A DNA stretch of 64,000 nt from Cellulomonas wangsupingiae (lineage in GTDB: Bacteria; Actinomycetota; Actinomycetes; Actinomycetales; Cellulomonadaceae), in the NCBI RefSeq assembly GCF_024508275.1, contig NZ_CP101989.1, positions 2,356,001 through 2,420,000 on the forward strand. Reading direction: 5' to 3'. Made by a program: the position numbers and the translations under genes. Shown piece after piece: positions 1 through 64,000 of the stretch; within the stretch, counting starts at the first letter, position 1, and every line of letters begins with the position of its first letter. The notes under the pieces are model-generated. The model ran no database searches and was not told where the DNA came from. It saw only the letters and a program-made list of their open reading frames with translations.

Positions 1-1
1 G

Positions 2-490
2 GAGCGCTTCGAGGAGGCCGCGGCCGTCCGCGACCGGCTCACCGCGTTCCTCCGGGGGGCGGCGCGTGCCCAGCGCCACGCGCGGGCGGCGTCGTGCCGG
101 GAGCTCGTCGCGGCGCGCCGCACCGAGGAGGGCGGCTGGGAGCTCGTGCTCGTGCGCCACGGACGCCTGGCGGGCACCGCCGTCGTCGACCGGCGCACCG
201 ACCCGCGGCCGGTCGTCGCGAGCCTGCGGGCGGGCGGCGAGCACGTGCCCGCACCGGTGGCGCCCGCGACCGCCGCCCACCCCGAGGAGACGGACCTGGT
301 GCTCGCGTGGCTCGAGCAGCCCGGCGTGCGGCTGGTCGAGGTCGACGGCGAGTGGTCGTCGCCCGCGCGCTCGGCCCAGGCGGTCCGTGACGCTGCCGCG
401 GCGGTCACCCTCGACCTCGTCGCACCCCGCGCGCCGCTCCTCGACGACGCGGTGCCCACGGCCTCCCCCGCACCACGCCGCACGGCATGA
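2..490 (+). CDS. DEDD exonuclease / UvrC-like protein, C-terminal part
   Basis: Only the last 162 residues are inside the window; the reading frame is open from base 2 to the TGA at 488-490. The first residues, ERFEEAAAVRDRL, match the UVR motif found in UvrB, UvrC and Cho-type proteins, where it mediates UvrB-UvrC contact. In actinobacteria this tail belongs to long proteins with an N-terminal DEDD (DnaQ-like) exonuclease domain and a GIY-YIG nuclease domain, probably acting in DNA repair. The exonuclease and nuclease domains lie outside the window, so the name rests on the UVR motif and family knowledge. The stop overlaps an ATG at 487. Confidence 0.7.
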   Translation, partial: ERFEEAAAVRDRLTAFLRGAARAQRHARAASCRELVAARRTEEGGWELVLVRHGRLAGTAVVDRRTDPRPVVASLRAGGEHVPAPVAPATAAHPEETDLVLAWLEQPGVRLVEVDGEWSSPARSAQAVRDAAAAVTLDLVAPRAPLLDDAVPTASPAPRRTA

Positions 491-498
491 TGGGTGCC

Positions 499-780
499 AT
501 GCTCACTGCCATCGTCCTCATCGACTGCGACGCCGCCCGCATCCCCGAGGTCGCCGCCGCGACGGCGGAGATCGAGGGCGTCAGCGAGGTCTACTCCGTG
601 ACCGGCGAGGTCGACCTCATCGCCCTCGTGCGCGTCCGCGAGCACGAGCGGCTGGCCGACGTCATCGCCGACAAGGTCAGCAAGGTCGACGGGGTGCTGC
701 GCACCCAGACCTACATCGCCTTCCGGGCGTACTCGCGGCACGACCTCGAGGAGGCGTTCGCGCTCGGCCTCGAGGACTGA
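499..780 (+). CDS. Lrp/AsnC ligand-binding (RAM) domain protein
   Basis: This 93-residue protein is a stand-alone ligand-binding half of an Lrp/AsnC regulator, without a helix-turn-helix. The pattern with EVYSVTGEVDLIALVRV in the middle is typical of the RAM domain, which oligomerises and binds amino acids. I chose the ATG at 499 because a CATGAT hexamer ends seven bases before it. An ATG at 487 overlapping the upstream TGA is the alternative and would add four residues. It may modulate a full-length Lrp protein; its ligand is not known. Confidence 0.82.
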   Translation: MLTAIVLIDCDAARIPEVAAATAEIEGVSEVYSVTGEVDLIALVRVREHERLADVIADKVSKVDGVLRTQTYIAFRAYSRHDLEEAFALGLED

Positions 781-826
781 CCGGCCACGGGCCGCGGCCG
801 GCCGGGCGCCCCCGGCCTGTGCGGCC

Positions 827-1876
827 TCAGGCCTGTGCGGCGACGCGCCAGCGCTCGAGCACGTCGGCGGCCGCGCCGTCGTCGAGCGCCCGTTCCGCGT
901 GCGCCGCGCCCGCGAGCAGGCGGTCGAGCAGCGTGCCCTCGGCCGTGCCCGGCAGCGTGGCGTCCGCGACCAGCGCGGCGCCGGCGTTGAGCACGACCGT
1001 GTCCCGCACCGGTCCCCGCGCCCCGGCGACGAGGGCCCGCACGACGTCGGCGTTCTGCGCGGCGGCGCCGCCGCGCAGCTGCTCGACCGTCACGGCCGGC
1101 ACCCCGGCGGCCGCCCAGTCGACGACCTCCTCGCGCACCGACCCGTCCCGGACCTCCCAGAACCGGGTGGAGCCCGTCGCGGCGATCTCGTCGAGCCCGT
1201 CCTCCTCGCCGCGGAAGACGAGGGCGGACCGCCCGCGCGCGGCCAGGACGCCGGCGATGAGCCCGGCCATGCGGGCGTCGGCCACACCGATCGCGCTGGC
1301 CTGCGGCTGCGCCGGGTTCGTGAGCGGGCCGAGGAAGTTGAACGCCGTGGCGATCCCCAGGTCCCGGCGGGTGACCCCGGCGTGACGCATCGACGGGTGG
1401 AACGCGCCGGCGAAGCAGAACGTGATCCCGACCTCGGACGCGAGCGCGGTCACGCGGTCGAGCGGCAGGTCGAGACGGATGCCCAGCGACTCCAGGACGT
1501 CCGCGGAGCCCGTGGACGACGACGCCGCCCGGTTGCCGTGCTTGACGACGGTCAGCCCGGTCGCGGCGACGACGAGCGCCGCCATGGTCGAGATGTTCAC
1601 CGTGTGGAGCCGGTCGCCGCCCGTGCCGACGATGTCGACGGTCCGGCCGGGCACCTGGAAGCGGTGCGCGTGCCGGAGCATCACGTCGGCCAGGCCCGCG
1701 AGCTCGTCGACGGTCTCGCCCTTCGACCGCAACGCCACGAGGAAGCCCGCGACCTGCGACGGCGATGCCTCGCCGCTCATGATCCGGTCCATGGCCCACG
1801 ACGCGTCGGCGCTGTCGAGGTCCTGGCCCCGCACCAGCGTCGTCAGCAGGTCGGACCAGGTGGTCGTCGGCGTCAT
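827..1876 (-). CDS. trpD: Anthranilate phosphoribosyltransferase
   Basis: TrpD transfers phosphoribosyl from PRPP to anthranilate in the second step of tryptophan synthesis. The 349 residues are full length. Signature motifs are visible: GTGGD for PRPP binding, NIST, and KHGNRAASS. The ATG at 1876 overlaps the stop of the upstream receiver-like gene (ATGA), which implies translational coupling. No other trp gene is in the window; an isolated trpD next to ctaE is common in actinobacteria. The much longer open frame upstream on this strand runs antisense to ctaE and is not coding. Confidence 0.96.
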   Translation of the reverse strand: MTPTTTWSDLLTTLVRGQDLDSADASWAMDRIMSGEASPSQVAGFLVALRSKGETVDELAGLADVMLRHAHRFQVPGRTVDIVGTGGDRLHTVNISTMAALVVAATGLTVVKHGNRAASSSTGSADVLESLGIRLDLPLDRVTALASEVGITFCFAGAFHPSMRHAGVTRRDLGIATAFNFLGPLTNPAQPQASAIGVADARMAGLIAGVLAARGRSALVFRGEEDGLDEIAATGSTRFWEVRDGSVREEVVDWAAAGVPAVTVEQLRGGAAAQNADVVRALVAGARGPVRDTVVLNAGAALVADATLPGTAEGTLLDRLLAGAAHAERALDDGAAADVLERWRVAAQA

Positions 1877-2289
1877 CGGCCGGCCGGCTCCGCGTGCAGG
1901 AGTCCGGCGACGGCGGTGTGCACCACGACCGGGTCGAGGGGGCGGCTCACGACGGCGTCCGCGTTCGACCACGACGCCAGCCACGCGTCCTGCGGGCGGC
2001 CTGTGAGGACGAGGACCGGGGGGCAGCGGTAGACCTCGTCCTTGAGCTGGCGGCACAGGCCCAGCCCTCCGACCTTGTCCGCCTCGCCGTCGAGCACCAG
2101 CAGGTCGAGACCGCCGGCGTCCGTCGCGGCGATCACGGCGTCCGCCGTCGCGACCTCGGTCCACTCGATGTCGGGCTCGCCGCGCCCGAGCCGGCGACCG
2201 ACCGCGAGACGCACCTGCTCGCGCGCGTCGACGTCGTCGCTGTACAGCAGGATGCGCGGCGCGCGGGCCGCCGGGTCTGCGGTGCTCAT
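1873..2289 (-). CDS. Receiver-like (CheY-fold) protein without output domain
   Basis: A 138-residue protein with the layout of a response-regulator receiver: an acidic pair after the first strand (SDD near residue 18), a candidate phosphoacceptor Asp in the LLVLDGEA strand, and a VLTGR strand. The usual conserved Lys near the end (KP motif) is replaced by Arg in SRPLDP. That suggests phosphorylation-independent or altered signalling. There is no DNA-binding domain. It is translationally coupled to trpD and divergent from ctaE. A GAGGGG sequence before the ATG at 2289 serves as ribosome site. Its partner is unknown. Confidence 0.78.
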   Translation of the reverse strand: MSTADPAARAPRILLYSDDVDAREQVRLAVGRRLGRGEPDIEWTEVATADAVIAATDAGGLDLLVLDGEADKVGGLGLCRQLKDEVYRCPPVLVLTGRPQDAWLASWSNADAVVSRPLDPVVVHTAVAGLLHAEPAGR

Positions 2290-2433
2290 GGTGCCCCTCA
2301 CTCGTCGTCGACGTGCAGAGGGCATCTTGGCACGTCGCCGACAGGTGGGGCACCGCGGACCGGTGCCCGGGCGCGCGCAGGGCACCCGCGGTCACGAGAA
2401 GGTGACGATGTGACATATCCCAAGGTGCGCGGG

Positions 2434-2449
2434 TGGGTCGAACGACCCA
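2434..2449. promoter_or_regulatory. 16-base perfect palindrome upstream of ctaE
   Basis: TGGGTCG-AA-CGACCCA is a perfect inverted repeat located 18 bases upstream of the ctaE -10 element, over the -35 position. A dimeric transcription factor is the obvious reader, but which one is not known. Confidence 0.45.
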
Positions 2450-2467
2450 TGCGGCGCGCTCGTCGGC

Positions 2468-2473
2468 CATAAT
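2468..2473 (+). promoter_or_regulatory. -10 element of ctaE (CATAAT), leaderless start
   Basis: CATAAT ends six bases before the GTG start of ctaE. No Shine-Dalgarno sequence precedes that GTG, so the message probably begins at or next to the start codon. Confidence 0.6.
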
Positions 2474-2479
2474 GTCCAC

Positions 2480-3118
2480 GTGTCGACCGCAACGGCTGCC
2501 TCGCGCCCCGCCCCCCACCTGACCGTGAACCGACCGAACCCTGTGTCGGTCGGGACGATCGTGTGGCTCGCCAGCGAGCTCATGTTCTTCGCCGGGCTGT
2601 TCGCGATGTACTTCACGGTCCGCGCCGCCGTCCCGGAGGAGTGGGCGGAGCAGACGGTCAAGCTCAACCTGCAGTTCGCGTTCGCGAACACGACGGTCCT
2701 GGTGCTGTCGTCGGTGACCTGCCAGATGGGCGTGTGGGCGGCCGAGCGGCTCCAGCCCGTCCGCACCGGCTCGCTGATGCAGTTCTGGCGCTGGGGCATG
2801 AACGAGTGGATCACCCTGACGTACGTCATGGGAGCCGTCTTCATCGGCGGTCAGATCTTCGAGTACGCCGAGCTCGTCGAGCACGGCCTGACGATCTCGT
2901 CGTCGCCGTACGGCTCGGTGTTCTACCTGACGACCGGGTTCCACGGCCTGCACGTGGTCGGTGGGCTCATCGCGTTCCTCTTCCTGCTGGGACGCTCCTT
3001 CGCCGCCAAGCGGTTCACGCACCACGAGGAGACGACCGCGATCGTCACCTCGTACTACTGGCACTTCGTCGACGTGGTCTGGATCGCGCTGTTCGCGGTC
3101 ATCTACCTCGTCCGATGA
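2480..3118 (+). CDS. ctaE: Cytochrome c oxidase subunit III
   Basis: CtaE is the membrane subunit III of the aa3-type terminal oxidase, which reduces oxygen to water. The 212 residues hold about five hydrophobic helices, for example around [20 protein letters not shown] and the [19 protein letters not shown] segment characteristic of the family. The GTG at 2480 is chosen because the nearby ATG at 2472 is out of frame and because a -10 hexamer is spaced for a leaderless start. qcrC, qcrA and qcrB follow, the usual actinobacterial order that encodes part of the bc1-aa3 supercomplex. Confidence 0.96.
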
Positions 3119-3191
3119 CGACGGCCGGCCCGCACACGGGCCGGCGCCACCCCCTGCACACCACCCCCACATGCGAGACGAGGACCGATCC

Positions 3192-3977
3192 GTGAAGGCA
3201 CTCGCAGCCCGCAGGCACGACCGGCGTGCGCCGGTCGTGCTGCTCCTGCTGGCGCTGCTCCTCACCGGCGCGCTGTACGCCGTGCTGTCCCCCACGTCCG
3301 CCGACGCCGCGCCCGCGGCGGCCACGGCGGACGAGGTCGAGACCGGTGAGAAGCTGTTCCAGGCCAACTGCGCGACGTGCCACGGGCCGGACGCGACCGG
3401 CACGGAGGTCGTGCCGTCGCTGGTCGGCGTCGGCGCCGCAGCCGTCGACTTCCAGGTCGGTACCGGCCGCATGCCCATGCAGATGAACGGCCCGCAGGCG
3501 CCGGCCAAGCCGGCCCAGTTCGACGAGGACCAGATCGCCGCGCTCGCGGCCTACGTCGCCTCGCTCGGCCCCGGCCCGTCCGTCCCCACCGCGGAGCAGG
3601 TCGACCCGACGCTGGGCGACCCGGCGAGCGGCATGGCGCTGTTCCGTACCAACTGCGCGATGTGCCACAACGCCGTCGGAGCCGGCGGCGCGCTCTCCGA
3701 GGGCAAGTGGGCACCGAACCTGTGGGACACCACGCCCACGCACGTCTACGAGGCGATGTCCACCGGCCCGCAGTCCATGCCGGTCTTCAACGACGCGACC
3801 CTGACCCCGGACGAGAAGCGCGACATCATCGCGTACCTCGACCTGCAGGGCGGGGCCGCTCCCGGCGGTATCGACCTCGGCAGCCTCGGACCGGTGAGCG
3901 AGGGCCTGTGGGCCTGGGTCGTCGGCATGGGGCTCCTCATCGGCGCAGCAGTCTGGATCGGAGCGAGGTCCTCGTGA
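3192..3977 (+). CDS. qcrC: Ubiquinol/menaquinol-cytochrome c reductase, dihaem cytochrome c subunit
   Basis: This 261-residue protein has an N-terminal transmembrane segment (about residues 14-32), two cytochrome c domains with CATCH and CAMCH haem-binding motifs, and a C-terminal transmembrane helix (WVVGMGLLIGAAVWIG). A fused dihaem subunit is the actinobacterial replacement for a soluble cytochrome c and hands electrons directly to oxidase subunit II. The GTG at 3192 follows a GAGG sequence at a good distance; an in-frame ATG at 3171 is possible. Its stop overlaps the next start (GTGA). Confidence 0.96.
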   Translation: MKALAARRHDRRAPVVLLLLALLLTGALYAVLSPTSADAAPAAATADEVETGEKLFQANCATCHGPDATGTEVVPSLVGVGAAAVDFQVGTGRMPMQMNGPQAPAKPAQFDEDQIAALAAYVASLGPGPSVPTAEQVDPTLGDPASGMALFRTNCAMCHNAVGAGGALSEGKWAPNLWDTTPTHVYEAMSTGPQSMPVFNDATLTPDEKRDIIAYLDLQGGAAPGGIDLGSLGPVSEGLWAWVVGMGLLIGAAVWIGARSS

Positions 3978-5029
3978 GCACCACCCACGACCACGGCCAC
4001 GACGGCCACGAGCCCGGCGACGGACTCGGGACGGACGTCGTCCTGCGCGAGGGCGAGGACGCCGGACGGTTCCCGAACCCCGGCATGGGTCCGCACCGGC
4101 CGCGCCGGTCCGACGTCGACCCGGCGGCGAACAAGCGGGCGGAGCGACAGGTCGTCGCCCTGTTCACCGTCTCGATCGTCGGCGCCATCGGCTTCATCGT
4201 GGCGTACTTCGCCCTGCCGCTCGACGAGACCCCCGAGCGCTTGCGCATCTCCAACCTCGCCCTCGGGCTCGGGCTGGCGCTGTCGCTGCTCGGCATCGGG
4301 CTCGCGGCCGTGCACTGGGCCAAGGCGCTCATGAACGACCACGAGAAGGCGGAGGACCGTCACGCGCAGCGCAGCTCGGACGAGACCCGCGCCCAGGCGG
4401 TGCAGGTCCTCAAGGACGGCGCGCAGGACTCGGCCATCGGCCGGCGCGGGGTGCTCAAGGGCGCCCTCGTGTCCTCGCTCGCGCTCTTCCCGCTGACGAT
4501 CGCCCTGCCGCTGATCGGCGAGGTCGGCGAGGACTGGGACGTCTCGAAGTTCAAGCGCACGATGTGGGCGAAGAACAAGAAGCTGACGATCGACCCGACG
4601 GGCCGGCCCATCAAGGCCGCCGACGTCACGATCGGCTCGGTCGTCCACGTCATCCCCGAGGGTCTCGACGAGACCGACGCACCGCTGGACGAGAAGGCCA
4701 AGGCCGTCGTCCTGCTGGTCCGCCTGGACCCCCGGGACATCAAGTCGGAGCAGGGCGAGGGCTGGTCGTACGACGGCATCGTCGCCTTCTCGAAGATCTG
4801 CACCCACGTGGGATGCCCGGTGGCGCTCTACGAGCAGCAGACGCACCACCTGCTGTGCCCGTGCCACCAGAGCACGTTCGACGTCGCCGACAGCGCGAAG
4901 GTCGTGTTCGGTCCTGCCAAGCGGCCGCTGCCCCAGCTGCCGATCACCGTCGACGACGAGGGCTACCTGGTCGCGCAGAGCGACTTTCACGAGCCCATCG
5001 GTCCGAGCTTCTGGGAGCGGCTGCGATGA
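3974..5029 (+). CDS. qcrA: Rieske iron-sulfur subunit of the cytochrome bc1 complex
   Basis: The 351-residue QcrA carries the Rieske [2Fe-2S] cluster that takes electrons from menaquinol. The cluster motifs CTHVGC and CPCHQSTFD are present in the C-terminal domain. Upstream are three hydrophobic helices, two near residues 55-110 and one near 165, the extra-helix architecture of actinobacterial QcrA. An RRGVLKG stretch before the third helix resembles a twin-arginine signal. The N-terminus is His- and Gly-rich. It overlaps qcrC and qcrB by four bases on each side. Confidence 0.96.
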   Translation: MSTTHDHGHDGHEPGDGLGTDVVLREGEDAGRFPNPGMGPHRPRRSDVDPAANKRAERQVVALFTVSIVGAIGFIVAYFALPLDETPERLRISNLALGLGLALSLLGIGLAAVHWAKALMNDHEKAEDRHAQRSSDETRAQAVQVLKDGAQDSAIGRRGVLKGALVSSLALFPLTIALPLIGEVGEDWDVSKFKRTMWAKNKKLTIDPTGRPIKAADVTIGSVVHVIPEGLDETDAPLDEKAKAVVLLVRLDPRDIKSEQGEGWSYDGIVAFSKICTHVGCPVALYEQQTHHLLCPCHQSTFDVADSAKVVFGPAKRPLPQLPITVDDEGYLVAQSDFHEPIGPSFWERLR

Positions 5030-6771
5030 GCGCCACCACCGCACCGAGCGGGAACAAGGCTGCCGCCACCGCCGACTACCTCGACCAGCGCACCGGCGTC
5101 GGGAAGGCGGTCAAGGAGTTCGCCCGCAAGATCTTCCCCGACCACTGGTCGTTCCTGCTGGGCGAGATCGCGCTGTACAGCTTCGTCACGCTGCTGATCT
5201 CGGGTGTCTTCCTCACCCTGTTCTTCGTCCCGAGCATGAACGAGGTGCACTACGAGGGCCCGTGGCCCACGATGCACGGCGTCGAGATGTCCGAGGCGTT
5301 CGCGTCGACCCTGCGCCTGTCGTTCGAGGTGCGCGGTGGCCTGCTCATGCGGCAGATCCACCACTGGGCCGCGCTGATCTTCATGGCGTCGATCGTGACG
5401 CACATGATGCGCGTCTTCTTCACCGGGGCGTTCCGCAAGCCGCGCGAGCTGAACTGGGTCGTGGGCTTCGTCCTGATGATCCTCGGCCTCGCGGCGGGCT
5501 TCACGGGCTACTCCCTGCCCGACGACGTGCTGTCCGGCAACGGCCTGCGCATCACCGACGGCGTGGTCCGGTCCATCCCGATCCTCGGCAGCTACCTGTC
5601 GTACTTCATCTTCGGCGGCGAGTTCCCCGGCCACGACGTGATCCCGCGGCTGTTCACGCTGCACATCCTCGTGGTGCCGGGACTCATCCTGGCCATGGTG
5701 GCGCTGCACCTGTTCTTCGTCGTGCTGCACAAGCACACGCAGTACCCGGGCTCGGGCCGTACGAACGCCAACGTCGTGGGCTACCCGCTGTTCCCGATCT
5801 ACGTCGCGAAGGCCGGCGGCTACTTCTTCGTGGTGTTCGGCGTCATCGCCCTCATGGGCGCCACGATGTCGATCAACCCGGTCTGGAACTACGGGCCGTA
5901 CGACCCGTCACCCGTGTCCGCCGGCGCTCAGCCCGACTGGTACATGCTGTTCCTCGAGGGCTCGCTGCGCCTGATGCCGGGCCAGACGGAGTACGTGCTC
6001 TTCGGCCCCGACGGGTACACGCTCGCGCTCAACGTCCTCATCCCGGCCGTGGTCATCCCGGGGGCGCTGTTCTCCATCCTCGCGCTGTACCCCTTCGTCG
6101 AGGCCTTCGCCACCGGCGACAAGCGCGAGCACCACGTGCTGGACCGGCCGCGCAACCGCCCGTTCCGCACGGCGCTCGGCGTGTCGGTGCTGGTCGCGTT
6201 CTTCATCCTCGTGCTGGCCGGCTCGAACGACATCATCGCGACCCACTTCGACCTGTCGATCAACGACATCACGTGGGTGTTCCGGTTCCTGTTCTTCCTC
6301 GCACCGTGGGCCGCGTTCGTCATCACGAAGCGCATCTGCCTCGGTCTGCAGCGCAAGGACCGCGAGCTGGTGCTGCACGGGCACGAGACCGGCCAGATCG
6401 TGCGGTTCGCGTCCGGTGAGTACATCGAGGTCCACAAGCCGCTCGACGAGCACGAGCGCTGGCTGCGGGTGCAGCACGACCCGACGCGCCCCATCGAGAT
6501 CGAGCCGGCCGAGGACTCCCGCGGCGTCCGCCGCAAGGGGTACCGCCTCGACCGCATGCGCCAGCGCCTGTCGCAGGTCTTCTACGAGGACCGCGTGGAG
6601 CCGGTGACACCTGCCGAGCTGCAGGCGTCGCACTCGCACGGCGAGCACGACGAGCTCGGCTCCGACCAGGAGAAGGCACCCGCGCAGATGCTCGGCGAGA
6701 GCGCCCCGACGGGCGGCGGATCCCGCCTGCGCCCGGAGGATGAGACGGACCTCGACACGCGGAACAGGTGA
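5026..6771 (+). CDS. qcrB: Cytochrome b subunit of the bc1 complex
   Basis: QcrB is the quinol-oxidising, dihaem b subunit. At 581 residues it is longer than mitochondrial cytochrome b because of a C-terminal cytoplasmic extension, as in other actinobacteria. Visible features include the haem His residues in MRQIHHWAA and THMMRVFFTGAF, further His in LHILVVP and LHLFFVVLHKHT, and a P-D-W quinol-site-type sequence (QPDWYMLFLEGSLRLMP). ATGA overlap with qcrA indicates coupling. The last 100 residues are charged and not membrane-spanning. Confidence 0.97.
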   Translation: MSATTAPSGNKAAATADYLDQRTGVGKAVKEFARKIFPDHWSFLLGEIALYSFVTLLISGVFLTLFFVPSMNEVHYEGPWPTMHGVEMSEAFASTLRLSFEVRGGLLMRQIHHWAALIFMASIVTHMMRVFFTGAFRKPRELNWVVGFVLMILGLAAGFTGYSLPDDVLSGNGLRITDGVVRSIPILGSYLSYFIFGGEFPGHDVIPRLFTLHILVVPGLILAMVALHLFFVVLHKHTQYPGSGRTNANVVGYPLFPIYVAKAGGYFFVVFGVIALMGATMSINPVWNYGPYDPSPVSAGAQPDWYMLFLEGSLRLMPGQTEYVLFGPDGYTLALNVLIPAVVIPGALFSILALYPFVEAFATGDKREHHVLDRPRNRPFRTALGVSVLVAFFILVLAGSNDIIATHFDLSINDITWVFRFLFFLAPWAAFVITKRICLGLQRKDRELVLHGHETGQIVRFASGEYIEVHKPLDEHERWLRVQHDPTRPIEIEPAEDSRGVRRKGYRLDRMRQRLSQVFYEDRVEPVTPAELQASHSHGEHDELGSDQEKAPAQMLGESAPTGGGSRLRPEDETDLDTRNR

Positions 6772-6894
6772 TCCTGGGCCAGAGTTGACCTGAAAGACCA
6801 CCGCTCGCGGTGTCCGGCCGGATGTGCCGGGCACCGCGAACGGCGTTTACGGGCGGATGCCTGGCACCGCCACCCGACGCAGGAGAGGTACGAG

Positions 6895-7524
6895 ATGGCT
6901 GACTACACGCTCCCGGATCTGCCGTACGACTACGCGGCGCTCGAGCCGCACATCTCCGGCAGGATCATGGAGCTGCACCACGACAAGCACCACGCCGCGT
7001 ACGTCGCGGGCGCGAACACGGCGCTCGAGAAGCTGGCTGCGGCGCGCGAGGCGGACGACTTCGCGACGGTGAACCTCCAGGAGAAGAACCTCGCGTTCAA
7101 CCTGGGCGGGCACGTGAACCACTCGGTCTTCTGGGAGAACCTCTCCCCCGACGGCGGCGACCAGCCCGTCGGTGAGCTGGCGGCCGCCATCGACGAGTTC
7201 TTCGGCTCGTTCGCAGCGTTCCAGAAGCACTTCGCCGCCAACGCGCTGGGCATCCAGGGCTCCGGCTGGTCGATCCTGGGCTGGGACTCCGTGGGTCAGA
7301 AGCTGGCGATCTTCCAGCTGTACGACCAGCAGAGCAACTACCCGCTGGGCCTCGTGCCCATCGTCGTGCTCGACATGTGGGAGCACGCCTTCTACCTCGA
7401 CTACGTCAACGTCAAGGCGGACTACGTCAAGGCGTGGTGGAACATCGTCAACTGGGCCGACGCCGCGGAGCGGTTCGCGCGGGCCCGTACGCAGACCGCC
7501 GGGCTCATCGTCCCGACCGTCTGA
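6895..7524 (+). CDS. sodA: Superoxide dismutase, Fe/Mn family
   Basis: SodA converts superoxide to hydrogen peroxide and oxygen. It is full length at 209 residues and starts with the family pattern [19 protein letters not shown]. Metal ligands are visible in MELHHDKHH, in HVNHSVFW and in the [11 protein letters not shown] motif. GGAGAGG lies nine bases upstream of the ATG. There is no signal peptide, so it is probably cytoplasmic. It sits between the two halves of the respiratory gene set. Metal preference (Mn, Fe or both) cannot be decided from sequence alone. Confidence 0.97.
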
Positions 7525-7538
7525 CGACTCCTGCGGAC

Positions 7539-7584
7539 AACGCCTGCGGCCGTCCACCTCGTGAGGTGGGCGGCCGCAGGCGTT
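7539..7584. terminator. Terminator hairpin after sodA
   Basis: A 21-base-pair stem with one G-U pair and a CGTG loop (7560-7563) lies just downstream of the sodA stop. It has no U tract, as is usual at this G+C content. Confidence 0.8.
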
Positions 7585-7651
7585 CGTGCTTCGTGCGCCG
7601 CGCCACCGGGTGGGTCCCGCACGAGCGCTCCACGGGCCGAGAGCGGAACGA

Positions 7652-7685
7652 CGACGGCCCGCCACCTCGCGGTGGCGGGCCGTCG
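7652..7685. terminator. Terminator hairpin after ctaF
   Basis: A perfect 15-base-pair stem with a TCGC loop lies 17 bases beyond the ctaF stop on the minus strand. Together with the 7539-7584 hairpin it insulates the convergent sodA and cta operons. Confidence 0.8.
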
Positions 7686-7702
7686 ACCGGGTGCGGCAGG
7701 GG

Positions 7703-8101
7703 TCAGTGCGCGTGCTGCCCGCGGGAGAACTCGAAGAACCAGCCGACGAGCCCGACGACGCCGAGCGGCACGGCGACGGCCATGAGCCACCAGCCCACCG
7801 CCATCGCGAGGAACGCCACGGACGCGGCGAGCGCCACGACCAGCGGCCACCAGCTCCACGGGCTGAACGTGCCCTGGTTGCCGGCCCCCTGCTCGATCTC
7901 GCCGAGCTCGTCGTCCTCGGGGCGGGCGTCGATGCGACGCGCCAGGAGGGCGAAGTAGCCGCCGATCATCCCGACGAGGCCGCCGACGAGCGGGATGCCG
8001 ACCGTCCCGACCGCCTCGCCGTCGCTCCAGAAGCCGTAGACGAGCCCGACGGGGATGAAGAACAGGATCCCGTACAGGAAGAGCTTGGCCTCGATCTTCA
8101 T
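7703..8101 (-). CDS. ctaF: Cytochrome c oxidase subunit IV (actinobacterial type)
   Basis: CtaF is the small 132-residue membrane subunit found in actinobacterial aa3 oxidases. It has four hydrophobic segments: two near the N-terminus ([18 protein letters not shown] and a Gly-rich helix) and two near the C-terminus. Its ATG overlaps the ctaD stop by four bases, so it is translated from the ctaC-ctaD message. The short polar linker around residues 57-76 is acidic. Confidence 0.92.
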
Positions 8102-9927
8102 CGCTGCTCCTCCTCGTCGTCGCGGCGCGCCCGCACGTCGTCGATGTCGTCCTCGACCACCGTGGCGGACGACTGGCGCTCCTGGCCCGTGCCGCGCTCC
8201 ATGCGCTCCTCGGCGAGCTCACGCTCACCGGTGCGCTGCGGCGCCCAGTCCAGCGGTCCCGGGTCCTCGGGCTCCACGTGGTCCATGGCCGCGACCTCGG
8301 GGTGGTGCAGGTCGAACGCGGGGCGCTCGGAGCGGATGCGCGGCAGCGACGTGAAGTTGTGCCGCGGGGGCGGGCAGCTCGTCGCCCACTCCAGCGAACC
8401 GCCGTAGCCCCACGGGTCGTCGACGGTGACCTTCGGCGCGTTGCGCCAGGTCGTGTACACGTTCCAGAGGAACGGCAGCGTCGAGGCGGCGAGGATGGCC
8501 GAGCCGACCGTCGAGACCTGGTTCATCCACGTGAAGCCGTCGTCCGGCGAGTAGTCGGCGTAGCGACGGGGCATGCCGATCACGCCCAGCCAGTGCTGGA
8601 TGAGGAACGTCATGTGGAAGCCGACGAACAGGATCCAGAAGTGGATCTTGCCGAGGCGCTCGTCGAGCATCCGGCCGGTGAACTTGGGCCACCAGAAGTA
8701 GAAGCCGGCGAACATCGCGAACACGACCGTGCCGAACACGACGTAGTGGAAGTGCGCCACGACGAAGTACGTGTCGGACAGGTGGAAGTCCAGGGCGGGG
8801 CTCGACAGGATCACGCCCGTGAGTCCTCCGAAGAGGAACGTCACGAGGAATCCGATCGACCAGAGCATGGGAGTCTCGAAGGTGAGTTTTCCTCGCCACA
8901 TCGTGCCGATCCAGTTGAAGAACTTCACACCGGTCGGCACGGCGATGAGCATCGTCATGAACGAGAAGAACGGCAGCAGGACGGCACCGGTCACGTACAT
9001 GTGGTGCGCCCACACCGTCACGGACAGCGCGGCGATCGCGATCGTGGCGTAGATGAGGCCCTTGTAGCCGAAGATCGGCTTGCGGCTGAAGACCGGCAGG
9101 ATCTCGGTCACGATGCCGAAGAACGGCAGCGCGATGATGTAGACCTCCGGATGCCCGAAGAACCAGAACAGGTGCTGCCACAGCAGCGCACCACCGTTGT
9201 CCGGGTTGAAGACCTGGGCGCCCAGGCGCCGGTCCGCGCCGAGCGCGAACAGGGCGGCCGCCAGCGGCGGGAAGGCCATCAGCACCAGCAGCGACGTCAC
9301 CAGGATGTTCCAGGTGAAGATCGGCATGCGGAACATCGTCATGCCGGGCGCGCGCATCGTGACGACCGTGGTGATGAAGTTGACGGCGCCGAGGATCGTG
9401 CCGAAGCCGGTGAGCGCGAGGCCGAAGACCCACAGGTCTCCCCCGAGGCCCGGCGAGTACATCTGGTTCGACAGCGGCGCGTACGCGAACCAGCCGAACG
9501 ACGCGGCGCCCTGCGGCGTGAGGAAGCCGGCGGCGGCGATGAGTCCGCCGAAGAGGTACAGCCAGTACGCGAACATGTTCAGCCGCGGGAACGCGACGTC
9601 CGGCGCGCCGATCTGCAGCGGCATGATGATGTTGGCGAACCCGGCGAACAGCGGCGTCGCGAACAGCAGCAGCATGATCGTGCCGTGCATGGTGAACGCC
9701 TGGTTGTACTGCTCCTTGGACTGGAACAGGTCGATCCCGGGCGCGAACAGCTCGGCGCGGATGAGCAGCGCGAGGATGCCGCCGATCGCGAACCAGATGA
9801 ACGAGGTGATCAGGTACAGGTACCCGATCGTCTTGTGGTCGGTGGAGGTGATCCACTTCACGATCGTGCGTCCCAGCGACTGCCGCCGGGGCGCCAGTCC
9901 GGGGATGACCTCGGTGTGCGCCGCCAT
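8098..9927 (-). CDS. ctaD: Cytochrome c oxidase subunit I
   Basis: CtaD contains haem a and the haem a3-CuB centre where oxygen is reduced. The 609 residues include twelve expected helices and the diagnostic motifs [10 protein letters not shown] (CuB His and the His-Tyr crosslink), [10 protein letters not shown] (CuB His pair) and VVAHFHYV (haem a3 and haem a ligands). The C-terminal 80 residues are acidic and cytoplasmic. It overlaps the ctaC stop by one base and ctaF by four bases, so the three genes form one translationally linked operon. Confidence 0.98.
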
Positions 9928-10796
9928 CAGTGCTCGTCCTTTGCCACGTCGTCAAGGTCCTGCAACCGGCTGTACTCCAGGCCCAGCGAGCCCGTCTGGC
10001 CGCGCTCGCGCAGCTCCTCCATGTGGGCGTCGTACTCCTCCTGGGAGACGACCGCGACGTTGAACAGCATCGAGGAGTGCTCCTCCCCGCAGAGCTCGGC
10101 GCACTTCCCGCGGAAGACGCCCTCACGCGTCGGCGTGACCTGGAAGGTGTTGGTGTACCCCGGGATCACGTCGAGCTTGTAGAGGAACTCGGGGATCCAG
10201 AACGAGTGGACGACGTCGCGCGAGTCGAGCGTGAACTCCACGCGCTGGTCGACCGGCAGGTAGAGCGTCACCTGGTCGTCGAGCGACGGGAACTCCACGC
10301 CGAAGTTCTGGGCCTGCTGGCCCGTCTCGTAGACGTCCTCGTCGAGGTAGTTGAAGTCCCAGCTCCACTGCTTGCCGACGACCTGGATGTTCACGTCCGG
10401 CTCGGCGGAGGTGTCCTGGATCGCGAGCGTGTCGTCGTTGGTGTGGTAGAAGAGCACGCCCACCATGACGATCGGCAGCAGGATGTACATGATCTCGAGC
10501 GGGACGTGGTACCTCAGCTGCACCGGCAGCGTGTGGTCGTCCTTGCGCTTCCGGTAGACCGCGACGCACCACAGGATCAGACCCCAGGTGATGACGCCGA
10601 CCGCCAGGGCCGCGACCCAGGACCCGACCCACAGGGAGACGATCCGACCGGTCTGGTCGGTCGCCTCGTGGTCGGAGTCGCCGGGCAGCCAGCCGCGCTG
10701 GACGGTCTCGGAGCAGCCGCTGAGCACGAGCACGAGCGCCGTGGCCAGCACGGCGACGATCGTTCGCCGTGTGCGGCGGGGGGGAAGCGGGTGCAC
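9927..10796 (-). CDS. ctaC: Cytochrome c oxidase subunit II, lipoprotein
   Basis: CtaC carries the CuA centre that receives electrons from QcrC. The 289 residues begin with a lipoprotein signal peptide ending in LSGC (Cys28). Two transmembrane helices follow (about 55-80 and 95-115), then the extracellular cupredoxin domain with the CuA motif [12 protein letters not shown]. The GTG start at 10796 is preceded by GGAAGG. A TAGGCT about 85 bases upstream is a possible -10. It is first in the ctaC-ctaD-ctaF operon and divergent from the NifS-like gene. Confidence 0.96.
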
Positions 10797-10996
10797 GGGG
10801 GACCTTCCACTCGCGTCCCTCGGGCCGCGCCCCGTAGGTGGGCGCGCAGCCGTGTGGGACCTTCGTCCTCGACGCGGTCAGCCTAGCGTGGGATCGGAGC
10901 CCTCACGTGCTGCGCCGCACGTTTGACGACGTGGTGTCAGCACCGTCACACCGGCACCGTCCCGCCCGGCCCCGACCCGCACCGCGCGCACGACGC

Positions 10997-11002
10997 TAGC
11001 GT
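10997..11002 (+). promoter_or_regulatory. -10 element of the NifS-like gene (TAGCGT)
   Basis: TAGCGT ends seven bases before the GTG at 11010, which has no ribosome binding sequence. Confidence 0.55.
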
Positions 11003-11009
11003 GCGTCGC

Positions 11010-12170
11010 GTGACCACCACCGTGCCCCGCGACGCCGCCCCTCCCCCGCGGGCCGTGCTCGACGTCGCGGGCCACGCGCCGCTGCGACCCGCCGCACGGG
11101 CCGCCCTGCTCGAGTCGCTCGACCAGGGCTGGGCCGACCCGCGCCGGCTGCACGCCGAGGGCCGGCGCGCACGCCTGCTGCTCGACGGCGCCCGGGAGGC
11201 GATCGCCGCCTGCCTCGGCGCACGCACCGACGAGGTCGACCTCGTGCCCACGCACACGCTCGCGCTGCACAACGCCGTGCGGTCGGTCGCGCGCGGGCGC
11301 CGCCGCGCGGGCGCCGACGTCGTCGTGGGCGCCGTGGAGCGCGCGGCGCTGCACCACGTGGCGACGTTCGTCGCGGACCGCTCCGGCGGCGAGGTCCGCA
11401 CCGTCGGCGTCGACGGGTACGGCCGGGTGGACCCCGAGGCGTTCGCGGCCGCCGCCACGGCAGGCACCGGCCTCGCGGTCCTGCAGCACGCGAACGGCGA
11501 GGTCGGCACGCGGCAGCCCGTCGAGGAGGTGCACGGCCGGCTGCAGGCGCGCGGCGTGCCCCTGGTCGTCGACGTCGGCGCCAGCGCGGGCCACGTGGAC
11601 GTGGGCCGTGCCGGCGACGTGCTCGTGGCCGACGCCGGCGACTGGGGTGGGCCCGCGCTGGGCGTCGTCGTGACGCGGGCGGGCGTGCGCCGCAGCCCGG
11701 ACTGGCCGGAGGACGAGGACCGGTGGTCACCGGGCGGGGTGCACGTGCCCGTCGCGCTGGCGGCCGCCGTCGCGCTGCAGGAGGCGGCGGCGGGCCGGGC
11801 GGCGGCCGACGCGCACCGCCGCGGCCTCGTCGACGAGGTCCGTCGCCGGGTCGCCGCCGAGGTGCCCGACGTCCAGGTCGCCGGCGACCCCGTCGACCGG
11901 CTCCCCCACGTCGTGACGTTCTCGTGCCTGTACGTCGACGGTGAGGCGATCGTGGAACGTCTGGACCGCGCCGGGTTCGGCGTGGGCTCGGGCTCCGCGT
12001 GCACGTCGAGCGCGCTGGAGCCCAGCCACGTCCTCGCCGCGATGGGCGTGCTCACGCAGGGCAACGTGCGCCTGTCGCTTCCCCCGGACGTGGAGGCCGC
12101 GGCCGTGCGGAGGTTCTGCGACGTGCTGCCCGGCGCCGTCGCCGACGTGCGCGCCGCACTCGGCGCCTGA
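11010..12170 (+). CDS. Degenerate NifS/IscS-like protein lacking the PLP lysine
   Basis: The fold is clearly class V aminotransferase, cysteine desulfurase type: HANGEVGTRQP matches the NNEIGTxQP region, and GSGSACTSSALEPSHVLAAMG matches the active-site Cys loop. However, where desulfurases have S-G/A-H-K-x-x-G-P-K-G, this protein reads ADAGDWGGPALG, so the Lys that binds PLP is Asp. There is no lysine anywhere in the 386 residues. The His normally stacked on PLP is also changed (VERAALHH). It could be a sulfur carrier, a scaffold or an inactive paralogue. It lies beside ctaC and erpA. Start chosen from the -10 spacing. Confidence 0.8.
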   Translation: MTTTVPRDAAPPPRAVLDVAGHAPLRPAARAALLESLDQGWADPRRLHAEGRRARLLLDGAREAIAACLGARTDEVDLVPTHTLALHNAVRSVARGRRRAGADVVVGAVERAALHHVATFVADRSGGEVRTVGVDGYGRVDPEAFAAAATAGTGLAVLQHANGEVGTRQPVEEVHGRLQARGVPLVVDVGASAGHVDVGRAGDVLVADAGDWGGPALGVVVTRAGVRRSPDWPEDEDRWSPGGVHVPVALAAAVALQEAAAGRAAADAHRRGLVDEVRRRVAAEVPDVQVAGDPVDRLPHVVTFSCLYVDGEAIVERLDRAGFGVGSGSACTSSALEPSHVLAAMGVLTQGNVRLSLPPDVEAAAVRRFCDVLPGAVADVRAALGA

Positions 12171-12195
12171 CGGGCCGTCGGCGCCCGGACGCGCG

Positions 12196-12226
12196 CGAGC
12201 CCGCACCCTGCGCGGGTGCGGGCTCG
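12196..12226. terminator. Bidirectional terminator between the NifS-like gene and erpA
   Basis: A 13-base-pair G+C-rich stem with a TGCGC loop (12209-12213) lies between two convergent stops. Confidence 0.75.
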
Positions 12227-12245
12227 TGCGGACGGGCCGGTCCGG

Positions 12246-12596
12246 TCAGCTGAAGGAGCCGCCGCACGCGCAGGCGCTGCCCGCGTTGGGGTTGTCGATC
12301 GTGAAGCCCTGCTTCTCGATGGTGTCCGCGAAGTCGATCGTCGCGCCCTCGAGGTAGGGGACGCTCATGCGGTCCACCACGACCTCGACGCCGTCGTAGT
12401 CGCGGGTCGCGTCCCCGTCGAGCAGGCGCTCGTCGAAGTACAGCTGGTAGATCAGGCCGGAGCAGCCGCCGGGCTGCACCGCGACGCGCAGGCGGAGGTC
12501 GTCGCGACCCTCCTGCTCGAGCAGGCTGCGCACCTTCTCGGCCGCCACGTCGCTGAGCTGGACGCCGTGCGTCGCGGTCTGCGTGGTCTCGCTCAT
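12246..12596 (-). CDS. erpA: Iron-sulfur cluster insertion protein, ErpA/HesB family
   Basis: This A-type carrier of 116 residues accepts [2Fe-2S] or [4Fe-4S] clusters and delivers them to apoproteins. The three conserved cysteines are present in GGCSGLIYQL and the C-terminal ACACGGSF. GGGAG precedes the ATG at 12596, and a TAGGCT on the same strand about 70 bases upstream suggests a leadered transcript. NadA, LipA and QcrA encoded in this window are plausible cluster-requiring clients. ErpA is preferred over IscA because no isc genes are near, but the paralogue cannot be fixed from sequence. Confidence 0.93.
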   Translation of the reverse strand: MSETTQTATHGVQLSDVAAEKVRSLLEQEGRDDLRLRVAVQPGGCSGLIYQLYFDERLLDGDATRDYDGVEVVVDRMSVPYLEGATIDFADTIEKQGFTIDNPNAGSACACGGSFS

Positions 12597-12741
12597 GTCA
12601 CTCCCGGGTTCGCCAGAACGGTCCTTCGAGGACGCAACACCATCCGCCGGGCCGTTTGTTCCCGGCCAGCCTACGCGCCGGTGCCGCGCCGGGTCATGGC
12701 CCCGGCGCGACGCAGGGCGCGCTCCCGGGTGCGACGCCGCG

Positions 12742-13950
12742 TCACGACGCGCGCGCCGGTGACCACGTGCGCGCGACGCGCGCCGCGCGCGCCCGCAGCG
12801 TGCCCGTCGGGTCGCCGAGCGCCGCCCGGACGGCGTCGGTCCCGTCCGCGACGGCGTACGCGGCCGTGATGCCGGCCGCGGACAGCTCGCGCCGTCCCAC
12901 GAGCACCTCCCCGGACACGACGACGGCGGGGACGGCGTACGGCAGCGCCCGGGCGGCGACCTCCGCGACGACCTTGCCGTGCAGGGACTGCCAGTCGGTG
13001 CGCCCCTCCCCCGTCACCACCAGGTCGTGCGCCGCGATGCGCCCGGGCAGGTCCACCGCGTCGGCGACGAGCCGTGCGCCGGGCAGCAGCCGCGCCCCCA
13101 GCAGCGCGAGCGCGAAGCCGAGACCGCCCGCGGCGCCGGCGCCCGGCAGGGCCGACAGTCGGCCCGCACGTGCGTCCGGCGACCCGAGCAGGTCGGCGCC
13201 CGGCCCCGTGCGCACCGGTCCCAGCGCGGCGGTCGCGGCGTGCGCGAAGGCGCCCAGCGCCCGCTCGAGGTCCTGGGCCTGCTCCTGGGTCGCGCCCTTC
13301 TGCGCCGAGAAGCCGGCCGACGCACCCTGGAGGCCGAGCAGCGGGACGTCGACGTCCACAGCGGCGACGAGGTCGGCGCCGCGCAGGGCGGCCCGCAGGT
13401 CGGGCAGCCAGCGCAGGTCGTCGACGCCGAGGGAGCCCAGGGCGCCGCCACCGCCCCCCAGACGTGCCGCGACGTCCGGCGCGACGGTGCCGGCGGGGAG
13501 CAGCGCGTCCGCCAGCGCGAGCAGCAGCCCGGCGCCCGCGTCGTTGGTCGCCGACCCGCCGAGGCCGACCACGACCCGGTGCGCACCGGGCAGCACCGCC
13601 GCCAGGAGCTCGCCCGCGCCACGGCTCGTCGTCCGGGTCGGGTCGCGGCGGTCCTCCGGCACCAGCGCGAGGCCGACGGCGTGGGCCGACTCGACGTGCA
13701 CGGTCGCGCCCACGCGCAGGACCGCCGCGAGGGCGGGCTCACCGAGCGGCCCGGTGACCGTCACCGGCTCGAGGTCGCCGCCGAGCGTCGCGTGGAGCGT
13801 CGCCACGAACCCCGGGCCGCCGTCGGCGAGCGGGCAGACGTCGATGACGTCGTGCGGGGCGCCGTCCGACCAGCCCGCGCGCAGCGCGTCGGCCGCCTGG
13901 GCGGGGGTCAGGCTGGTGCCGAAGCCGTCGGGGGCCATGAGGACGCGCAC
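12742..13950 (-). CDS. Glycerate kinase
   Basis: The 402-residue protein belongs to the GK-I glycerate kinase family, which phosphorylates D-glycerate with ATP. The N-terminal APDGFGTSLTP corresponds to the family motif APDSFKGSLS, with changes of S to G and K to T. LPLADGG-type residues (CPLADGGPG), GLGGSATNDAG and VTGEGRTDWQSLHGKV are clearly conserved. The GTG at 13950 is chosen because the upstream frame is a poor match and because a -10-like hexamer is six bases away. It is a single gene divergent from nadA. Whether the product is 2- or 3-phosphoglycerate is not deducible. Confidence 0.92.
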   Translation of the reverse strand: MRVLMAPDGFGTSLTPAQAADALRAGWSDGAPHDVIDVCPLADGGPGFVATLHATLGGDLEPVTVTGPLGEPALAAVLRVGATVHVESAHAVGLALVPEDRRDPTRTTSRGAGELLAAVLPGAHRVVVGLGGSATNDAGAGLLLALADALLPAGTVAPDVAARLGGGGGALGSLGVDDLRWLPDLRAALRGADLVAAVDVDVPLLGLQGASAGFSAQKGATQEQAQDLERALGAFAHAATAALGPVRTGPGADLLGSPDARAGRLSALPGAGAAGGLGFALALLGARLLPGARLVADAVDLPGRIAAHDLVVTGEGRTDWQSLHGKVVAEVAARALPYAVPAVVVSGEVLVGRRELSAAGITAAYAVADGTDAVRAALGDPTGTLRARAARVARTWSPARAS

Positions 13951-13956
13951 CCCCCG

Positions 13957-13962
13957 ATCGTG
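13957..13962 (-). promoter_or_regulatory. -10 element of the glycerate kinase gene (CACGAT)
   Basis: CACGAT on the minus strand ends six bases from the GTG at 13950. Confidence 0.45.
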
Positions 13963-14035
13963 GCACGCGCGCGGCGGTGGTCCGGACACGGGGGCCGGCA
14001 CTCGACGAGGTCGGCGGGGCGGGAGGCCGCTGTGC

Positions 14036-14041
14036 GATCAT
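14036..14041 (+). promoter_or_regulatory. -10 element of nadA (GATCAT)
   Basis: GATCAT ends six bases before the GTG of nadA; the match to TANNNT is weak at the first base. Confidence 0.42.
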
Positions 14042-14047
14042 GCGGCC

Positions 14048-15244
14048 GTGACCACCTCGACCGGCACGTTCGCCGAGCCCGCCCCGTCAGCGCTGCTGCT
14101 CCTGGGGCGCGGTGCCGACCTGGCCTCCGAGCGCGGTGTCGAGTGCGTCGGGGCGCTGCCTGCGCCGGGTGACCCGACGCTCGTGGAGCGCGCGCGGGCC
14201 GCGCGGGCCGCGCTGGGCGACCGGGCCTTCGTGCTGGGGCACCACTACCAGCGCGACGAGGTCATCGCCTTCGCCGACGTGACCGGGGACTCCTTCAAGC
14301 TCGCGCGCGAGGCCGCGGCCCGTCCCGACGCGGAGTTCGTCGTGTTCTGCGGCGTGCACTTCATGGCGGAGTCGGCCGACATCCTCACGTCCGACGCGCA
14401 GCAGGTGGTCCTGCCCGACCTGGCGGCCGGCTGCTCGATGGCCGACATGGCCGCGATCGACCAGGTCGAGGACGCGTGGGACGTCCTCGTCGACGCGGGC
14501 GTCGCGCAGGACACCGTGCCGGTGACGTACATGAACTCCACCGCCGCCATCAAGGCGTTCACGGGCCGGCACGACGGGACGGTCTGCACGTCGTCGAACG
14601 CGCACGTCGCCCTGCGGTGGGCGTTCGACCGGGTCGGCGGCCTCGACGGCCGCGGCAAGGTCCTGTTCATGCCGGACCAGCACCTGGGACGCAACACCGC
14701 GGTCACGCAGCTCGGCCTCTCGCTCGACGACTGCGTGGTGTTCGACCCGCGCCGGCCCGGCGGCGGCCTGACCACCCGGCAGCTGCGCGACGCCCGGATG
14801 ATCCTGTGGCGCGGCCACTGCTCGGTGCACGGCCGGTTCTCGGCGCGCAACGTGGCGGACGTGCGGGCGGCAGTGCCCGGCGTGACGGTCCTGGTCCACC
14901 CCGAGTGCACGCACGAGGTCGTCACCGCGGCGGACATGGTGGGGTCGACGGAGTACATCATCAAGGCGCTCGACGCGGCCGAGCCGGGCACGTCGTGGGC
15001 GATCGGCACCGAGCTGAACCTGGTGCGACGCCTGGCGGCCCAGCACCCCGGGCTGTCGGTGCACTACCTCGACTCCACGGTGTGCTTCTGCTCCACCATG
15101 AACCGGATCGACCTGCCGCACCTGGTGTGGACGCTCGAGTCCCTGGTCGAGGGCCGCGTGCCGAACCGCATCGTCGTCGACGCGGACGACGCCCGGTGGG
15201 CGCGCGTCGCGCTGGACCGGATGCTCGCGCTGCCCGGTCACTGA
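14048..15244 (+). CDS. nadA: Quinolinate synthase
   Basis: NadA condenses iminoaspartate with dihydroxyacetone phosphate to quinolinate, in de novo NAD synthesis, using a [4Fe-4S] cluster. The 398 residues contain LGHHYQRDEVIAFADVTGDS near residues 63-82 and the three cluster ligands: Cys129 (GCSMAD), the Cys in HPECTHEV, and a Cys in VCFCSTMNRI. The N-terminal 45 residues before the catalytic core are longer than in E. coli. nadB and nadC are not in the window, so the gene is detached from its usual neighbours. Confidence 0.97.
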   Translation: MTTSTGTFAEPAPSALLLLGRGADLASERGVECVGALPAPGDPTLVERARAARAALGDRAFVLGHHYQRDEVIAFADVTGDSFKLAREAAARPDAEFVVFCGVHFMAESADILTSDAQQVVLPDLAAGCSMADMAAIDQVEDAWDVLVDAGVAQDTVPVTYMNSTAAIKAFTGRHDGTVCTSSNAHVALRWAFDRVGGLDGRGKVLFMPDQHLGRNTAVTQLGLSLDDCVVFDPRRPGGGLTTRQLRDARMILWRGHCSVHGRFSARNVADVRAAVPGVTVLVHPECTHEVVTAADMVGSTEYIIKALDAAEPGTSWAIGTELNLVRRLAAQHPGLSVHYLDSTVCFCSTMNRIDLPHLVWTLESLVEGRVPNRIVVDADDARWARVALDRMLALPGH

Positions 15245-15286
15245 CCGACGCCGCACGTCCGGACCGCGCCACGCCCCACCGGTCGG

Positions 15287-15292
15287 TAACGT
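15287..15292 (+). promoter_or_regulatory. -10 element of the thioesterase gene (TAACGT)
   Basis: TAACGT ends seven bases before the GTG at 15300. Confidence 0.55.
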
Positions 15293-15299
15293 CTGCGCG

Positions 15300-15827
15300 G
15301 TGTCCCGGATGATCCAGCTGACCCTCGCGACCCTCCGCCCGCGCCGCGCCGTCCCCGGCCGTGACGTCCTCGACGCGTCGGTCACGCACCTGCGCGTGCG
15401 TCCCGGCGACCTCGACCTGTACCGCCACGTCAACAACGGGGTGTACCTGCAGTACATGGACCTGGGCCGGTCGAACTACCTCGCCGACCTCGGCGCGTTC
15501 GGCCGGCTGTCGGACCGCGGCTGGTATCCGGTGGTCGCCGCCTCGACCGTGAAGTACCGCCGCTCGCTGACGCTCGGCCAGCGCTTCACGGTGACGACGC
15601 GTGTGCTCGGCTGGGACGAGCGCGTCGTGTACCTCGAGCAGCTGGTCGACCGCGACGGGCAGCACGTCGCACGCGGCTGGGTCGCAGGCCGGTTCCTGTC
15701 CCGCGCGGGCGACCGGATCGCACCGGCGGACGTCGTCACGGCCATCGCCGACGAGCCCCGGCTCAGCCCGCAGCTGCCCGACGACGTCACGGCCTGGGCG
15801 CGCGCGGTCGACGTCGCCCACCGCTGA
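15300..15827 (+). CDS. Hotdog-fold acyl-CoA thioesterase
   Basis: A 175-residue single-domain 4HBT-like protein. The motif DLYRHVNNGVYLQYMDLGR near residues 38-56 is the classic active-site helix of hotdog thioesterases (Asp/His-Asn-Asn-Gly). It is probably a cytoplasmic enzyme hydrolysing acyl-CoA or acyl-ACP; the substrate is not predictable. It is transcribed alone, converging on the M20 peptidase gene across a strong hairpin. Confidence 0.85.
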   Translation: MSRMIQLTLATLRPRRAVPGRDVLDASVTHLRVRPGDLDLYRHVNNGVYLQYMDLGRSNYLADLGAFGRLSDRGWYPVVAASTVKYRRSLTLGQRFTVTTRVLGWDERVVYLEQLVDRDGQHVARGWVAGRFLSRAGDRIAPADVVTAIADEPRLSPQLPDDVTAWARAVDVAHR

Positions 15828-15831
15828 GCGT

Positions 15832-15857
15832 CGGCCCGCCGGGGAGCCGGCGGGCCG
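15832..15857. terminator. Bidirectional terminator, thioesterase / M20 peptidase
   Basis: A perfect 11-base-pair stem with a GGAG loop lies between two convergent stop codons. Confidence 0.78.
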
Positions 15858-15863
15858 TCGCGC

Positions 15864-17258
15864 TCAGGCGTGCGGCGCCAGCACCTCGAGCAGCAGCGTC
15901 TCGGCCAGCACGGCCCGCTCCAGCTCGCCGAGGTGCACGGACTCGTCGGCCCCGTGCGCACGCGAGTCCGGGTCCTCGACGCCGGTGACGAGGATCGTCG
16001 CGCCGGGGAAGACGTCGAGCAGGTCACCGATGAACGGGATCGACCCGCCCAGCCCGATGTCCACCGGGGGCGTCCCCCACGACGTGCGCATGGCCCAGCG
16101 GGCGGCCTGCATGCCGGGCGAGTCCTCGGGCGCCTGGAACGACCGGCCGAGCTCGCCCTCGTGCACCGTCACGCGCGCCCCGAACGGCGCGTGGGTGAGC
16201 AGGTGCTCCCGCATCGCCGCCATCGCGGCGGCGGGCTCCTGGCCGGGCGCGAGCCGGACGGAGAGCTTCGCCGACGCCCGCGGGGCGATCGTGTTCGACG
16301 CGCTCGCGACGCGCGGGGCGTCGAGCCCGATCACGCCGATCGCCGGTCGTGTCCACAGCCGCGCCGTCAGCGGCCCGGTCCCCGCCAGCCGCACGCCCGG
16401 CAGCACGCCGGCGTCGGCGCGCAGGTCCGCCTCGTCGTAGTCGACCTCGGGGTCCGCGGCCCGCAGCAGCCCCGACACCGCCACGTCGCCGTGGTCGTCG
16501 TGCAGCGTCGCGAGGAGACGGGCCAGCAGGGTCGGCGCGTCGAGCACCGGGCCACCGAACATCCCGGAGTGCACCGCGTGGTCGAGCACCTCGACCTCGA
16601 CGACGAGGTCCACCAGCCCACGCAGCGACGTCGTGAGCCCGGGGACGCCCACCTTCCAGTTCGACGAGTCGGCCACCACGATGACGTCGGCCGCCAGCAG
16701 GTCGCGGTGCGTGTGCAGGAAGTCGACGAACGTCGGGGAGCCCACCTCCTCCTCGCCCTCGACGAAGACGGTGACGCCGACGCCCAGCTCGTCGCCCAGC
16801 GCGCGCAGCGCTCCGACGTGCGCCACGACGCCCGCCTTGTCGTCGGCGGCGCCCCGCCCGAACAGCCGGTCGCCGCGCTGCGTGGGCTCGAAGGCCGGCG
16901 ACGACCAGTGCGCGTCGTCACCGGGCGGCTGCACGTCGTGGTGGGCGTAGAGCAGGACCGTCGGCGCACCGGCCGGTGCGGGCCGCCGCGCGACGACCGC
17001 GGGTGCGCCCGCTGCGCCGTCCGCCGTGGTCACCCGCAGGACGTCGACCTGGGGCATCCCGGCCCCGGCGAGCAGTTGCGCCACCGCGGCGGCGGACGCC
17101 TCGACGTGGGCCTGGTCGAACTCGGTGTTCGAGACGCTCGGGATGCGCACGAGCGCCTCCAGGTCCGCGCGGACACCGGCGAACTGCTCGGCGACGCGCG
17201 CCCGCAGGAGCGCCACGCGCTCCTCGGTGGGGGCAGGGACGGGGTCGATGGTGGTCAC
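15864..17258 (-). CDS. M20 family metallopeptidase (dipeptidase)
   Basis: The 464-residue protein matches the M20 dipeptidase family that cleaves dipeptides or related amides with two zinc ions. The first metal-binding motif is YAHHDVQPPG, the bridging Asp is in GRGAADDKAG, and EGEEEVGSP holds the catalytic Glu pair. The dimerisation lid domain lies in the middle. There is no signal peptide, so it acts inside the cell. The GTG at 17258 fits a -10 hexamer at 17267-17272. It is divergent from the DUF3043 gene, with a 32-base shared promoter region. Confidence 0.92.
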   Translation of the reverse strand: MTTIDPVPAPTEERVALLRARVAEQFAGVRADLEALVRIPSVSNTEFDQAHVEASAAAVAQLLAGAGMPQVDVLRVTTADGAAGAPAVVARRPAPAGAPTVLLYAHHDVQPPGDDAHWSSPAFEPTQRGDRLFGRGAADDKAGVVAHVGALRALGDELGVGVTVFVEGEEEVGSPTFVDFLHTHRDLLAADVIVVADSSNWKVGVPGLTTSLRGLVDLVVEVEVLDHAVHSGMFGGPVLDAPTLLARLLATLHDDHGDVAVSGLLRAADPEVDYDEADLRADAGVLPGVRLAGTGPLTARLWTRPAIGVIGLDAPRVASASNTIAPRASAKLSVRLAPGQEPAAAMAAMREHLLTHAPFGARVTVHEGELGRSFQAPEDSPGMQAARWAMRTSWGTPPVDIGLGGSIPFIGDLLDVFPGATILVTGVEDPDSRAHGADESVHLGELERAVLAETLLLEVLAPHA

Positions 17259-17266
17259 GTCCCACG

Positions 17267-17284
17267 ACGCTACTCGACTACCCT
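17267..17284. promoter_or_regulatory. Divergent -10 pair, M20 peptidase and DUF3043 genes
   Basis: TAGCGT on the minus strand (17267-17272) is eight bases from the peptidase GTG. TACCCT on the plus strand (17279-17284) is six bases from the DUF3043 GTG. Each gene's -35 region must therefore lie across or inside the other gene's start. Confidence 0.5.
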
Positions 17285-17290
17285 GGAAGC

Positions 17291-17890
17291 GTGTTCGGAC
17301 GCAAGCAGGACCCTCCGCCGACCGTCGAGGCACCCGTCGTCGACGACCCGCCCCAGCCGGTGCCCTCGGGCAAGGGCCGGCCCACGCCCCGGCGCAAGGA
17401 GGCGGAGGCACGCAACAAGCGCCCCCTCGTCCCCGCGGACCGCCGGGCGGCGGCCAAGGAGGCACGTGTCAGGGCGCGCGCCCAGCGCGACCTCGAGTAC
17501 CAGGCGATGCGCAACGGCGACGAGCGGCACATGCCGGCCCGCGACCGCGGGCCCGTGCGCCGGTTCGTGCGCGACAGCGTCGACGCCCGGTGGAACCTCG
17601 GCGAGTTCTTCCTGCCGCTGGCGGCGGTGTTCCTGGTCCTGCAGTTCGTCACCGCGCAGGGCGCGCCGGTCGTGGCCTTCGCGTCCCTCATCCTGCTGTA
17701 CGTCTACATCCTGTCGGCGATGGTCGACGCCTGGCTGATGTGGCGCGGGCTGAAGAAGCGCCTGGTCGCGAAGTTCGGCGAGACGGCCCTGCCCCGCGGC
17801 CTGGCCATGTACGCGGTGCTGCGTGCGTTCCAGGTGCGTCCCTCGCGCCTGCCGAAGCCGATGGCCAAGCACGGGCAGCACCCGGCCTGA
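17291..17890 (+). CDS. DUF3043 membrane protein
   Basis: A 199-residue actinobacterial protein of unknown function. The N-terminal 60 residues are proline-, lysine- and arginine-rich (PSGKGRPTPRRKEAEARNK). The conserved block GDERHMPARDRGPVRRFVRD precedes two adjacent transmembrane helices (about 105-122 and 126-143), and a basic C-terminus follows. The same pattern is found throughout actinobacteria as DUF3043. The charge distribution suggests cytoplasmic N- and C-termini. Convergent with the repeat protein. Confidence 0.87.
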   Translation: MFGRKQDPPPTVEAPVVDDPPQPVPSGKGRPTPRRKEAEARNKRPLVPADRRAAAKEARVRARAQRDLEYQAMRNGDERHMPARDRGPVRRFVRDSVDARWNLGEFFLPLAAVFLVLQFVTAQGAPVVAFASLILLYVYILSAMVDAWLMWRGLKKRLVAKFGETALPRGLAMYAVLRAFQVRPSRLPKPMAKHGQHPA

Positions 17891-17926
17891 CGGTCGCCGC
17901 GTCGGCCCCGGGCCCAGCCCGGCGGC

Positions 17927-18706
17927 TCAGCCGCAGGCCCGCAGCACCTGCAGCACGACGAACCCCAGGACCAGCAGCGGGACGAACGGGTTGACCCTGT
18001 TGCCACGCGGTGCAGGTGAGCGCGGCGTCCCCGGGCCGGGCACGGACGCGCGCGCGCCGGGCTGCCGGGGGCCGGGCCGACCGGGCACGGGGACGGGGAC
18101 CCACCGGTGGTCGGGCAGCAGGACGTGCCCGTTGACGACGTCACCGACCCGGTAGGTGCGGCGGGCCGGGGCCGGGGCGTCCTGCCGCGCCGGTGCCGAC
18201 GCCGCGGCCTCCCGGGCCGCCGCGCGGTCGGCCGTGGCACGCTCGGTCGCGGCGCGGTACTCCACCGTCCGCTGCTCGGCGGAGGCGCTCTGCGCGGCGT
18301 CACGACGTTCCGTGGTGGCGCGCTCCCGCGCGAGCCGGTGCTCGGTGGCGCGGGTCGCCGCGCGCTGCGCGGCGGTCTGCTCGGGACGGCGCGTCCCGCC
18401 CGGCTCCTGCGCGGCGGCGGGCCTCGGGCGCCGCGCCGCGCCCGCCTCCACCCTGTCTCGCACACGCGAGGCGAGCGGCACCCAGTCGCCCCCGGGCGTC
18501 AGGACGTGGCCGTCGACGACGTCGCCGGGCGCGTACGGCTCCGACGGGTCACGGCGCAGCGGCACCCACGTCAGGTCGGCATCGAGCATGTGCCCGTCGA
18601 CGACGTCCCCCAGGCGGTACGGGGAGCCCGCCGTCGGGGAGCGGCGCACCCAGTCCCCCGACTCGGTCAGCTCGAAGCCGTCCACCACCGCGCCGACCGT
18701 GTACAT
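17927..18706 (-). CDS. Four-copy VVDGH-repeat protein with C-terminal membrane anchor
   Basis: I do not recognise a named family. The 259 residues contain four copies of a unit of about 20 residues, consensus Y-x-x-G-D-V-V-D-G-H-x-L-x-x-x-x-x-W-V-P-L, at 2-21, 30-50, 58-78 and 185-205. Copies three and four are separated by an Ala/Arg/Glu-rich segment (about 100-175) likely to be a long helix. A single hydrophobic helix (about 241-256) at the very C-terminus suggests a tail-anchored protein with the repeats in the cytoplasm. The units look like small beta-hairpin modules. Function unknown. Confidence 0.75.
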   Translation of the reverse strand: MYTVGAVVDGFELTESGDWVRRSPTAGSPYRLGDVVDGHMLDADLTWVPLRRDPSEPYAPGDVVDGHVLTPGGDWVPLASRVRDRVEAGAARRPRPAAAQEPGGTRRPEQTAAQRAATRATEHRLARERATTERRDAAQSASAEQRTVEYRAATERATADRAAAREAAASAPARQDAPAPARRTYRVGDVVNGHVLLPDHRWVPVPVPGRPGPRQPGARASVPGPGTPRSPAPRGNRVNPFVPLLVLGFVVLQVLRACG

Positions 18707-18757
18707 CGTGCTCCTCGCCGCTCGTCCCCTGCTCGTCCCCTGCCCTGTGGCCGCAGG

Positions 18758-19396
18758 CTACCCGTCGGCGGGCACGCTCAGGCGGGGCAGCAGCACGTGC
18801 ACGACCGGCCCGATGGCCAGCGCGTAGGCCAGCGTGCCGACGCCGACCGTGCCACCGAGCAGCCAGCCGGCGGCCACCACCACGACCTCGATCGACCCGC
18901 GCACGAGCCGCACCGGGCGACCGGTCCGGGCCACGAGTCCCGTCATGAGCCCGTCGCGCGGCCCCGGACCGAGCCGCGCGCCGACGTACAGCGCGGTGGC
19001 CAGCCCGTTGACGACCACGCCGACGGCGACCAGCCCGCCGGCTGCGGCGAGGGGCAGCGGGTCGGGCAGCAGGTCCGTCAGGGCGAGGAACGGGTCGACG
19101 AGCAGCCCGATGACGACCACGTTGGCGACTGTCCCGAGTCCCGGGCGCTGGCGCAGCGGGACCCAGCAGAGCAGCACCGCGAACGACACGACGACCGTGG
19201 CGGTGCCGAACGACCACCCGGTGACGCGCGTGAGGCCCTGGCTGAGCACGGCCCACGGCATCGAGCCCAGCTGGGCGCGGACCAGCAGCGCGACGGACGC
19301 CGCGTACAGGACGAGGCCGACGAGCAGGCGCCCGCCGCGGCGGGCGTGCGCGTGGGCGCTGCGGGGCGCCGGCCGGACGTCGGGCGACGCGCTCAC
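18758..19396 (-). CDS. YczE/YyaS/YitT-like membrane protein
   Basis: A 212-residue protein with five or six hydrophobic helices and the YczE-family pattern (YAASVALLVRAQLGSMPWAVLSQG, then RLGPGPRDGLMTGL). These proteins are putative transporters of unknown substrate. The GTG at 19396 overlaps the stop of the small upstream gene (GTGA), so the two are translationally coupled. The divergent MocR regulator is a known neighbour of yczE-type genes in other bacteria, where it controls them with PLP as effector. Confidence 0.85.
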   Translation of the reverse strand: MSASPDVRPAPRSAHAHARRGGRLLVGLVLYAASVALLVRAQLGSMPWAVLSQGLTRVTGWSFGTATVVVSFAVLLCWVPLRQRPGLGTVANVVVIGLLVDPFLALTDLLPDPLPLAAAGGLVAVGVVVNGLATALYVGARLGPGPRDGLMTGLVARTGRPVRLVRGSIEVVVVAAGWLLGGTVGVGTLAYALAIGPVVHVLLPRLSVPADG

Positions 19397-19545
19397 CACG
19401 GCCGGTCCACCGTGTCGCGCGGGTGCGAGGGGGGCGGTGGCCGGTGGCCGAGGCCGTCGTCCCGCACGGTGCGGACGAGCAGGGCCAGGAGACCGAGGGC
19501 GAGCAGTGCACCGGCGACCACAGCCGGAACGAACGACGACGTCAT
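19393..19545 (-). CDS. Small single-span membrane protein upstream of yczE-like gene
   Basis: A 50-residue protein: MTSSF, one hydrophobic helix (about residues 6-24), then a polar Pro/His/Arg-rich tail. A -10-like hexamer lies six bases before its ATG, and its stop overlaps the yczE-like start. No family is recognisable; its position suggests either a small partner of the transporter or a leader that couples translation. Confidence 0.6.
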   Translation of the reverse strand: MTSSFVPAVVAGALLALGLLALLVRTVRDDGLGHRPPPPSHPRDTVDRPW

Positions 19546-19551
19546 GGCCCC

Positions 19552-19600
19552 ACGATCGGAGATCGGTGGCCTTGTCAGCCATAGCCACTTGCTCGATAGT
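19552..19600. promoter_or_regulatory. Divergent promoter of the mocR-like and yczE-like genes
   Basis: GATCGT on the minus strand (19552-19557) is six bases from the small gene's ATG, and GATAGT on the plus strand (19595-19600) is six bases from the regulator's ATG. Between them GTGGCC occurs at 19566 and 19599 and GCCAC at 19585, a repeated-half-site arrangement that would suit a MocR dimer. Confidence 0.5.
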
Positions 19601-19606
19601 GGCCCC

Positions 19607-21058
19607 ATGCCACTGCCCGCCGACCGCCGCGTGAACGGACCACGGCTGCGCACGCTGCTCGGCTCCTGGCAGCGGCGTGGGCCCGCCTACCAGGCCCTCG
19701 CCGATGCGCTGCGCGGCCTGACCCGCTCCGGGACGCTCCCGCTCGCCACGCGCCTGCCAAGCGAGCGGGAGGTCGCCGACGCGCTCGGCGTGTCCCGGAC
19801 CACCGTCACCGCGGCGTACGACCTGCTGCGCGACGAGGGTTTCCTGGTCAGCCGGCGCGGCTCGGGCACCGTGACCACCCTTCCCGCCCACGCGGGCGAC
19901 CGCGCGCCCGCCCGGCTGGGCACCGTCGACGACGGCCTGGTCGACCTCTCCGCGGCCGCGCCGGCCGCCCCGCCGCAGCTCGCGACGGCGTGCGCCGCCG
20001 CGCTGGACGCCCTGCCGCGCCACGCGACCGGCGCGGGGTACGTGCCGCTCGGCCTGCCCGAGCTGCGCGCGGCCGTCGCCGAGCGCTACACGCGCCGCGG
20101 CGTGCCGACCGGCCCGGACCAGGTGCTGATCACGACCGGGGGCCAGCAGGCCATCCACCTGCTGGCGAGCGCGTTCGCCGGCCCGGGCGACCGGGCGGTC
20201 GTCGAGCACCCGACCTACCCGCACGCGATCGACGCGGTGCGGGCCGCCGGCGCCCGGGCCGTGCCCGTACCCGTCACGCCGCAGGGCACCGACCTCGACC
20301 TCCTGGAGTCCACGGTCCGGCAGTCCGCCCCGCGCCTGGTGTACCTCGTGCCCGACCACCACAACCCGACCGGCACCTCGCTGTCCGCCGCCGGACGCGA
20401 GCGGGTGCGGGACCTGGCGCGGCGCACCCGGACGGTCGTCGTCGGCGACGAGACGCTCGTCGACCTGCGGCTCGACGGCCCCGAGCTCGCGCCGTTCGCC
20501 GGCGCCGGTCGCGGCACCGACCGGTACGTCGTGTGCGTGGGATCGGCGTCGAAGTCCTTCTGGGGCGGTCTGCGCGTCGGGTGGGTGCGCGGCCACCCCG
20601 ACCTGGTCAGCGCGCTCGCGCAGCGGCGCGCCCACGTCGACCTGGGCACCTCCGTGCTCGACCAGCTCGTCACGGTCGAGCTCCTCGCCCAGGCGGACGA
20701 GATCGTGGCCCAGCGCCGCACGGCCCTGCGCGAGCAGCGCGACGCCCTGACCGGACTGCTCGCCCGCGAGCTGCCGGACTGGCGCCTGACCGTCCCGGCC
20801 GGCGGACTGTCGACATGGGTCGACCTCGGCGCCCCGGTGTCGACGGCGTTGGCCGCGCTCGCCCACGGGCACGGGGTGCGCATCGCGCCCGGTCCCGCGT
20901 TCGGTGTCGACGGGACCTTCGACGACCACCTGCGCGTCCCGTTCTCCCAGCCGGTCGACGCGCTGCGCCGTGCCGTCGACGGCCTCGCGGCGGCCTGGGC
21001 GGCGCTGGGCGGCGCGAGCCCGGTGCGAGCGTCGGGCGGGCAGCCCGCGCTCGTCTGA
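19607..21058 (+). CDS. MocR-type GntR regulator with aminotransferase-like domain
   Basis: This 483-residue protein has a GntR winged helix (about residues 20-90; LPSEREVADALGVSRTTVTAAYDLLRDEGFLV) fused to a class I aminotransferase fold. The PLP lysine is in SASKSFWGGLRVG, and the NPTG motif (HHNPTGTSLS) is present. MocR/PdxR proteins sense PLP or a PLP-amino acid adduct. The divergent yczE-like operon is the likely target. No pdxST genes are nearby, which argues against PdxR proper. Confidence 0.93.
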   Translation: MPLPADRRVNGPRLRTLLGSWQRRGPAYQALADALRGLTRSGTLPLATRLPSEREVADALGVSRTTVTAAYDLLRDEGFLVSRRGSGTVTTLPAHAGDRAPARLGTVDDGLVDLSAAAPAAPPQLATACAAALDALPRHATGAGYVPLGLPELRAAVAERYTRRGVPTGPDQVLITTGGQQAIHLLASAFAGPGDRAVVEHPTYPHAIDAVRAAGARAVPVPVTPQGTDLDLLESTVRQSAPRLVYLVPDHHNPTGTSLSAAGRERVRDLARRTRTVVVGDETLVDLRLDGPELAPFAGAGRGTDRYVVCVGSASKSFWGGLRVGWVRGHPDLVSALAQRRAHVDLGTSVLDQLVTVELLAQADEIVAQRRTALREQRDALTGLLARELPDWRLTVPAGGLSTWVDLGAPVSTALAALAHGHGVRIAPGPAFGVDGTFDDHLRVPFSQPVDALRRAVDGLAAAWAALGGASPVRASGGQPALV

Positions 21059-21068
21059 GCGCCCGCTC

Positions 21069-21281
21069 TCAGTCGGTGGGCAGGTCGATCCCGGGCGGCA
21101 GGTCCGCCCCGTCGTGCTGCAGCACGACACGCCGCACCCCCTGGCCCGCGAGCGCGCGCCAGTGCTCGCCGAGCCACTGCTCGGCCTCGAAGCGGGCGAG
21201 GAACACCGGGCTGCCCGGACGCTCGACGTCGCCGCCGTCCACACCCTCCAGCCGCCACTGCCACCGCGGGCGCGCGACCAT
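21069..21281 (-). CDS. Conserved small protein downstream of pyrD
   Basis: A 70-residue actinobacterial hypothetical protein with a Trp-rich beginning (ARPRWQWRLEGVDG) and a central EAEQWLGEHWRALAGQGV helix. There is no signal peptide or membrane segment. Its ATG overlaps the pyrD TGA by one base, and a GTG three bases earlier is the alternative start. The function is unknown; constant linkage to the end of the pyrD operon would need checking in relatives. Confidence 0.65.
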   Translation of the reverse strand: MVARPRWQWRLEGVDGGDVERPGSPVFLARFEAEQWLGEHWRALAGQGVRRVVLQHDGADLPPGIDLPTD

Positions 21282-22345
21282 CACCGCACCCCCGGGGCGC
21301 GTACCGCGTCGTCCGCGAGCGCGCGGGCGACGCGCGCCGGGAAGGCCGGGCCCTCGTAGATGAACGCGGTGTACGCCTGCACCAACGTCGCGCCGACGGC
21401 GAGGTACTCCCGTGCGTCGGCGGGTCCGCTCACGCCGCCCACCCCGATGATCACCGCCTCGTCGCCGAGCCGGGTGCGCAGCCGCGCCACGACGTCGAGA
21501 CCGCGGGCCAGCAGCGGGGGCCCGGACAGCCCGCCGGGGCCGAGGTCGTGCGCGATCGTGGTGTTGACAGCGACGACGCCGTCGAGCCCCAGCTCGGCGA
21601 CGAGGTCGGCGACGGCGTCGACGTCCTCGTCGGACAGGTCGGGGGCGATCTTGACCAGCACGGGGACGACCGGGCGGCCCGCACGCGCGGTGGCCTCGTC
21701 GGCGGCGACACGTGTCGCGGTGAGGACGGGCCGCAGGGAGCCGACCGCCTGCAGGTCGCGCAGCCCCGGGGTGTTGGGCGACGACACGTTGACGACGAGG
21801 TAGTCCGCGTACGGCGCCAGGCGGCCCGCGCTCGTCGCGTAGTCGGCCGCCGCCTCCGCCGCGGGTGTCGCCTTCGTCTTGCCGATGTTCACGCCGACGA
21901 CGATCCGCCGGCCGTGCGGGGTCGCCCGCAGCCGGCGCAGGCGTGCCGCCACGGCCTGCGAGCCCTCGTTGTTGAAGCCCATGCGGTTGCGCAGCGCGCG
22001 CCTGTCGAGCACGCGCCACAGGCGCGGCCCCTCGTTGCCCGGCTGCGCGTGCGCCGTGACGGTGCCGATCTCGACGAACGAGAACCCGAGCATCGCCAGG
22101 CCCTCGACCGCGCGGGCGTCCTTGTCGAAGCCGGCCGCGAGCCCGAAGCGCCCGGGCAGCTCGCGTCCCCACACCCGCACGCGACCGGCGTCGCCGCGGG
22201 GCACGCGCAGGACACGGGAGACGAGCGTCCGCAGGCCGGGGACGCGCCCCAGGCCGCCGATGAGCGCGAACGCCAGCTCGTGCGCCCGCTCGGGGTCCAT
22301 GCGACGGAAGACCAGGTCGAACAGCAGCCGGTACACGCGGGTCAC
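21281..22345 (-). CDS. pyrD: Dihydroorotate dehydrogenase, quinone-dependent (class 2)
   Basis: PyrD oxidises dihydroorotate to orotate at the membrane, with FMN, and passes electrons to menaquinone. The 354 residues begin with the class 2 N-terminal amphipathic region (YRLLFDLVFRRMDPERAHELAF), which anchors the enzyme. FMN and active-site motifs include GLAAGFDKDA, GFNNEG, VNVSSPNTPGLR with the catalytic Ser, and GVGGVSGPADAREYL. The GTG at 22345 overlaps the previous stop. Its presence links pyrimidine synthesis to the respiratory chain encoded at 2-11 kb. Confidence 0.97.
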   Translation of the reverse strand: MTRVYRLLFDLVFRRMDPERAHELAFALIGGLGRVPGLRTLVSRVLRVPRGDAGRVRVWGRELPGRFGLAAGFDKDARAVEGLAMLGFSFVEIGTVTAHAQPGNEGPRLWRVLDRRALRNRMGFNNEGSQAVAARLRRLRATPHGRRIVVGVNIGKTKATPAAEAAADYATSAGRLAPYADYLVVNVSSPNTPGLRDLQAVGSLRPVLTATRVAADEATARAGRPVVPVLVKIAPDLSDEDVDAVADLVAELGLDGVVAVNTTIAHDLGPGGLSGPPLLARGLDVVARLRTRLGDEAVIIGVGGVSGPADAREYLAVGATLVQAYTAFIYEGPAFPARVARALADDAVRAPGVR

Positions 22346-22806
22346 CCTACGGCGGGAGGTGCGCCGGGCGGCGGGGCGTCCACGGCCGGCCCGGGTCGGC
22401 CGGTGCGGCGCAGCCACCACAGCCCGACGAAGGGCAGGACGAGCGGCACGTAGCCGTACCCGGCACCGAACCTCGACCAGACCGTCTCGTCGGGGAAGTC
22501 CCCGACGTCCACCGTCGACAGCGTCCCGACGAGGAGCACCCCCACCATCTCGAACACCACGGCGCCCCACGCCAGCGGGCGCAGGTCGCGCGCGAGGGCG
22601 TACGTCGCGACGACGTACACGAGGCCGGCCACGAGCGAGAGCAGGTACGCGAGGGGCGCCTCGTGCAGCTTCGTGCCGACCTGGTACAGCCCGCGGGCGG
22701 ACGCGGCGAGCGCGAGCACGCCGTACACCGCGACGAGCAGCCGGCCGGCCCCTGTCCCCGTGGGGCGCGGTGGCACGGCGGCGTCGGCGGTCCCGGCCAC
22801 GGTCAC
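22342..22806 (-). CDS. Hypothetical four-helix membrane protein, pyrD operon
   Basis: A 154-residue protein with four hydrophobic helices and a conserved-looking element FPDETVWSRFGAGYGYVPL before the last helix, followed by WWLRR and a Pro-rich tail. It overlaps both neighbours with GTGA junctions. Similar proteins are common next to pyrD or cofactor genes in Micrococcales, but I know of no function. The start could be GTG 22806 or GTG 22800. Confidence 0.68.
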   Translation of the reverse strand: MTVAGTADAAVPPRPTGTGAGRLLVAVYGVLALAASARGLYQVGTKLHEAPLAYLLSLVAGLVYVVATYALARDLRPLAWGAVVFEMVGVLLVGTLSTVDVGDFPDETVWSRFGAGYGYVPLVLPFVGLWWLRRTGRPGPAVDAPPPGAPPAVG

Positions 22807-23159
22807 GCCCCCCAGATCTGCATCAGGCGCAGCTCGAGGAAGGCGACCGTCAGCGCGGCCACGACCAGCACGACCGAGCTCCAGCGGGTCCGCTCCGCGA
22901 ACGCCCACGCGGCCGCGACGGGCAGCACGACGAGCTGCGTCACGACGTACCCCCACAGCAGCACGCCGTCGACGTCCTGGTCCCCCGTCGCCTGCACGAC
23001 GGCCAGGACGACCGCCTGGACGAGCAGCACGCCCTCGACCACCGCCCCGCCCCACAGCTGGCGCAGCACGACGGCGCGGTCGGCGACGACGAACCACCCG
23101 GCCCAGGCGGAGAGGGCCAGGCACAGGGCGGCGACGAGCAGCGCGAGAGGGACGAGCAC
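22803..23159 (-). CDS. Hypothetical four-helix membrane protein, first gene of pyrD operon
   Basis: A 118-residue, almost entirely hydrophobic protein with four predicted helices and a short charged loop (ATGDQDVDG). It begins the pyrD operon with a GTG start seven bases from a TAGTTT hexamer. It ends in IWGA and overlaps the next start. Family unknown. Confidence 0.66.
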   Translation of the reverse strand: MLVPLALLVAALCLALSAWAGWFVVADRAVVLRQLWGGAVVEGVLLVQAVVLAVVQATGDQDVDGVLLWGYVVTQLVVLPVAAAWAFAERTRWSSVVLVVAALTVAFLELRLMQIWGA

Positions 23160-23166
23160 GGGGCAG

Positions 23167-23172
23167 AAACTA
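23167..23172 (-). promoter_or_regulatory. -10 element of the pyrD operon (TAGTTT)
   Basis: TAGTTT on the minus strand ends seven bases before the GTG at 23159. It is one of the few A/T-rich hexamers in this region. Confidence 0.52.
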
Positions 23173-23223
23173 CCCGCCGCGACGCCGTGGTTCCTCCCTG
23201 CGGGTCGCGCGCCTGGGCGCCGC

Positions 23224-23229
23224 TACGAT
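23224..23229 (+). promoter_or_regulatory. -10 element of pepA (TACGAT)
   Basis: TACGAT, a good TANNNT match, ends six bases before the GTG at 23236. Confidence 0.55.
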
Positions 23230-23235
23230 CGGTGC

Positions 23236-24717
23236 GTGATCTCCCTGACCTCCACCGACCCCACCCGCCTCGACGTCGACGCGGTCGTCGTCGGCGTCCA
23301 CGCACAGGGGACGTCCCTGGTCCCCGCCGGCGCGGACTGGCTGCCTGCGGAGCTCGCGCGCCAGATCACGCAGGACGGTGCGCGCCTCGGCATCACCGGT
23401 GCCGTCGACGAGGTCCGCCGGCTGCCCGGCACGGGTCTGCGCGCGGCGACGCTCGTCGTGACGGGCCTGGGCGACGGTCCCCTCGACCCCGCGACGCCCG
23501 CCGGCGCGGAGCTGCTGCGCCGCGCGAGCGGTGCCGCGACACGCGAGCTGGCCGGCCTGTCGTCGGTCGCGATCGCCCTGCCGGCCCCCGACGCGGACGC
23601 CGTCGCGGCGATCGCCGAGGGCGCGCTGCTGGGCGCCTACGGCTTCGGGCGGTACCACGTGCAGGACGCCCCGGTGGAGCGCGTCGAGGTGGTCACCGCC
23701 GCCGCGCGGGACAAGGCGGCCAAGGCCGCGCTCGCGCGGGCCGAGGTGCTCGCCGCCGCCGTCCACGGGACGCGGGACCTGGTGAACACGGCACCCAACG
23801 ACCTGTACCCCGCGGCGTTCGCCGACGCCGCGAAGGCGGCCGTGAAGGCGTCCGGCGCCAAGGGCCTGAAGGTCACGGTGCTCGACGAGAAGGCGCTCGC
23901 CGCCGGTGGCTACGGCGGCCTCGTCGGCGTCGGGCAGGGCTCGGCCCGGCCGCCGCGGCTCGTCAAGGTGACGTACTCCCCCGCGAAGGCGGCCGGCCAC
24001 GTGGCGCTCGTCGGCAAGGGCATCACGTTCGACTCCGGCGGCATCTCGATCAAGCCTGCCGCGGGCATGGAGGCGATGAAGTCGGACATGGCCGGTGCGG
24101 CCGCCGTCCTGCACACCGTGGTCGCGGCCGCGCAGCTCGGTCTGCGCGTCGCGGTCACCGGCTGGCTGTGCCTGGCGGAGAACATGCCGTCCGGCACCGC
24201 GCAGCGACCGTCCGACGTCATCACGATCCGTGGCGGCAAGACCGTCGAGGTGCTGAACACCGACGCCGAGGGCCGCCTGGTCATGGCCGACGGGCTCGTC
24301 GCGGCCGTCGAGGAGAAGCCCGACCTCGTGGTCGACATCGCGACGCTGACGGGCGCGCAGGTCGTGGCGCTCGGCCACCGGGTGTCGGCCGTCATGGGCA
24401 CCGACGCCGCCCGCGCCGAGCTGGTCGACGCCGCGCACGGCGCAGGTGAGCAGTTCTGGCCGATGCCGCTGCCGGCCGACCTGCGCGCGGGCCTGAAGTC
24501 CAAGGTGGCCGACCTGGCGAACATCGGAGACCGCTTCGGCGGCATGCTCACCGCCGGCATCTTCCTGCAGGAGTTCGTCGGGACGACGCCGTGGGCGCAC
24601 CTCGACGTGGCCGGCCCGGCGTTCAACGAGCGCACGGCCTTCGGCTACACCCCCGTCGGCGGCACGGGCGTCGGGGTCCGCACCCTCCTGCGGCTGCTGG
24701 AGCAGCGCGCGTCCTGA
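23236..24717 (+). CDS. pepA: Leucyl aminopeptidase (M17)
   Basis: PepA removes N-terminal residues from peptides with two metal ions, as a cytoplasmic hexamer. The 493 residues contain the C-terminal catalytic signature NTDAEGRLVMAD, the metal Lys/Asp in GKGITFDSGGISIKP, and EAMKSDMAGAAA. The N-terminal domain is the usual macro-like module. Start chosen at GTG 23236 from the -10 spacing. It is a single gene. Confidence 0.97.
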   Translation: MISLTSTDPTRLDVDAVVVGVHAQGTSLVPAGADWLPAELARQITQDGARLGITGAVDEVRRLPGTGLRAATLVVTGLGDGPLDPATPAGAELLRRASGAATRELAGLSSVAIALPAPDADAVAAIAEGALLGAYGFGRYHVQDAPVERVEVVTAAARDKAAKAALARAEVLAAAVHGTRDLVNTAPNDLYPAAFADAAKAAVKASGAKGLKVTVLDEKALAAGGYGGLVGVGQGSARPPRLVKVTYSPAKAAGHVALVGKGITFDSGGISIKPAAGMEAMKSDMAGAAAVLHTVVAAAQLGLRVAVTGWLCLAENMPSGTAQRPSDVITIRGGKTVEVLNTDAEGRLVMADGLVAAVEEKPDLVVDIATLTGAQVVALGHRVSAVMGTDAARAELVDAAHGAGEQFWPMPLPADLRAGLKSKVADLANIGDRFGGMLTAGIFLQEFVGTTPWAHLDVAGPAFNERTAFGYTPVGGTGVGVRTLLRLLEQRAS

Positions 24718-24743
24718 CGCCACGGGCCCGCGGCGCCCGACCG

Positions 24744-25103
24744 TCAGGTGCGGTCGGCGCTGCGGCGCTTGCGCTCCAGCCTCTGGCGCGCGTTCCAGTC
24801 CCGGACCCGCTGCGGGTAGCCGGTGCGCTGCACGTCGTACACGGGGATCTGCAGGTCACGCGCGATCGAGGCCGCCGCCCGCTCGTCCGGGACCTTGCGG
24901 CGGGTCCACTCGCCGTCCGTCGCGACGAGCATGATCGTCGTCGGCGTCACGTTCGTCCGCGGTTCGACGTAGGCCTCGACGCCGACGCGTGTGGTGACGA
25001 AGTCCCGCAGGTAGGCGAGGGTCTCCGCCCGCGCGTCGCGACCGGTCGGCGCGTCCGCGGACGAGCCGGTACGGCCCGGCCGGCGACGTGAGAACAGACC
25101 CAT
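24744..25103 (-). CDS. Hypothetical basic protein
   Basis: A 119-residue soluble protein, rich in Arg at both ends (GLFSRRRPGRTG, ERKRRSADR). The central part reads like a compact alpha/beta domain (LAYLRDFVTTRVGVEAYVEPRTN, IMLVATDGEWTRRKVP, IARDLQIPVYDVQRTGYPQRVRDWN). It is a conserved actinobacterial hypothetical without known function. The ATG at 25103 is seven bases from a TAGGGT hexamer on the same strand (25111-25116). It is convergent with pepA and divergent from lpdA. Confidence 0.72.
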   Translation of the reverse strand: MGLFSRRRPGRTGSSADAPTGRDARAETLAYLRDFVTTRVGVEAYVEPRTNVTPTTIMLVATDGEWTRRKVPDERAAASIARDLQIPVYDVQRTGYPQRVRDWNARQRLERKRRSADRT

Positions 25104-25301
25104 GGCGTGCACCCTACCGACGCCACCGGGGAGCCACCTGGACGTGGCCGCCCGCCGCCGGGGCCGGCCGCGGCGCGCACCGTGTCATGGGACGACTGTC
25201 GCGGGTCTCACACGCCCGGATGTGCTAGACGGTTCGTCGCCGCGCGGGCGGGATGACAAGATGGGCGCGCAGCAAATCCCACACCCTCGAGGAGTGCGCA
25301 C

Positions 25302-26684
25302 GTGGCCGACAACGGCACCGCTTTCGACATCGTCGTCCTGGGCGGAGGTAGTGGCGGCTACGCAGCCGCCCTGCGTGCCGCCGAGCTCGGCAAGACCGTG
25401 GCCCTGGTCGAGGCCGACAAGGTGGGTGGCACCTGCCTGCACCGCGGGTGCATCCCCACCAAGGCCCTCCTGCACGCGGCCGAGCTGGCCGACAACGCCC
25501 GTGACGGCGCGCAGTTCGGGGTGCACAGCACGCTCGAGCGCATCGACATGGGTGGCGTGAACACCTACAAGGACAACGTGATCGGCCGGCTCTACAAGGG
25601 CCTGCAGGGTCTCATCAAGTCCCGCAAGATCGAGGTCGTCGAGGGCTACGGCAAGCTCACCGGCCCGAACACCGTCCAGGTGGGCGACCGCACGCTGACC
25701 GGTGAGCACATCGTGCTCGGCACCGGCTCCTACGCGCGCTCGCTGCCCGGTCTGGAGATCGGCGGCCGGGTCATCACCTCGGACCAGGCGCTCACGCTCG
25801 ACTGGGTCCCCCGCTCGGCGATCATCCTCGGCGGCGGCGTCATCGGCTCGGAGTTCGCGAGCGTCTGGAAGTCGTTCGGTGCCGACGTCACCATCATCGA
25901 GGCGCTGCCCCACCTGGTCCCGAACGAGGACGAGGCGATCTCCAAGGCGTTCGAGCGCGCGTTCCGCAAGCGCGGCATCGCCTTCAACCTCGGGGTCCGC
26001 TTCTCCGGCGTCACGCAGGACGACAACGGCGTGCACGTCTCGCTCGAGGACGGCAAGACCTTCGACGCCGACGTGCTGCTCGTCGCGGTGGGCCGCGGCC
26101 CGAACACCGGCGGCCTGGGCTACGAGGAGCAGGGCATCACGCTGGACCGCGGCTTCGTCATCACCGACGAGCGGCTGCACACCGGTGTCGCGAACATCTA
26201 CGCGGTCGGCGACATCGTCCCCGGCCTGCAGCTCGCGCACCGCGGCTTCCAGCAGGGCATCTTCGTCGCCGAGCAGATCGCGGGCCTCAACCCGCCGCTC
26301 ATCGACGAGTCCGGCATCCCGCGCGTGACGTACTCCGACCCGGAGGTCGGCTCGGTCGGCGTCACCGAGAAGCGCGCCAAGGAGCTCTACGGCGACGACG
26401 GCGTCGACGTCCTCGAGTACAACCTGGGAGGCAACGGCAAGAGCCAGATCCTCGCCACCCAGGGCTTCATCAAGCTCGTCCGCAAGAAGGACGGCCCGGT
26501 CGTCGGCGTGCACATGATCGGTGCGCGTGTCGGCGAGCTCATCGGCGAGGGCCAGCTCATCGTCAACTGGGAGGCCTACCCGGAGGACGTCGCGCAGCTC
26601 GTCCACGCGCACCCCACGCAGAACGAGGCTCTCGGTGAGGCGTTCCTCGCGCTCGCCGGCAAGCCGCTGCACGCCCACAACTGA
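25302..26684 (+). CDS. lpdA: Dihydrolipoyl dehydrogenase (E3)
   Basis: LpdA reoxidises dihydrolipoyl groups with FAD and NAD for 2-oxo-acid dehydrogenase complexes. The 460 residues show the FAD motif [13 protein letters not shown], the redox disulfide Cys45-Cys50 in [10 protein letters not shown], the NAD motif [11 protein letters not shown] and the C-terminal [13 protein letters not shown] with the catalytic His-Glu pair. GAGGAG seven bases before the GTG at 25302 is a strong ribosome site, so this gene has a 5' leader, unlike many neighbours. It precedes sucB by 29 bases and probably shares its transcript. Confidence 0.97.
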
Positions 26685-26713
26685 CCCCAGGACCCAAGGA
26701 GACACGAGCGGTC

Positions 26714-28474
26714 ATGTCCGACAACGTGCAGCTTCCCGCGCTCGGTGAGTCCGTCACCGAGGGCACCGTCACCCGCTGGCTCAAGAACGTCGGCGACACC
26801 GTCGCCGTCGACGAGCCCCTGCTCGAGATCTCGACCGACAAGGTCGACACCGAGATCCCCTCGCCGTTCGCCGGCGTGCTCGAGCAGATCCTCGTCCAGG
26901 AGGACGAGACCGTCGAGGTCGGCGCCTCGCTGGCCGTCATCGGCTCCGGCGAGGGCGGCGGCGACGCCCCCTCCGGCGAGCAGCAGGCCCCCGCGCCGCA
27001 GGCCGACGAGGCCGCGCCGGCCGAGGAGCCCGCGCAGCAGGCGCAGCCCGAGGAGCCCGCAGCCGAGGCCTCCGCACAGCAGCCGGTCGAGCAGCACGAG
27101 GACGCGCCGGCACCGGCCGCGTCGTCGGGCGGCGACGGCCAGGAGGTCACCCTCCCCGCGCTCGGCGAGTCCGTCACCGAGGGCACCGTCACCCGGTGGC
27201 TGAAGGCCGTCGGCGACCAGGTCGAGGTCGACGAGCCGCTGCTCGAGATCTCCACCGACAAGGTCGACACCGAGATCCCGTCGCCGGTCGCGGGCACGCT
27301 GCAGGAGATCAAGGTCGGCGAGGACGAGACCGTCGAGGTCGGTGCCGTGCTCGCGGTCATCGGGTCCGGAGCGGCCGCGTCCGCACCGGCCGCCGAGCAG
27401 CCCGCCGCGCCGCAGGAGCCGGCGCAGCAGGCCGACGCCCCGCAGCCGTCCGCCCCCGAGGCCTCCGAGGCACCCGCCGAGAAGGCCCCGGAGCAGCCCG
27501 CACCCGCCGCGCAGGAGCCTGCCGCCGCGCAGTCGTCGGCGCCGCAGCCCACGGCCGGAGGCTCGTACCTCACGCCGCTGGTCCGCAAGCTCGCGGCCGA
27601 GAAGGGCGTGGACGTCTCGACGCTCACCGGCTCGGGCGTCGGCGGGCGCATCCGCAAGGAGGACGTGCTCGAGGCCGCCGCCAAGGCCGAGGAGGCCCGC
27701 AAGGCCGCCGCGGCGCCGGCACCGGCCAAGGCAGCAGCACCGGCGGCCGTCTCGCCGCTGCGCGGCACCACCGAGAAGGCCAGCCGGCTGCGTCAGATCA
27801 TCGCCGAGCGCATGGTCGAGGCGCTGCACACGCAGGCGCAGCTCACGACCGTCGTCGAGGTGGACGTCACCAAGATCGCGCGCCTGCGGGCACGCGCCAA
27901 GGACGACTTCAAGGCACGCGAGGGCGTCAACCTCACGTTCCTGCCGTTCTTCGTCCAGGCCGCCGTCGAGGCCCTCAAGACGTACCCCAAGGTCAACGGG
28001 GTGCTCGAGGACAAGACGATCACGTACCACGGCCAGGAGAACGTCGGCATCGCGGTCGACACCGAGCGCGGGCTGCTGGTGCCGGTCATCCGCGACGCGG
28101 GCGACCTCAACATCGCGGGCATCTCCCGCAAGATCGCCGACCTCGCGGCACGCACGCGCGCCAACAAGGTCACTCCGGACGAGCTGTCGGGCGCGACCTT
28201 CACGGTCACGAACACCGGCTCGGGCGGCGCGATCATCGACACGCCGATCGTCCCCGGCGGCACGTCGGCGATCCTCGGCACCGGCGCGATCGTCAAGCGC
28301 CCGGTCGTCGTGAAGGGCGCGGACGGCGAAGAGGTCATCGCCATCCGGTCGATGTGCTACCTGTGCCTGTCGTACGACCACCGCCTGGTCGACGGCGCGG
28401 ACGCGTCGCGCTACCTCACCGCGGTGAAGAACCGCCTCGAGGAGGGCGCGTTCGAGGCCGAGCTCGGTCTCTGA
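26714..28474 (+). CDS. sucB: 2-oxoglutarate dehydrogenase E2, dihydrolipoyl succinyltransferase
   Basis: This E2 protein of 586 residues has two lipoyl domains (about 3-78 and 143-218) with lipoyl Lys43 and Lys183 in [12 protein letters not shown], joined by Ala/Pro/Glu-rich flexible linkers. A peripheral-subunit-binding domain follows (about 285-322; [17 protein letters not shown]), then the catalytic acyltransferase domain with [12 protein letters not shown] near residue 555. AAGGAG lies 12 bases before the ATG. In actinobacteria the E2 subunit is shared by pyruvate and 2-oxoglutarate complexes, so the acyl specificity is not certain. lipB and lipA for its modification are 6-8 kb downstream. 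Confidence 0.93.
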
Positions 28475-28489
28475 CGCCACGCACGACCC

Positions 28490-28525
28490 CGCAGGGCCGC
28501 CCACCGACCGGTGGGCGGCCCTGCG
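28490..28525. terminator. Terminator after sucB
   Basis: A perfect 16-base-pair stem with a GACC loop lies 16 bases downstream of the sucB stop and is followed by TCGTT. Confidence 0.82.
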
Positions 28526-28561
28526 TCGTTCCGCCGGCGCGCCCCTGTGCCGCCGCGTGGC

Positions 28562-28567
28562 TAGGGT
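28562..28567 (+). promoter_or_regulatory. -10 element of the TIGR01777 gene (TAGGGT)
   Basis: TAGGGT ends seven bases before the ATG at 28575. Confidence 0.55.
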
Positions 28568-28574
28568 GACCCGC

Positions 28575-29489
28575 ATGCGTGTGCTCGTCGCCGGGTCGTC
28601 CGGCCTGATCGGGACGTCGCTCGTGCAGCACCTGCGCGAGTCCGGCCACGACGTCGTCCGGCTGGTCCGGCGGGCCCCCCGACGGTCCGACGAGGTGGCC
28701 TGGGACCCGGTGGCCGGCAGCGTGGACACGGATGCCGTGGCGTCGTGCGACGCGGTCGTCGACCTCGCCGGCGTCAACGTCGCGTCCCGGCCGCTCACGG
28801 CCGCGCGCAAGCGGGAGGTCGTCGCCTCCCGGGTGCGGACGGCCGGTCTGCTGTCACGGACGCTCGCCGCCCTGGCCGACCGGGACGACCGTGCCCCGCG
28901 TGTGCTGCTCCAGGCGTCGGGCATCGGTGCCTACGGCGACCGCGGTGACGCCTCCCTCACCGAGGACGAGCCGCTGGGCGACACGTTCTTCGCCGGCGTG
29001 GTGCGCCGCTGGGAGGCCGCGACGGCCCCGGCGCAGGAGGCCGGCGTGCGCGTCGTGCACCTGCGCACGGGCATCGTGCTCAGCCCTCACGGCGGTGCGG
29101 CGGCCCCGCTGCTCCTGCCCCTGCGCGCGGGGATCGCGACGCGGCTCGGCTCCGGACGGCAGTACTGGAGCTGGATCAGCCTGCTCGACGAGGTCCGTGC
29201 GATCGAGCACCTGCTCTCGGCACCGGTCCACGGCCCGGCGAACCTCGTGGCGCGTGCGGACCGGCACGGTGAGCTGGTGGAGGCGCTGCGCCACGCCTGG
29301 GGCGCACGCCTGACGCTGCCTGTCCCGGCACCCGCGCTGCGCGTCGCGCTGGGCGACTTCGCCTCGGAGGTCCTGGGGTCGGTCAACGCGGACCCCGCCG
29401 TCCTGCGCGGCTCCGGATTCGTGCCGCAGCACCGCACCGCGACGGCCGTGGCCCGCTGGCTCAGGGCGTCGCGCCGCTCGGCTCCCTGA
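28575..29489 (+). CDS. TIGR01777 family NAD(P)-dependent epimerase-like protein
   Basis: A 304-residue extended short-chain dehydrogenase. VAGSSGLIGTSLVQHL is the nucleotide-binding glycine motif, and QASGIGAYGDRGD carries the Ser-Tyr region of the active site. The C-terminal part fits the DUF1731 domain of this family. The substrate is unknown (YfcH/SULA-like). It follows sucB in many actinobacteria, between the E2 gene and lipB. Its last 29 bases overlap the end of the convergent pseudokinase gene. Confidence 0.9.
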   Translation: MRVLVAGSSGLIGTSLVQHLRESGHDVVRLVRRAPRRSDEVAWDPVAGSVDTDAVASCDAVVDLAGVNVASRPLTAARKREVVASRVRTAGLLSRTLAALADRDDRAPRVLLQASGIGAYGDRGDASLTEDEPLGDTFFAGVVRRWEAATAPAQEAGVRVVHLRTGIVLSPHGGAAAPLLLPLRAGIATRLGSGRQYWSWISLLDEVRAIEHLLSAPVHGPANLVARADRHGELVEALRHAWGARLTLPVPAPALRVALGDFASEVLGSVNADPAVLRGSGFVPQHRTATAVARWLRASRRSAP

Positions 29490-30837
29490 CGTCCCACACG
29501 CGCCACCCGTCGCCGGTCCACCGCAGCACGAGCGCGACGGTGCGCGGTGCGGTGGCGGCCACGTCGGTGCGCTCGCCCGCGGGTGTGACCCGCACGTGGG
29601 CACTGAGGGCCGACGTGACCTCGACCGTGACGTCCCCGGAGTCGTCCGTGGCCGTGGCGACCGCCGACGTGACGTCGGCCGTCAGCCCTTCGCTGCGCGC
29701 ACCTGCCAGGTCCTGCAGCAGCGCGGTGTCGGCGGCGAGCGCGGGCGAGCCCGCCACCCCCACGTCCGCCACGCCCGCGGCGTCCGCGTCAGCGAGCGCC
29801 GCCGTCCGCAGCCGCGTCAGTGCCGCGGCCGCGCCCGCCGGGTCCTGGTCGTCCGTCGTGAGACGGACGTCGTCGGCGGGAGGGCTCGCGGCCGTGTCCG
29901 CTGCCCCGGCCGCCGGCCCGGCAGCAGGCTGGTCGGGCAGGGCGCGCACGACGAGCGCGCCGCCGCCGACCAGCAGGAGCGCCGCGGCGACCGCCGCCAC
30001 CGGCCACCTCGCGCGACGCCGCGTCGATCGCCGGGCACGCCGCACGGGCGGCGCCACGGGGGCCACGGCCCGCGGCGCGCCGCTGCGACCGGCGGCGAGC
30101 GCGACCTGCGCACCGGCGAGCTCGTCGGGGTCGGGCACCTGCACCGGCTCGGGGCTCGCGGCGGCGAACACCGTCTCGACGAGCCCTTCGGGCGTCGCAC
30201 GGCCCCGTAGGAGGCCCTCGAGCGCGTCGCGCAGGCGCACGGCGTCCTCGAGGCCTGCCGCCAGGTGCGCGTCCAGCGGCGGCATGAGGCCGAGCAGCGC
30301 GGCGACCAGCCGGTGCACGTCGCCCGACGCCGTCCCCACCCCGCGCAGCGCGCCGCGCAGGTCGACGAGCACGGGCATGCCACCGGGTCGCAGCACGACG
30401 CGGTCGGCCCCGACGGCACCGTGCGCGAGCCCCGCGGCGTGCAGCGCCGCCAGCGCCTGGGCGACGGGCACGGCCACGGTGACCACCTCGCCGTCGGCGA
30501 GCGGCGGGCGCGCGGCGCGGACGGCCGCCAGCGTGGGCCCCGGCACGTGCTCGCAGACCAGGGCGACACGGCCCGGGGCGAGCGGCTCGACCGCGAGCAC
30601 CCGGGCCAGGTGCGGGTGGTCCAGCCCGGTGAGCAGGCCGGCACGTGACGCGAGCGCGCCGTCCACCGGGACGTCCGCGACGAGCACCTCGAGCCACGGA
30701 CCGTCCGTACCGTCGTCCGGACGCGCGACCCACCAGGACCCGTCCGTGCCGACGGGCGAGGCGACCCGCGTGCCGTGCGCCTGCAGGAGCCGGGTCACAT
30801 CGTCCGGGGGTGGGGAGGCGGTGTGCACGGGCGACAT
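29461..30837 (-). CDS. Membrane-anchored protein pseudokinase
   Basis: The N-terminal 220 residues follow a bacterial Ser/Thr kinase scaffold: GLDHPHLARVLAV resembles the alpha-C/beta-4 region and LHAAGLAHGAVGADRVVL the catalytic loop. The catalytic HRD is HGA, the expected Lys and Asn are absent, the DFG position is DLR, and the protein contains no lysine at all, so there is no ATP-anchoring Lys. One transmembrane helix (about 279-297) separates it from an extracellular domain of about 160 residues rich in Ala, Asp and Thr. It may sense or scaffold; ligand and partner unknown. ATG at 30837. Confidence 0.75.
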   Translation of the reverse strand: MSPVHTASPPPDDVTRLLQAHGTRVASPVGTDGSWWVARPDDGTDGPWLEVLVADVPVDGALASRAGLLTGLDHPHLARVLAVEPLAPGRVALVCEHVPGPTLAAVRAARPPLADGEVVTVAVPVAQALAALHAAGLAHGAVGADRVVLRPGGMPVLVDLRGALRGVGTASGDVHRLVAALLGLMPPLDAHLAAGLEDAVRLRDALEGLLRGRATPEGLVETVFAAASPEPVQVPDPDELAGAQVALAAGRSGAPRAVAPVAPPVRRARRSTRRRARWPVAAVAAALLLVGGGALVVRALPDQPAAGPAAGAADTAASPPADDVRLTTDDQDPAGAAAALTRLRTAALADADAAGVADVGVAGSPALAADTALLQDLAGARSEGLTADVTSAVATATDDSGDVTVEVTSALSAHVRVTPAGERTDVAATAPRTVALVLRWTGDGWRVWDVREPSGATP

Positions 30838-30884
30838 CCAACACCGGCGGACGGCCCGTGCGGGAGGGTCGTCCACAGGCTCGC

Positions 30885-31928
30885 TCAGCCGAGCAGCTGC
30901 GCGACCCCGGTCTCGGCGGCCACGCGGGCCGCGTCGAGCACGCGCGCGGTCGCCACGGCGTCCGCGGGGTCCACGGGCCGCGGCCCGTCGGCCCGCAGCC
31001 ACGCCTGCAGCGCGCGGTACAGGTCGCCGTGCCCGCCGGCCGCGCGGGGCACGGGCGTGCGCTCGGCGCCGCGCACGAGCCAGCCCTCGTGCACCGGCTC
31101 GCCCGGCCGGCGTCCCGCCTCCTGCGCGTCGTCGAGCACCGCGAACGGCGTCGGCTCCCCCTCGAAGCTCGTCACGAGGTAGGCGCCGCGCTCCCCCAGG
31201 ACGCGCGTGCGGGGCCCGGGCGCGCCGACCAGCCCGCCCGCCCACAGGTGGGACACGACGTGGTGCCCGTCGTCGTCGGGGGCGTGCTCCAGCGCGAGGA
31301 ACACGTCGTCCGGCGCCGGCGTGGTCAGTGCGCGCAGCTCGGCGTGGACGCGCCGCACGGGCCCGAAGAGCTGCACGGCGGAGTCGACCAGGTGCGTGCC
31401 GAGGTCCAGCAGGAGGCCGCCGGAGACGGGGTCCTCCTCCTTCCAGCGGCGCTGCGGCTCGGGGCGGTACCTCTCCCAGCGGCGCTCGAACCGGTGCACC
31501 CGGCCGAGCGTCCCGGCGTCGAGGAGCCCTCTCAGCGTCAGCTGCTCGGGGTCCCACCGGCGGTTCTGGAAGACCGTGAGCCGCCGGCCGCGCTCCTGGG
31601 CGAGCCGGACGAGGCCCGCCGCCTGGACCCGCGTGGTGGCCAGCGGCTTGTCCGCCAGGACGGGCACGTCGGCCTCGAGGGCCGCCCGCACGTGCGCGGC
31701 GTGCTCCCCCGTCGGGCTGGCGACGACCACGAGGTCGAGGCCCGCCTCCGCGAGCAGCGCCTCCACGTCGGGCAGGACGCGCGCGTCGGGCCAGTCCGCG
31801 CGCACCTGGTCGCCGCGGTGGCGCGTGACGACGGCGACGACCTCCTGCCCCGTCTCGCGCGCGAGCCGGGCGTGGATCCCACGCCCGGCTCCGCCGTACC
31901 CGATCAGCCCGATGCGCAGCGGCTCCAT
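30885..31928 (-). CDS. Gfo/Idh/MocA family oxidoreductase
   Basis: A 347-residue NAD(P)-dependent oxidoreductase. The N-terminal Rossmann motif is GLIGYGGAGRGIHARLA; the family signature EKP appears as ADKPLATT near residue 93. The C-terminal alpha/beta domain has the GTHLVDSAVQLFG helix with the catalytic His region. Sugars or inositols are the usual substrates; none can be specified. Its -10 (TAGAGT, 31935-31940) overlaps the MMPL stop codon, so it can be transcribed separately from the gene upstream. Confidence 0.88.
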   Translation of the reverse strand: MEPLRIGLIGYGGAGRGIHARLARETGQEVVAVVTRHRGDQVRADWPDARVLPDVEALLAEAGLDLVVVASPTGEHAAHVRAALEADVPVLADKPLATTRVQAAGLVRLAQERGRRLTVFQNRRWDPEQLTLRGLLDAGTLGRVHRFERRWERYRPEPQRRWKEEDPVSGGLLLDLGTHLVDSAVQLFGPVRRVHAELRALTTPAPDDVFLALEHAPDDDGHHVVSHLWAGGLVGAPGPRTRVLGERGAYLVTSFEGEPTPFAVLDDAQEAGRRPGEPVHEGWLVRGAERTPVPRAAGGHGDLYRALQAWLRADGPRPVDPADAVATARVLDAARVAAETGVAQLLG

Positions 31929-31934
31929 GCCGCC

Positions 31935-31940
31935 ACTCTA
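31935..31940 (-). promoter_or_regulatory. -10 element of the Gfo/Idh gene (TAGAGT), overlapping a stop codon
   Basis: TAGAGT on the minus strand is six bases from the ATG at 31928, and its first three bases are the TAG stop of the MMPL gene. Confidence 0.5.
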
Positions 31941-34214
31941 GGAGGACGTGCTCGCCGCCCCGACGGACGCGTGCGCGCCGTGCTCGGGGCGTCGCGCGAG
32001 CGGGCTCGGCCACCACGTGCGCGGTCCCAGGTCGTGCACCAGCCCCGGCACGAGCAGGCTGCGGACGACGAACGTGTCGATCAGCACGCCCAGGGCGACG
32101 ATGAAGGCGAGCTGGGCGAGGAACAGCAGCGGGATCACGGACAGTGCGGCGAACGTCGTCGCGAGCACCAGGCCGGCGGACGTGATCACCCCGCCGGTGA
32201 CCGCGAGACCACGCGTCACGCCCTCCCTCGTCCCGACGGACTGCGACTCCTCGCGCACCCGCGTCATGAGGAAGATCGAGTAGTCGACGCCCAGCGCGAC
32301 GAGGAACACGAAGCCGTAGAGCGGGACCACCGGGTCCGCGTCGGGCCAGTCCAGCACGTGGTTGAAGACGAGTGCGGAGATCCCGATGGTCGCGGCGAAG
32401 GACAGCACGTTGGCCGCCATGAGCAGCAGCCCCGCGACGACCGAGCGCAGCAGCAGCACCAGGATGAGCAGGATCACGACGAGCACCACCGGCACGATGA
32501 CCCGCAGGTCGCGCTCGCTCGCGATCTGCGTGTCGAGCGTCTCGGCGGCCGGTCCCCCCACGAGCGCCTCGGGCGCCACGGCGGTCACGGCCTCCCGCAG
32601 GTCGGCGACCGTGTCGACGGCCTCCTGGCTGTCCGACGGTGCCTCGGTGACGACGTCGACGCGGACGTCGCCGTCCACGACGACCGGCGGTGCACCGGCA
32701 GCACCCGGGGCGCCACCGGGCGCACCGGTGTACGCCGCCGCGGACTCCACGCCCGCCACGCCCTCGGCGGCGGCGACCACGGCGTCCAGCTCGCTCTCGG
32801 GCACGATGACGAGCGCGGGCTGCACGGCGCCGGCGGGGAAGTGCTCCGCAAGCACCTCCTCCCCCGCGACCGAGTCGACGGGAGTGAGGAAGACGTCGGT
32901 CTGGCTCGTGCCGCCGGCACGGAACGTCGGGACGAACACCGCGGCGAGCAGCAGCACGGCCGCGCTGACGATCCACACGGGCCGTGCGCGGCGCGCCACG
33001 AACCTGGCCCACCGGGCCCACAGACCGGCGCCCTCGGCCGCGTCGACCGCCGCGGGCGGCAGGTCGGCGGCGTGCCCGCCGTGCGTCGGCCGACCGGCCT
33101 CGGCCGCCACGACGTACCGCGGCACCCGCGGCCAGAACAGGACGCGCGAGCGACGGCCGGCGATCAGCAGGATCGCAGGCAGCAGCGTGAGCGCGGCGAG
33201 GAGCGCGGCACCGATCCCGATGGCCGCGACCGGCCCGAGGCTGCGGTTCGACGCGAGGTCGGACAGCAGGAGGCACAGCAGGCCCGCCACGACGGTCCCG
33301 GCGCTCGCGGCGATGGGCTCGAGCGACTGCCGCCAGGCGACGCGCATGGCGTCGGCCGGCTGCTCGGTGTGCCGCAGCTCCTCGCGGTACCGCGCGACGA
33401 GGAGCAGCGAGTAGTCGACGGCGGCGCCGACGACCAGGATCGACAGGATGCCCTGGGCCTGGCCGTTCAGCACGAGCACGCCCGCGTCGGCGAGCTCGTA
33501 GACGACGAGCCCCGCGAGCGCGAGCGCGAACACCGCGGTGAAGATGACCACGAACGGCAGGAACGGGGACCGGTAGACCACCACGAGGATGAGGAGCACG
33601 GCGCCGAGGGCGACGAGCAGGAGCAGGCCGTCGATGCCCGCGAAGGCGGTGCCGAGGTCGGTGACGAACCCCGCAGGGCCGGTCACCCACGCCTCGAGGC
33701 CGAGGTCGCCGGCGCTCGACGCCGTGGCGCCGAGGTCGTCGGCGAGCCCGGCGCGCAGGTCCTCGACGAGCAGGTTGTTGAGCGTCTCCTCGCCGACGAG
33801 GATCTCGGCGTCCTCGGCGTCGAGCGGGACGGCCAGCAGGATCGCCTCGCCGTCCTCCGACGGCACGGGCACCACGGGGCCGGTGAGGTGGTCGGCCCAC
33901 GTCCCGTCCTCGACGGCCTCGTCGGGGAACGTCTCGGCGAACGCCGTCACGGCCGCGAGCTGCTCCGGGGTGACCTCACCCCCGTCGGCCGGGGTGAGCA
34001 CGACCAGCGCGGGTAGGGTCTGCGTGTCGACGAACTCGCGCGAGGCCTCCGCGGCCTGCGTGGACTGCGCCGACGACGGCAGGAACGCCGCCGAGTCGTT
34101 GGTCTGGACCTGGGACAGACGTCCCTGGGCGGCACCGCCCACGGAGCCGACAGCGAGCCAGGCGACGAGCACCACGGCGACGGCGACCGCACGGGCCACG
34201 GGATTCCTCAGCAT
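31938..34214 (-). CDS. MMPL/RND family transporter
   Basis: About 758 residues with the MMPL layout: one N-terminal helix, an extracellular domain, five to six helices (IDGLLLLVALGAVLLILVVVYRS onward), a cytoplasmic stretch, and a second copy of the same arrangement. The proton-relay regions GAAVDYSLLLVARYREEL and ALGVDYSIFLMTRVREE hold the conserved Asp-Tyr pairs of both halves. MMPL proteins export lipids, or drugs in some cases. An in-frame ATG 12 bases upstream (34226) is an alternative start. The divergent MarR gene and an operator-like palindrome over the start codon suggest repression by MarR. Confidence 0.9.
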   Translation of the reverse strand: MLRNPVARAVAVAVVLVAWLAVGSVGGAAQGRLSQVQTNDSAAFLPSSAQSTQAAEASREFVDTQTLPALVVLTPADGGEVTPEQLAAVTAFAETFPDEAVEDGTWADHLTGPVVPVPSEDGEAILLAVPLDAEDAEILVGEETLNNLLVEDLRAGLADDLGATASSAGDLGLEAWVTGPAGFVTDLGTAFAGIDGLLLLVALGAVLLILVVVYRSPFLPFVVIFTAVFALALAGLVVYELADAGVLVLNGQAQGILSILVVGAAVDYSLLLVARYREELRHTEQPADAMRVAWRQSLEPIAASAGTVVAGLLCLLLSDLASNRSLGPVAAIGIGAALLAALTLLPAILLIAGRRSRVLFWPRVPRYVVAAEAGRPTHGGHAADLPPAAVDAAEGAGLWARWARFVARRARPVWIVSAAVLLLAAVFVPTFRAGGTSQTDVFLTPVDSVAGEEVLAEHFPAGAVQPALVIVPESELDAVVAAAEGVAGVESAAAYTGAPGGAPGAAGAPPVVVDGDVRVDVVTEAPSDSQEAVDTVADLREAVTAVAPEALVGGPAAETLDTQIASERDLRVIVPVVLVVILLILVLLLRSVVAGLLLMAANVLSFAATIGISALVFNHVLDWPDADPVVPLYGFVFLVALGVDYSIFLMTRVREESQSVGTREGVTRGLAVTGGVITSAGLVLATTFAALSVIPLLFLAQLAFIVALGVLIDTFVVRSLLVPGLVHDLGPRTWWPSPLARRPEHGAHASVGAASTSS

Positions 34215-34220
34215 GCTGAG
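34207..34220. promoter_or_regulatory. Candidate MarR operator over the MMPL start codon
   Basis: CTCAGCA-TGCTGAG is a perfect 14-base palindrome that contains the MMPL ATG (34212-34214 on the minus strand). It lies 43 bases before the MarR gene, where a MarR dimer could block both promoters. Confidence 0.5.
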
Positions 34221-34262
34221 TATCATGGGCCCCGCAGAGCGACACGGCAAACGGGAGGTCGC

Positions 34263-34757
34263 GTGAGCACGGAGCAGGGCCAGCCGCCGGACCACTGGCC
34301 GGTCGGCCGGATGCTGTCCGCAGCGGCACGGCGGATCGAGCGCGCCTGGGACGCCCACCTCGCGTCCTGGGACCTCAACCACGCGAGCCTGCCCGTGCTG
34401 GTCTACGTCACCGAGCAGCCGCTCTCGCAGCGCCAGCTCGCCGACGCGTGCGGTGTGACCGAGCAGACCATGAGCCGCGTCGTCACCCGCCTCGTCCGCA
34501 CGGGCTACGTCACCCGCGGCCCCCACCCGGACGACCGGCGGCGCCACGTCGTGGCGATCACCCCCGCCGGTGCGGCCGCCCTCGCGGCATGCGCCGACCC
34601 CCGTCCGGCCCAGGAGGCCGTCCTGGGCCACCTCCCGCCCGAGCGTCGCGCCCTGCTGGACGACCTCCTGCGCGAGGTCGTGGGGCCGCGGGGCGGCATC
34701 CCGGAGCCCACCCGCGCTCCCGACGCCGTCGAGAACCCTCCTCCGGCGAGGGCTTAG
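34263..34757 (+). CDS. MarR family transcriptional regulator
   Basis: A 164-residue winged-helix protein. The recognition region [30 protein letters not shown] is followed by the wing with [16 protein letters not shown], the diagnostic D-x-R-x-R motif of MarR proteins. GGGAGG lies four bases before the GTG. It is divergent from the MMPL exporter, its likely target; a phenolic or lipophilic ligand is typical for the family but not demonstrable here. lipB follows only 10 bases downstream but has its own -10 element inside the marR end. Confidence 0.92.
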
Positions 34758-34760
34758 CCT
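34755..34760 (+). promoter_or_regulatory. -10 element of lipB (TAGCCT)
   Basis: TAGCCT starts on the last bases of the marR stop codon and ends seven bases before the lipB ATG. Confidence 0.5.
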
Positions 34761-34767
34761 GACGACC

Positions 34768-35463
34768 ATGCGCGTCGAACCCCTCGAGCTCGGCACCCGC
34801 CTCCAGCCGTACGTGCCGGTGTGGGACCTACAGCGCGAGATCCACGCCGCCGTCGCGGCCGGCGAGCGCGAAGACACGCTGCTGCTCGTCGAGCACGAGC
34901 CCGTGTACACCGCCGGCAAGCGGACCGCGCGCGCCGACCGGCCGGTCGACGGCACGCCCGTGGTGGACGTCGACCGGGGCGGACGCATCACGTGGCACGG
35001 CCCGGGTCAGCTGGTCGGGTACCCCGTCGTCCGGCTCGCCGAGCCCGTCGACGTCGTGCGGTACGTCCGCGCGCTCGAGGAGGCGCTCATCCGCACGTGC
35101 GCGGACCTGGGCGTCACGGCCGGGCGGGTCGAGGGGCGCAGCGGGGTGTGGCTCCCCGCCGACGACCCCGCGGCCGCCACGGGACCGTCCGTCCCGCGCC
35201 GCGCGCGCAAGGTCGCGGCGATCGGCGTGCGCGTCGCGCGCGGCACGACGATGCACGGCTTCGCGCTGAACTGCACCGCGTCGCTCGACTGGTACGCGCG
35301 GATCGTCCCGTGCGGCATCGACGACGCCGACGTCACGACGCTGTCCGCCGAGGCCGGCCGCGAGGTGACGATCGCCGAGGCGACGCCGCTGGTCGTCGGG
35401 CACCTGCAGGACACGCTCGCGCCGCTGCTGGTGCGCGCCGGAGCGGCGCCCACGACCGCCTGA
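34768..35463 (+). CDS. lipB: Octanoyltransferase
   Basis: LipB moves octanoyl from acyl carrier protein to lipoyl domains such as those of SucB. The 231 residues include the family motifs [30 protein letters not shown], and the C-terminal [21 protein letters not shown] with the catalytic Cys; the Lys is in [10 protein letters not shown]. lipA follows after one opposite-strand gene. Together with lpdA and sucB upstream, this forms a lipoate-dependent metabolism region. Confidence 0.97.
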
Positions 35464-35473
35464 CGACGGCCGG

Positions 35474-35977
35474 CTACGCCTCGCGCGCGATCAGCCGCAG
35501 GGACCCGGCGACGCCCTGGGCCCACGCACGCACCTCGTCGAGGTCCCGGAAGTCCCCCGCGTCGGCCCGCGTGAGCGCCACCAGCGCACGCTCGGAGATG
35601 TTCAGGCCGTCGCGGTCCAGCCGCCCGGCGAACACCGCGACGTCGCGGGCGCCGACGGTCCGGGCGATGTCGGTCACGTCGTCGGGCACCGTCTCGGGGA
35701 CCGGCGGGTCGCCCACGGGCCCGGACCAGAAGAGCCACACGGGCCGCTCGCGCAGCTGACCGGACTGCCGGTCGACCAGGTCGCGCAGCCCGAGAGCCAG
35801 CCGCCCGACGTACACGGCCGACCCCAGCACGACGGCGTCGTACGGCTCGACGTGCTCGACGTCGTCGGGCTCGATCTCGTCGACCTCGTGGCCCGCGGCG
35901 CGCAGCTGCGCCGCGACCTCGGCCCCCATCTCGCGCGTCGCACCATGCCGCGACGCCACTGTCACCAGGACGCGCAC
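35474..35977 (-). CDS. Flavodoxin-domain protein (HemG-like)
   Basis: A 167-residue flavodoxin-like protein. The FMN phosphate loop is VASRHGATREMG, and DAVVLGSAVYVGRLALGLRDLVDR matches the HemG/BdbR type of flavodoxin. It resembles menaquinone-dependent protoporphyrinogen oxidase HemG, but no haem genes are nearby, so that activity is not claimed. The GTG at 35977 begins VRVLVTVAS. It separates lipB from lipA on the opposite strand. Confidence 0.85.
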   Translation of the reverse strand: MRVLVTVASRHGATREMGAEVAAQLRAAGHEVDEIEPDDVEHVEPYDAVVLGSAVYVGRLALGLRDLVDRQSGQLRERPVWLFWSGPVGDPPVPETVPDDVTDIARTVGARDVAVFAGRLDRDGLNISERALVALTRADAGDFRDLDEVRAWAQGVAGSLRLIAREA

Positions 35978-36134
35978 CGCGCCACCTCCTCCGGGCCGCC
36001 GGCCGTCGTTGGACCGCAGACCCCCCGCGGGTCCGGCCGGCTGCTCACCAGCCTGGCCCCGGATCGCCGCCCGCGCGCGGGACGGAGGTCCCCGTCACAC
36101 CCCGGGGGCAGGGACGGCCCATGACCAGCGGGGT

Positions 36135-36140
36135 TAGTCT
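36135..36140 (+). promoter_or_regulatory. -10 element of lipA (TAGTCT)
   Basis: TAGTCT ends six bases before the GTG of lipA. The remaining part of the 35978-36134 gap shows no other recognisable site. Confidence 0.55.
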
Positions 36141-36146
36141 GGCGCG

Positions 36147-37160
36147 GTGACGATCGCACCCGAGGGACGACGCATGCTCCGGGTGGAGGCGCGCAACGCC
36201 GCCACCCCGATCGAGAAGAAGCCGGAGTGGATCCGCACGCGGGCGACCACGGGCCCGGAGTACAGCGAGCTCAAGGGCCTCGTCCGCCGCGAGGGCCTGC
36301 ACACCGTGTGCGAGGAAGCGGGCTGCCCCAACATCTTCGAGTGCTGGGAGGACCGCGAGGCGACGTTCCTCATCGGTGGCGACCAGTGCACCCGGCGGTG
36401 CGACTTCTGCCAGATCGACACGGGCAAGCCCGCCGACTTCGACGCCGACGAGCCGCGCCGCGTGGCCGAGTCGGTGCAGGCGATGGGCCTGAAGTACTCG
36501 ACGGTCACCGGTGTCGCGCGCGACGACCTCGCCGACGGCGGGGCGTGGCTGTACGCGGAGACCGTCCGCCAGATCCACGCGCTGAACCCCGGCACGGGCG
36601 TCGAGCTGCTGATCCCCGACTTCAACGCGACCCCCGAGCTGCTGGACGTCGTCAACGAGTCCCGACCCGAGGTGCTGGCGCACAACCTGGAGACGGTGCC
36701 GCGCATCTTCAAGCAGATCCGCCCGGGCTTCCGCTACGAGCGCTCGCTGTCGGTGATCACCCGCGCCCGCGAGGCCGGGCTGGTCACCAAGTCGAACCTC
36801 ATCCTCGGCATGGGCGAGACGACCGAGGAGGTCGTGGAGGCGCTGCGCGACCTGCACGACGCGGGGTGCGACCTCATCACCATCACGCAGTACCTGCGGC
36901 CCTCCGTGCGCCACCACCCCGTCGCCCGGTGGGTCCGGCCCGAGGAGTTCGTCGAGCTGTCCGACGAGGCCGAGCGCATCGGCTTCCTCGGGGTCATGTC
37001 CGGCCCGCTGGTGCGCTCGTCGTACCGGGCCGGTCGGCTCTGGGGCCAGGCCATGCGTCGGCGCGGCCTGCCGATCCCCGCGGCGCTCGCGCACCTGGGC
37101 GAGCCGACGACGGCCCGCCAGGAGGCGTCCTCGCTCCTGGCCCGCACGCCCGTCGGCTGA
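36147..37160 (+). CDS. lipA: Lipoyl synthase
   Basis: LipA inserts two sulfurs into octanoyl chains on lipoyl domains. It is a radical SAM enzyme with two [4Fe-4S] clusters: the auxiliary cluster ligands Cys55, Cys60 and Cys66 ([12 protein letters not shown]) and the SAM cluster ligands Cys81, Cys85 and Cys88 (CTRRCDFCQ). The conserved C-terminal Ser ligand lies in the VRSSYRAG segment. The 337 residues are full length. Cluster supply by ErpA is plausible. A strong hairpin follows. Confidence 0.98.
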
Positions 37161-37177
37161 GCCGCGCGCGGCGCCGC

Positions 37178-37211
37178 AGCGGGTGCACGCCGACGGCGGC
37201 GTGCGCCCGCT
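37178..37211. terminator. Terminator after lipA
   Basis: A 15-base-pair stem with one G-U pair and an ACGG loop lies between lipA and the -10 of the DUF4191 gene (TAGACT, 37222-37227). Confidence 0.75.
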
Positions 37212-37235
37212 CCGGCGCCGGTAGACTCCCGCCTC

Positions 37236-37976
37236 ATGGCACGCGAGCGCTCCACGGCCCCGCAGGGCTCGGCCCACGGCACGGCGAAGGACACCGGCAA
37301 GGTCAAGAAGACCCGCTGGTACCACCAGGTCTGGCAGGCCTACAAGATCACGCGGCAGTCCGACCCCGCGGTGACGTGGATCATGCTCGGGGTCTTCGTC
37401 GCCATCGTGGCGATCGGCGTCGTCGTCGGCCTGCTGCTCGACCAGCTCGTGTACGTCCTGGTGCTGAGCGTGCCGTTCGCCCTCATGGGCGGCATGTTCG
37501 TGCTCGCTCGCCGCGCCGAGACCGCCGCCTACACCCGCATCGAGGGCCAGCCGGGTGCCGCTCTGGCCGCCCTGGGCACGCTGCGTCGCGGCTGGACGTT
37601 CACGCAGGAGCCCGTCGCCGCCGACCCCCGCACGCAGGACCTCGTGTTCCGCGGCGTGGGCCGCCCCGGTGTGGTGCTGGTGGGCGAAGGGCCCTCGCAC
37701 CGCATCGGCAAGCTGCTCGAGGCCGAGCGCAAGCGCACGGCGCGCGTGGTGTCCGGCGCGCCGATCCACCTCATCCAGGTGGGCGACGGCGAGGGTCAGG
37801 TCCCGCTGCGTCGGCTCCCCCGCACCGTCACGAAGCTCAAGCCGCAGCTCACCAAGGACGAGGTCGCCGTGGTGCTGCGCCGGGTCACGTCCCTGGGCGC
37901 GGCGCGGCTGCCCGTGCCCAAGGGCATCGACCCGATGCGTGCCCGCCCGGACCGCAAGGGCATGCGCGGCCGCTGA
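37236..37976 (+). CDS. DUF4191 membrane protein
   Basis: A 246-residue actinobacterial protein with a polar N-terminus (about 45 residues), two close transmembrane helices (about 50-68 and 72-90) and a C-terminal soluble domain (GRPGVVLVGEGPSHRIGKLL, VPLRRLPRTVTKLKPQLTKDE). This is the DUF4191 pattern, generally found right after lipA in actinobacteria. Function unknown. Its stop directly abuts the stop of the convergent RDD gene. Confidence 0.87.
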   Translation: MARERSTAPQGSAHGTAKDTGKVKKTRWYHQVWQAYKITRQSDPAVTWIMLGVFVAIVAIGVVVGLLLDQLVYVLVLSVPFALMGGMFVLARRAETAAYTRIEGQPGAALAALGTLRRGWTFTQEPVAADPRTQDLVFRGVGRPGVVLVGEGPSHRIGKLLEAERKRTARVVSGAPIHLIQVGDGEGQVPLRRLPRTVTKLKPQLTKDEVAVVLRRVTSLGAARLPVPKGIDPMRARPDRKGMRGR

Positions 37977-38480
37977 TCAGCGGCGGACGATGACCGTGCC
38001 GGCGGCGCGGTCGTGCAGCCCGCGGCCGTCGCCGTCCCAGACCGCGGCGGGCAGGACGAGGCACAGCAGCAGCGCCCGCAGCAGGCTCTGGACGAACCCC
38101 GGCGCCCTGGGCGGCACCGACGCGCCGGCCGTGGAGCCACCACCGACGACCGGTCGCACCTGCAGGCCCAGCAGGCGGTGCCCGAGCGTGTGACCCAGCG
38201 TCGCCACCAGCACGAGGTTCTCGACGGCGAACACGGCCAGGGTGCCCAGCGCGTCACCGCGCAGCAGGAACGGGCCGTCGGCGCGGACCGGGAGCAGCAC
38301 CGCCGCGACGGCGAGGCACGCCACCCAGTCGACCGCGAGCGCGGCGACCCGGCGCCCCAGGCGCGCCATGGACCCGGGACCCGTCGGCGGCAGGCCGAGC
38401 CGTGCGCCTCGGGGCGAACCGTCGTCGTGACCTCCCGGGCCGCCCTCGAGCCAGGAGCCCACCGAGTCGCGCGTCGCCAT
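37977..38480 (-). CDS. RDD family membrane protein
   Basis: A 167-residue protein with an RDD-type membrane domain: ARLGRRVAALAVDWVACLAVAAVLL is the first helix with conserved Arg and Asp, TLGHTLGHRLLGLQVRPV follows the second, and a C-terminal DGDGRGLHDRAAGTVIV closes the domain. Family function is unclear, with some members implicated in Na+/H+ or compatible-solute transport. The ATG at 38480 is seven bases from a TACCCT hexamer (38488-38493). The arrangement lipA, DUF4191, RDD, glnA is conserved in Micrococcales. Confidence 0.87.
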   Translation of the reverse strand: MATRDSVGSWLEGGPGGHDDGSPRGARLGLPPTGPGSMARLGRRVAALAVDWVACLAVAAVLLPVRADGPFLLRGDALGTLAVFAVENLVLVATLGHTLGHRLLGLQVRPVVGGGSTAGASVPPRAPGFVQSLLRALLLCLVLPAAVWDGDGRGLHDRAAGTVIVRR

Positions 38481-38559
38481 GCGTCCCAGGGTACGTGCGC
38501 CACCCGTACGGGCCGACACACGCGTCATGTCGTGCGATCGTTACCTCGCACACCGCCCC

Positions 38560-38597
38560 GTAACGTCCCGGAAACAGTGGTGGCACGGCAGGGAAAC
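38560..38597 (+). promoter_or_regulatory. GlnR-type box upstream of glnA
   Basis: Four half-sites occur at regular six-base spacing: GTAAC (38560-38564), GAAAC (38571-38575), GGCAC (38582-38586) and GAAAC (38593-38597). This matches the published actinobacterial GlnR pattern gTnAC-n6-GaAAC repeated twice. A TAGCCT -10 follows at 38608-38613, so a bound activator would sit at about -15 to -55. Confidence 0.72.
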
Positions 38598-38607
38598 GCC
38601 ATGCTCC

Positions 38608-38613
38608 TAGCCT
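38608..38613 (+). promoter_or_regulatory. -10 element of glnA (TAGCCT)
   Basis: TAGCCT lies 10 bases after the GlnR-type box and about 45 bases before the glnA ATG, leaving a short 5' leader. Confidence 0.5.
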
Positions 38614-38658
38614 CGCTCTGCCCGGGACGACCGGGCACCATCGACCGAGGAGCAGCGG

Positions 38659-40083
38659 ATGTTCACCAAGCCGGAGGAAGTCCTGGCGTTCATCAAGAGC
38701 GAGGACGTCAAGTTCGTCGACGTGCGGTTCTGCGACCTGCCGGGCGTGATGCAGCACTTCAACGTGCCGGCCGGCTCGCTCGACGCGGACTTCTTCACCG
38801 ACGGCCAGATGTTCGACGGCTCGTCGATCCGTGGCTTCCAGGCGATCCACGAGTCCGACATGAAGCTGATCCCGGACCTGACGACGGCGTACGTCGACCC
38901 GTTCCGCACGGAGACGACGCTCAACATCAACTTCCACATCGTCGACCCGTACACCGACGAGCCCTACAGCCGCGACCCGCGCCAGGTCGCCGCCAAGGCC
39001 GAGGCGTACCTCAAGTCGACCGGCATCGCGGACACCGCGTTCTTCGCGCCCGAGGCCGAGTTCTACATCTTCGACGACATCCGGTTCCAGACCCGCCAGG
39101 ACGCGTCGTTCTACTACATCGACTCCATCGAGGGCGCGTGGAACACGGGCCGCAAGGAGGAGGGTGGCAACCTCGGGCACAAGACGCCCTACAAGGGTGG
39201 CTACTTCCCCGTGCCGCCGGTCGACCACTTCGCCGACCTGCGCGACCAGATCTCGCTGCAGCTCGACGCGCTGGGCTTCCAGGTCGAGCGCGCCCACCAC
39301 GAGGTCGGCACGGCCGGACAGGCGGAGATCAACTACCGCTTCGACACGCTCGGCAAGTCGGCCGACAAGGTGCAGCTCTTCAAGTACGTCGTGAAGAACG
39401 TCGCGCACGAGAACGGCCGCACGGCGACCTTCATGCCGAAGCCGCTCTTCGGTGACAACGGCTCGGGCATGCACGTGCACCAGTCGCTGTGGAAGGACGG
39501 CGAGCCGCTGTTCTTCGACGAGAAGGGCTACGGGGGCCTGTCCGACATGGCCCGCTGGTACATCGGCGGCCTGCTGAAGCACGCGCCCGCGCTGCTGGCG
39601 TTCACCAACCCGACGGTGAACTCCTACCACCGCCTGGTGCCCGGGTTCGAGGCGCCGGTCAACCTGGTCTACTCGGCCCGCAACCGCTCCGCGTGCATCC
39701 GCATCCCGGTGACGGGGTCGAACCCCAAGGCCAAGCGCATCGAGTTCCGCGTGCCCGACCCGTCGTCGAACCCGTACCTGGCGTTCGCGGCCATGCTCAT
39801 GGCAGGCCTCGACGGCATCCAGAACCGGATCGAGCCGCCGGACCCGATCGACAAGGACCTGTACGAGCTGCCCCCCGAGGAGCACGCGCTCATCCAGCAG
39901 GTCCCGGGCTCGCTGTCCGAGGTCCTCGACAACCTCGAGGCCGACCACGACTGGCTCACGGCCGGCAACGTCTTCACGCCGGACCTCATCCAGACGTGGA
40001 TCGACTACAAGCGCACGGCAGAGGTCGACCCGATCCGGCTGCGTCCGCACCCGCACGAGTTCGAGCTCTACTACGACTGCTGA
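38659..40083 (+). CDS. glnA: Glutamine synthetase type I (GlnA1)
   Basis: GlnA makes glutamine from glutamate and ammonia. The 474 residues are the GSI-beta type. Catalytic motifs include [31 protein letters not shown], and NRSACIRIP. The adenylylation loop [11 protein letters not shown] carries Tyr402, the residue GlnE modifies. GAGGAG six bases before the ATG is a strong ribosome site. Expected regulation is double: GlnR at the promoter and GlnE on the protein. Confidence 0.98.
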
Positions 40084-40109
40084 TCGGCTGCTCCCGATCA
40101 GTGAGGCAC

Positions 40110-40139
40110 CGAGGGGCGTCCCGTCAGGGGCGCCCCTCG
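40110..40139. terminator. Terminator after glnA
   Basis: A 13-base-pair stem with one G-U pair and a GTCA loop lies about 27 bases after the glnA stop. Confidence 0.78.
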
Positions 40140-40201
40140 TGGCGTGTCCGGCGCCCGTGCAGGCGGCGACGACGGACATCCCCTGCCACGCGCGTCGGAG
40201 C

Positions 40202-40810
40202 TCACGCCCTCGCGTCGGGTCGGCCGGCACCGTCCGGCCGGCGCCCGTCGTCGACACCGGGCCGCATCCCGGCCAGCACGATGTCGACCATCCGGGGCAC
40301 CAGGTCGGGCACGTCGCGCGCCACGGGCTCGGGCAGCGGACGGGTGATCAGCCCGATGCCGAGCACGAGGTCGAGCGGTTCCAGGTCATGGCGGACCAGG
40401 CCGGCGGCGCGTGCGGCACCCAGCAGGTCACCCACCCCCGCGAGCGTCGTGGTCTGCGCCGCGCGCACGTGCGCGGACATGTCGTCCGTGAGGTGCTCGG
40501 TCAGCGCGGCTGACAGGGCCCCCAGGTCGAGCTGGACGAGCCGGCGGACGTACGCGTGCCAGGCTGCTTCCGGCTCGTCGGACATGCGGTCCAGCGCCTC
40601 GTCGGCCGCCGCGTGCACGTCGTCCAGGATGGCGAGGGCCACCTCCTCGGCCAGAACGGCCCGCGAGGAGAAGTTGCGGTACAGCGTCGCGATGCCCACG
40701 TCGGCCGCCTCGGCGACTGCGTCGAGGGCGATGTCGCTGCCGTGCAGCGCGAACAGGTGCCGGGCCGCGCGGATGAGCGCGGCACGACGACGCGCTGCGT
40801 CCGCCCGCAT
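40202..40810 (-). CDS. TetR family transcriptional regulator
   Basis: A 202-residue TetR protein. The DNA-binding N-terminus is RRRAALIRAARHLFALHG with the recognition helix IALDAVAEAADVGIATLYRNF; the C-terminal ligand domain is divergent. The ATG at 40810 fits the family's usual start. An ATG at 40849 with a better GGAGGT ribosome site would add 13 residues, so the true start is uncertain. It is divergent from the membrane permease gene, its likely target. Confidence 0.9.
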   Translation of the reverse strand: MRADAARRRAALIRAARHLFALHGSDIALDAVAEAADVGIATLYRNFSSRAVLAEEVALAILDDVHAAADEALDRMSDEPEAAWHAYVRRLVQLDLGALSAALTEHLTDDMSAHVRAAQTTTLAGVGDLLGAARAAGLVRHDLEPLDLVLGIGLITRPLPEPVARDVPDLVPRMVDIVLAGMRPGVDDGRRPDGAGRPDARA

Positions 40811-40877
40811 GTCTCCCCCTCGGTGTGACGATGCCCACGAGCGGGGCATTCCGACACCTCCAGCCTAACCGGAGGGC

Positions 40878-40912
40878 TATCATCCACATAAGCGGACGGT
40901 CATCCTCCGCTT
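40878..40912 (+). promoter_or_regulatory. Promoter and candidate TetR operator of the permease gene
   Basis: TATCAT (40878-40883) is a -10-like hexamer. Immediately after it is an inverted repeat AAGCGGA (40890-40896) and TCCGCTT (40906-40912) with a nine-base spacer, placed where a repressor would block initiation. Confidence 0.5.
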
Positions 40913-40931
40913 GTCCCGGATGAAGGAACTC

Positions 40932-41975
40932 ATGACTGCGACGACCGAGCTCGCCCCCGCCCTGCGCGACCCTGAGGGCGAGGTCGCGCCCCCGCGCAAG
41001 CGCAAGCAGCTGACCACACTCGTCGGCATGACCGTCGCGCTCGGCGCGGTCCTGGCCGCGCTGCTGGCCATCTTCATCCTCCCGTCGCTGAAGAGCGGGC
41101 CGACCGACCTGCCGGTCGGGCTCGTCGGGTCCTCGCAGGAGGCCGACCGCTTCGAGGAGGCGTTGACGGCCTCCGCGCCCGGCGCCTACCACGTCCAGGA
41201 GTTCACCGACCAGGCGGCGCTGGTCGAGGCGGTGCGCGGGCGCGAGGTCGTCGGCGGCTTCGTCGTCGGGCCCAACGGTGTCCACAGCGTCGTCGCGTCC
41301 GCCGGTGGCGGCGCCATCGCGCAGTCCGTCTCCTCCACCGCGCAGGCCATCGGCACCGCGATGGGCGTCCCCGTCACGACCGCCGACGTCGTCGCGCTGC
41401 CGACCACCGACCCGTCGGGCATCGGCATCGGCGGCCTGGCGTTCCCGCTCGTGTTCGGCGGCATCGTGCCCGTCGTCGCGTTCCGGACCGCCTTCGCGCG
41501 CAGCAACACCTGGAAGCTCATCGGCCTGCTCACCTTCTCCGTGGTCGGCGGCCTCGTCGTCGCCGCCGTGCTGCGGTTCGGCTTCGGCAGCATCGACTCC
41601 GCGTTCCTGCCGGTCGCCGGGGCCATGGCACTGGGGATCGCCGCCATGGCGTTCCCGCTCACCGGGCTCCAGGAGGCCTTCGGCGGCAAGGGGTTCACGA
41701 TCGGCGCGATGTCGATGATGTTCCTCGGCAACCCGTTCGCGGGCATCGCCACCACCGCCGCCTGGCTGCCGTCCGGGCTCGGGGCGTTCGGGCAGGTCCT
41801 GCCTCCCGGGGCGACCGGCACCCTCGTCCGCTCGGTCGCGTACTTCGGTGGCACGGGCGGTCTGACCGCCGGTCTCACGCTCGGTGCGTGGGTCGTCGTC
41901 GGGCTCGCGGTCCACGCGATCGGCACGCGTCGCACGCGGCAGGCACCCACCGCCCTCGAGCCCGCCGTCGCCTGA
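40932..41975 (+). CDS. ABC-2/YhgE-type membrane permease (TetR-linked)
   Basis: A 347-residue protein with one N-terminal helix (TLVGMTVALGAVLAALLAIFIL), an extracellular domain of about 110 residues and five C-terminal helices. This is the layout of YhgE/Pip- or DUF3533-like permeases, often annotated as ABC-2 exporters. No ATPase gene is adjacent. The ATG at 40932 is preceded by AAGGA at four bases; an ATG at 40920 is an alternative. Divergence from a TetR gene suggests an inducible efflux function. The substrate is unknown. Confidence 0.75.
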   Translation: MTATTELAPALRDPEGEVAPPRKRKQLTTLVGMTVALGAVLAALLAIFILPSLKSGPTDLPVGLVGSSQEADRFEEALTASAPGAYHVQEFTDQAALVEAVRGREVVGGFVVGPNGVHSVVASAGGGAIAQSVSSTAQAIGTAMGVPVTTADVVALPTTDPSGIGIGGLAFPLVFGGIVPVVAFRTAFARSNTWKLIGLLTFSVVGGLVVAAVLRFGFGSIDSAFLPVAGAMALGIAAMAFPLTGLQEAFGGKGFTIGAMSMMFLGNPFAGIATTAAWLPSGLGAFGQVLPPGATGTLVRSVAYFGGTGGLTAGLTLGAWVVVGLAVHAIGTRRTRQAPTALEPAVA

Positions 41976-42111
41976 CGGGTCGGCCCGGCCGCGGCGCTGA
42001 GCGCGTCGCGGCCGGCCGCTTGCGCTGCCCGTCGGCGGCGCCGAGCATGGCCTGGAGGCCCCGCGCGGGGGACGTCACCACGGACGACGGCGTCCGAGGA
42101 CGGAGCGGAGC

Positions 42112-43416
42112 ATGCGCAGGCTCGACCTACGTCAGGGATGGGTCGCGACGGGCGGTGTCCTCGCCCTCGCGCTCGGGCTGGCCGCAGGAGGTGCGGACGA
42201 CGCCCGCGGGGGCGAACGCGGCAAGCCCCACCCGCAGCGCGCGAGGAACGTCGTCCTGCTCGTCGGGGACGGGCTGGGCATCGGTGCCCGGGACGCGATC
42301 CGGCTGGCGACCGTGGGGCACGACGGCACGCTGGCGATGGACCAGCTGCGGTACGCGGGCTGGACCCGGACCGACTCTGCGGACCCCGACGAGGCGGTGA
42401 CCGACTCCGCGGCGAGCGCCACGGCGTTCGCCACCGGGGTGCGCACCTACAACGGCGCCGTCGGCGTCGACGCCGACGGGCGACCCGTGACCAGCCTGCT
42501 CGAGCACGCGACCGCGCTGCGGAGGTCCACCGGCCTCGTCACGACGGCACAGGTGACCGACGCGACGCCGGGTGCCTTCGGCGCGCACGTGGCCGACCGC
42601 GCCGACCAGAGCGAGATCGCCCGCCAGCTCGTCGAGGAGTCCAGGCCGCACGTCGTCCTGGGCGGCGGGGAGGACTGGTGGTACCCCGAGGGCGACGAGG
42701 GCGCGTACCCGGACGACCCCGACGACCCGCGCCCCGAGGTCAGCCGCAGCACGCTCGGCAACCTCGTCGACCTCGCCGTCGACAACGGCTACACCTACGT
42801 CAGCACCCCGCAGGAGCTCGCGGCCACGGATGCCGGACGGATCCTCGGCCTGTTCGCCAACGAGGAGATGTTCGAGCAGGCTCCCGAGGGGCAGGGCGAC
42901 GAGTACGCCCCGGTCGTGCCGCTGCGCACCATGACGCAGAAGGCACTCGACGTGCTCTCCGCGGACCGCGACGGCTTCTTCCTGCTCGTCGAGGAGGAGG
43001 GCATCGACGAGATGGCGCACGCCAACAACGCGGGCCTCGCCATCCGCGCCGGTCAGGCGTTCGACGAGACCGTCGCCCTGGTCCGCGACTTCGCGGCGCA
43101 GCGGCGCGACACGCTCGTCGTCGTGGTCGGGGACCACGAGACCGGTGGCCTGGCGGTGGAGAACCTCGACCCCGACGACGAGTCCGGCGACGGTGCGAGC
43201 ACCTCGCCGGAGGTGCTGCAGAGCGGCGAGGACGGGCCGTTCGACATCGCGGGCAGCACGCTGACGTTCACCGTCGACTGGACGACGAGCGGCCACACCG
43301 GTGGTGCGACGCCGCTGACGGCGCAGGGCCCCGGTGCCGAGGAGCTCGCGCGGACGCAGCACAGCACCGACGTGTTCGCGACCATCCTCGCCGCCATGCG
43401 CCACGGTCGCGGCTGA
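42112..43416 (+). CDS. Alkaline phosphatase (PhoA family), secreted
   Basis: A 434-residue phosphatase. It has an N-terminal signal peptide (hydrophobic core about residues 11-26, no lipobox). Metal Asp in LLVGDGLG and the nucleophile Ser99 in VTDSAASATAFATG are clear. DEMAHANN and VVVVGDHETGGL supply further zinc ligands, and a His is present in TTSGHTGGATP. It releases phosphate from organic esters outside the cell. No PhoP-type box was identified in the 136-base gap upstream. Confidence 0.95.
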   Translation: MRRLDLRQGWVATGGVLALALGLAAGGADDARGGERGKPHPQRARNVVLLVGDGLGIGARDAIRLATVGHDGTLAMDQLRYAGWTRTDSADPDEAVTDSAASATAFATGVRTYNGAVGVDADGRPVTSLLEHATALRRSTGLVTTAQVTDATPGAFGAHVADRADQSEIARQLVEESRPHVVLGGGEDWWYPEGDEGAYPDDPDDPRPEVSRSTLGNLVDLAVDNGYTYVSTPQELAATDAGRILGLFANEEMFEQAPEGQGDEYAPVVPLRTMTQKALDVLSADRDGFFLLVEEEGIDEMAHANNAGLAIRAGQAFDETVALVRDFAAQRRDTLVVVVGDHETGGLAVENLDPDDESGDGASTSPEVLQSGEDGPFDIAGSTLTFTVDWTTSGHTGGATPLTAQGPGAEELARTQHSTDVFATILAAMRHGRG

Positions 43417-43453
43417 CCCGGGCGGCGGCTCCCGTACGGGACGCGCCGACGCC

Positions 43454-44683
43454 TCACCGCGGCAGGGGCACCCGCCGCACGCGCAACGCCGTGAGGTCGT
43501 ACCCCTGGCTCTGCTCGCTCCACCGGACGCGGGGCGGACCGGCGGCCGCGAGGTCCTCGCGCAGGAGGGCGGAGACGAACACCTCCGCCTCCGCGGAGGC
43601 GAGCGGCGCACCCGGGCACCGGTGATGACCGTCGCCGAAGGCGAGGACGGCCGGTCCGGACGCACGCGCCATGGCCCGGTGGGGGTGCACCGCGTGCGGG
43701 TCGGCGCCCACGACCCGCTCGTCGGCGTTGACCGCCCGGACGTCCACGTCGATCAGCGCACCGGCCGGCACCTCGACCGGGCCGTCAGGCCCGTGGAACG
43801 TCAGCGGAGCCGTCGTGCGGCGCAGCAGGTGCCCGACCACGGGCTCGACGCGCAGCACCTCCTCGATGATCGCGACGCGGCCGTCGCGGTCGGACGCGCG
43901 GTACCGCGCACGCAGCGCGCCGTCGTCGAGCAGGTGCCACACGGCCGCGGCGATGAGCTCCCGCGTCGTCACCATGCCCGCAGCCGCGTACGTGACGCAC
44001 TCGGTGAGGATCTCCAGGTCCGAGTAGCCGGCGTCCACCAGGGTGCTGATGAGGTCCTCGCGCCGACGACGCCGCCGCGCGCGGATGGCCGGCTTCACGT
44101 CGAGCAGGTAGAACCGCAACATCGCGGTGCCGCGCAGCGCCTCGCGCACCCCCGCGAGCGGCGAGCCCGGCCGCGGCGGTGGTGCGAAGAACTCGTCCAG
44201 CCGGGCACGCATCCGCGGTGACCCACCGTGGTCGAGGCCGATGACCCGGGACGCGACCTCGACGGCCATCTGCATGCTGAGCCCGGTCAGGTCCGTCCAC
44301 CGGTCGGTGCGCACCTGAGCGACGAGACGCTCCGCGGTCTCCCCCATCCAGTCCCGGTAGCCGGCGACGACGCGCGGGGCGAACAGGTGGGCCGCCGCGC
44401 GGCGCTGGGCGTGGTGGGCCTCCCCCTCGACGAACAGGATCGGCGGACGGATCCGCACCGGTCCCCCGCCGCCCAGCTCCTCCGCACCGAAGCCCGCCTG
44501 CCGCGTGTGCTCGGGGTGCCGCAGCACCGTGCGGGCCAGCGCGTACGACCGGATGCGCCAGCGCGGCCGGTCCCCGGTGACGTGCTCGATGTCGGGGCCG
44601 GTGCCGTCGTCGGGCTGGGCCAGCTTGCGCACCGGGCAGCCCGTCGGTGCGTCCTGCGTCTGCCCGTCCGCGGTGGCCGTCAC
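43454..44683 (-). CDS. Cytochrome P450 (soluble, bacterial class I type)
   Basis: A 409-residue P450. The haem-binding motif is AFGDGHHRCPGAPLA, matching FGxGxHxCxG; the K-helix ExxR is EEVLRVEP; and the I-helix reads TYAAAGMVTTRE. Near the N-terminus TGCPVRKL appears, a pattern of P450s related to linalool and terpene hydroxylases. No ferredoxin or reductase gene adjoins it. The GTG at 44683 is seven bases from a TAGTGT hexamer at 44691-44696. Substrate unknown. Confidence 0.93.
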   Translation of the reverse strand: MTATADGQTQDAPTGCPVRKLAQPDDGTGPDIEHVTGDRPRWRIRSYALARTVLRHPEHTRQAGFGAEELGGGGPVRIRPPILFVEGEAHHAQRRAAAHLFAPRVVAGYRDWMGETAERLVAQVRTDRWTDLTGLSMQMAVEVASRVIGLDHGGSPRMRARLDEFFAPPPRPGSPLAGVREALRGTAMLRFYLLDVKPAIRARRRRRREDLISTLVDAGYSDLEILTECVTYAAAGMVTTRELIAAAVWHLLDDGALRARYRASDRDGRVAIIEEVLRVEPVVGHLLRRTTAPLTFHGPDGPVEVPAGALIDVDVRAVNADERVVGADPHAVHPHRAMARASGPAVLAFGDGHHRCPGAPLASAEAEVFVSALLREDLAAAGPPRVRWSEQSQGYDLTALRVRRVPLPR

Positions 44684-44745
44684 CCGTTCGACACTAGGGG
44701 CCACCCGTCCGGCCCACCACCCCCGGGGAGGGTCGGCCCGAGGCG

Positions 44746-47700
44746 TCAGCCGTAGAAGGCGCGCTCCACCACGGCACGCGCGCGGCGTGCGGTCCGCAGG
44801 TACGTCTCCTCGAGCATCGCGCCCGACCCCGGGGGGTGCCCCAGCACGCGCGCGACGCCCGCGAGCGCCGTGCGGTCGTGCGGCAGGACGTCGGCCTGCA
44901 CACCCTCGGCGCGTCCGGTCCACAGGACGTTGGCGTCCCGGATGCGCGAGGCCAGCTCCCACGCGTCGCGCAGCACGCTCGCGTCGTCCGCCACGAGCAG
45001 CCTGGCGTCCCGGGCGGCGGCCAGCGCGTCGAGCGTCGACGTGGTCCGCAGCCCGGGCACCTCGTGCGCGTGCTGCAGCTGGAGCAGCTGGGCGGTCCAC
45101 TCCACGTCGCTGATGCCTCCGCGACCCAGCTTGAGGTGACGGCTCGGCTCCACGCCGCGCGGCAGCCGCTCCGCCTCGACCCGCGCCTTGATGCGCCGGA
45201 CCTCGCGCACCGTCGCCGCGTCGAGCCCGCCGGCGGGGTACCGCAGCGGGTCGACGAGCGCGACGAACCGCTCCCCCAGGGCCCGGTCTCCCGCGACCGG
45301 CCGCGCGCGCAGCAGCGCCTGGCTCTCCCAGGGCGAGGACCACCGCTGGTAGTACTCGGCGTACGCGTCGAACGACCGCGCCAGCGGGCCGTTGCGACCT
45401 TCCGGACGCAGGTCGGCGTCGACGCTCAGGGTCGGCTCCGGGCCGACGCTGCCGAGCAGCTGGCGCACGCGCGTGGCCACGGCCACCGCGAAGTCCTGGG
45501 CGACCCTGCCGTCCGCGCCCGGCTCCGGGTCGTGGACGAACAGCACGTCGGCGTCGGAGGAGTACGCCATCTCGCGGCCGCCGAGCCGCCCCATGGCCAC
45601 CACCAGCAGCCGTGTGGGGTTCGCGTCGATGCCGGCGGCCGTGCGCGCGTCGGACTCCGCGACCCGCAGCGTGCCGGCGAGCACGGCGTCCGCGGTGATC
45701 GTCAGGCTCTGCGACGCCCGCACGCCCGTGGTCACACCGAGGACGTCGGCCACCGCCGTGCGCGCCAGCTCCCGGCGCCGCAGGGCCCGCAGCGCCGTGA
45801 CGGCGGGCACGGGCTCGGCCGCACGGCGCAGGACGGCGTCCGCCTCCGCCGCCAGCCGCTCGGCGGAGCGCGGCGCGAGCTCGGCGTCGTCGCCCAGCCA
45901 GGTGACCGACTCCGGCGACCTGCGCAGCGCGTCGGCCGCGTACCGCGACGTCGACAGCACCTGCGCGAGGCGCTGCGCCGCGGTACCGGAGTCGCGCAGC
46001 AGCTTGAGGTACCAGTGCGTCGTGCCGAGCTGGTCCGACAGGCGCCGGAAGGCGAGCAGACCGCCGTCGGGGTCGGGACCGTCGGCGAACCAGCCGAGCA
46101 TGACGGGCAGCAGCTGCCGCTGGATCGCCGCCCGCCGGGAGACGCCGTCGGTCAGCGCAGCGATGTGCCGGACGGCGCCGGCCGGGTCGCGGTACCCGAT
46201 CGCGGCCAGCCGGGCGCGCGCCGCCTCGGGCGCGAGGCGCGCCTCCTCGGTGGACAGCGCGGCGGTGGCGGGCAGCAGCGGCCGGTAGAACAGCTCCTCG
46301 TGCAGCCGTCGCACGTCGCGGCGGATCGTGCGCCACCGCTCGAGCAGCCCTTGCGGACCCTCGGCCCGCATGCCCATCGTGCGGGCCAGTCGCCGCAGGT
46401 CCGCGTCCGAGGTCGGGACCAGGTGCGTGCGCTGCAGCCGGTGCAGCTGGATGCGGTGCTCCATCATCCGCATCCACCGGTAGCAGACCGCGAGCTGCGC
46501 CGCGTGGTCGCGTCCGACGTAACCACCGGCGGCGAGCGCCGCCAGCGCCGTCAGGGTGCTCGGGCTGCGGATCGTCTCGTCGGCGCGCCCGTGCACGAGC
46601 TGGAGCAGCTGGACGGTGAACTCCACGTCCCGCAGGCCCCCGCTGCCGAGCTTGAGCTGACGGTCCGCCTCGGCGCGCGGGATGTGGGCCTCGACCCGGC
46701 GACGCATCGCCTGCGAGTCCTCGACGAAGTTGTCGCGCTGGACCGCCGACCACACGAACGGTGACACCGCCTCGACGTACGCGCCGCCCAGCGCGCGGTC
46801 ACCGGCCAGCGGCCTGGCCTTGAGCAGCGCCTGGAACTCCCACGTCTTCGCCCAGCGCTCGTAGTACGCACGGTGGCTCGCGACCGTGCGCACCAGCGGG
46901 CCGTCCTTGCCCTCCGGGCGCAGCGCCGCGTCCACCGGCCACAGCGCGGGCTCGCCCGCGGGACCGCAGCACGCCCGCGCCAGGCCCGCGGCGAGGCGCG
47001 CACCGGTGATCATGGCGTCGTCCTCCGGCGTCCCCTCGACCGGCTCCGCGACGTACACGACGTCGACGTCCGAGACGTAGTTGAGCTCGCGCCCACCGGC
47101 CTTGCCCATGCCGATGACGGCCAGGCGCACACCGCGTCCCTCGTCGTCGAGGTCGGCCCGGGCCAGCGCCAGGGACGCCTCGAGCGCAGCCGCCGCCAGG
47201 TCCGCGAGGGCCGCGCCGACGCCGGGCAGCCGGCTCAGCGGGTCGGCCGAGGTCAGGTCGGTCGCCGCGACGCGCAGCAGCCGGGTCCGGTACGCACGCC
47301 GCATCGCGTCGATCCCGGGCGTGCCGGCGAGACCAGCCACGGGCACCTCGGCGTCCGGGTCCGCGTCGACCGCGCGCAGGAGCTCGGCGCGCACCCGCCC
47401 GGCGTCGACACCCAGGCCCGGCTCCGGGTCCGCGACCACGCGCAGGTTGCCCGGGTGCGCGGCGAGCGTGTTGCCGATGGCCGACGAGGCGCCGGTCAGC
47501 GCGAGCAGCCGGCGGCGCGCCGGTCCGTCGTCGGCCAGCACGTCGCGCAGCAGGCCCGACAGCGCCGGGTCCCGCTGCACCGCCCCGGCCACCTTCGCGA
47601 GCGCGAGCAGCGCCTCGTCGGGGTCGCCGACGTCCCGCAAGGCGTCCACGACGTGGTCGACGACGTCCGGGTCGACCGCCGTCAGCGCCGCGTCGGCCAG

Positions 47701-47787
47701 GAGCCGCTCGGCCCGTGGCACGTCGGCCACGCCGACGCGCGTCAGCCGCGCCGCCAGCGAGGCGCCACGGCCGGTCGACGTCGACAT
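44746..47787 (-). CDS. glnE: Glutamine synthetase adenylyltransferase/deadenylase
   Basis: GlnE adds and removes AMP on the regulatory tyrosine of glutamine synthetase according to nitrogen state. The 1013 residues hold two nucleotidyltransferase domains: one with GMGKAGGRELNYVSDVDVVYV (deadenylation side, N-terminal half), the other with AMGRLGGREMAYSSDADVLFV (adenylation side, C-terminal half). Each ends in the metal-binding S-D-x-D. It begins four bases after the glnA2 stop, so both are co-transcribed. Its target Tyr is present in GlnA1 at 38.7 kb, not in GlnA2. Confidence 0.97.
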   Translation of the reverse strand: MSTSTGRGASLAARLTRVGVADVPRAERLLADAALTAVDPDVVDHVVDALRDVGDPDEALLALAKVAGAVQRDPALSGLLRDVLADDGPARRRLLALTGASSAIGNTLAAHPGNLRVVADPEPGLGVDAGRVRAELLRAVDADPDAEVPVAGLAGTPGIDAMRRAYRTRLLRVAATDLTSADPLSRLPGVGAALADLAAAALEASLALARADLDDEGRGVRLAVIGMGKAGGRELNYVSDVDVVYVAEPVEGTPEDDAMITGARLAAGLARACCGPAGEPALWPVDAALRPEGKDGPLVRTVASHRAYYERWAKTWEFQALLKARPLAGDRALGGAYVEAVSPFVWSAVQRDNFVEDSQAMRRRVEAHIPRAEADRQLKLGSGGLRDVEFTVQLLQLVHGRADETIRSPSTLTALAALAAGGYVGRDHAAQLAVCYRWMRMMEHRIQLHRLQRTHLVPTSDADLRRLARTMGMRAEGPQGLLERWRTIRRDVRRLHEELFYRPLLPATAALSTEEARLAPEAARARLAAIGYRDPAGAVRHIAALTDGVSRRAAIQRQLLPVMLGWFADGPDPDGGLLAFRRLSDQLGTTHWYLKLLRDSGTAAQRLAQVLSTSRYAADALRRSPESVTWLGDDAELAPRSAERLAAEADAVLRRAAEPVPAVTALRALRRRELARTAVADVLGVTTGVRASQSLTITADAVLAGTLRVAESDARTAAGIDANPTRLLVVAMGRLGGREMAYSSDADVLFVHDPEPGADGRVAQDFAVAVATRVRQLLGSVGPEPTLSVDADLRPEGRNGPLARSFDAYAEYYQRWSSPWESQALLRARPVAGDRALGERFVALVDPLRYPAGGLDAATVREVRRIKARVEAERLPRGVEPSRHLKLGRGGISDVEWTAQLLQLQHAHEVPGLRTTSTLDALAAARDARLLVADDASVLRDAWELASRIRDANVLWTGRAEGVQADVLPHDRTALAGVARVLGHPPGSGAMLEETYLRTARRARAVVERAFYG

Positions 47788-47791
47788 GGCG

Positions 47792-49129
47792 TCAGATCAG
47801 CGGCAGGAACCGCTGCAGCTCGTACGGGGTCACCTGCGCACGGTACTCGGCCCACTCCTGGCGCTTGTTGCGCAGGAAGTAGTCGAAGACGTGCTCACCC
47901 AGCGTCTCGGCGACGAGCTCCGAGCGCTGCATGACGTCGATGGCGGCCTCCAGCGACGTCGGCAGCGGCTCGATGCCGAGGGCCTTGCGCTCGGCGTCGG
48001 TCAGCTCCCAGACGTCGTCGTCGGCGCCCTCGGGCATCTCGTACCCCTCCTCGATGCCCTTGAGGCCCGCCGCCAGCAGCACGGCGAACGAGAGGTAGGG
48101 GTTCGTGGCGGAGTCCACGGCGCGGTACTCGACGCGGCTGGAGTTGCCCTTGCCCGGCTTGTACATGGGCACGCGGACGAGCGCGGAGCGGTTGTTGTGA
48201 CCCCAGCAGACGAAACTCGGCGCCTCGGCGCCGCCCCACAGCCGCTTGTAGGAGTTGACGAACTGGTTCGTCACGGCCGTGATCTCGGCCGCGTGCGTGA
48301 GCAGGCCGGCGATGAACGACCGCGCGACCTTCGACAGCTCGAGCGGGGCGCCCGGCTCGTGGAACGCGTTGCGGTCCCCCTCGAAGAGCGACAGGTGGGT
48401 GTGCATGCCGGAGCCCGGCTGGTCCGCCAGCGGCTTGGGCATGAACGACGCGAAGACGCCCTGCTCGAGGGCGACCTCCTTGACGACCGTGCGGAACGTC
48501 ATGATGTTGTCGGCCGTCGTCAGCGCGTCGGCGTAGCGCAGGTCGATCTCGTTCTGACCCGGGCCGGCCTCGTGGTGGGAGAACTCGACCGAGATGCCCA
48601 TGGACTCGAGCATCGTGATCGCGGCGCGTCGGAAGTCGTGCGCCGTGCCGCGCGGCACGTGGTCGAAGTAGCCGCCCTGGTCGACCGGCACCAGGGGACG
48701 GTTGGGGTCCGCCGGCGCGTCGAACAGGTAGAACTCGACCTCGGGGTGCGTGTAGAAGGTGAAGCCGCGGTCGCTCGCGCGGTCGAGCGCGCGCTTGAGC
48801 ACGTACCGGGAGTCCGCCAGCGACGGCTCACCGTCCGGCGTCAGCAGGTCGCAGAACATCCGCGCGGTGCCGTGCCGCTCCCCCCGCCAGGGCAGGATCT
48901 GGAACGTCGAGGGGTCGGGCTTGGCGATCATGTCCGCCTCGTAGACCCGCGTCAGACCCTCGATCGCGCTGCCGTCGAACCCGATGCCCTCGCTGAACGC
49001 CTGCTCGAGCTCGGCGGGCGCGACGGCGACCGACTTGAGCATGCCGAGGACGTCCGTGAACCACAGACGGATGAAGCGGATGTCCCGCTCCTCGACGGTG
49101 CGGAGAACGAACTCCTGCTGCCTGTCCAT
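47792..49129 (-). CDS. Glutamine synthetase GlnA2 (type I-alpha-like)
   Basis: A second glutamine synthetase of 445 residues. Conserved active-site motifs are FDGSAIEG, PEVEFYLFD, GSGMHTHLSLFEG and NRSALVRVP. It is about 30 residues shorter than GlnA1, without the beta-type insertion, and the adenylylation loop reads DDDVWELTDAER with Trp in place of Tyr. It therefore should not be adenylylated by the neighbouring GlnE. The ATG at 49129 is preceded by AGGCAGG; an ATG at 49138 is too close to that site. Substrate could be glutamate or another amino acid. Confidence 0.94.
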   Translation of the reverse strand: MDRQQEFVLRTVEERDIRFIRLWFTDVLGMLKSVAVAPAELEQAFSEGIGFDGSAIEGLTRVYEADMIAKPDPSTFQILPWRGERHGTARMFCDLLTPDGEPSLADSRYVLKRALDRASDRGFTFYTHPEVEFYLFDAPADPNRPLVPVDQGGYFDHVPRGTAHDFRRAAITMLESMGISVEFSHHEAGPGQNEIDLRYADALTTADNIMTFRTVVKEVALEQGVFASFMPKPLADQPGSGMHTHLSLFEGDRNAFHEPGAPLELSKVARSFIAGLLTHAAEITAVTNQFVNSYKRLWGGAEAPSFVCWGHNNRSALVRVPMYKPGKGNSSRVEYRAVDSATNPYLSFAVLLAAGLKGIEEGYEMPEGADDDVWELTDAERKALGIEPLPTSLEAAIDVMQRSELVAETLGEHVFDYFLRNKRQEWAEYRAQVTPYELQRFLPLI

Positions 49130-49236
49130 GGCGTACATCCTGCCTGATGAACGCGCCGGTCGGTGCGTGCGTCACGCACGTGGCCGAGCGCGTCGGCGTG
49201 TGCGGGACCTCACAGCCCTCGACCAGCCGCCGCGGC

Positions 49237-49242
49237 TAGGCT
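49237..49242 (+). promoter_or_regulatory. -10 element of panB (TAGGCT)
   Basis: TAGGCT ends six bases before the ATG of panB. The rest of the 120-base gap to glnA2 holds nothing I recognise. Confidence 0.55.
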
Positions 49243-49248
49243 CGCGAC

Positions 49249-50070
49249 ATGTCGCCCAGTGACGTCCCGACACCGCGCCGCGTGCGCGTCCACCACCTGC
49301 AGGCCGCCAAGGACCGCGGCGAGCGGCTGACCATGCTGACGGCGTACGACGCGCTCACCGCGCGGCTGTTCGACGACGCGGGCATCGACATGCTGCTCGT
49401 CGGCGACTCGATCGGGAACACGATGCACGGGCACGCCACGACGCTGCCGGTGACGCTCGACCACATCGTGGTCGCGGCGCGGGCCGTCGCCGGTGCGGTG
49501 CGCCGCGCGTTCGTCGTCGCGGACCTGCCCTTCGGCACCTACGAGGCGGGACCCGAGCAGGCGCTCGCGAGCGCCGTGCGGGTCATGAAGGAGACGGGCG
49601 TCTCGGCCGTCAAGCTCGAGGGCGGCCACCGCTCGGTGCCGCAGATCCGCGCGCTGACGCAGGCCGGCATCCCCGTCGTGGCGCACCTGGGCTACACCCC
49701 GCAGTCGGAGAACGCCCTCGGCGGGCCACGCGTGCAGGGCCGCGGGCACGCGGCCGAGCAGCTCAGCGACGACGCCGTCGCGGTGACCGACGCCGGCGCG
49801 GTCGCGATCGTGCTGGAGATGGTGCCGGCGACCGTCGCCGCACGGATCACCGAGGTCGTGCGGGTGCCCACCATCGGCATCGGCGCCGGCCCGCACTGCG
49901 ACGGGCAGGTGCTGGTCTGGGTGGACATGGCCGGCATGGGCGACTGGTCGCCCCGGTTCGCCAAGCGGTTCGGTGAGGTCGGCGCGGCCCTGACGGCGGC
50001 CGCGCGCGACTACGCCGACGAGGTCCGCTCCGGGACGTTCCCGGACGCCGCCCACTCGTTCGACGCGTGA
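49249..50070 (+). CDS. panB: 3-methyl-2-oxobutanoate hydroxymethyltransferase
   Basis: PanB makes ketopantoate from 2-oxoisovalerate and methylenetetrahydrofolate in pantothenate and CoA synthesis. The 273 residues have TAYDALTARLFDDAGID, LLVGDSIGNTMHGH with the metal Asp, and GVSAVKLEGG with the catalytic Glu region. GLTPQS-type residues (LGYTPQSENALGG) complete the family pattern. Transcribed alone; a hairpin follows. Confidence 0.97.
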   Translation: MSPSDVPTPRRVRVHHLQAAKDRGERLTMLTAYDALTARLFDDAGIDMLLVGDSIGNTMHGHATTLPVTLDHIVVAARAVAGAVRRAFVVADLPFGTYEAGPEQALASAVRVMKETGVSAVKLEGGHRSVPQIRALTQAGIPVVAHLGYTPQSENALGGPRVQGRGHAAEQLSDDAVAVTDAGAVAIVLEMVPATVAARITEVVRVPTIGIGAGPHCDGQVLVWVDMAGMGDWSPRFAKRFGEVGAALTAAARDYADEVRSGTFPDAAHSFDA

Positions 50071-50075
50071 CGTCG

Positions 50076-50107
50076 GCGTGACGGCCGCGCCCGGGCGGCC
50101 GTCGCGC
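50076..50107. terminator. Bidirectional terminator, panB / SPOR-like gene
   Basis: A 13-base-pair stem with one G-U pair and a GCCCGG loop lies between the convergent stops at 50070 and 50113. Confidence 0.75.
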
Positions 50108-50112
50108 GGCGC

Positions 50113-50280
50113 TCACTGCTCCGCGTCCTGCGCGTCCCACGCGTCGTTGCGGGCGCGCGCCCGCTCGAGCGCCTGCAGGGCCTCCTCGCGCGTCGCGTAC
50201 GGGCCCATCAGCTGCGACCAGTCGCTCTGGCGCCCCTCCTCCACCTCGTGCGTACGGGTGTTGTAGAAGTACTCCGCCAC
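50113..50280 (-). CDS. Small SPOR-domain-like protein (55 residues)
   Basis: This gene is short but well supported: GAGGAG lies five bases before the GTG at 50280. The protein begins [18 protein letters not shown], continues [20 protein letters not shown] and ends in an acidic helix. The segment [16 protein letters not shown] is the core of SPOR-type repeats (GPYxxxEEA), which bind denuded peptidoglycan in secreted proteins. Here there is no signal peptide, so a cytoplasmic role is more likely. Such small proteins are common next to map in actinobacteria. Function unknown. Confidence 0.68.
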
Positions 50281-50324
50281 CTCGGCTCCTCTCGCCCGGC
50301 AGGCCGGTGCGGCCCGCCGCTACG

Positions 50325-50330
50325 TAGACT
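50325..50330 (+). promoter_or_regulatory. -10 element of the map-ppgK operon (TAGACT)
   Basis: TAGACT ends seven bases before the ATG at 50338. Confidence 0.55.
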
Positions 50331-50337
50331 GACCAGC

Positions 50338-51210
50338 ATGCCGTCGGTCCACCCGTCGCGCACCGCGCTCGTCCCCGGGCAGGTCAGCCCGCGGCGTCCG
50401 GTCCCCGCGCACATCCCCCGTCCGGAGTACGTCGACCGCCCGATGCCGGCGCCGTGGCGCGGGCCGGACGTGCTGGACGACGCGACGATCGAGCGCATCC
50501 GCGTGGCCGCCCGCATCGCGGCGCAGGCCCTGCAGGAGGTGGGCCGCCACGTGGCGCCCGGGGTGACCACCGACGAGCTCGACGCGGTCGGGCACCAGTT
50601 CCTCCTCGACCACGGCGCCTACCCCTCGACGCTCGGGTACCGCGGCTTCCCCAAGTCGCTGTGCACGTCGGTCAACGAGGTCATCTGCCACGGCATCCCG
50701 GACTCCACCGTCGTGCAGGACGGCGACATCGTGAACATCGACGTCACGGCGTACGTCGGCGGCGTGCACGGCGACACGAACGCGACGTTCCTCGCCGGCG
50801 ACGTCGACGAGGAGTCGCGGCTGCTCGTCGAGCGCACGCGGGAGGCCCTCGAGCGCGGGATCAGGGCGGTGCGGCCCGGCCGCGAGATCAACGTCATCGG
50901 TCGCGTCATCGAGAAGTACGCGGCACGATTCGGCTACGGGGTCGTGCGCGACTTCACCGGGCACGGCGTGGGGCCGGCGTTCCACACGGGCCTGGTCGTG
51001 CCGCACTACGACGCCGCACCGCAGTACGCGACCGTCATCGAGCCCGGCATGGTCTTCACGATCGAGCCGATGCTCGACCTGGGCACCGCGGACTGGGAGA
51101 TGTGGGACGACGGGTGGACGGTCGTCACGGCCGACCGCAGCCGGTCGGCGCAGTTCGAGCACACCCTGCTGGTCACCGACTCCGGGGCGGAGGTCCTGAC
51201 ACTGCCATGA
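50338..51210 (+). CDS. map: Methionine aminopeptidase type I with N-terminal extension
   Basis: Map removes the initiator methionine from new proteins. At 290 residues it has an N-terminal extension of about 40 residues with [15 protein letters not shown], the SH3-ligand-like PxxP stretch of actinobacterial MapB. The metal ligands are in [19 protein letters not shown] (two Asp), the GHGVG motif, and the Glu in TIEPMLD and QFEHTLLVT. The active-site His is in VICHGIPD. ppgK overlaps its stop (ATGA). Confidence 0.97.
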
Positions 51211-52013
51211 GCAAGGACGACAGGCACGAGACGGAGCACGGCAAGAAGCACGGCAAGCGCCACCCGGCGACGGCGTTCGGCGTCGACATCGGCGGCTCGG
51301 GCATCAAGGGCGCGCCGGTCGACCTGGAGACCGGTGAGTTCGCCGCCGAGCGCGTCCGCATCCCGACGCCCCAGCCCTCGACGCCCGACGCGGTCGCGCG
51401 CACGGTGGCCGAGGTCGTCGACTCCTTCGACCTCGACAAGGACGTGCCCATCGGGGTCACGTTCCCCGCGGTCATCCTCCACGGCGTCGCGCAGTCGGCC
51501 GCGAACGTGGACGACTCGTGGATCGGCACGGACGTCGCCGCGACCGTCGGCGCTGCCACGGGCAGGCGCGTGCTGGCGGTGAACGACGCCGACGCCGCCG
51601 GGTACGCCGAGGTCGTCTACGGCGCGGCGAAGGACGTGCCGGGCGTCGTCCTGGTCGTCACGCTGGGCACCGGCATCGGGTCCGCGCTCGTCGTGGACGG
51701 CGTGCTGGTGCCCAACACCGAGCTGGGCCACCTCGAGATCGACGGGCACGACGCCGAGTCCCGCGCGTCCGACGCCGCGCGCGACCGCGAGGACCTGTCG
51801 TTCGAGCAGTGGGCGCAGCGCCTGCAGCGGTACTTCACGGTCGTGGAGAACCTGTTCTGGCCCGACCTCATCGTCGTCGGCGGCGGCGTGAGCAAGAAGC
51901 ACGCGCAGTTCCTGCCGCTGCTCGACCTGCGCACGAAGATCGTTCCGGCGGACCTGCGCAACGCCGCCGGCATCGTCGGCGCCGCGCGCCTGGCGGCGGC
52001 GCACGCCCACTGA
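51207..52013 (+). CDS. ppgK: Polyphosphate glucokinase
   Basis: PpgK phosphorylates glucose using polyphosphate or ATP, a hallmark of actinobacteria. The 268 residues belong to the ROK superfamily. [17 protein letters not shown] near residue 24 is the phosphate-binding loop, [10 protein letters not shown] carries the catalytic Asp, and [15 protein letters not shown] and [11 protein letters not shown] follow. The N-terminus is Lys/His-rich. Four-base overlap with map implies co-expression. Confidence 0.95.
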
Positions 52014-52101
52014 CGGCCGCGCCTGCGCGCCGGGCGTCCGGGGCCGAACGGGTAGAACTGTGCGCGTGGCGCGCCGTTCGACGGCACCCCGGGACAGCGA
52101 A

Positions 52102-52119
52102 CCTACGGTCGCGTAGGGT
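52102..52119 (+). promoter_or_regulatory. Palindromic operator and -10 of the desaturase gene
   Basis: CCTACG-GTCG-CGTAGG (52102-52117) is a perfect inverted repeat. It overlaps TAGGGT (52114-52119), a -10-like hexamer about 66 bases before the desaturase ATG. A repressor bound here would block RNA polymerase. Confidence 0.5.
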
Positions 52120-52176
52120 AGGAGCATCCGCGAGCGCCCGCTCACCCCCCACGGCTGGGAAGTCGACCCGAGCCCT

Positions 52177-52182
52177 GGAGGT
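52177..52182 (+). promoter_or_regulatory. Ribosome binding site of the desaturase gene
   Basis: GGAGGT, the full anti-Shine-Dalgarno complement, lies three bases before the ATG at 52186 and fixes that start. Confidence 0.7.
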
Positions 52183-52185
52183 CAC

Positions 52186-53283
52186 ATGGCTCCTGCACCC
52201 GTACCTGCGCCCCCCGTTGCGACGCCCACCCGACAGACGGCCGCCACCGGCAGCTATCACGAGCTGTCGGCGAAGGTGCGCGAGGCAGGTCTGCTGGACC
52301 GCACACCCGGCTTCTACATCTCGCTGCTCGCGGGACTGACCACCGCTCTCGGTGGTCTCGTCGCCGCGTTCGTGCTGCTCGGGCACTCCTGGTGGCAGCT
52401 CGCCGTCGCCGCCGGCCTCGGCCTGGTGCTCACGCAGTTCGCGTTCGTCGCGCACGAGGCGTCGCACCGTCAGGTCCTGCTCACCGGCCCCGCCAACGAC
52501 CGCCTGGGCCGGATCCTGGCCAACGGCGTCGTCGGCATCAGCCACTCCTGGTGGATGACCAAGCACACCCGCCACCACGCGAACCCCAACCGCGTCGGCA
52601 AGGACCCGGACATCGAGTGGGACACCGTGTCCTTCCTCGAGGAGGACGCCGCCAAGCAGCGCGGTCTCATGGCCGCGATCACGCGCCGCCAGGGCTGGCT
52701 CTTCTTCCCGCTGCTGACGCTCGAGGGCGTGAACCTGCACGTCCTGGCGTTCAAGAGCCTGCTCGCGAGCCCGCCGTCGCGGATGCGCACCGTCGAGCTC
52801 GTGATGATCACGGCCCGGCTGAGCATCTACGTCGCCCTGGTCGTCTGGGCGCTCCCCCTCGGCATGGCCGCGGCGTTCCTCGCCGTGCAGCTCGCCGTCT
52901 TCGGCGTCTACATGGGCGCGTCGTTCGCCCCCAACCACAAGGGCATGGCGATCATCCCGGCGGACAGCCGGCTCGACTTCCTGTCCAAGCAGGTCCTCAC
53001 GTCGCGCAACATCAACGGCGGCATGACGGTCACGATGCTCATGGGCGGCCTCGACGCGCAGATCGAGCACCACCTCTTCCCGAGCATGCCGCGGCCCCAC
53101 CTGGCCCGCGCCCGCCGCATGGTGCGCGAGCACTGCGAGAGCGTCGGCATGCCGTACACGGAGACCTCGCTCGTGCGCTCCTACGTCCTCGTCGTCCAGT
53201 ACCTCAACCGCGTCGGCCTGGCCGCCCGCGACCCCTTCGACTGCCCCATGGTCCAGCGGTACCGCCCGCGCTCGACGCGCTGA
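52186..53283 (+). CDS. Membrane fatty acid desaturase
   Basis: A 365-residue di-iron desaturase that introduces a cis double bond into acyl chains of lipids or CoA esters. The three His boxes are HEASH (near 92), HTRHH (near 127) and QIEHHLFPSMPR (near 287). Hydrophobic segments are arranged in two pairs, as in integral-membrane desaturases. The N-terminal 20 residues are proline-rich. Electron donors are not encoded nearby. Regulation by an unlinked repressor is suggested by the palindrome upstream. Confidence 0.94.
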   Translation: MAPAPVPAPPVATPTRQTAATGSYHELSAKVREAGLLDRTPGFYISLLAGLTTALGGLVAAFVLLGHSWWQLAVAAGLGLVLTQFAFVAHEASHRQVLLTGPANDRLGRILANGVVGISHSWWMTKHTRHHANPNRVGKDPDIEWDTVSFLEEDAAKQRGLMAAITRRQGWLFFPLLTLEGVNLHVLAFKSLLASPPSRMRTVELVMITARLSIYVALVVWALPLGMAAAFLAVQLAVFGVYMGASFAPNHKGMAIIPADSRLDFLSKQVLTSRNINGGMTVTMLMGGLDAQIEHHLFPSMPRPHLARARRMVREHCESVGMPYTETSLVRSYVLVVQYLNRVGLAARDPFDCPMVQRYRPRSTR

Positions 53284-53361
53284 CCCGCGCGTGGCGCCCG
53301 GTGTGGGGCGCCGCACAGGATCTGCACAGGTCCCGCCGAGAACCCACCCGCCGAGCAGCCC

Positions 53362-53391
53362 CCGTCCCACCGCACCGCCGCGGTGGGATGG
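53362..53391. terminator. Hairpin before the DUF817 start codon
   Basis: A 12-base-pair stem with one G-U pair and an ACCGCC loop ends five bases before the DUF817 ATG. It may terminate desaturase transcription, or it may mask the ribosome site of the DUF817 gene in read-through messages. Confidence 0.5.
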
Positions 53392-53395
53392 GGGG

Positions 53396-54304
53396 ATGCT
53401 CCGCGACCTGCGCCTGACGCTCCCCCGAGCCGGTGCGCGCGAGCTCACGATCGTCGAGGAACGCATCGACGCGTGGGCTCGCGGCCGTCTCGCGCTCGTG
53501 CCCGGGAGCCGGGCGCACGCGTGGCTGGTCGAGCTCGTGGTCTTCGTCCTCAAGCAGGGCTGGGCCTGCCTGTTCGGCGGTGCGCTGCTCACCTTGCTGC
53601 TCGCGGCCCGGTTCTGGTACCCCGAGTCCGCGTCGCTCGCCCGCAACGACGCGCTCACCCTCGCCGCGCTCGGGCTGCAGGTCCTCATGCTGGCCACGCG
53701 CCTGGAGACCGTCCGCGAGATGCGCGTGGTGCTGCTCTTCCACCTCGTCGGCACCGCGATGGAGCTGTTCAAGACGGACGCGGGCTCGTGGTCGTACGCC
53801 GCCGAGGGCGTCCTGCGCGTGGGCGACGTGCCGCTGTTCTCCGGGTTCATGTACGGCGCCGTCGGGTCGTACCTCGTGCGCGTGTTCCGGATCTTCGAGC
53901 TGCGCTTCGACCGTCACCCGCGCCGATGGGTGACCGCCGCGCTGGCCGTGGGCATCTACGCCAACTTCTTCACGCACCACTGGGTCGCCGACGCCCGTTG
54001 GGTCCTGCTCGCCGCCGTCGTGGCGGTGTACGGACGTACGGTCATGCACTTCCGCGTCCACGCGGCCCGCCTGCGCATGCCGCTGCTCCTCGCGTTCACC
54101 CTGGTCGCCGCGTTCATCTGGGTCGCCGAGAACCTGGCGACCTTCGCGGGCGCCTGGCTCTACCCCTCGCAGGTGGACGGGTGGCACGTCGTCGGGGGCA
54201 CCAAGCTCGTCTCGTGGTTCCTGCTGATGATCGTCTCGGTCGTGCTCGTGACCTGGGTGTACCCGCCCCGCCCCCCGGACGGCGCGGGCGCCGTCACGCG
54301 ATGA
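53396..54304 (+). CDS. DUF817 family membrane protein
   Basis: A 302-residue protein with about seven hydrophobic helices and the DUF817 landmarks: ELVVFVLKQGWACLFGG, TRLETVREMRVVLLFHLVGTAMELFKT, LFSGFMYGAVGSYLVR and WYAN-type FFTHH near the middle. Function unknown. The last helix group ends with VTWVYPPRPP. Its stop overlaps the convergent ligase stop by 11 bases. A GGGGGG run before the ATG is the only ribosome-site-like sequence. Confidence 0.85.
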   Translation: MLRDLRLTLPRAGARELTIVEERIDAWARGRLALVPGSRAHAWLVELVVFVLKQGWACLFGGALLTLLLAARFWYPESASLARNDALTLAALGLQVLMLATRLETVREMRVVLLFHLVGTAMELFKTDAGSWSYAAEGVLRVGDVPLFSGFMYGAVGSYLVRVFRIFELRFDRHPRRWVTAALAVGIYANFFTHHWVADARWVLLAAVVAVYGRTVMHFRVHAARLRMPLLLAFTLVAAFIWVAENLATFAGAWLYPSQVDGWHVVGGTKLVSWFLLMIVSVVLVTWVYPPRPPDGAGAVTR

Positions 54305-55730
54305 CCTCGGCGGGCTGCAGCGCGGACTTGTCCGGCTTGCCGCTCGGTGCCAGCGGGACGCCGTCGACGACGCTCACGGTGCGCGGGACGGCACGCGCAC
54401 CGAGGACCCGCGCGACGTGCGCCCGCAGGGCGCCGGGGTCCGGCGTGCGCCCCGCCGCGGGCACGACCCACGCGTGCACGGCCTCGCCGGTCGTGTCGTC
54501 GGGGCGGCCCGTGACGTAGGCCTCGGCGACCGCCGGGTCCTGCGCCAGCACCCGTTCGACGGCGCCGGCGTGCACGAGCTGCGCGTCCACGATCACGACG
54601 TCCCGGGCCCGGCCCCGCAGGTGGACGTACCCGGCGGGGTCGACGTCCCCGAGGTCGCGCGTGCGCACCCACCCGTCGACGAAGACGTCGGCGGACTCCT
54701 GCGGGTCGTCCCAGTACCCCTGCGCCTGTGCGCCGGTGCGCACCCACAGCTCCCCGTCGTCGACCCGCACCTCCACGGCGGCCGGGGGCCGGCCCACCGA
54801 CGCGAGGACGGCCGGGTCGGCGAGCATCTCGTCGGGCGTGGCCATCGCGATCATGCCGGTCTCGGTCTGCCCGTAGCCGTGGAAGACGACCGGGCCCAGG
54901 ACGTCGAGCGCCTCGGCCAGGCGTACGGGCTCGAGCGGCGACCCGGAGACGATCAGCGCTCGCAGCGTCGACAGGTCGCGCGGGTGCTCGCGCTGCGCGC
55001 GCACCAGCTGGTGCAGCCGCCCGACGGTGATGACGCTCGCGGTCGCCCGGTGCCGGGTGAGGGCGTCGGGGAACCCCGGCGGTCGCGCCGCGACCAGGAC
55101 GCCGCCCGCGGCCAGCGTCAGCACGCCGTACTCGAGCATCACCTGGCTGCCGAGCGTCCCGAACACGAGGTAGCGCTGCAGCCGGGGCGCGAGCGCGGCG
55201 ACAGCGGGCGGCCACCGGTCGGGGTGGGCGGCCCACGCGGCGCTCATCGCCGCGTACGACTCGACGCACCCCTTCGGGCGTCCGCTCGTGCCGCTGGTCC
55301 ACGTGACACGGGCGACGCCGGCGGGCTGGCCCGCCGCCACGACGGACGTCACCGGCGGGCACGACAGGAGGTCCGCGAGGCGGTCCTCGTCGACGACGAG
55401 CGCGACGTCGGCACGGGAGAGCAGGTCCGTCCTGTGCTGCGGCGTGAGGAGAGGCGGCACCGCGCACACCCGCGCACCCACGGCGAACGACCCCACGGTG
55501 ACGGCGAACGCCTCCGGTGACACCCCGAGGTCGAGCGCGACCCCGACACCCGGGCCGACGCCGGCCGCACGCAGCCCTGCGACGGCACGCGCCACCGCCT
55601 CGAGCATCTGGCCCGCCGCGACGACGCGGTCGCCGTCCTCGAACACCGGCCGGTCGGGGTCCCGGGCCAGCAGGTCGAGCACGGGCTGCGGCCAGAGAGG
55701 CGCCGTGCCGTGCGTGACGTCGTCGTCCAT
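54294..55730 (-). CDS. Class I adenylate-forming acyl-CoA ligase-like enzyme
   Basis: A 478-residue AMP-forming enzyme. The phosphate loop is VTWTSGTSGRPKGCVES, the substrate/ATP motif GYGQTETG, and the hinge TRDLGDVDPAGYVHLRGRARD; the C-terminal Lys is in APSGKPDKSAL. It is shorter than 4-coumarate-CoA ligases (about 540) in the N-terminal domain. It is divergent from the ammonia-lyase operon and shares a 62-base promoter region, so I infer it activates the lyase product or a later acid. No carrier protein gene is nearby. The acid is unproven. Confidence 0.88.
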   Translation of the reverse strand: MDDDVTHGTAPLWPQPVLDLLARDPDRPVFEDGDRVVAAGQMLEAVARAVAGLRAAGVGPGVGVALDLGVSPEAFAVTVGSFAVGARVCAVPPLLTPQHRTDLLSRADVALVVDEDRLADLLSCPPVTSVVAAGQPAGVARVTWTSGTSGRPKGCVESYAAMSAAWAAHPDRWPPAVAALAPRLQRYLVFGTLGSQVMLEYGVLTLAAGGVLVAARPPGFPDALTRHRATASVITVGRLHQLVRAQREHPRDLSTLRALIVSGSPLEPVRLAEALDVLGPVVFHGYGQTETGMIAMATPDEMLADPAVLASVGRPPAAVEVRVDDGELWVRTGAQAQGYWDDPQESADVFVDGWVRTRDLGDVDPAGYVHLRGRARDVVIVDAQLVHAGAVERVLAQDPAVAEAYVTGRPDDTTGEAVHAWVVPAAGRTPDPGALRAHVARVLGARAVPRTVSVVDGVPLAPSGKPDKSALQPAEVIA

Positions 55731-55737
55731 GCCGACG

Positions 55738-55743
55738 AAACTA
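55738..55743 (-). promoter_or_regulatory. -10 element of the acyl-CoA ligase gene (TAGTTT)
   Basis: TAGTTT on the minus strand is seven bases from the ATG at 55730. Confidence 0.55.
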
Positions 55744-55751
55744 GGTGACCC

Positions 55752-55771
55752 ATCTCACATAGTTTTGAGAT
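55752..55771. promoter_or_regulatory. Candidate operator between the ligase and ammonia-lyase genes
   Basis: ATCTCA (55752-55757) and TGAGAT (55766-55771) form an inverted repeat around an eight-base A/T-rich spacer. It is centred between the two outward-facing -10 elements, so one protein could govern both directions. Confidence 0.48.
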
Positions 55772-55779
55772 CAACTACC

Positions 55780-55785
55780 TACCGT
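55780..55785 (+). promoter_or_regulatory. -10 element of the ammonia-lyase operon (TACCGT)
   Basis: TACCGT ends seven bases before the ATG at 55793. Confidence 0.55.
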
Positions 55786-55792
55786 CGGGCCC

Positions 55793-57301
55793 ATGAGAGC
55801 CCGCGCCGCGCTGACGACACGCGTCGACCTCGCCGCCCCTCTGCGGACCCACCACCTGGTGGCCGCCGCCGGCCCGGTCGACGTGGTCGTGCCGCTCGAG
55901 GCACGCGAGCGCACCGGCGCGGCGCGGGCCCTCCTCGACACGGCCGTCGCCGACGACCGCGCGGTGTACGGGCGCACCACGGGGTTCGGCGCCCTGGTCG
56001 GGTTCCGGGGGCGCGCCGACGGCGGGGACCAGGCGGACAACACCCTCGCGCACCTCGGCGCCGGGCAGGGGCCGACGCTGCCGCCGGGGCTGGTCCGGGC
56101 GACGGTGCTGGTCAGGGCCCGTTCGCTCGCGCAGGGCGCGTCGGGCGTGGGGCCGCACGTCCTCGAGGCGCTCGCCGCGATGCTCGCCACGACGTTCACC
56201 CCCGTCGTCCCACGCTGGGGGTCCGTGGGCGCGAGCGGCGACCTCGTGCCCCTGGCCGCCGTCGCCGCAGCCCTGCGCGGAGACGGCGAGGCGGACGTCG
56301 ACGGACGGCGCATGCCCGCGCGCGACGCGCTCGACGCCGCCGGGCTGACCCCCCTCCGGCTCGACGGCCGCGACGCCCTGGCGCTGGTCAACGGCACGTC
56401 GCTGACGACCGCCGCCCTCGCACTCGCGCTGGACGGCATCGACCGGGCGCACGGCGCGCTCGTGCGCCTGGCGTGCCTGCTGACCGACCTGCTCGGCTGC
56501 GACGGTCAGTTCACCGACGCCGACCTGCTCGAGCGGTACGCCCACCCGGGCGCCGCCGCCGTGGGCGCCCGCATGCGCGAGCTCCTGACGGGCCTGCGCC
56601 CGTCGGGCACCCGTCCGCTGCAGGAGCCCTACTCCATCCGGTGCACGCCGCAGCTCCTGGGCGCCGCCCACGACGCGCTGCGGTACGTCGGGGACGTGGT
56701 CGCGGCCGACCTCGCGGGGGTCAGCGACAACCCGCTGCTGTTCCCCCAGGACGACAAGATCGTGCACGGCGGCAACTTCTTCGGTCAGCCGGCGGCGTTC
56801 GCGGCCGACCTGCTCGCGCTCGTCACCGCCCAGCTCGGGAACCTCGCCGAGCGCCAGCTCGACCTGCTCGTGGACCCCACCCGCAACGGCGACCTCCCGC
56901 CCATGCTCGCCGCGGGCCCCGGACGCCAGCACGGGGTCCAGGGCGTGCAGCTCGCGTCCACGGCGCTGGTCGCCGAGCTCCGCCGGGACGCGACGCCGGC
57001 GAGCATGCAGTCGCTGTCGACGAACCTGCGCACGCAGGACGTCGTCCCCTTCGGCACGCAGGCGGCGCTGCGCTCGCTCGACGGCGTCGAGGTCCTGCGC
57101 CTGCTCGTCGGCTCGCTCGCGCTCGGCCTGCGCCAGGCCGCCCACGTCGGCGCCCGACCCCCCACCACGTCGGCGTCAGGCGCGCTGCTGTCCGCGCTCG
57201 CCGCCGCCGTCCGTCCCGTCGACCCCGACCGCCCGCTCGCGCGGGACGTGCGCGCGTGCGCGCACGTCCTGCTGCCCACAGATCCGGAGGACCAGCCGTG
57301 A
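55793..57301 (+). CDS. Aromatic amino acid ammonia-lyase (tyrosine-type selectivity pair)
   Basis: A 502-residue HAL/PAL/TAL enzyme that eliminates ammonia from an aromatic amino acid. Ala147-Ser148-Gly149 in SVGASGDLVPL cyclises into the MIO cofactor. Tyr59 in VYGRTTGFG is the catalytic tyrosine; NGTS, QEPYSIRC and GVSDNPL are further family motifs. The selectivity position reads NTLAHLGAG (His87-Leu88). Rhodobacter tyrosine ammonia-lyase also has His-Leu there, whereas Phe marks phenylalanine lyases and Ser-His histidine lyases. I therefore favour tyrosine to 4-coumarate. No hut genes are near, arguing against histidine catabolism. Confidence 0.88.
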   Translation: MRARAALTTRVDLAAPLRTHHLVAAAGPVDVVVPLEARERTGAARALLDTAVADDRAVYGRTTGFGALVGFRGRADGGDQADNTLAHLGAGQGPTLPPGLVRATVLVRARSLAQGASGVGPHVLEALAAMLATTFTPVVPRWGSVGASGDLVPLAAVAAALRGDGEADVDGRRMPARDALDAAGLTPLRLDGRDALALVNGTSLTTAALALALDGIDRAHGALVRLACLLTDLLGCDGQFTDADLLERYAHPGAAAVGARMRELLTGLRPSGTRPLQEPYSIRCTPQLLGAAHDALRYVGDVVAADLAGVSDNPLLFPQDDKIVHGGNFFGQPAAFAADLLALVTAQLGNLAERQLDLLVDPTRNGDLPPMLAAGPGRQHGVQGVQLASTALVAELRRDATPASMQSLSTNLRTQDVVPFGTQAALRSLDGVEVLRLLVGSLALGLRQAAHVGARPPTTSASGALLSALAAAVRPVDPDRPLARDVRACAHVLLPTDPEDQP

Positions 57302-58851
57302 CCCTCGACCACCTCGTCATCGGAGCGGGCCCCGCCGGCCTGCAGCTCGGCGCGCTGCTGGAGGCCGACGGGCGTCGCGACTACCTCGTCGTCGAGCGCG
57401 CCGACGTGCCCGGCTCGTTCTTCACGCGGTACCCGCGGCACCGCCGGCTCATCTCGATCAACAAGCCCCGCACGGGCAGCGACGACCCCGAGCTGAACCT
57501 GCGTCTCGACTGGAACTCGCTGCTGAGCGACGACCCCGACCTGCGGTTCACGCGCTACACCGACCGCTACTTCCCCGACGCCGACGTGATGGTCCGCTAC
57601 CTCGCGGACTTCGCGGAGCGGTCGAAGGTGCGGGTGCGGTACGGCGCGGCGGTGACCCGGGTCTCCCGCCGTGACGACGTGTTCGAGGTCGAGGTCGGCG
57701 GCGACACGCTGACCGCGCGCTCGGTCGTCGTCGCCACCGGTGTCAGCCGCACGCACCGGCCCCCGATCCCCGGGTTCGAGCTGGCCGAGGGCTACGACAC
57801 CATGTCGGTCGACCCGGCCGACTACCTCGACCAGCGCGTCCTCATCATCGGCAAGGGCAACTCCGCCTTCGAGACGGCCGACGCCCTCATGGAGACCACG
57901 ACGGTCATCCACGTCGCCGGCCCGGAGTCGGTCCACCTGGCGTGGCGCACGCACTACGTCGGTCACCTGCGCGCGGTGAACAACAACTTCCTCGACACCT
58001 ACCAGCTGAAGTCCGCCAACGCGGTGCTCGACGGCACGGTCGAGCGGATCGAGCGCGACGGCGAGGGCCTGGCGGTCACGTTCCGGTTCACGCGGGCCGA
58101 CGAGACGCGCGTGCTGCACTACGACCGCGTGCTCGCGTGCACGGGCTTCGCGTTCGACGCCTCGGTGTTCGACGCGTCGTGCCGGCCGGCCCTCGCGATC
58201 GGCGGCCGCTTCCCGGCGCAGACCGACGAGTGGGAGTCGGTGGACGTCCCCGGCCTGTTCTTCGCCGGGACGATCAGCCAGCAGCGTGACTTCCGGCGCT
58301 CCACCAGCGGTTTCGTCCACGGGTTCCGCTACGGGGCGCGCGCGCTGCACCGGGTCCTGGCACGCCGGTACGCCGGCGAGCCGTGGCCGTCGGTCCCCGT
58401 CGACGCGACACCGGCCGCGATCACGGCGGCGGTCGTGGCGCGGGTCAACCGCACGTCCGCGCTCTGGCAGCAGTTCGGCGTGCTCGCCGACGTGGTGACC
58501 GTCACCGGCGGGCAGGCGCGCTACCACGACGAGGTCCCCGTCGACTACCACGCACGCGTCGGGCTGGGGCCCGACGGCCACGACGACGACGCGTTCGTCG
58601 TCACCCTCGAGTACGGGCCGGACCACGACAAGGTCGACCCGTTCGACGCGACCGTGAGCCGCATCGCGCAGGACACCCCGGGGGTCGCGCACGACGCCGC
58701 CTACCTGCACCCCGTCGTCCGGCACCACCGGCACGGCGAGCACGTGGCGACCCACCACGTCGCGGAGAACCTCGAGAACCGGTGGGACCGCCCCGACGCG
58801 CACGTCGCGCCGCTCGAGGCGTTCGTCGCGGGCGCCCTGGCGGGGGACTGA
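57298..58851 (+). CDS. Flavin-dependent monooxygenase-like FAD/NAD(P) oxidoreductase
   Basis: The 517-residue protein has the FAD motif VIGAGPAGLQLGA at the N-terminus and a second nucleotide motif, LIIGKGNSAFETADAL, for NAD(P) near residue 183. Between them is the conserved KPRTGSDDPELNLR loop. The C-terminal 150 residues (from about 365) have no flavin motif and may be a separate lid domain. Relatives are N- or Baeyer-Villiger-type hydroxylases and FOXRED2-like proteins. The start overlaps the lyase stop (GTGA). Reaction unknown; it likely acts on the lyase-derived compound. Confidence 0.85.
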   Translation: MTLDHLVIGAGPAGLQLGALLEADGRRDYLVVERADVPGSFFTRYPRHRRLISINKPRTGSDDPELNLRLDWNSLLSDDPDLRFTRYTDRYFPDADVMVRYLADFAERSKVRVRYGAAVTRVSRRDDVFEVEVGGDTLTARSVVVATGVSRTHRPPIPGFELAEGYDTMSVDPADYLDQRVLIIGKGNSAFETADALMETTTVIHVAGPESVHLAWRTHYVGHLRAVNNNFLDTYQLKSANAVLDGTVERIERDGEGLAVTFRFTRADETRVLHYDRVLACTGFAFDASVFDASCRPALAIGGRFPAQTDEWESVDVPGLFFAGTISQQRDFRRSTSGFVHGFRYGARALHRVLARRYAGEPWPSVPVDATPAAITAAVVARVNRTSALWQQFGVLADVVTVTGGQARYHDEVPVDYHARVGLGPDGHDDDAFVVTLEYGPDHDKVDPFDATVSRIAQDTPGVAHDAAYLHPVVRHHRHGEHVATHHVAENLENRWDRPDAHVAPLEAFVAGALAGD

Positions 58852-58852
58852 C

Positions 58853-59884
58853 ATGACACCGTCGCGCGAGCCCGAGCGCCGTGCGCGCGACGTGCTCGAC
58901 CCCGTGCACTTCGACGCCCTGGCCGGTGGCGCGGGCAGCGAGCGCACGCTGACGGGCAACGAGGACGCGTTCGTGCGTCGCCGGCTGCGGCCCCGGGTCC
59001 TGCGCGGGCCCGGGACGCCCGACCTGTCGACCCACCTGCCCGGCGCGCGGCTCGCCGCACCCGTCGTGGTGGCCCCGACGGCCTTCCACCGCCTCGCGCA
59101 CCGCGCCGGCGAGGTGGCGACCGGCGAGGGGGTGGCCGCCGCCCACGGCCTGCTGACCGTCAGCATGATGGCCACGACGGCCGTGGAGGACATCGCGGAG
59201 ACCGGCGCCGCCCTGTGGTTCCAGCTCTACGTGCAGCCCGACCGCGCGTTCACCGCGGACGTGGTCGCGCGCGCCGAGGCCGCCGGGTGCAGGGCGATCG
59301 TCCTGACGGTCGACTCCCCCGTGCGCGGGCGCCACGTCCGCGACGAGCGCCACCGGTTCACGGACCTGCCCGCCGGCCTCGTGTGCGAGAACATGCGCGG
59401 GCGCGACGGGCGCCTGCGGGACCTCGTCGTCGACCCCGACCTGGGCTGGGACGCCGTCGCCTGGCTGCGGGGCACGACGTCGCTCCCGGTCCTGGTCAAG
59501 GGCGTGCTGCACCCGGCCGACGCACGCCTCGCCGTCGAGCACGGCGTCGACGGCGTCGTGGTCTCGAACCACGGCGGGCGGCAGCTGGACGGCGCGCTGG
59601 CCACGCTGGACGCCCTGCCGGCCGTCGTCGACGCCGTGGCGGGCCGCGTCCCGGTGCTGCTCGACGGCGGCGTGCGCAGCGGGGTCGACGCGCTCGTCGC
59701 GCTCGCGCTGGGCGCGGACGCCGTCATGGTGGGCCGCCCGGTGCTGTGGGGGCTGGCGCTGTCGGGGGCCGACGGCGTGCGGGCCGTGCTCGACGACCTC
59801 GCCGACGCACTCGCCCACGCGATGGCGCTCGCCGGCGCGCACCGCCCGGCCGACCTCACGCCGGACCTGGTGGTGGTCCCGTGA
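58853..59884 (+). CDS. FMN-dependent alpha-hydroxy-acid oxidase/dehydrogenase
   Basis: A 343-residue TIM-barrel flavoprotein of the lactate/mandelate/glycolate oxidase family. APTAFHRLAHRAGEVAT, WFQLYVQPDR, LVKGVLHPADA with the FMN Lys, SNHGGRQLDGA with the catalytic His, and DGGVRSG are all visible. Such enzymes oxidise 2-hydroxy acids to 2-oxo acids. A 2-hydroxy acid intermediate, such as a hydroxymandelate- or aryl-lactate-type compound, is conceivable here. It starts one base after the previous stop and overlaps the P450 gene by four bases. Confidence 0.9.
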   Translation: MTPSREPERRARDVLDPVHFDALAGGAGSERTLTGNEDAFVRRRLRPRVLRGPGTPDLSTHLPGARLAAPVVVAPTAFHRLAHRAGEVATGEGVAAAHGLLTVSMMATTAVEDIAETGAALWFQLYVQPDRAFTADVVARAEAAGCRAIVLTVDSPVRGRHVRDERHRFTDLPAGLVCENMRGRDGRLRDLVVDPDLGWDAVAWLRGTTSLPVLVKGVLHPADARLAVEHGVDGVVVSNHGGRQLDGALATLDALPAVVDAVAGRVPVLLDGGVRSGVDALVALALGADAVMVGRPVLWGLALSGADGVRAVLDDLADALAHAMALAGAHRPADLTPDLVVVP

Positions 59885-61221
59885 AGGTGTCCACGGTCGC
59901 GATCGGGGCGCTCGCCCTCGGGACGGTCGGCACGCTGCCCAGGTGGCTGCCGCGGGCCGTCGTGCGGCTGCGGGAACGGGTCTTCACGCGCGTCAACGGG
60001 ACCGAGGGCATCGCCGTGCCCGGCCCGCTGGTCCCGGCCGAGCACTTCGAGCGGGTGTACGCGGACCCCGCGGCCGACGGCCGCAGCGCCGGCGCGGGGC
60101 TGTCCGACCTCTTCTGGTACTGGCTGTCCCCCGGGCCCCACATGCACCAGGAGCACCTGGAGCCGGGTGAGCGGTACCGCACGGTCGCGCGCACGACGCG
60201 CCAGGTGCTCGCCGTGCGCCACGCGCGCAGCGACGAGCTGGCGACGGCCGCCGTGCGGCGCGCCCTGGACGCACTGCCCCCGGGTCGCACCACCCTCGTG
60301 CGGCTGCGGGACCTGATGATGCCCGTGTGGGCCGAGGTCTACCACGAGCTCGTCTTCGCCGAGCCGTGCCCACGCGAGGCCCGCGACCTCGTCGTGGCCA
60401 ACGCGGACGACGTCGTGACCGCCCTGAAGGGCACCGGCCTGCGGCACATGGACCGCCGCGACCGCCTCACGCAGTACCTGCGGCGCCGCGTCGAGGACGG
60501 GACGTGCCCCGTCGTCCTGCCGCCACCGTTCACGGCGCAGGAGACGGCCTGGTACCTCCAGGGTGCGTTCTTCAACACCGCGATCGTGCAGATGTCCGAG
60601 GCCGCGGCCCACCTGCTGCTGTGCGCGGGCGCGTACCCGCCGGCGCGCGACCAGCTCGACGACGACGACGCGCTCGACCGGATCGTCGACGAGACGCTGC
60701 GGGTGCACCCGCTGTTCGGTGTCGCGCACCGGATCACGTCCGCACCGATCGTCGTGGACGAGGACGTCACCCTGCCGACCGGGTCCGTCCTGCTCTTCAA
60801 CTACCTCGCCTACCAGCGCACGGGTGCCGCGGGCGACGATGCCTTCGACCCCGAGCGGTGGCGCACGCTGCGGCACCACGACGCACGGTTCATCCCGTTC
60901 GGCGTGACGGCCAACAGGGCCTGCCCGGCCCGCGGGTCCGCACCGGTCATGCTGCGCGCGGTGCTGCGCGAGGTGCTGCGCCGGTACGACGTCACCTCGA
61001 CGGCCGTGCACACCCGCTCGTTGCCCGATCGCGGACCCGCCCACCTCACGCCCGTCGGAGCCCTCGGGCCCGGTCGCGTGCGGCTCGCGGCGATGCGGGT
61101 GGGCGACCGCTGGGCCGACGTCGGGCGCTCGGTGCAGCAGCTCGTCCTCGGCACCTACATGGTCCTCGAGGCCCGTCGGATCAAACCCTGCACCACCTAC
61201 TTCGCGGAGGTCCGCGCATGA
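59881..61221 (+). CDS. Cytochrome P450 (membrane-associated, atypical haem loop)
   Basis: A 446-residue P450. DETLRVHP is the ExxR helix and FDPERW the PERF region. The haem loop is FGVTANRACPARG, so the ligand Cys is followed by Pro-Ala where most P450s have x-Gly. The I-helix reads GAFFNTAIVQMSEAA, also unusual. The N-terminal hydrophobic stretch (about residues 3-20) could associate with the membrane. No redox partner gene is present in the operon. It overlaps both neighbours by four bases. Role: oxidation of the cluster product, by inference. Confidence 0.88.
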   Translation: MKVSTVAIGALALGTVGTLPRWLPRAVVRLRERVFTRVNGTEGIAVPGPLVPAEHFERVYADPAADGRSAGAGLSDLFWYWLSPGPHMHQEHLEPGERYRTVARTTRQVLAVRHARSDELATAAVRRALDALPPGRTTLVRLRDLMMPVWAEVYHELVFAEPCPREARDLVVANADDVVTALKGTGLRHMDRRDRLTQYLRRRVEDGTCPVVLPPPFTAQETAWYLQGAFFNTAIVQMSEAAAHLLLCAGAYPPARDQLDDDDALDRIVDETLRVHPLFGVAHRITSAPIVVDEDVTLPTGSVLLFNYLAYQRTGAAGDDAFDPERWRTLRHHDARFIPFGVTANRACPARGSAPVMLRAVLREVLRRYDVTSTAVHTRSLPDRGPAHLTPVGALGPGRVRLAAMRVGDRWADVGRSVQQLVLGTYMVLEARRIKPCTTYFAEVRA

Positions 61222-62483
61222 CACCCGTCGAGCTGGCACCACGCTTCTTCCTCGCCGTCGTCGTGATCCTGGTCGTGTGCCGCGGCGTGTCCGCGCTCAT
61301 GCGCCGCGTCGGCCAGCCCCCCGTCGTCGGCGAGATGGTCGCGGGCGTCCTCCTGGGCCCCTCCCTGCTCGGCCTGCTCCTGCCGGCGGTGCAGGAGGCG
61401 CTCTTCCCCGACGAGCTGCGGCCCGTGCTGTACGTCGTCGGGCAGATCGGGCTCGTCCTGCTGATGTTCCACGCGGGGTACGCGTTCAGCACCCACCGCT
61501 CCGACGGCCTGGCACGGACGGCGGCCGCGGTGTCCCTCGGGGGCGTCGCAGCGCCCCTGCTGCTGGGGACCGCGCTCGTCCTCGTCGCGGCCGACCACGT
61601 GCCGCTGCGGCCCGACGGCGTGCCCGTCGGTGTCGTCGCGGCGTTCGTCGGCGTCGCGCTGGCGATCACGGCGTTCCCGATGCTCGCGCGCATCATCACC
61701 GAGCGGGGGCAGGCGGGCACCCGGCACGGGTCGATCGCCCTGGCCAGCGGCGCGGTCGACGACGTCGTGGCCTGGGTGCTGCTCGCGGGCGTCCTCGCGG
61801 TCGCCTCCGGCAGCCCCGGCCCCGCCCTGCTGACCGTGGGCGGCGCGCTGGTGTTCGTGGCCCTCGTGTGGTTCGTCGCGCGCCCGGGCATGCGGCGGCT
61901 CATGGCCACCACGCGCGTCGACGACCACGCACGGCTCATCGGCACGGTCGCGGTCCTGTTCGCCGCCGCGTGGTTCACCGACGAGATCGGCCTCTACGCG
62001 GTCTTCGGCGCGTTCGCGCTCGGGCTGGCGGTGCCGCGCGTGCCGGCGGCCGACCGGGTGGTCGCCGGGCTGACGCCCGTCACGGGGGTCCTCGTGCCGC
62101 TGTTCTTCACGTACTCGGGCCTCAACACGCAGTTCGGGCTGTTCACCGACCCGGCCGTGCTGCTGTTCGCGGTCGCCTGCGTGGTGCTCGCCGTCGTCGG
62201 CAAGTTCGGCGCCTGCTGGGCGGCCGCACGACGCCGCGGTGAGCCGCAGGGGGTCGCGCTGCGGGTCGCGTCGCTCATGAACGCGCGCGGGCTCATGCAG
62301 CTCATCGCCCTGAACATCGGGCTCGAGGCCGGGATCGTCGGGCCCGCGCTCTTCACCGTGCTGGTGCTCGTCGCGCTCGTGACGACGATCATGACGAGCC
62401 CGCTGCTGACCTGGGTGGAGCGTCGTCACCCCGCCGTCGAGCCGACGCCGGACGTCGGCGAGCCGGTCCGCGCGACGCTGTGA
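61218..62483 (+). CDS. Kef/CPA2-type cation:proton antiporter
   Basis: A 421-residue protein with 11-12 hydrophobic helices and the CPA2 signatures [17 protein letters not shown] and [13 protein letters not shown] (the Asp-Asp ion site). [19 protein letters not shown] marks the end of the transport domain. There is no C-terminal RCK/TrkA domain, so it may be unregulated or use another partner. It is the last gene of the ammonia-lyase operon by overlap. A role in efflux, pH balance or K+ movement during product formation is inference. Confidence 0.9.
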
Positions 62484-62504
62484 CGAGACGGGTATTACTC
62501 AGGT

Positions 62505-62517
62505 CACACCGGGTGTG
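62505..62517. promoter_or_regulatory. Inverted repeat in the response-regulator promoter
   Basis: CACACC-G-GGTGTG lies immediately upstream of the CATTGT -10 (62519-62524). It could be a site for autoregulation. Confidence 0.38.
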
Positions 62518-62518
62518 C

Positions 62519-62524
62519 CATTGT
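62519..62524 (+). promoter_or_regulatory. -10 element of the response-regulator gene (CATTGT)
   Basis: CATTGT ends six bases before the ATG at 62531. Confidence 0.48.
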
Positions 62525-62530
62525 CGGGAC

Positions 62531-63199
62531 ATGTCCGGACGAACCCACCGGCTCCTCGTCGTCGAGGACGACCGGGAGCTGTGCGACACGCTGGCCGAGG
62601 TCCTCACCGACGAGGGCTACGTCGTCGACCAGGCCCGCGACGGTCACCGCGGCCTGCACCTCGCCCTCACGCGCCCGTACGACGTCCTCGTGGTCGACCG
62701 CCGGCTCCCCGCCGTCGACGGCCTCGACATGCTCGCCCGCCTGCGGTCACGGGCGGTCGGCGCCCGCGCCCTCGTGCTCACCGCGCTCGGCTCGGTCGCC
62801 GACCGCGTCGCCGGCCTGGACGCCGGCGCCGACGACTACCTGACCAAGCCGTTCGAGCTCGACGAGCTCAGTGCCCGCATCCGCGCGCTGTGCCGCCGCG
62901 TCGACGAGGCGGACACCCTGCTCCCCCTCGGCGAGGGTGCCATCGACCTGGTGACGCGGCAGGCGGTGCTCGCCGACGGCACCCGGGTGGACCTGTCGGC
63001 ACGCGAGCACGCGCTGCTGCGCGCGCTCGCCGACCGCCCCGCGGCGGTGCACACGCGCCACGAGCTGCGCCGCGCCGTCTTCGCGGACACCGAGGCGGCG
63101 TCGATCGTCGACACGTACGTGTACTACGTGCGCCGCAAGCTCGGCCGCACCGTCATCCGGACGGTGCACGGCGCCGGCTACCGGCTGGGCACCCTGTGA
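62531..63199 (+). CDS. OmpR/PhoB-family response regulator
   Basis: A 222-residue regulator. The receiver has an acidic pair (VVEDDREL), the phosphoacceptor Asp in [13 protein letters not shown], Thr in LTALGS and Lys in [11 protein letters not shown]. The C-terminal winged helix (about 130-220) ends in [12 protein letters not shown]. The ATG at 62531 is chosen from the -10 spacing; a GTG overlapping the antiporter stop would add 17 residues and seems less likely. It overlaps the sensor kinase gene (GTGA). Target genes are not known; the neighbouring cluster is a candidate. Confidence 0.94.
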
Positions 63200-64000
63200 G
63201 CGCCGGCACGCCCGAGGAGCGCGTGGTCCGGCGCGCCCGGCTGCGGATCGGCTCGCTCGTCGGCCTGGTCATCGCCGCGCTGCTCGGCCTCGCCGGTGCC
63301 ATCTCCTACGGGATCCTCCTGCACAGCCAGGAGCAGCAGATCGACGGCGAGCTGGCCTGGGGCGTCACCCACGGCACGATCGCCGGCCCGCCCGCGTGCA
63401 GCTGGATCTTCACGTACGACGGGTCCACGGTGGACACCGGCGTGGCGCCGCCACCGCCGGGGTTCCCGCTGCACGACGACCTCGTGGAGGTCGCCGCGAC
63501 GGGCGCGACCCAGGACGCGCGGATCGCGCGCGACGGCACCGTCTATCACGTGCGCACCGCGCGGCAGGGCGACGAGGTCGTGCAGGCCGTGTTCGACGCC
63601 CGGTTCCAGCTGGCCGACCGGCGGCACCTGCTCATCGCGTTCGGCGTCGCCGCCGGTGCCGGCGCGCTCGCGGCGGTCGTGGGGGGCGTCGTCGTCGGTC
63701 GCCGCGCCGTCGCACCGCTCGCCGAGGCGCTGCACCGCCAGCGCCGGTTCGTCGCCGACGCGAGCCACGAGCTGCGGACCCCGATCGCCCAGGTCCACGC
63801 CCGCGCGCAGCTGCTGGCCCGGCGCGCGCGGGCGGCGGACGACGACGCCCAGGCGCGGGACCTGGACCGGCTGGTGTCCACGACCCGCCGGCTCGGCGAG
63901 ATCGTCGACGAGCTGCTGCTCTCGGCGCGGCTCGCCGCGGCGCAGGGCACGGCCGCGACGCGCCCGGACAGCACGGCGGTGGACATCGCGGCGCTCGTCG
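63196..64000 (+). CDS. Sensor histidine kinase, N-terminal part (runs off window)
   Basis: 268 residues are visible. Two transmembrane helices (about 18-38 and 140-163) bracket a short extracellular sensor of about 100 residues with one Cys ([12 protein letters not shown]). A short HAMP-like linker leads to the HisKA H-box [15 protein letters not shown]. The catalytic ATPase domain lies beyond base 64000. It pairs with the overlapping regulator. Confidence 0.93.

Follow-up and report, generated by a model that had tools for sequence, protein, structure and literature searches.

A conserved gene cluster in Cellulomonas wangsupingiae that probably leads from tyrosine through 4-coumarate to an oxidised small molecule

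What does a cell make with an aromatic amino acid lyase, an adenylate-forming ligase, three oxidative enzymes and an antiporter encoded side by side? The question is raised by a 64,000-nucleotide stretch of contig NZ_CP101989.1 of Cellulomonas wangsupingiae (positions 2,356,001 to 2,420,000), here called the window. An earlier note had proposed a route from tyrosine to 4-coumarate, followed by CoA activation and three oxidations. Our analysis retained the conserved multi-gene pathway, the tyrosine-type lyase and the common promoter region of that proposal, made the CoA activation doubtful and left the three oxidations unproven. We read the locus best as a route through 4-coumarate that involves neither PKS nor NRPS: a compact cluster of eight genes by which tyrosine is probably converted to 4-coumarate and built into an oxidised small molecule.

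Organization of the cluster

The features of the locus are as follows (positions within the window).

54294..55730, minus strand: ACS, adenylate-forming ligase whose sequence lies closest to amide-bond synthetases of the McbA type
55731..55792, no strand: divergent promoter region of 62 bp, common to ACS and TAL
55753..55770, no strand: putative operator TCTCACATAGTTTTGAGA, which in the family reads TCTSAGA-N4-TCTGAGA, with a period of 11 bp
55793..57301, plus strand: TAL, MIO-type aromatic amino acid lyase with His87-Leu88, ASG at 147-149 and Gln415
57298..58851, plus strand: FMO1, FAD/NAD(P) flavoprotein extended at the C-terminus by about 150 residues
58853..59884, plus strand: LOX, member of the FMN-dependent alpha-hydroxy-acid oxidase family
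59881..61221, plus strand: P450 with a hydrophobic N-terminal helix and an atypical haem loop, FGVTANRACPAR
61218..62483, plus strand: KEF, CPA2/Kef-type cation/proton antiporter, membrane domain alone
62531..63199, plus strand: RR, OmpR/PhoB-type response regulator, member of the conserved unit
63196..64000, plus strand: HK, sensor histidine kinase, member of the conserved unit

The coordinates confirmed the six genes noted earlier, their tight junctions and the promoter region shared by ligase and lyase, which is the divergent gap. TAL and FMO1 overlap by GTGA, FMO1 starting with GTG; a single base separates FMO1 from LOX; LOX and P450 share GTGA, and P450 and KEF share ATGA. RR and HK are likewise joined by a GTGA overlap. 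HK has 433 amino acids in total and runs 497 bp beyond the end of the window. Because the interval first assigned to the cluster began at 55731, it left out the ligase it described; RR, HK and the promoter repeat had been missed.

Conservation across actinobacteria

Loci were picked by P450 alone, and the best 80 of 333 were compared. P450 had LOX as a neighbour in 79 of these, FMO1 in 74 and KEF in 62; RR was in the locus in 61, ACS in 50, TAL in 41 and a second flavoprotein, FMO2, in 38. Close copies of the cluster occur in many soil actinobacteria. Since the gene order recurs across families, the cluster is not a product of chance. A census covered 394 genomes of the class: 13 had the P450 family (E ≤ 1e-30), nine had the TAL clade (E ≤ 1e-150) and seven had both, the window's own genome being one of them. 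Co-occurrence in this census and recurrent order among the 80 loci bear out a conserved multi-gene pathway. No description of the cluster was found in the titles and abstract openings of the open-licence literature, which is weak evidence.

Among the 13 census genomes in which the core P450 was found, six had no TAL-clade gene at E ≤ 1e-150. The core therefore has a substrate or a role independent of the lyase, TAL being an add-on, and three oxidations of coumarate are left unproven. In L087, L092 and L097, for example, the core stands alone as an island of four genes in the vicinity of genes like ruvB, yajC and secD (named by eye). Neither LOX nor FMO1 is strictly required, because each is absent from some loci: LOX from L107 and L142, and FMO1 from 6 of the best 80 of 333 (L081 and L109 are cut by contig ends). 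In most relatives FMO2 is added to the lyase and ligase. A single FMO gene is present in Cellulomonas, whose product may therefore not be the one made by the Micromonosporaceae.

The ligase: amide or CoA chemistry

ACS is an AMP-binding protein (Pfam, 130.8 bits). In a phmmer comparison with solved structures it scored 190 bits against 6sq8, which we take to be McbA, 158 against 8pyy and 155.5 against 8ppp, but 64.8 bits against 5bsw, a 4-coumarate:CoA ligase structure. McbA, the ATP-dependent amide-bond synthetase of marinacarboline biosynthesis, is thus the nearest solved sequence. Both proteins are without the A4 His carried by thioester-forming ligases; ACS has Gln there, and the position is non-His in 46 of 47 ligase rows. 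CoA activation becomes doubtful because ACS lies closest to McbA and not to 4-coumarate:CoA ligase, and the sequence points to direct amide chemistry. Yet nearness to McbA does not prove that an amide is made, and the one exceptional row, the ligase L033 of a Cellulomonas relative, has His at A4 and counts against the argument. According to an excerpt of PMC10804368, AcABS and ShABS are 54% and 51% identical to McbA; the phmmer scores make ACS a candidate member of this subfamily, whose level of identity to McbA is >50%.

ACS could instead be an ordinary 4-coumarate:CoA ligase, its 4-coumaroyl-CoA then being oxidised or serving an enzyme encoded elsewhere in the genome. The model is naringenin biosynthesis in Streptomyces clavuligerus (tal, ncs-ncyP), in which an actinobacterial TAL likewise yields 4-coumarate, a P450 takes part and tal is not linked to the gene for chalcone synthase (PMC8773403, in excerpt). 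The fold common to all adenylate-forming enzymes would permit this, as would the His of L033, and the best NCBIfam match of ACS is a FadD-type subfamily model. That match, however, reaches 189.6 bits against a cut-off of 476, and none of the 25 NCBIfam models listed among the 96 matched attains its cut-off. Together with the structure scores and the Gln at A4, this makes a CoA ligase rather unlikely. Clustering of neighbouring ORFs, based on crude gene calls, also gave no recurrent thioester-using gene and no evident chalcone synthase as a conserved neighbour, unlike the naringenin pathway. Within 12 kb of a TAL-like gene (58%) on S. clavuligerus pSCL4, nothing matched FMO, LOX or P450, and only ligases of 29-31% were present.

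The promoter repeat and the two-component system

RR contains receiver and Trans_reg_C domains (OmpR/PhoB type) and would be the protein that binds the predicted operator repeat. The window's own repeat is not significant alone: 0.43 copies are expected by chance, and 35 of 100 shuffles contained at least one. The comparison of genomes was more informative. In G310 and G165, a TAL/FMO2-ACS block is separated from an ACS-FMO-LOX-P450-KEF-RR-HK block by 3.7 Mb or lies on a separate contig, and TCTSAGA-N4-TCTGAGA is found on both blocks. In G165, exact matches to TCTSAKANNNNTCTGAGA number only two, at the promoters of the split blocks. Scattering of the genes in relatives, named earlier as an argument against a pathway, therefore does occur in two of the seven census genomes that bear both families, but there both blocks are present with the same repeat.

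The repeat also tracks RR. Among 85 first genes, 66 had both RR in the locus and the repeat, 2 had RR alone, 3 the repeat alone and 14 neither (kinship ignored). Two of the three with the repeat alone are split TAL blocks (L125 and L126), with RR elsewhere in their genomes. For the 38 first genes of TAL-less loci the corresponding numbers were 22, 1, 1 and 14 (kinship ignored), i.e. the repeat was present in 22 of 23 core-only loci with RR and in 1 of 15 without. In these counts, C or G at the fourth base was permitted only after core-only sites had been inspected; at a stricter 13/14 cut-off, the tables became 53/15/3/14 and 14/9/1/14 (p 0.0017; kinship ignored). In nine Micromonosporaceae loci with TAL and FMO1 apart, the FMO1 copies of the repeat were degraded (9-11 of 14). 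Since split blocks carry the same repeat, and since this repeat tracks RR, it looks as though two modules are under one regulator.

A separate possibility is that the lyase module only supplies a phenolic acid for protection or signalling. FMO-LOX-P450-KEF would then be a stress system of its own, responding to electrophiles or peroxide, with which the lyase module shares a regulator by chance. Kef-type antiporters are tied to electrophile stress, and the core is found alone, e.g. in the islands near ruvB-like genes. We nevertheless consider this unlikely, as seven of the nine TAL-clade genomes also have the core, the window's TAL gene overlaps that for FMO1, and the blocks keep the same repeat even where they are split.

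The lyase

TAL is a Lyase_aromatic protein (Pfam, 426.8 bits) and the only PF00221 gene product of the source genome. Its best solved relative is 2o6y (224 bits), which we take to be Rhodobacter sphaeroides TAL, and His87-Leu88 aligns with the His-Leu pair of that structure. The selectivity pair described earlier is therefore present, and this pair, the MIO-forming ASG triad and Gln415 were each found in 49 of 49 rows of the TAL clade (rows shorter than 400 amino acids excluded). By contrast, 23 of 27 lyase rows below 45% identity had Ser-His, CSG and Glu. With hutU absent from the genome, these residues support a tyrosine-type lyase and suggest that tyrosine is the substrate. A histidine lyase in a catabolic operon is very improbable: although hutH is the best NCBIfam model for TAL and some relatives are labelled histidine ammonia-lyase by their sources, the score is 355.7 bits against a cut-off of 539.15, and the single PF00221 gene, the missing hutU and HL/Gln in place of SH/Glu led us to reject histidine catabolism.

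Rhodobacter TAL, which supplies the photoactive-yellow-protein chromophore, is likewise an MIO lyase with a His-Leu pair; unlike it, the lyase here has as neighbours a two-component system, an antiporter, a ligase and three enzymes of oxidation. In S. clavuligerus TAL the selectivity position is occupied by Tyr and not His (PMC8773403, in excerpt), so that the His-Leu pair speaks for a TAL without being diagnostic of one. In the excerpt of PMC11205022, a TAL annotated in Cellulomonas fimi served merely as a BLAST reference.

The oxidative enzymes and the antiporter

P450 matched the Pfam p450 model weakly (42.5 bits, above the cut-off of 22.8), and a P450 fold was predicted for it. Glu271 and the haem-ligand Cys348 were present in 44 of 44 rows and the ExxR Arg274 in 39; the other five, all from one clade (L088, L100, L103, L110 and L111), have Gln or Leu instead. 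The canonical haem loop FxxGxxxCx[AG] was found in none of the 44 rows, and alignment to human P450s requires one additional residue before the Cys. The sole NCBIfam match, the model of ApyO, a P450 of aminopyruvatide RiPP biosynthesis, scored 47.5 bits, far below its cut-off of 525. The NRxCPA loop and the FFNT I-helix resemble those of the hydroperoxide-handling CYP74. No CYP74 was named among the 60 of 247 profile matches listed or among 50 further rows listed, and we therefore do not make this assignment.

FMO1 belongs to Pyr_redox_3 (163.9 bits), and residues 1-360 are predicted to adopt a two-dinucleotide flavoprotein fold. The class B monooxygenase/Baeyer-Villiger fingerprint, FxGxxxHxxx(W/Y/F/D/P), occurred in 0 of 41 FMO1 rows. 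FMO1 may resemble human FOXRED2; a search of the open-licence literature for FOXRED2 together with Streptomyces found no paper.

LOX is an FMN_dh protein (382.1 bits). Ala22 and His161 of the window's copy had raised the suspicion that substrate-carboxylate ligands were lost. Across the family, however, position 22 is occupied by Phe (50) or Tyr (27), and Arg (51 of 78) or His (14) predominates at position 161. The family's active site is therefore for the most part a usual one, and it is in the window's copy alone that position 22 stands out.

KEF contains Na_H_Exchanger (PF00999, 173.5 bits) and no other Pfam domain, the regulatory C-terminal domain of KefB/KefC being absent. Its scores of 37.1 and 29.3 bits with the KefB and KefC equivalogs fall below the cut-offs of 804 and 752.

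Apparent horizontal transfer

The lyase-bearing loci fall within one P450 clade, with the Cellulomonas P450s nested inside those of the Micromonosporaceae. Between map and yaaA lie 15.4-17.3 kb in four genomes that carry the cluster (G000, G131, G552 and G554), compared with 3.7-10.8 kb in nine genomes without P450. The cluster was thus apparently acquired from another bacterial family.

Discussion

On balance, we favour a horizontally acquired, two-module specialised-metabolite cluster that is switched jointly by a two-component system. Gene content, order and co-occurrence, the repeat, the lyase residues and the transfer into Cellulomonas are borne out by sequence comparison; what we infer is the tyrosine substrate, direct amide chemistry in preference to CoA chemistry, binding of the repeat by RR and the role of each oxidase. 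In module 1, consisting of lyase and ligase (plus the second flavoprotein in most relatives), tyrosine would be deaminated to 4-coumarate, which the ligase would adenylate. Like McbA, it would then most likely transfer the acid straight to a nucleophile such as an amine. Module 2 (FMO1, the FMN oxidase, P450 and the antiporter) would make or oxidise the partner or the conjugate, with the antiporter serving cell protection or ion balance. The two-component system would activate both modules via the 11-bp-period repeats just upstream of the first gene.

More tentatively, the cluster may represent a widespread, undescribed class of actinobacterial pathways without PKS, NRPS or carrier proteins. 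A new, membrane-anchored branch of P450s with a changed haem loop, together with an FMN oxidase and an unusual flavoprotein, would make a core molecule, which different lineages use alone or decorate with 4-coumarate via an amide-bond synthetase, and one sensor-kinase system would link the shared repeat to an extracellular signal.

The cluster is conserved in many genera and had no product assigned in the searches made, which makes it a direct target for product discovery. Mining based on core enzymes may be expected to overlook it, because PKS and NRPS genes are absent. The chemistry of P450 is worth testing, since the haem loop is non-canonical throughout and one clade lacks the ExxR arginine. 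Finally, the shared repeat is a tag that predicts the regulon and the genomes expected to co-express both modules, and it may offer a handle for turning the cluster on.

Organization of the gene cluster

The six genes proposed in the earlier note, with the junctions it described, were all found in the window. The plus-strand junctions from TAL to KEF are, in order, GTGA, one base, GTGA and ATGA. The genes are arranged as follows.

54294-55730, minus strand: adenylate-forming ligase (ACS)
Plus strand, downstream of the divergent ligase, in this order: aromatic amino acid lyase (TAL), FAD flavoprotein (FMO1), FMN oxidase (LOX), P450 and CPA2/Kef-type antiporter (KEF)
62531-63199: OmpR/PhoB-type response regulator (RR), starting 47 bases past KEF
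63196-64000, then 497 bp beyond the window end: sensor histidine kinase (HK), with a GTGA overlap with RR

The C. wangsupingiae genome is a single 4.1-Mb contig, and the closest named relatives of the cluster proteins are from Cellulomonas. The stretch between map and the ligase (52186-54304) contains genes that, judged by eye, resemble a fatty acid desaturase and DUF817 proteins. The outer segment of HK (63196-64000) has a Cys-x-Trp motif in common with the kinase of locus L071 (ACSW, GCTW), which is perhaps part of a signal-sensing site. A TACCGT/TAGCGT-like -10 element at 55780-55785 recurs at the corresponding position of other TAL loci; it is so near the start codon that TAL may be transcribed with almost no leader. 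Residue 22 of LOX is Ala in the window's copy alone and Phe or Tyr in the other 77 rows; in glycolate and lactate oxidases this position is the Tyr that binds the substrate carboxylate.

Conservation of the cluster

Using the P450 alone as bait and one genome per species, we found 333 loci and kept the best 80, some of which end at contig ends (e.g. L058, L081). Among these best 80 of 333, the adjoining genes were LOX in 79, FMO1 in 74 and KEF in 62; RR was within the locus in 61, ACS in 50 and TAL in 41. A further flavoprotein gene, FMO2, was present in 38, mostly divergent from TAL. A class-wide census of 394 genomes detected the P450 family in 13, the TAL clade (E<=1e-150) in nine and both in seven. 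In the two TAL-only genomes, tblastn gave no match to the cluster partners beside the TALs (53-56% identity). One of these two TALs (L128, genome G510, 53% identity) has a ketosynthase, a P450 and a ligase of another type close by (by eye), and therefore belongs to a separate, unrelated kind of TAL cluster.

The cluster consists of two modules

Two genomes, G310 and G165, carry the genes in two places: one block has TAL divergent from FMO2-ACS, and the other is ACS-FMO-LOX-P450-KEF-RR-HK (the ACS of the G310 core block being a short match only). The blocks are 3.7 Mb apart in G310 and on separate contigs in G165; among Actinoplanes and its relatives, several loci have them 4-7 kb apart (TAL-to-P450 distance). 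TAL was absent from the fetched stretch (<=10 kb per side, some shorter) in 39 of the best 80 of 333 loci, and six of the 13 P450-bearing census genomes had no TAL-clade gene at the threshold. In L087, L092 and L097, FMO-LOX-P450-KEF forms an island of four genes close to others that resemble ruvB, yajC and secD (by-eye names). In the P450 tree, a single supported clade with 43 members contained every TAL-bearing locus; its two non-TAL members are L067 (ligase, no TAL) and L058 (contig end).

Several loci vary in content. One P450 clade, also without RR and repeat, has Gln or Leu in place of the ExxR arginine (L088, L100, L103, L110, L111). A sulfotransferase-like gene (~229 aa, by-eye name) and a ligase lie beside the core in L089, L102, L107, L108 and the Acrocarpospora loci L101, L104 and L106, the last three missing FMO1. 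The antiporter-less L080, L084 and L099 have an amidohydrolase-like gene (~350 aa, by-eye name) between P450 and RR. The FMN oxidase is absent from the core in L107 and L142 (Nonomuraea gerenzanensis NZ_LT559118.1, PLSDB 'plasmid I', which at 11.85 Mb looks chromosomal). L087 (JOAA01000029.1, titled Rhodococcus rhodnii) and L097 (Kibdelosporangium aridum) have near-identical gene order over 20 kb and very close P450s; mislabelling or contamination of the Rhodococcus record is the probable reason. In L066 (KL571244.1), a Tn5 mosaic-end adapter-like stretch inside the TAL gene, directly before the TAL match starting at 2412, is by its look an assembly artefact.

A repeat shared by the two modules

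TCTCAGA-N4-TCTGAGA or a near copy (>=12/14) was present in the TAL promoter of 40 of 41 TAL loci (exception, L064). The window copy, TCTCACATAGTTTTGAGA at 55753-55770, is non-significant alone (one match with <=2 mismatches versus 0.43 expected; at least one in 35 of 100 shuffles). In many core-only loci, TCTGAGA-N4-TCTGAGA or a near copy lies 50-80 bp upstream of the FMO1 match. The region scored was the 300 bp preceding the first gene, with C or G admitted at the fourth base, a choice made after the core-only sites had been inspected. Loci missing a needed gene or with <200 bp upstream were left unscored, and L127 and L128 were excluded beforehand.

Occurrence of RR and repeat (counts uncorrected for relatedness), in the order RR+/repeat+, RR+/repeat-, RR-/repeat+, RR-/repeat-
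First genes, >=12/14: 66, 2, 3, 14
Loci without TAL, >=12/14: 22, 1, 1, 14
First genes, 13/14 cut-off: 53, 15, 3, 14
Loci without TAL, 13/14 cut-off: 14, 9, 1, 14

The RR-/repeat+ rows were L098 and two split TAL blocks with RR elsewhere in the genome (L125, L126). RR-less loci were spread over several separate supported P450 clades (L078/L087/L092/L097; L088/L090/L100/L103/L110/L111; L101/L104/L106). Both split genomes had the repeat at both blocks. Among the matches listed from across each genome, the exact ones in G165 were the two block sites only; in G310 the TAL site was exact and the core site had one mismatch, like some other places. Nine Micromonosporaceae loci with TAL and FMO1 apart had a degraded repeat at FMO1 (9-11 of 14). 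Since a repeat of 11 bp fits a regulator of the OmpR type, the RR encoded in the cluster is inferred to bind this putative operator.

Predicted chemistry of the lyase and the ligase

The lyase is the only PF00221 gene in the genome, and a genome search did not find hutU (the same search was positive in 5 of 14 control genomes). The top solved relative was 2o6y (224 bits), which we take to be the Rhodobacter tyrosine lyase. The His87-Leu88 pair pointed out in the earlier note is in place, and His-Leu, the ASG triad and Gln415 each occurred in 49/49 clade rows (rows under 400 aa excluded). Among 27 rows of <45% identity, 23 each had Ser-His, CSG and Glu, the residues of histidine lyases, and the remaining four had ASG and Gln, with HL (two) or FL (two). 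HL with Gln also occurred in three rows at 53-58% identity. PMC8773403 states that in the proven TAL of S. clavuligerus the selectivity position, His87 in the window lyase, is Tyr; the His-Leu pair therefore supports, but does not define, a TAL. A tyrosine-type lyase is predicted, well supported by these residues.

The top solved matches of the ligase were 6sq8 (190 bits) and 6h1b (187 bits), followed by 8pyy (158) and 8ppp (155.5); 4-coumarate:CoA ligase 5bsw scored well below both pairs (64.8 bits). We take 6sq8 and 6h1b to be McbA, although their database records are titled 'Fatty acid CoA ligase'. At the position of the 4-chlorobenzoyl-CoA ligase His, 47 family rows had Gln (36), Ala (4), Met (3), Pro (2), Leu (1) or His (1), and the window ligase has Gln196. 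According to PMC6282839, that His is implicated in catalysis and corresponds to Asp201 in McbA, so that McbA and the window ligase are both non-His there. The earlier note had proposed that 4-coumarate made from tyrosine is activated with CoA and oxidized three times. The gene cluster is confirmed and the proposal is partly right, but we prefer, with modest confidence and from sequence comparison, that the ligase would transfer the acyl group directly to an amine or similar group. Against direct transfer, however, the sole His row is that of a Cellulomonas relative, L033.

Origin of the Cellulomonas copies

In the P450 tree, the window sequence grouped with the Cellulomonas loci L032 and L033, and this group was nested among rows from Micromonosporaceae. 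The site in Cellulomonas genomes is flanked by map and yaaA (by-eye names). In a sample of 30 genomes measured by hand (five without a measurable distance), map and yaaA were 15.4, 15.5, 16.9 and 17.3 kb apart with the P450 between them (G000, G131, G552, G554) and 3.7-10.8 kb apart without it (G115, G102, G093, G140, G121, G041, G109, G127, G545); in 12 more, with both genes on one contig and outside the P450 test, the distance was 4.8-10.1 kb. G148, outside this sample, has the P450. The window's genome has one FMO gene. Gain of a single block from Micromonosporaceae, with loss of FMO2, fits these data.

The cluster is a real, widely conserved pathway family, undescribed in the literature searched; its two-module build and the shared repeat are the new findings.
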